Shown one piece after another: positions 1 through 14,009 of a DNA stretch of 14,009 nt. Within the stretch, counting starts at the first letter, position 1. Each line of letters begins with the position of its first letter. Origin of the DNA: Bacillota bacterium (GTDB lineage: Bacteria > Bacillota > Clostridia > Peptostreptococcales > Anaerovoracaceae). The notes beneath the pieces are model-generated. The model ran no database searches. It was not told the origin of the DNA and worked only from the letters and a program-made list of their open reading frames with translations. The stretch spans positions 1 through 14,009 of the forward strand of contig JAUNRL010000012.1 of the NCBI GenBank assembly GCA_030535715.1. Reading direction: 5' to 3'. The position numbers were made by a program, and so were the translations under genes.

Positions 1-323
1 TCTTCAACATCGCCGAGCGGGTGCAGATGTTCGTGGAACCGGGAACCCATGTCTACGAGGGCATGATCGTGGGCATGAACGCCCGCAGCGACGATATGGT
101 GGTCAATCCCTGCAAGGCGAAGAAGGCGACCAATATGCGGGCGGCGGGGAGCGACGAGAACATCAAACTGGCGCCGGCCAGAATCTTCACCCTGGAGGAG
201 GCACTGGAGTTCATCGACGACGATGAACTGGTGGAAATCGTTCCCGATGACATCCGCCTGCGTAAGAAGATACTCAGCGAACTGGACCGTCGCCGCCAGG
301 CGAGGAGGACAAGACATGGATGA
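1..323 (+). CDS. typA: Translational GTPase TypA/BipA, C-terminal end (5' truncated by window)
   Basis: The open frame enters the window at base 3 and gives the last 106 residues before TGA at 321-323. It contains the C-terminal signature of TypA/BipA: GTHVYEGMIVG, then the segment ending KKATNMRAAGSDE, then LEEALEFIDDDELVE and IRLRKKIL. In the family this region forms the TypA-specific C-terminal domain, which contacts the ribosomal A site; the GTPase and beta-barrel domains lie upstream of the window. TypA is a ribosome-associated GTPase involved in ribosome assembly and stress or low-temperature growth. The next gene starts inside the last codons of typA (ATG at 316, 8-base overlap), so the two are probably co-transcribed and translationally coupled. 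The family assignment is secure; the full length cannot be seen. Confidence 0.95.
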   Translation, partial: FNIAERVQMFVEPGTHVYEGMIVGMNARSDDMVVNPCKAKKATNMRAAGSDENIKLAPARIFTLEEALEFIDDDELVEIVPDDIRLRKKILSELDRRRQARRTRHG

Positions 324-1155
324 TCTGAAGGATCTGAACAATGAATTTGAACTGTTCGGCGTTGCCTTTGCGGAACCCTGGGCGACGCTGATTTCCGTGG
401 CGGCGATTCTGGTTATCGGCTTCATTACGCTTAAAATGATTCTTGTTCTGATGCGGCACTGGCTGAAGAAGACCGACCATGTGGACGATATGCTGAACTC
501 GTTCATCGTCAACGTGGCCAAAGTGGCGGGCATCATTGTGCTCATTGCCATGATTCTGGACAAGCTGGGTGTGGGGATCGGCACCATCGTCACCGTTCTC
601 GGCGCGGCCGGCGCGGCCATCGCCCTGGCGTTAAAGGACAGCCTGGCCAACGTCGCCGGTGGCCTGATGATCATCATCACGCAGCCCTTTAAGCAGGGGG
701 ATCTGATCAACGTGGGCGAATACCGGGGGAGGGTGCAGTCCATCGGGCTGTTCCTGACCACCCTGCGGATGCTGGACTACCGGATCATCACCATTCCCAA
801 CGGACTGATCAACACCTCCGTGCTGGTCAACGAGAGCCGGGAGGAAATCCGCCGGGTGGACATGAAAATCTCCATCAGCTACGCCAGCGACCCAAAGAAG
901 GCCGAAGCGATTCTGGTTCGGGTCTGCCGGGAGGGTAAGCTCATTCTGGACGCGCCCGCGCCCGGCATCGGCGTACGCCGGCATGACGAAAGCGGAGTGG
1001 TGCTGGATCTGATGGCATGGTGCCGGACGGATGACTACTTTAACGCCGGGTACTATCTGAAGGAGCGCGTATGGCAGGCCTTCCGGGAAGAGGGCATTGA
1101 GATTCCCTTCCCGCAGATGGAAGTCAGGATTCTGGAAAAGGACGGGGAAGAGTGA
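316..1155 (+). CDS. mscS: Small-conductance mechanosensitive channel, MscS family
   Basis: The product is 279 residues, close to E. coli MscS (286). I chose ATG 316 because AGGAGG (303-308) lies 7 bases before it; the in-frame ATG at 223 is deep inside typA and lacks a site. Three hydrophobic segments fit TM1 (about 22-45), TM2 (64-82) and the Gly/Ala-rich pore helix TM3 (about 88-112, GAAGAAIALALKDSLANVAGG). The beta domain follows (FKQGDLINVGEYRG, TIPNG at 159-163) and the C-terminal alpha/beta domain ends with the typical EIPFPQ (262-267). The family forms heptameric inner-membrane channels that open under membrane tension and release small solutes during hypo-osmotic shock. The gene overlaps typA by 8 bases, and its TGA overlaps the ATG of proB (TGATG), so translation of the three is likely coupled. 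Confidence 0.95.
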   Translation: MDDLKDLNNEFELFGVAFAEPWATLISVAAILVIGFITLKMILVLMRHWLKKTDHVDDMLNSFIVNVAKVAGIIVLIAMILDKLGVGIGTIVTVLGAAGAAIALALKDSLANVAGGLMIIITQPFKQGDLINVGEYRGRVQSIGLFLTTLRMLDYRIITIPNGLINTSVLVNESREEIRRVDMKISISYASDPKKAEAILVRVCREGKLILDAPAPGIGVRRHDESGVVLDLMAWCRTDDYFNAGYYLKERVWQAFREEGIEIPFPQMEVRILEKDGEE

Positions 1156-1952
1156 TGACGGTCAGGAAAAGAAGAGTCGTGGTTAAAGTGGGCACATCCA
1201 CTCTGACCAACGAGCAGGGGAACAGCAACCTGCGCAACATGGAAAAACTGACCCGGGTGCTGGCCGATATCCATAACCTGGGCAACGAGGTCATCCTGGT
1301 GTCTTCCGGCGCCATTGCGGTGGGCGTCAATAAGATGCGCCTGAAGGACAGGCCGCTGCAGCTGCGGATGAAGCAGGCCGCCGCGGCCGTGGGACAGTGT
1401 GAGAACATGTTTCTCTATGACAAGTTTTTCGGGTATTACGATAAGACGGTGGCGCAGATCCTCCTCAATGCTGAGGATATCCGGCAGGAGGAGAAGAAAG
1501 AGAATCTGACCAACACTTTCGAAACCCTGCTGGAGCAGGGGGTTATTCCCATCGTCAATGAGAACGACTCGGTCAGTTATTCGGAGATCGAGTCGGACGA
1601 AAAGCTGTTCAGCGACAACGATGTGCTGTCGGCGGTGGTTGCCGTGCTGTGCCGGGCGGATCTTCTGGTGATCCTCTCCGATATCGATGGATTCTATGAC
1701 AGCGATCCCCGCTTTGACCGGAATGCTCGGCTGATCAGCCGGATTGACACCATCGATGAGGACACCTACCGGCTGGCCGGAGGCGCCGGCTCCCGGCGGG
1801 GCACCGGCGGCATGCGCACCAAGGTGCAGGCAGCAGAACTGGCCACATCCCAGGGAACGGCCACGTTGGTCGCTAACGGCAGCCGATCGGAGGATCTCTA
1901 TGGGATCATTGAAGGGAAAAAGATCGGCACATTGTTTGCCGCGCGGAAATGA
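1155..1952 (+). CDS. proB: Glutamate 5-kinase, short form without PUA domain
   Basis: The product is 265 residues from ATG 1155; a GTG at 1152 would add one residue, but the TGATG overlap with the stop of mscS favours 1155. It is an amino-acid kinase: VVKVGTSTLT (nucleotide/phosphate site) near the N terminus, LVSSGAIAVG, PIVNENDSVSY (glutamate site), FSDNDVLSA, LLVILSDIDGFYDSDP, and the Gly-rich GTGGMRTKVQAAELA near the end. It phosphorylates L-glutamate to gamma-glutamyl phosphate, the committed step of proline synthesis, in the cytoplasm. The roughly 100-residue C-terminal PUA domain of E. coli ProB is absent, as in many Gram-positive kinases; the ORF is intact, so this is not a truncation. 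proA is not adjacent in this window, so proline genes are split. Coupling to mscS hints at osmotic control. Confidence 0.95.
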   Translation: MTVRKRRVVVKVGTSTLTNEQGNSNLRNMEKLTRVLADIHNLGNEVILVSSGAIAVGVNKMRLKDRPLQLRMKQAAAAVGQCENMFLYDKFFGYYDKTVAQILLNAEDIRQEEKKENLTNTFETLLEQGVIPIVNENDSVSYSEIESDEKLFSDNDVLSAVVAVLCRADLLVILSDIDGFYDSDPRFDRNARLISRIDTIDEDTYRLAGGAGSRRGTGGMRTKVQAAELATSQGTATLVANGSRSEDLYGIIEGKKIGTLFAARK

Positions 1953-1998
1953 CGGAGAGGACTGCGGCCGGTGCAGCCGACACGAAAGGAATAAAGAA

Positions 1999-2739
1999 AT
2001 GAAATACTATCTGATTGATTATGAAAACGTTAATGCTTCCGGTCTTGACGGCATCGAGAAGCTGTCTCAAGAGAGTCGGGTGGTCATCTTCTATACGAGA
2101 AATTCCAACAAGATCGACCTGAATATGCTCAACATCCTGCTCAACATGGAAACGGATCTGACCGTGGTCGAGGTTCATCACGGCAAGCAGGCGTTGGATA
2201 TTCAGCTGGCCTCTTATGTGGGGTTCCTTATCGGAACCGAGGGCCCGGGTTCGGAGTACAACATCATCAGCAAGGACAAGGGCTACCGGAACATTCAGGA
2301 CTTCTGGAGCGATCACGCGATCAATCTGTTTTCCAGTATCCGGCAGGCTGCCCGGCAGAAGGCTTCCAAGGAGGGCGGGAAGAAGGCACCGGTGAGAGGC
2401 AAAGGCAATGCCGCCGGTGAAGGATCCGCGGGGAAATCCTCCGGCCAGAAGGATCAGACCGCTTTGAAGAAGACCGACTCCGAGGGCGGCCAAAAGAAAA
2501 ACTCTTCGGAAAGCGGCCAGAAGAAAGCTTCCGACCGGCGTAACGAGGTGAACACGGACATCCAGAAGATCCTCAGCAAAGCCGGATGCCCGGGTGATCT
2601 GATCAACGGCACCGCGTCCTTCGTCTCGCGGAACATCGGACAGGACGGATACAAGCAGATCATTTATCGGGGCATCATCAGTGAGCTGGGCCAGAAGACC
2701 GGCCTGGAAGTCTATCGTCTGATCAAGGATGTGCTGTAA
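1999..2739 (+). CDS. PIN/NYN-like putative nuclease with charged linker and C-terminal helical domain
   Basis: The product is 246 residues from ATG 1999, chosen because AAAGGA (1985-1990) lies 8 bases before it and because the N-terminal LIDYENV fold motif starts there; the longer frame from 1744 is a shadow of proB. Residues 1-112 look like a compact PIN-like fold with conserved acids D7 and E9 (LIDYENV), D67 (ALDIQLASYVG) and D93 (SKDKGY), the usual metal-binding carboxylates of PIN/NYN RNases. Residues about 115-182 are a low-complexity linker rich in Lys, Gly, Ser and Gln with repeated GQK-type units. Residues about 183-246 form a predicted helical domain ending at a normal TAA stop. The gene lies 46 bases after proB and ends the cluster just before a terminator. 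RNase activity is a family inference; the substrate is unknown. Confidence 0.8.
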   Translation: MKYYLIDYENVNASGLDGIEKLSQESRVVIFYTRNSNKIDLNMLNILLNMETDLTVVEVHHGKQALDIQLASYVGFLIGTEGPGSEYNIISKDKGYRNIQDFWSDHAINLFSSIRQAARQKASKEGGKKAPVRGKGNAAGEGSAGKSSGQKDQTALKKTDSEGGQKKNSSESGQKKASDRRNEVNTDIQKILSKAGCPGDLINGTASFVSRNIGQDGYKQIIYRGIISELGQKTGLEVYRLIKDVL

Positions 2740-2770
2740 TCAGTCTGTTGGAGAAAGCAGTTCAGGTAAA

Positions 2771-2803
2771 AAACCGATCGGTTCGCACCGACCGGTTTCT
2801 TTT
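2771..2803. terminator. Bidirectional intrinsic terminator between the typA-cluster end and ald
   Basis: A 12-base stem (2771-2782 with 2787-2798, one A-C mismatch) closes a TCGC tetraloop. On the plus strand it runs into a T-rich tract (TTTCTTTT, 2796-2803), 31 bases after the PIN-like gene. On the minus strand the A-run at 2768-2773 becomes a U-run, so the same hairpin can stop ald transcripts, about 65 bases past the ald stop. Confidence 0.8.
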
Positions 2804-2866
2804 GCACTTTCGTTACGGAATTGCCGCTGCCGTTTCCGTGTAAGGCGTAGCGAATTGTCCGGTTGC

Positions 2867-4039
2867 CTACAGCGTCACACTCGTGTAGTAGTTCTTCGAC
2901 CGGGTAACCGTGGTCTTCGGCGCCGGATCAAGATTCTGATCCTCGATCTTCAGGATCTTTTCCGGCGGGATCCAGGGGCGTCCCTGAATGCCGCTGGTCT
3001 CCTCGTGGGTGAGATATCCGCGGTAAGCCGTCAGGCTGCGGCGCAGGAAGCCGTCCCGCGCGCAGGCGCCGGCCACGCCGTTGTGGATAATGTTCTGGAA
3101 ATGGGGCAGCACGGACGCGGCGTAGGATACCGATGTGGATCCGGCAATGGCGCCCGGAATATTGCTGACGCAGTAGTGGACGACACCTTCTTCGATATAG
3201 GTGGGATTCTCGTGGGTGGTCTCATGAAAGGTTTCGATGCAGCCGTAGTCGTTGCTGATATCGCAGATGACCGAACCTCGGCGCATGGAAGCGACCATTG
3301 CCCGATCGATCATGAAGTCTGCCGCGTTCTTTGGCCAGCGAACGGAATTGATCACCAGATCCGTGGAGGGCAGAGCCTCCGCCAGATTGTAGCAGTTGCA
3401 GATCATGGTGGAAATCCTGCCGTTGTAGTTGCTGCTGATCTCCCGCAGGATCCCGACGTTGATGTCGGCTACGGTGACCCGGCATCCCAGGTTTACCAGG
3501 ACCTCGATGGCGGCTTTGCCGACGATGCCGGCGCCGCAGACGATGGCGCTGACACTCGGCGCTCCGGCCAGACCGGAAGCGAATTTTCCGCTGCCGCCGT
3601 TATTGCTCATCATGGCCCACAGCCCCATGAAAGCGCCCGCCTTGCCGGCTGCTTCGCAGTTGGGAGAGCCGAAGCGGTGGGAATCCTCCGCCGTAAAGGC
3701 GATGACTTTTTTCTCCAGGAGAGCATCGACTTCGGCCTTGTGGGCGGCGGGGTGGATACAGGTGTAGATGATCTGTCCCTCCCGGAGCAGACCGTACTCG
3801 CTCTCTTCAATCTCCTTGACCTTGGCGACAAAGTTACAGGTCTCCCAGATTTCTTCATTCGTTTTCACGATCACCGCGCCGGCCTTTGCGTAGCGCTCAT
3901 CATCGAAGCCGGCCTTGTAGCCTGCGCCGCTGCAGACGAACACCTCGTTGCCGTCTCGAACCAGGGCATTGACTTCTGTAGGCGTGGCGATCACACGGAA
4001 CTCTCCGTTCTTAATGTCTCGTAATACTCCGAATTTCAT
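2867..4039 (-). CDS. ald: Alanine dehydrogenase (Ald/PNT family)
   Basis: The product is 390 residues. ATG (4037-4039) is preceded by a strong AAGGAGGA site (4048-4055). The family catalyses reversible NAD-dependent deamination of L-alanine to pyruvate and ammonia in the cytoplasm. The N-terminal substrate domain keeps the standard residues at their canonical numbers: R15 (NGEFRV), K75 (AKVKE) and H96 (CIHPA). The NAD-binding Rossmann segment is at 167-192 with GAGIVG (169-174), and the C-terminal block NPTYIEEGVVHYCVSNIPGA (278-297) is typical. D264 in CDISND aligns with the catalytic aspartate D270. The segment around 115-140 (AEDSHRFGSPNCEAAGKAGA) differs from the textbook ENSPLLAPMSE form, so this belongs to a variant subgroup that I recall from Clostridia. 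It is monocistronic, with its own promoter and terminator. A related amino-acid dehydrogenase specificity cannot be excluded. Confidence 0.87.
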   Translation of the reverse strand: MKFGVLRDIKNGEFRVIATPTEVNALVRDGNEVFVCSGAGYKAGFDDERYAKAGAVIVKTNEEIWETCNFVAKVKEIEESEYGLLREGQIIYTCIHPAAHKAEVDALLEKKVIAFTAEDSHRFGSPNCEAAGKAGAFMGLWAMMSNNGGSGKFASGLAGAPSVSAIVCGAGIVGKAAIEVLVNLGCRVTVADINVGILREISSNYNGRISTMICNCYNLAEALPSTDLVINSVRWPKNAADFMIDRAMVASMRRGSVICDISNDYGCIETFHETTHENPTYIEEGVVHYCVSNIPGAIAGSTSVSYAASVLPHFQNIIHNGVAGACARDGFLRRSLTAYRGYLTHEETSGIQGRPWIPPEKILKIEDQNLDPAPKTTVTRSKNYYTSVTL

Positions 4040-4064
4040 GAAAGATATCCTCCTTTACCCGCAC

Positions 4065-4094
4065 ATTTTACCACAATAAAGGACAGATGTACAA
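4065..4094 (-). promoter_or_regulatory. Sigma-A promoter of ald with extended -10
   Basis: Read on the minus strand: -35 TTGTAC (4089-4094), an 18-base spacer, then -10 TAAAAT (4065-4070) preceded by TGTGG, which matches the TRTG extended -10 element of Gram-positive promoters. The predicted transcript start is about 20 bases before the ald ribosome-binding site. Confidence 0.65.
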
Positions 4095-4145
4095 GATCAG
4101 CTTAGAGAGTTGGCGGCAGAAGCCGTAAAGCGGAATTGCCTTTAC

Positions 4146-5897
4146 CTACGGCTGCAGCTCGGCCAGCTGAGAGGCGATAGCCGGTACCGTATCCGTGGCG
4201 AAGATGTCCCGCAGCCCGCAGCAGGAAACCGCCCGACGGTAAGGCTCGCCGCAGCCCATGGCGGAGACCTTCATGTAGGCGGTTGTGGTGGCTTCCCGGT
4301 TCTGCTGTGCCATCAGATACAGATCCAGGGCAGACAGGCCGGAGGTGGCGTAACTGATGTAATAGAGGGGGGAGTTAAAGTTGTGTTCTGTCAGCATCCA
4401 GTCGAAGGGTGCTTCTTCCGCGGTAATGTTGCCGGCATCAATCTGGCCGTATTCGGCGCAGAGCCGGGCGGCCAGGGCGACGATTTCCTCCGCGGACATA
4501 TCCGGGTGGGTATAGACCGTTCGCTGGAACTCATCACTCATGCATCCGGTGATCACCGAATCCAGAATGCCCAGCAGAGTCTCTTCCTGCAGAACTGCGG
4601 CATCCTGACCGAACAATTCGTCGTAGAAGTCCAGAAAGAGCATCTCCAGTCCCTGAGACTGCAGTTCCTCTGTATCCATGGCATCCTCGGCGAACAGGGC
4701 GGGCGTCGGATCGTGGAATATGGCGTTGAAGTGACCGAATTCATGAACCAGATCCGTGTAATCCGCCTCATCGCCGACAGGCGTGTTGAAGATAAAGGCG
4801 GAGCCGTATTGGGGAAGGGTGTCGGTGTAGCCCATCTCCGGCTTCCGTGGGTCATCGGCGAGATCGGATACCCGGTTGCGCCGCAGATAGTGATAGGACT
4901 CCTTCAGCGCGGGATCGATCTGCGCGATGCAGGGCCCGAGATCCTTCAGAATGCGTTCCGGATCCGCACGGTGATCTGAGATCAGCTCCGTGCCGGCAAA
5001 GGCTTTCGTCCGTTCCGCATAAATCGGGACGATGTGCTCCCGTACGGCGCTGTGCAGCTGCTGCAGATCCGCGCCGGTGTAGTCCCGCCCGTAGAGAACG
5101 GTATCCGCGTAGTTGGCGTAATTTTCATATCCGCAGATCCGGGCCGTTTCCGTACGCACGGCGACCAGCCCCTGAAATACAGGCAGCGCTTCAGCCGCGG
5201 TCTGCGCCAGAGGCAGATCCCGGCTGATGATCCGGTCGTATTTCTGAATCAGTCGAGTTTCCTTCCTTGCCAGGGGGAGCAGTTCCGGAGCTGGCGCGTG
5301 CTCCCGCAGCGTGTTCTCTTCGCTGGCGTTCAGTTCGTTGGCCAGGATATCATGATAGGGACCGGCAAGCACCCGGCCCATACAGGTCATGGCCTGATCA
5401 GACAGATCGCTGCAGGCGGCGGTCAGCCGAACGAGCTCCCGGCTCAGGGTCTTGTCGTAAATGTCCCGTTCGTACTGTACATTCATCAGGGTCAGCCGGG
5501 TCAGAAAAATGTCGTATTCTTCATGAAGACGCTTCAGCGCGGCTCGCAGCTTTACCGGAGCCAGGGGATCATCGCTCTCCGCCGTATAGCGGCGGTCGAT
5601 CTCGGTGATGATGGCTTCCAGCCGGGCGGGATCGCAGCCGGAAGCGTCCAGCTCGCCGGGTGAAATCTCCCGGTGAGTTTTGAAGGGATAGACGGATTCG
5701 GGGTTCAGAGGATTGCGGATGGAAGAGAACAGCCCGGCGCCGGATAAAAAGGCAACCCCGCCCGGGCGGCCCGCTGTTCCCCCGGAGCCGGTGGCCGCCG
5801 TGCCTGGTTCGTCCGCACCAGAACAGGAACCTGCCGTACCGAAGCACAGGGCACACATCACCGCGAACAGAAGAATAATCCGTAAAACCCGACGCAT
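4146..5897 (-). CDS. Exported M3-family (PepF-like) zinc metallopeptidase
   Basis: The product is 583 residues from ATG 5895-5897, with GGGAGG (5905-5910) 7 bases upstream. Residues 1-25 form an export signal: MRRVLR, a hydrophobic stretch with several Cys, then AGSC at 22-25. This could be an unusual lipobox giving a lipoprotein, or a plain signal peptide. Residues 26-50 are a Gly/Thr/Ala-rich spacer. The body resembles M3 oligoendopeptidases: ICGYENYANYADTVLYGRDYT (254-274), the zinc motif HEFGH (H385, E386, H389), a third ligand E418 in SQGLEML, and a C-terminal YYISYATSG substrate-pocket segment (512-520). Such enzymes cut short peptides. Most M3 members are cytoplasmic, so surface placement suggests use of extracellular or cell-wall peptides. 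It has its own promoter and no obvious operon partner; specificity is unknown. Confidence 0.85.
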   Translation of the reverse strand: MRRVLRIILLFAVMCALCFGTAGSCSGADEPGTAATGSGGTAGRPGGVAFLSGAGLFSSIRNPLNPESVYPFKTHREISPGELDASGCDPARLEAIITEIDRRYTAESDDPLAPVKLRAALKRLHEEYDIFLTRLTLMNVQYERDIYDKTLSRELVRLTAACSDLSDQAMTCMGRVLAGPYHDILANELNASEENTLREHAPAPELLPLARKETRLIQKYDRIISRDLPLAQTAAEALPVFQGLVAVRTETARICGYENYANYADTVLYGRDYTGADLQQLHSAVREHIVPIYAERTKAFAGTELISDHRADPERILKDLGPCIAQIDPALKESYHYLRRNRVSDLADDPRKPEMGYTDTLPQYGSAFIFNTPVGDEADYTDLVHEFGHFNAIFHDPTPALFAEDAMDTEELQSQGLEMLFLDFYDELFGQDAAVLQEETLLGILDSVITGCMSDEFQRTVYTHPDMSAEEIVALAARLCAEYGQIDAGNITAEEAPFDWMLTEHNFNSPLYYISYATSGLSALDLYLMAQQNREATTTAYMKVSAMGCGEPYRRAVSCCGLRDIFATDTVPAIASQLAELQP

Positions 5898-5935
5898 CAG
5901 AAAACCTCCCCGGGCACAGGGCCCGAACGAAAGGT

Positions 5936-5946
5936 ATTATACCACA
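5936..5946 (-). promoter_or_regulatory. Extended -10 promoter of the M3 peptidase gene
   Basis: On the minus strand TGTGG (5942-5946) is followed directly by a perfect TATAAT (5936-5941). No convincing -35 is found 16-18 bases upstream, consistent with a TRTG extended -10 promoter. The ribosome-binding site lies about 25 bases downstream. Confidence 0.6.
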
Positions 5947-5949
5947 AAA

Positions 5950-6205
5950 ACCCGCGATGTGGTCGGAAAAACGCAGGCGGCGTCCATATTGCGCAGCCAG
6001 AGCGTGCCGAAGGAGAGCCTCTTCGGCTATGTGGCGCCGGATGATCTGTATCACGCCTGGAATATGTTTTATACCGAGGAGAACGGCTGGTCCTCCGTGG
6101 AATTCTCCGTCAATTCCGACGACTGGAGCCGGATTGGCCTGGCGTTCTACGCCAATGGAGCCGATGACAAGTCCATCGGCGATGGATGGAAGTCATTTCC
6201 GTGCT
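5950..6205 (+). pseudogene. Plus-strand remnant of an unidentified gene
   Basis: No intact gene occupies 5898-6215. One plus-strand frame (codon starts congruent to 5713) from about 5950 to 6205 reads like real protein, for example LFGYVAPDDLYHAWNMFY and SVEFSVNSDDWSRIGLAFYA, with codon use (GCC, GGC, CTG, TCC, GAT) like the neighbouring genes. It has no start codon with a ribosome-binding site, overlaps the peptidase promoter on the left, and runs without a stop into the antisense of the DUF2752 gene on the right. I read it as the core of a gene that lost both ends. I do not recognise the family, and it could still be a chance open frame. Confidence 0.4.
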
Positions 6206-6210
6206 CCTTT
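6110..6210 (-). other. Orphan translation start (SD plus ATG) with a 28-residue frame
   Basis: Just after the DUF2752 stop on the minus strand there is AAAGGAG (6204-6210), 7 bases, then ATG (6194-6196): a well-formed gene start. The frame is only 28 codons, very Arg/His/Trp/Ser-rich, and ends at 6110. It looks like the preserved start of a lost third or fourth operon gene joined to unrelated sequence, rather than a functional small protein. Confidence 0.35.
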
Positions 6211-6215
6211 CCGGT

Positions 6216-6638
6216 TCAGGCGAGGTTGCGCCACACACCGAAGCTCAGATATACGCCGATCAGTACGATCAGAATGCGGTCCAGAGATTTTCCGGTTTTC
6301 AGGTATCCGTACAGCAGGTACTGCCGGGAGAGCCATGCGGCCAGACCGAGATAGCCGGGCAGCAGGCAGAAGGTCAGCGGATTGCTGCGGAACGCGCCGG
6401 CGATGTCGCCCTGCAGCAGGCAGAGAAACATACCGCTGATGCCGCAGCCGGGGCAGGAGTATCCGGTGAGGCGATCGAAGGGGCAGCGCATGCCGATCCC
6501 AAAGGCGTGGATCAACAAGACGTAGACCGCGCCGGCCGCGCACAGCGCGGCTGCGCCGGCGGCGAGCTTTCCCAGCCGCCGCTTCTGATCAGCCAACAGG
6601 CAGCCGGCCGGCTGATATCGCTGGTCAGTTCTCTGCAT
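6216..6638 (-). CDS. DUF2752 membrane protein
   Basis: The product is 140 residues from ATG 6636-6638, placed 9 bases after GAGG. ATGs at 6647 and 6677 would extend the frame further into the upstream gene with worse spacing to that site. The gene overlaps the stop of the upstream DUF4234 gene by 14 bases, so it is translationally coupled. DUF2752 signatures are clear: RCPFDRLTG (51-59), CPGCG (62-66) with the Cys pair, and GDIAGAFRSNPL (77-88). Three hydrophobic segments (about 24-47, 88-110 and 118-136) make it an integral membrane protein. The CPGCG cysteines could bind metal or form a disulfide, but no biochemical role is established for the family. Pairing with DUF4234 suggests a joint membrane function. 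Confidence 0.85.
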   Translation of the reverse strand: MQRTDQRYQPAGCLLADQKRRLGKLAAGAAALCAAGAVYVLLIHAFGIGMRCPFDRLTGYSCPGCGISGMFLCLLQGDIAGAFRSNPLTFCLLPGYLGLAAWLSRQYLLYGYLKTGKSLDRILIVLIGVYLSFGVWRNLA

Positions 6639-7230
6639 CGGGATCATCCTCAAGCAGGGGTGTTTCCGCCGGCGCATTGTTTACAGGAACGATGGGCGCA
6701 TCGGGACAGATGTCGGTGCGGGCTTCCGGCGCGGCGTCCACGTTGTATTCCGCTTCTGCCTTCTCGTACTCCCGCGCGATGTCCTGTTCCGGCGCGTAGC
6801 GGAAACGCGCTTCCTCATAGGGACGGCTGCTCCAGCCGTTTCGCCGCAGGATCTGATTGATCCGATCCTGCATGAGGGCCTTGTTGATGATGGAGGTCGC
6901 GCCCACGAAGTAGTTGGCCGCCTCCATGACCAGGTAGAGAACCGGTAGATCTCTGGCTTCATTGCTGCCGCGCCGTTCCGCTTCCTCCTGGAATTTTTCG
7001 CCCTGAGTGTAGGCCCAGTAGACCTGATAGATGCCGCAGGTGACGATGATGAGTACGACAACCAGAGCCGGGCTCATCTCATCCCGTCTGCCGCAGAGGG
7101 CGTTGGCCTCATCGTGCAGCTTGTAGATCCAGTAGAAACCATAAATGCCGCAGGTGACGATGGTCAGCACGATAGCCAGGGGAATGCTTCGCTCCTGGAT
7201 ACCGGTAGGGTTCTGGTTCTGCGTTTGCAT
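6625..7230 (-). CDS. DUF4234 membrane protein with acidic C-terminal tail
   Basis: The product is 201 residues from ATG 7228-7230, with AAGGAG (7238-7243) 7 bases upstream. Two hydrophobic segments, about 15-36 and 53-74, carry the same VTCGIY core at 25-30 and 63-68, each followed by an aromatic YW pair, the tandem pattern of DUF4234. A third amphipathic or hydrophobic stretch lies at 95-118 (LPVLYLVMEAANYFVG). Residues 128-201 are soluble, first charged and Tyr/Glu-rich, then Pro/Asp/Glu-rich. The function is unknown; the family consists of small membrane proteins, often near DUF2752. It starts 21 bases after the EPSP-synthase-like gene and is overlapped by the DUF2752 gene, so all three form one operon. 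The soluble tail has no motif that I recognise and may bind a partner. Confidence 0.83.
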   Translation of the reverse strand: MQTQNQNPTGIQERSIPLAIVLTIVTCGIYGFYWIYKLHDEANALCGRRDEMSPALVVVLIIVTCGIYQVYWAYTQGEKFQEEAERRGSNEARDLPVLYLVMEAANYFVGATSIINKALMQDRINQILRRNGWSSRPYEEARFRYAPEQDIAREYEKAEAEYNVDAAPEARTDICPDAPIVPVNNAPAETPLLEDDPDAEN

Positions 7231-7251
7231 GACATTACTCCTTTTCCATAC

Positions 7252-8565
7252 CTATAGCACGCGGATCCGTCCGCCAAGGGCGGTGAAATCGCGGAAAAAA
7301 TCCGGGTAATATTTGTTGATGATGCCGGCGTTGCGGATGAGTACCGGCTCGGCGCAGATGCAGGAGGCGCCGGCAGCGGTCAGCACAGCTGCCGGATTGC
7401 CCAGAGGGTCCACCTCGCCGCCGGTCAGCACGGGCTTGCCGCGAAAGTCCAGTTTGTCTTCCTCCAGCAGAACATCTCCGCCCAGAAGAATCAGCGCGCG
7501 CTGGATTGATTCCAGATCGGGACGGTTCATATCCGTGAGCATGGACGCGCCGGAAGCGGAGGCCATGGCCACAGCCAGAATGGGAACCAGATCCGGTATC
7601 CTGCCGGCGTTGATGTTGCATCCGGTCAGTCTTGCCGCCGTGACGTTGGCGCTTCCCTCGCCGAGTCCCGTGCCTGCACCCATGGTGTGGAGCTTATCCA
7701 GAATCTGCCGGGAAACCTGGGGCGAATCGGCCCGCAGTCCGCGTACGGTGACATTGCCGCCCAGGGCGCCGCAGCAAAGCCAGAAGGCGGCCTGCCCCCA
7801 GTCCCCCTCCACGCGGACGTTTTCCGGCGCGTGCAAGGACTGGCTGCCGGCGATCTCATAGGAAGGATATCCGTAGTCATCCACCGTAGAGCGCACGGCA
7901 ATGCCGTACTGATGAAGAATATCCACTGCCATGATCGGGATTTCATTGATCTGAGGCATGGTCGTCGTTCGCAGGGAGCTGTTCCCCTCCAGCAAAGGCA
8001 GCGCCATCAGCAGACCGGCCGTGAACCAGGGATCTTCTTTGCCGGTCAGGGAAAAATGGCCGTATTTCAGTCGGCCGGACAGGATGCAGATCTCCCGGAT
8101 CCGTTTGCGGTTCCGCCGGCGGATCTTCAGGCTTCCCCGGGAATGGTCCGTGCCGTGCTGCCGAAGGACGTCGAAGAGAGGCAGGATCGATTCCCAGTTG
8201 ATTTCCGGATCGCCCACAAAGGCAACCTTTTCCCGCAGCGCGGCGGCAATGGGGTAGAGCAGAGTAAGCGTCAGGACGCTTTTGCCGCAGTCCAGCATGG
8301 GTTCACCGCCGGTAAGGGCGCGCAGGCAGCGGAGGGTGGCTTCCAGATCTTCGGAAAGGGACTCCGGAAGGCTGGCACCGGGCGTCGGAGCAGTTTCGGA
8401 ACGCATCCCGGCGGTTCTGCCGTCAGCTGCCGAAGCGTCGGGACCGGCGCTGGCGCCGGCGGCCTTTGCCAGGTGCTGCGCAGCGCTGTGCAGGTGGGAA
8501 CTGACCGACCAGGGTCTGGCGTCAATGCTCCCTTTCAGTTTGGTTGGTGTCAGAATAATATCCAT
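7252..8565 (-). CDS. EPSP-synthase-like protein (AroA paralogue) with degenerate active site
   Basis: The product is 437 residues from ATG 8563-8565, with GGAGG (8572-8576) 6 bases upstream. Over its whole length it follows the AroA fold: SEDLEATLRCLRAL (71-84), LDCG (91-94), PIAAAL (105-110), GLLMALPLLEG (184-194), VEGDWGQAAFWLCCGALGG (252-270), PDLVPILAV (324-332), YYPDFFRDFTALGG (419-432). The enzyme normally joins shikimate-3-phosphate and PEP. By eye, key residues are replaced: the K and R of KSxxHR are S20 and L25; GSTLR is VLTLT (97-101); SSQ is DPW (178-180); KESDR is MNRPD (346-350); DHRI is NPAA (390-393). D325 and K418 remain. A low-complexity Ala/Gly/Ser insert (36-68) follows the first strand. 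The frame is intact, so I infer a pseudoenzyme or changed activity rather than decay. I withhold the symbol aroA. It leads the operon with the DUF4234 and DUF2752 genes. Confidence 0.8.
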   Translation of the reverse strand: MDIILTPTKLKGSIDARPWSVSSHLHSAAQHLAKAAGASAGPDASAADGRTAGMRSETAPTPGASLPESLSEDLEATLRCLRALTGGEPMLDCGKSVLTLTLLYPIAAALREKVAFVGDPEINWESILPLFDVLRQHGTDHSRGSLKIRRRNRKRIREICILSGRLKYGHFSLTGKEDPWFTAGLLMALPLLEGNSSLRTTTMPQINEIPIMAVDILHQYGIAVRSTVDDYGYPSYEIAGSQSLHAPENVRVEGDWGQAAFWLCCGALGGNVTVRGLRADSPQVSRQILDKLHTMGAGTGLGEGSANVTAARLTGCNINAGRIPDLVPILAVAMASASGASMLTDMNRPDLESIQRALILLGGDVLLEEDKLDFRGKPVLTGGEVDPLGNPAAVLTAAGASCICAEPVLIRNAGIINKYYPDFFRDFTALGGRIRVL

Positions 8566-8581
8566 ACGCAGCCTCCATCAT

Positions 8582-8598
8582 TGATCATACTACCATAA
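8582..8598 (-). promoter_or_regulatory. Promoter core of the EPSPS-like operon, copy 1 of a 17-base repeat
   Basis: On the minus strand this 17-mer contains TATGG followed by -10-like TAGTAT (8587-8592), an extended -10 arrangement, then TGATCA (8582-8587, palindromic). A weak -35 TTGCCT lies 17 bases upstream, inside the terminator hairpin of htrA. The same 17 bases recur exactly at 12772-12788 in front of another minus-strand gene. Confidence 0.55.
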
Positions 8599-8639
8599 AA
8601 AGGAAAATAAGGCAAGGGAACACGGCGTTCCGTTGCCTT
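8597..8639 (-). terminator. Intrinsic terminator downstream of htrA
   Basis: A 13-base stem with one C-C mismatch (8627-8639 with 8609-8621) and a 5-base loop is followed on the minus strand by TTATTTTCCTTTTT. It begins 55 bases past the htrA stop. It separates htrA from the EPSPS-like operon, although the operon promoter overlaps its downstream edge. Confidence 0.75.
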
Positions 8640-8694
8640 TCTATAGTTTGAATACGGCCCTCTGTTCGAAACGGACAAAAGAACCGTTCCCCTG

Positions 8695-10266
8695 TCACTG
8701 TCCGAAGAAGTAGTCGAAGAGGCTGCCGCCTTCATCGGGGATCATCTGGCTGCCCGAATCATTCCGGCCGCTCTGGCTTTCCTGCCCGGCAACCTTGTCC
8801 GTGACGGATTTTTCTTCCAGCTTCAGCCTGATCTCCTTCTTGCTCCCGTTACGGACGATGGTAAAAGTCAGGGTGTCCCCCACCTTGTGGGAGGTGACGA
8901 TGGAGGACAGATCATCGAAGGCGGTGATCTCCTCGCCGTCAACGGCGGCAATGAGATCGCCGGGCTCGAAGCCGGCTTTCTTCGCGTTTCTGCCGTTGAC
9001 GCTGTAGATGTAAACCTGTGTGGCGGTCTGTCCGCCGAAGATGGAATCAAAGGAACTGAAGGAGTCTCCGCCGGCGGCCCCTTCCTTATAGGTCATGCCG
9101 GTGGAGGGCTGTCCGCTGACGTAGCCTTTGTCGATCAGCTGCTGGGCGACGTTGGTTGCCGTGTTGATGGGGATGGCGAAGCCAAGCCCTTCCACGTCGG
9201 ATCCTGCGGATTTTGCCACCACCAGTCCGATCAGCTGACCGCTGCCGTTGAACAGCCCACCGCCGGAATTGCCCGGGTTGATGGAACTGTCGGTCTGCAG
9301 CAGGTGCAGGGTCTTGCCGTCGATAGACAGAGCCCGATCCTTGGCGCTGATGATGCCTGCGGTTACCGTCCCGCCCAGTTCGCCCAGCGGGTTGCCGATG
9401 GCCACGGCCAGATCGCCGACCTCCAGCTGGTCGCTGTTGCCGTAGGTTGCGGCGGAGAGGCCGGAGGCACTGATCTTGATAACGGCAACGTCGTTGTTTT
9501 CATCGGTGCCGACCAATTCGGCATCGTATTCCTTTTTATCTGTAGCCGTCACCTTGATTTTGCTGGCGCCGTTGATGACATGGTTGTTGGTCATGATGTA
9601 ACCGTCTTTGCTGATGATGACTCCGCTGCCCGCACCCTGGGTGACGTACTGCTGCATCCAGGAGTCGGAGGTAACGCTTTCCGTACGTATTTCCACAACA
9701 CTGTCCTTGGCCCTGGCGGTGATTTCCTTCACCGTCATCTGGTTGCCGGTTGCGTTTTCCAGAGAGTAACCGGCGGTTTCGGCCGAAGATCCGGAATTGC
9801 TGGTGCTCGATCCGGCAGCGGTCTGCGCCGCGCCGGTGGGATGGGGCGAGATGAGGGCATTGCCAAGAAGGGATCCGCCGAACCCGAAGAGGGTGGACAG
9901 GATCATGCAGCCGACGACCAGGAAAGCCAGTGCCCGCCGGGACAGGATAACAGATCCGGTCTTTTTCTTTTTGCCGCCTCCATGGGGTACGGATCCCGCT
10001 CCGCCCGTTCCGCCGCTGAAGGAGCGGGTGCCGCCCGTACGCCGGGTTTCACCGTTGCTCCAGGATACGGATTCGCCGTAGCGGAAGTTTCGCCGGGGAT
10101 CGGCGTAGCTGCCTCTGGAGGAGCTGTCATCGTAACCGGGATTCTCGAAGACGGGCCGCGCGTTCCCTGGCCGGGATGCGGCCTTTTCCTCCGGATCCCG
10201 CAGGATGAAGTTTGGCTCGTAGTTCGAGGTTTTCTGCGTGTAGTCGTTCTTGTTCTTTCTATCCAT
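8695..10266 (-). CDS. htrA: HtrA/DegP-like membrane-anchored serine protease
   Basis: The product is 523 residues from ATG 10264-10266, with AAAGGAG (10274-10280) 7 bases upstream. Residues 1-108 are a long cytoplasmic tail rich in Gly, Ser, Arg and Tyr, ending in a Lys/Gly stretch. One transmembrane helix (about 112-136) anchors the protein, and a Ser/Thr/Gly linker (140-170) leads to the extracytoplasmic protease. The catalytic triad is H229 (TNNHVI), D259 (NNDVAVI) and S334 (INPGNSGGGLFN). A single PDZ domain spans about 400-485 (AGFEPGDLIAAVDGEEI). This is the usual layout of Gram-positive HtrA proteases, which degrade misfolded secreted proteins. The C terminus is a polar spacer followed by an aromatic tail (SLFDYFFGQ) that might dock in a PDZ domain. 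It is transcribed alone, divergent from glnS; no CtsR or CssR operator was recognised in the 238-base intergenic region. Confidence 0.93.
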   Translation of the reverse strand: MDRKNKNDYTQKTSNYEPNFILRDPEEKAASRPGNARPVFENPGYDDSSSRGSYADPRRNFRYGESVSWSNGETRRTGGTRSFSGGTGGAGSVPHGGGKKKKTGSVILSRRALAFLVVGCMILSTLFGFGGSLLGNALISPHPTGAAQTAAGSSTSNSGSSAETAGYSLENATGNQMTVKEITARAKDSVVEIRTESVTSDSWMQQYVTQGAGSGVIISKDGYIMTNNHVINGASKIKVTATDKKEYDAELVGTDENNDVAVIKISASGLSAATYGNSDQLEVGDLAVAIGNPLGELGGTVTAGIISAKDRALSIDGKTLHLLQTDSSINPGNSGGGLFNGSGQLIGLVVAKSAGSDVEGLGFAIPINTATNVAQQLIDKGYVSGQPSTGMTYKEGAAGGDSFSSFDSIFGGQTATQVYIYSVNGRNAKKAGFEPGDLIAAVDGEEITAFDDLSSIVTSHKVGDTLTFTIVRNGSKKEIRLKLEEKSVTDKVAGQESQSGRNDSGSQMIPDEGGSLFDYFFGQ

Positions 10267-10420
10267 AGCTGAACTCCTTTTTCGTCAGCAAATACAGCGA
10301 GGTTTCGGATATCCTTATCTTAATCGTTAATTATGTCGATTTCGTGAATGGCTGGTGGTAATCTCGAAATGAATCTGTGCAGAATTGCCTTTACAAACCG
10401 CCCGTCATGGGCGCCGAATC

Positions 10421-10450
10421 TTGACGGGGACGCGGGATGGGAGGTAAAAT
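10421..10450 (+). promoter_or_regulatory. Sigma-A promoter of glnS
   Basis: TTGACG (10421-10426), an 18-base spacer and TAAAAT (10445-10450) form a good sigma-A promoter. The start point would be near 10457, leaving a leader of under 50 bases, too short for a T-box. For htrA, in the same 238-base gap, I could not pick a convincing promoter. Confidence 0.7.
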
Positions 10451-10504
10451 ATCATCATTGGAAAACGCCGTTTCACGAGCGGCAACGCAAAAGAGGAGGA
10501 AGAT

Positions 10505-12160
10505 ATGGCAGAGGAAAAAGCAGCCGTCGGCACCAATTTCATTCACGCGAAGATCGAGAAGGATTTGGAGGAGGGGAAGTACGGGGACAAGGTTCTGACT
10601 CGTTTCCCGCCGGAGCCCAACGGATACCTGCACATCGGGCACGCCAAATCCATCTGCCTGAACTTCACAACGGCGATCAGGTACAACGGCGCGTGCAATC
10701 TGCGCTATGACGACACCAATCCGGTCAAGGAGGACATGGAGTATGTGGACTCTATCGAGAATGATGTGCGCTGGCTCGGGTTCGAATGGAAGGAACGGCT
10801 CTGGGCCTCCGACTATTTTGACGAGATGTACGAGTGTGCGGTGACGCTGATCAGGAAAGGACTTGCCTTTGTATGTGACCTTTCCGGGGAGCAGATCCGG
10901 CAGTACCGGGGAACCTTGACCGAGCCGGGAAAGGAGAGCCCTTACCGGGGCCGGAGCGTGGAGGAGAATCTGCGACTCTTCGAAGAGATGCGGGAAGGAA
11001 AATGCGCCGATGGCGAGAAGGTGTTGCGGGCGAAGATCGATATGGCTTCTCCCAATATCAATATGCGTGACCCCGTCATCTACCGGATCGCCCACGCCGA
11101 GCACCATAACACCGGCGACAAGTGGTGCATCTATCCCATGTACGATTTCGCACATCCTATTGAGGATGCCATCGAGGGGATTACCCATTCCATCTGCACT
11201 CTGGAGTTTGAGGACCACCGTCCCCTGTATGACTGGGTGCTGCAGGCTGTGGGCAAGTGGCCGACGCCGCCGCAGCAGATCGAGTTCGCCCGTCTTAATC
11301 TGACCAACACGGTCATGAGCAAGCGTCTGCTGAAGAAGATGGTGGACGAGGGTGACGTGGACGGATGGGACGACCCACGGATGCCGACCATTGCGGGGAT
11401 CCGCCGCCGGGGCTATACGCCGGAGGCGGTGCGGGATTTCTGTGAGCGGATCGGCGTGGCCAAGGCAAACAGCACCGTCGATATCGGTCTGCTGGAAGCC
11501 TGTGTCCGGGACGACCTGAAGACGAAGGTCCGGAACCGGAACGTGGTGGAGAATCCGATCAAGGTGATCATCACCAACTATCCGGAGGGACAGACCGAGG
11601 ACATGGAAGTCGAGAACAACCGGGAGGTTCCGGAGATGGGCAATCGCACGATCCCCTTCAGCCGGGAACTCTGGGTGGACGGCGACGATTTCATGGAAGT
11701 GCCGGCGAAGAAGTATTTCCGCCTGTTCCCCGGCAACGAGGTCCGCTTCAAGGGCGCTTACTTCATCACCTGCAACGAAGTGGTGAAGAACGAAGACGGC
11801 TCCGTTAAAGAACTGCTCTGCACCTACGATCCGGAGACGAAGAGCGGAACCGAAGGCGCAAACCGCAAAGTCAAGGGGACCATTCACTGGGTGGACACGG
11901 CTACAGCCGTGAAGATCCGGATCCGGAATTACGATTACCTGATGGTGGAGGATGAGAACGGTGAACTGGTCATGAACCCGGACTCCCTGACGGAGACGAT
12001 CGGGTATGCGGAGCCGCTGCTGGCGGAGGCTGAAGGTGGCGATCGGTTCCAGTTTTTCCGCAAAGGCTACTACATGGCGGATTCGGAGCTGACCACGGAC
12101 GAGGAGAAGGTCTTCAACCGGATCGTGGGACTGAAGTCGTCGTTCAAGGTGAAGAAATAA
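10505..12160 (+). CDS. glnS: Glutaminyl-tRNA synthetase
   Basis: The product is 551 residues, the usual bacterial GlnRS length. ATG 10505 follows AGGAGG (10494-10499) by 5 bases. Class I signatures are present: [15 protein letters not shown] with HIGH at 43-46, and VMSKR (270-274) as the KMSKS equivalent. YDDTNP (68-73), [22 protein letters not shown] (214-235) and DHRPLYDW (237-244) are GlnRS/GluRS-type core motifs, and the C-terminal half carries the two anticodon-binding beta barrels (about 345-545). It charges tRNA-Gln directly with glutamine in the cytoplasm. Many Bacillota lack GlnRS and use Glu-tRNA amidation by GatCAB instead, so this lineage has the direct route; whether GatCAB is also present cannot be seen here. 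It has its own promoter. The U32 remnant begins 25 bases downstream, and no terminator separates them. Confidence 0.96.
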
Positions 12161-12185
12161 CCCGAGAAACAATGTGGAAGGATCC

Positions 12186-12565
12186 ATGACCACAAAGCAC
12201 AACATTCCCGAGCTGCTGGTGTCCGTCGGCGGCCGGAAACAATTCTGGGCTGCGGTGAATAACGGCGCGGATGCCGTTTGTCTCGGCAGCCTTCGTTTTC
12301 ATGCGCGGCAGAGTGCGCCCGATTTCGCTGCGCATGGAACTGATGACGTTCATCGGGAAGCCGACCGGTCTTCGAATCTCCGACGGACGGGCGAAAGCGG
12401 CGATCACCGGAAGTGTCCCGGCGGAGGCAACCCGGAACCGGAGACGAAGGCGTTTCGCTGATGATTCTGGAGCATCCCGTGCAATCAAAAACCCTTGCGG
12501 ACCGCAAGGCGTGGTGCGCAGGATCGGACGGTCTCTTTCTGGAGATAAGATGGTTATCCGCTGAC
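12186..12565 (+). pseudogene. U32 peptidase (collagenase-like) remnant with large internal deletion and frameshifts
   Basis: ATG 12186 follows GGAAGGA (12176-12182) and begins a U32-like N terminus: PELLVSVGG, AAVNNGADAVCLGS, LRFHARQSAP (about 45 residues). After about 12320 this frame loses similarity and stops at 12461. The +1 frame then reads ISLRMELMTFIGKP, TGLRISDG, ITGSVPAEATRN (about 12325-12430), which resembles the C-terminal DUF3656 domain that follows U32 catalytic domains. A third frame near 12515-12560 reads DGLFLEIRWLSA, again like that domain. The whole catalytic middle (several hundred codons) is missing. Intact relatives act on peptides or modify RNA or cofactor pathways (for example RlhA and TrhP in hydroxylation). 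The assignment is by eye; the N-terminal part is firm, the C-terminal part tentative. Confidence 0.6.
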
Positions 12566-12567
12566 GG

Positions 12568-12756
12568 TCAGACCTCGTTGGCGTTCCTGAACATGGAGAA
12601 GGATAGGAAGAATACTGCCGCAGAGATGAGGATCCACGCGAAGGGAAAGCCCTTCTGCGCGGCGATGTAGAGACAGGCCAGCCCGATCAGGAAAAGGAAG
12701 ATCGAACTGAGAATGTATCGGGGGGTTCTGCGTGATCCGTTGTTTCTGAAACTCAT
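12568..12756 (-). CDS. Small two-helix membrane protein, unknown function
   Basis: The product is 62 residues from ATG 12754-12756, with GGAGGT (12765-12770) 8 bases upstream. A basic N terminus (about 1-13, Arg/Asn-rich) is followed by two hydrophobic helices, about 14-33 and 38-56, separated by a short Gln-Lys-Gly turn, and a polar tail. By the positive-inside rule the N terminus is probably cytoplasmic. I do not recognise a family. It stands alone on the minus strand between the U32 remnant and nhaC, with its own promoter carrying the 17-base element also found before the EPSPS-like operon. The ribosome-binding site, start and clear two-helix pattern make it a real gene. Confidence 0.7.
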   Translation of the reverse strand: MSFRNNGSRRTPRYILSSIFLFLIGLACLYIAAQKGFPFAWILISAAVFFLSFSMFRNANEV

Positions 12757-12771
12757 GGGCGTTTACCTCCG

Positions 12772-12788
12772 TGATCATACTACCATAA
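12772..12788 (-). promoter_or_regulatory. Promoter core of the 62-residue gene, copy 2 of the 17-base repeat
   Basis: This is identical to 8582-8598. On the minus strand TATGG precedes TAGTAT (12777-12782), and a weak -35 TTGCTC (12800-12805) sits 17 bases upstream. The -10 lies only 6 bases before the ribosome-binding site, so the leader would be about 14 bases. Confidence 0.5.
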
Positions 12789-12867
12789 TCGTGGGAAAGG
12801 AGCAACTGCTGGCAGCCATTGCGCAAACTGTACCCTTCGTGTATAAATTCTGATTGTTGACATCTGG

Positions 12868-12896
12868 TTGACTTTTTTATGACCCAGGTCTATAAT
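12868..12896 (+). promoter_or_regulatory. Strong sigma-A promoter of the nhaC-type gene
   Basis: TTGACT (12868-12873), a 17-base spacer and TATAAT (12891-12896) are close to consensus. A second TTGACA lies 11 bases upstream (12857-12862), too far from the -10 to be its partner. Predicted transcription starts near 12903, giving a leader of about 83 bases. Confidence 0.85.
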
Positions 12897-12909
12897 TCTT
12901 GTATCTGAC

Positions 12910-12945
12910 AACCGAAGACAAAGGTGGTGTATATTGTCTTCGGTT
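12910..12945 (+). promoter_or_regulatory. Perfect 12-bp hairpin in the nhaC leader
   Basis: Bases 12910-12921 pair exactly with 12934-12945 around a 12-base loop containing AGGTGGTG. The hairpin begins a few bases after the predicted transcript start and ends 25 bases before the ribosome-binding site. There is no U-tract after it, so it is not a plain terminator. It could stabilise the 5' end of the mRNA, bind a regulator as RNA, or act as a DNA operator just downstream of the promoter. Confidence 0.6.
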
Positions 12946-12985
12946 TGCAATTATCTATTACATATTTGGTAAGGAGGATTTTATT

Positions 12986-14009
12986 ATGGGTAGAAAAGTA
13001 CCTATGTGGCAGTGCGTCATCGCCATCCTCGCCATGGTCGTATTCCTGTTCTGGAACGTTAAGTTCGATAAAGGCGGAGAGGCCCACGGTGGTCTGATTC
13101 TGGCTGCCTGTATCGCCGGCATCATCGGCGCGGCCAACGGCTGGAAGTGGAGCTACATGGAGCAGGGTATCCTGGCGGCGATCAACCGTTCCATGCAGGC
13201 CATGCTGATCCTGGCCGTTGTCGGCGCCATGATCGGCTGTTGGAAGGCAGGCGGTGTCATTCCGTCCATGATGTACTACGGTATCAAGATTATTTCACCA
13301 AGGATTTTCCTGTTCACCGCGTGCATCCTGTGCTCCGTCATTTCACTGGCGACCGGTTCATCCTGGTCCACGGCCGGATCCATGGGCGTTGCCCTGATCG
13401 GTATCGGAACCGCTCTGGGATTCCCTGCCGCGATGACGGCCGGTGCGATCGTGTCCGGCGCGTACTTCGGCGACAAGATGTCCCCGCTGTCTGACACGAC
13501 GAATCTGGCGCCGGCGATCGCGGGAACCAATCTGTTTGCGCACATCAAGCACATGGTTTATACGGTAACCCCGTCCCTGATCATCGCGCTGATCGTGTAC
13601 CTGATCCTGGGCTTCACCCACAAGGGCGGTGCTGCCAACGAAGAACAGATCACCATGATCCTGGGGTTCATCGCAGAGAACTTCAAGGTAGGCATCCTGT
13701 TCCTGATCCCGCCGGTATTCGTTATCGTCGCGGTCATCATCAAGATGCCGGCTCTGCCCGCTCTGATCGCGGGTGCGCTGCTGGGCATTCCGTTTATGGC
13801 GATGCAGGGAATCAAAGTTATCCCGGGCGGCGGCGAACAGTCCAGCGTATTCAACATTATCAACAACGGTCTCGGTTCACTCCCCAGCGGCTATGAGGCT
13901 CCGGAAGATGACCTGCTGATGACCAAGCTGGTGGCACTGCTGACCGGCGGCGGTCTGCAGTCCATGATGTGGACCATCTCCCTGATCATGCTGGCGATGT
14001 GCTTCGGCG
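12986..14009 (+). CDS. nhaC: NhaC-family Na+/H+ antiporter (3' end outside window)
   Basis: ATG 12986 follows AAGGAGG (12971-12977) by 8 bases. The frame stays open to the window end, giving 341 residues of a family that usually has about 450-500. It is a polytopic membrane protein with many hydrophobic helices from residue 8 on. The NhaC core motifs are clear: SLATGSSWSTAGSMGVA (120-136) and GAYFGDKMSPLSDTTNLAPA (158-177), which in the family line the ion path. Members exchange Na+ for H+, and some, such as MleN of Bacillus subtilis, couple Na+ uptake with malate/lactate exchange, so the substrate is not settled by sequence. The near-consensus promoter and strong ribosome-binding site suggest high expression, and the leader hairpin suggests control. 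Confidence 0.92.
   Translation, partial: MGRKVPMWQCVIAILAMVVFLFWNVKFDKGGEAHGGLILAACIAGIIGAANGWKWSYMEQGILAAINRSMQAMLILAVVGAMIGCWKAGGVIPSMMYYGIKIISPRIFLFTACILCSVISLATGSSWSTAGSMGVALIGIGTALGFPAAMTAGAIVSGAYFGDKMSPLSDTTNLAPAIAGTNLFAHIKHMVYTVTPSLIIALIVYLILGFTHKGGAANEEQITMILGFIAENFKVGILFLIPPVFVIVAVIIKMPALPALIAGALLGIPFMAMQGIKVIPGGGEQSSVFNIINNGLGSLPSGYEAPEDDLLMTKLVALLTGGGLQSMMWTISLIMLAMCFG

Follow-up and report, generated by a model that had tools for sequence, protein, structure and literature searches.

EPSP synthase (EPSPS, AroA), the target of glyphosate, has been much studied for that reason. A relationship has also been drawn between the fungal activator QutA and the AroB-EPSPS half of the AROM protein. 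In EPSPS, K22, R124 and K411 are named as PEP residues (PMC3411725), and Glu341 as the acid/base (PMC7144000). The plant protein SKL1 is presented as a shikimate kinase-like duplicate that lacks the substrate-binding and catalytic residues and has no kinase activity; according to the same source, it has sites under purifying selection, its role has been shown by mutants, and its relative SKL2 is under positive selection (PMC2593004). Fungal repressors of the QutR/QA-1S type are related to the C-terminal half of AROM, and the working hypothesis put forward for them is that they are inactive and bind the inducer (PMC10512348). Then, could an EPSP synthase drop both substrate sites and still be kept by selection? 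Among the literature matches listed, we found no earlier report of an inactive bacterial EPSPS or an EPSPS pseudoenzyme. The 'aroA paralog' of PMC3937554 was considered as a precedent and rejected, since it is, as presented there, a DAHP synthase; PMC8983318 and PMC11588093 contributed nothing decisive.

The window, that is, the whole stretch of 14,009 nucleotides analysed here, carries at 7252..8565 on the minus strand an open reading frame of 437 aa that starts with ATG, contains no internal stops and encodes an EPSP-synthase homologue without most of the substrate-binding residues. This homologue and its orthologues are termed AroA', and the window genome is G000. TGGAGG lies upstream of the ATG, and the codon use correlates at 0.906 with that of the other window genes (nine-gene range 0.80-0.95). 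Consequently, the description in an earlier note on this DNA, a frame without stop or frameshift, with a good ribosome-binding site and normal codon use, is confirmed. A sigma-70 scan gave no promoter before the gene. The Pfam model PF00275 (EPSP_synthase) matches residues 88-426 with 101 bits (cut-off 22.8, E=8e-29), and the closest solved structures by sequence are EPSPS chains (5xwb, E=1.4e-17). The NCBIfam aroA equivalog (TIGR01356) gives 127.7 bits, below its cut-off of 287.25, and 119.5 and 120.8 bits for the AroA' of G003 and G065. However, an intact AroA of G065 also stays below this cut-off (270.1), so that the equivalog score alone is not decisive. The murA equivalog gives 32.8 bits against a cut-off of 392.7, which places AroA' outside MurA. 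AlphaFold2 models built from 2 and 3 alignment rows had pLDDT values of 33.5 and 50.2 and were not usable; a PDB search with the latter ranked EPSPS first, but at a TM of 0.28, and this was not counted as evidence. An Ala/Gly/Ser/Pro-rich stretch at residues 36-66 (8368-8460) varies in length among the AroA' copies.

AroA' was searched for in 60 relatives and then in 49 genomes of the genus, where it is present in ten (G000, G001, G003, G006, G010, G011, G012, G025, G065 and G069), a group of related gut bacteria. No copy has an internal stop; that of G025 is cut at a contig edge and misses its 5' end. Among 297 genomes evenly sampled across the order, three gave a match at E <=1e-125, all of the same genus. 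A maximum-likelihood tree built on 46 rows places AroA' as one clade (100/100), with a stem of 1.09, among intact copies of what we call clade A; a second group of intact copies, clade B (11 rows, 100/99), is the sister of the grouping of clade A and AroA'. Intact copies of both clades occur together in G004. No viral relative was confirmed by the AroA' profile; two viral matches of the canonical AroA profile look like ordinary enterobacterial aroA and were rejected. The AroA' locus is found twice in G065 (L086 and L087, with equal scores, on contigs of 375 kb and 9 kb), and in G010 another piece of AroA' lies at a contig end with its neighbour gene for a DUF4234 protein (L092); both are probably assembly redundancy. 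In addition, G012 carries a further AroA-like gene (L091 4701-6014) on a small contig, with 32% identity to E. coli AroA and 15 of the 21 contact sites described below, which may be contamination, transfer or another unusual EPSPS.

The residues of AroA' were compared at 21 positions (E. coli numbering) that contact shikimate-3-phosphate or PEP, in an alignment that took E. coli K-12 AroA and copies from related genomes of the genus as references. Only D242, D313 and K411 are kept in the window copy (3/21), and all ten AroA' copies keep only 3-5 of the 21 sites, whereas every one of 37 full-length ordinary copies of clades A and B in the genus has 21/21. The loss of substrate-contact residues therefore exceeds chance. 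E. coli AroA itself scores 19/21 against the genus reference. The 37 ordinary copies comprise 28 first rows, 7 further rows for which the frame was chosen by motif match (exactly one per locus), plus one clade-B copy each from G065 and G069. Left out were the truncated G005 copy (14 of 15 readable sites kept, V at 313), a split clade-B copy of G010, the copies of G009, G062, G067 and G071, the weak second matches of G031 and G063, and C313 of G012, which belongs to another AroA lineage and keeps 15/21.

In the window copy, SVSSHL (8491..8508, minus strand, as are the following) replaces KSxxHR with K22, S23 and R27, VLTLT (8263..8277) replaces GSTLR at G96..R100, DPW (8026..8034) replaces SSQ at S169-Q171, and NPAA (7387..7398) replaces DHRI with H385 and R386. 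These four changes, listed in the earlier note, are real in the alignment, while its fifth, KESDR to MNRPD, is a loop deletion: six columns of the KES(D/N)R loop, which holds K340, are deleted at 7525..7530 in the window copy and in the nine orthologues, and seven columns in G006. The contact motifs are absent, not shifted, which rules out that they were only displaced. Some of the replacements are themselves fixed, such as L at 27 with the following H and the P of DPW, each identical in 10/10 copies. The basic stretch LKIRRRNR (8107..8130) reads K-I-[KR]-R-R-[DN]-R in all ten and is absent from two ordinary copies aligned beside them; it sits in a loop that is missing from ordinary copies or differently filled. 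Twelve residues (R17, L25, H26, Y168, E177, P179, P204, P234, K291, G300, A306 and L343) are invariant in those AroA' rows that have a letter there, R17 being read in 9 of the 10, and occur in 0/28 ordinary rows. As clade B has 8 residues by this count and an 11-row subgroup of clade A has 4, these residues lend modest support to a retained, non-catalytic AroA' and partly reflect shared ancestry. A broader count of 33 AroA'-invariant columns was dropped, because most of the residues occur in some ordinary rows and the controls gave 1 and 57.

Could AroA' still be an enzyme, with a new substrate and a new reaction in a reshaped cleft? D242 is kept in 10/10 copies, K411 in 9/10, S197 in 7/10 and D313 in 5/10, so some chemistry may be left to the protein, and NikO shows that the EPSPS fold can accept a different acceptor (its structure, 4fqd, is among the PDB matches listed). 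However, the PEP ligands K22, R344 and R386 are kept in 0/10 and R124 in 1/10, D313 is G or E in the other five copies, and the former contact columns are more variable within AroA' than the average column (1.40 vs 0.99 bits). On this balance, we regard a new enzyme as quite unlikely, and a protein kept for something other than catalysis as the better reading of these sites.

Such a protein should show constraint on its sequence. By the NG86 method, dN/dS of AroA' is 0.088-0.175 in the seven lowest pairs, with dS near saturation for most pairs; it is 0.093 for G011-G065 and 0.088 for G010-G065, and deeper pairs reach 0.48. For the window-G003 pair, where dS of AroA' is 0.67, dN/dS is 0.175, next to 0.177 for HtrA, 0.079 for GlnRS, 0.138 for the DUF4234 protein, 0.282 for DUF2752 and 0.124 for an antiporter. 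The corresponding values for AroA', the clade-B AroA and AroB are 0.145, 0.206 and 0.155 in G065-G069, and 0.253, 0.230 and 0.173 in G001-G065. Over the same genome pairs, AroA' exceeds the clade-B AroA in 4/6 and AroB in 13/15, mostly by little, the largest excesses being 0.451 vs 0.321 (AroB, G001-G003) and 0.307 vs 0.179 (clade-B AroA, G001-G012). Thus AroA' is constrained, somewhat less than the working clade-B AroA and AroB. The window branch, with 28 amino-acid, 43 synonymous and 18 ambiguous changes, shows no clear relaxation compared with the G003 branch (32, 39 and 38). At columns otherwise invariant, departures number 7/118 in the window copy, 2/113 in G003, 8/119 in each of G006 and G012, 21/125 in G025, and 0-4 in the remaining copies; consequently, relaxation is possible in some lineages.

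A redundant aroA left to decay slowly would fit part of this picture, since the contact sites are free to vary, G025 departs at so many invariant columns, the copy resident beside aroB is missing in four related species, and a gene near by in the window is itself a remnant. The latter (12174-12620, beside GlnRS) appears to be a decayed gene with short N-terminal and C-terminal pieces left, whose intact counterpart in G003 (L003 893-2995) has 700 aa and by eye is a U32-type protease. By contrast with this local pseudogene, AroA' is intact. Internal stops, which would mark a pseudogene, are found in neither the gene nor its orthologues (0/10), dN/dS is near that of working genes, and AroA' persists in two genomes in which the pathway was not detected. 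Moreover, when unconstrained drift of the G003 frame was simulated, 78, 3, 0 and 0 of 2000 runs stayed free of stops at 0.1, 0.2, 0.335 and 0.67 changes per site. We therefore hold a decaying relic to be very unlikely. The earlier note had favoured selection for a non-EPSPS role over random decay, and the stop-free orthologues, the low dN/dS across them and the match with HtrA all support it. Catalytic residues lost in 10/10 copies, together with purifying selection after the loss, are features of a pseudoenzyme. Judged from sequence comparison, AroA' is thus best read, with a probability of about 0.7, as a non-catalytic pseudoenzyme, derived from an EPSP synthase by loss of both substrate sites and maintained by purifying selection.

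The place of the gene bears on its origin. Upstream of AroA' in the window, a gap of 129 bases (8566..8694, minus strand) occupies the place of aroB in related genomes, followed by an HtrA-type serine protease with a PDZ domain (8695..10266, minus strand; Pfam), a frequent neighbour of aroB in the genus. The order HtrA-AroB-AroA' occurs in G001, G003, G010, G065 and G069, and AroB-AroA' in G011 and G012, where the contig is cut before HtrA. In the window genome and G006, HtrA is followed by AroA' without AroB between, while in G025 the contig ends before the AroA' gene. There is no aroB remnant in the window gap, and the G006 gap gave one 23-aa match at chance level (E 4.5). Among genomes with ordinary copies, G007 and G008 have a clade-A copy as the only AroA found, with AroB adjoining it and HtrA near, and G022 has, with other ORFs between, HtrA, DAHP synthase, AroB, AroA and AroC. 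Because the aroB-aroA order is shared by these three genomes and the AroA' genomes, AroA' is an old resident of the aroB-aroA place. The term paralogue used in the earlier note thus holds as to homology with EPSPS, but not in the sense of a recent duplicate.

The same neighbourhood suggests that AroA' might be a non-catalytic subunit that stabilises or regulates AroB (dehydroquinate synthase), much as adjoining domains may do in fungal AROM. Indeed, aroB is directly upstream of AroA' in 7/10 genomes; it is the sole PF01761 match in G001, G003, G010, G011 and G012 (G065 and G069 were outside this search), and the AroB of G003 scores 323 bits, above the aroB equivalog cut-off of 305, with its conserved blocks aligned. 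However, the aroB-aroA order predates AroA', and the window genome and G006 have kept AroA' without aroB at that place and with no other aroB found. Consequently, a partnership with AroB appears unlikely, and a pseudoenzyme with a job of its own is preferred.

What, then, supplies EPSP synthase in these bacteria? A clade-B AroA was found in 5/10 AroA' genomes, in full length in G001, G012, G065 and G069 but split in G010. In G065, it lies in an operon with the order recA, prephenate dehydratase, DAHP synthase, TyrA, clade-B AroA, AroC, AroE-AroK fusion, AroQ, L21 and Obg. As far as gene content tells, catalysis in the pathway-bearing AroA' members is served by the intact clade-B AroA of this recA-linked operon. 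The clade-B gene of G010 (L096 2711-4074) is split over two overlapping frames, which is either real damage or an assembly error. Two further peculiarities were seen: a single frame of G065 (L088 7226-8746) encodes a fusion of AroE with AroK, and the chorismate synthase frame extends to about 770-970 aa in several genomes. In G018, G032, G033 and G034, only clade B is found, and AroB is present with no AroA copy after it. A history consistent with this distribution is that the second AroA (clade B) took over catalysis and freed the resident copy, which would have gone missing in some related species and been remodelled into AroA' here. A canonical second aroA, which the earlier note had proposed to look for, is thus found intact in several members, although the window's own assembly (90% complete) has no second aroA, only MurA.

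An EPSP synthase also needs a shikimate pathway to serve. In the 90% complete window genome, no match was found for PF00793, PF01761 and PF01264, nor, as a weak test, for PF01220; PF01202 (shikimate kinase) does match, with 50.7 bits, compared with 64.8 bits in G006. A search of 20 genomes for DAHP synthase (PF00793) gave no match in G000, G003, G006 and G025. Eight AroA' genomes were searched for AroB (PF01761) and chorismate synthase (PF01264): neither was found in G000, G006 and G025, and in G003 and G011 chorismate synthase was not found; G065 and G069 carry chorismate synthase. Chorismate synthase was also not found in 3 of 29 genus genomes without AroA' (G020, G026 and G028), so that its absence is nothing rare in assemblies of this kind. 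For type II dehydroquinase, no match was found in 6/14 genomes (G000, G003, G006, G011, G018 and G022), and since G018 and G022 have other pathway genes, its absence is a weak sign.

The flanks of the recA-linked operon were therefore compared. In G006, only 107 bases separate the recA and L21 frames, a clean absence of the operon; upstream of recA lies a GDPD gene. In the window genome, about 690 bases after recA contain no prephenate dehydratase, and the ORF before L21 is not AroQ. This is indirect evidence that agrees with missing pathway genes at 90% completeness. By eye, the latter ORF had been taken for a phosphodiesterase, a reading dropped because Pfam gives no family. Pathway loss was also considered for G003 and G025, in both of which DAHP synthase and chorismate synthase were not found; G003 has no recA or ribosomal L21 match either, an example of a shared assembly gap that mimics pathway loss, and in G025 contig ends truncate both recA and aroQ. 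Both cases are probably assembly gaps and were not counted as losses. The G011 pathway is probably present, since recA and DAHP synthase share one short contig. Provided that the pathway exists in G003, which keeps AroB, and in G025, which keeps AroQ, the losses in the window genome and G006 would be independent, because the copies of G003 and G025 are nearer to the window copy in the tree than that of G006.

These data also bear on whether AroA' could be the real EPSP synthase of its genome, with unusual residues. No other AroA-like gene was found in the window genome. However, this genome gave no match for DAHP synthase, AroB or chorismate synthase, and the pathway-bearing members carry a second, intact AroA, so that this reading is hardly credible. 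AroA' persists in G000 and G006, where key shikimate genes were not found. Since it is kept by selection even where much of the pathway seems gone, the non-catalytic AroA' probably does a different, pathway-independent job.

What this job could be is suggested by the next gene. A DUF4234 protein (6625..7230, minus strand; PF14018, Pfam) lies 21 bases downstream of AroA' on the same strand, and such a gene comes next in the same direction in 7/10 genomes (G000, G003, G006, G010, G011, G065 and G069), with other genes in its place in G001, G012 and G025. DUF4234 matches of at least 100 bits occur in 7/10 AroA' genomes vs 1/39 others (G016, 147 bits; Fisher p about 1e-5, uncorrected for descent), with weaker matches of 47-60 bits in a further five. 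Among the literature matches listed, one paper names DUF4234. From hydrophobic stretches read by eye, the DUF4234 protein appears to be a membrane protein. The two-domain cleft of AroA' might now bind another ligand or a protein, with the clade-specific K-I-[KR]-RR-[DN]-R stretch, H26, E177, P179 and K291 as candidate contacts, and AroA' might be a soluble protein that works together with the DUF4234 protein at the membrane, as a sensor or an adaptor. This idea of a membrane module is based on neighbourhood and co-occurrence, which is a weak basis, and the link may be mere descent. It is conceivable, but rather doubtful, that the whole could be told as follows: AroA' would be a first for bacteria, an EPSPS pseudoenzyme fixed as a binding protein independent of the pathway; it would have arisen in one burst from the aroB-linked EPSPS of one genus, would signal or scaffold at the membrane via DUF4234, and would have survived loss of the shikimate pathway in one case at least and probably in two.

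AroA' would thus be a natural EPSPS relative that has dropped both substrate sites and yet is kept, for which the literature matches listed hold no counterpart. Pseudoenzymes as such are already known; what would be new here is EPSPS as the parent enzyme. The genus shows apparent stages, that is, one intact copy, two intact copies (G004), the resident missing, the resident remodelled with the pathway present, and the resident remodelled with the pathway apparently gone. As these stages stand side by side, the passage from enzyme to non-enzyme is directly testable. In practice, a PF00275 match need not mean an EPSP synthase, for example, when the glyphosate sensitivity of gut bacteria is predicted.

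Compared with known systems, AroA' shares with EPSP synthase (PF00275, TIGR01356) homology over most of the chain, the aroB-adjacent place and the order of blocks, but differs in keeping 3 of the 21 contact residues, in the deleted KESDR loop and in scoring below the equivalog cut-off. MurA, NikO and other enolpyruvyl transferases belong to the same fold family; MurA is set apart by the failing murA model score and by the presence of a separate MurA in the window genome. SKL1, as described, resembles AroA' as a duplicate of a shikimate-pathway enzyme whose substrate-binding and catalytic residues are gone and which has sites under purifying selection, whereas it has another enzyme fold, occurs in plants and has a role shown by mutants, AroA' being bacterial. 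The QutR/QA-1S repressors, on the hypothesis offered for them, are likewise shikimate-enzyme domains thought to be inactive yet ligand-binding; however, they are eukaryotic, and their parent domains are a kinase, a dehydratase and a dehydrogenase instead of EPSPS.
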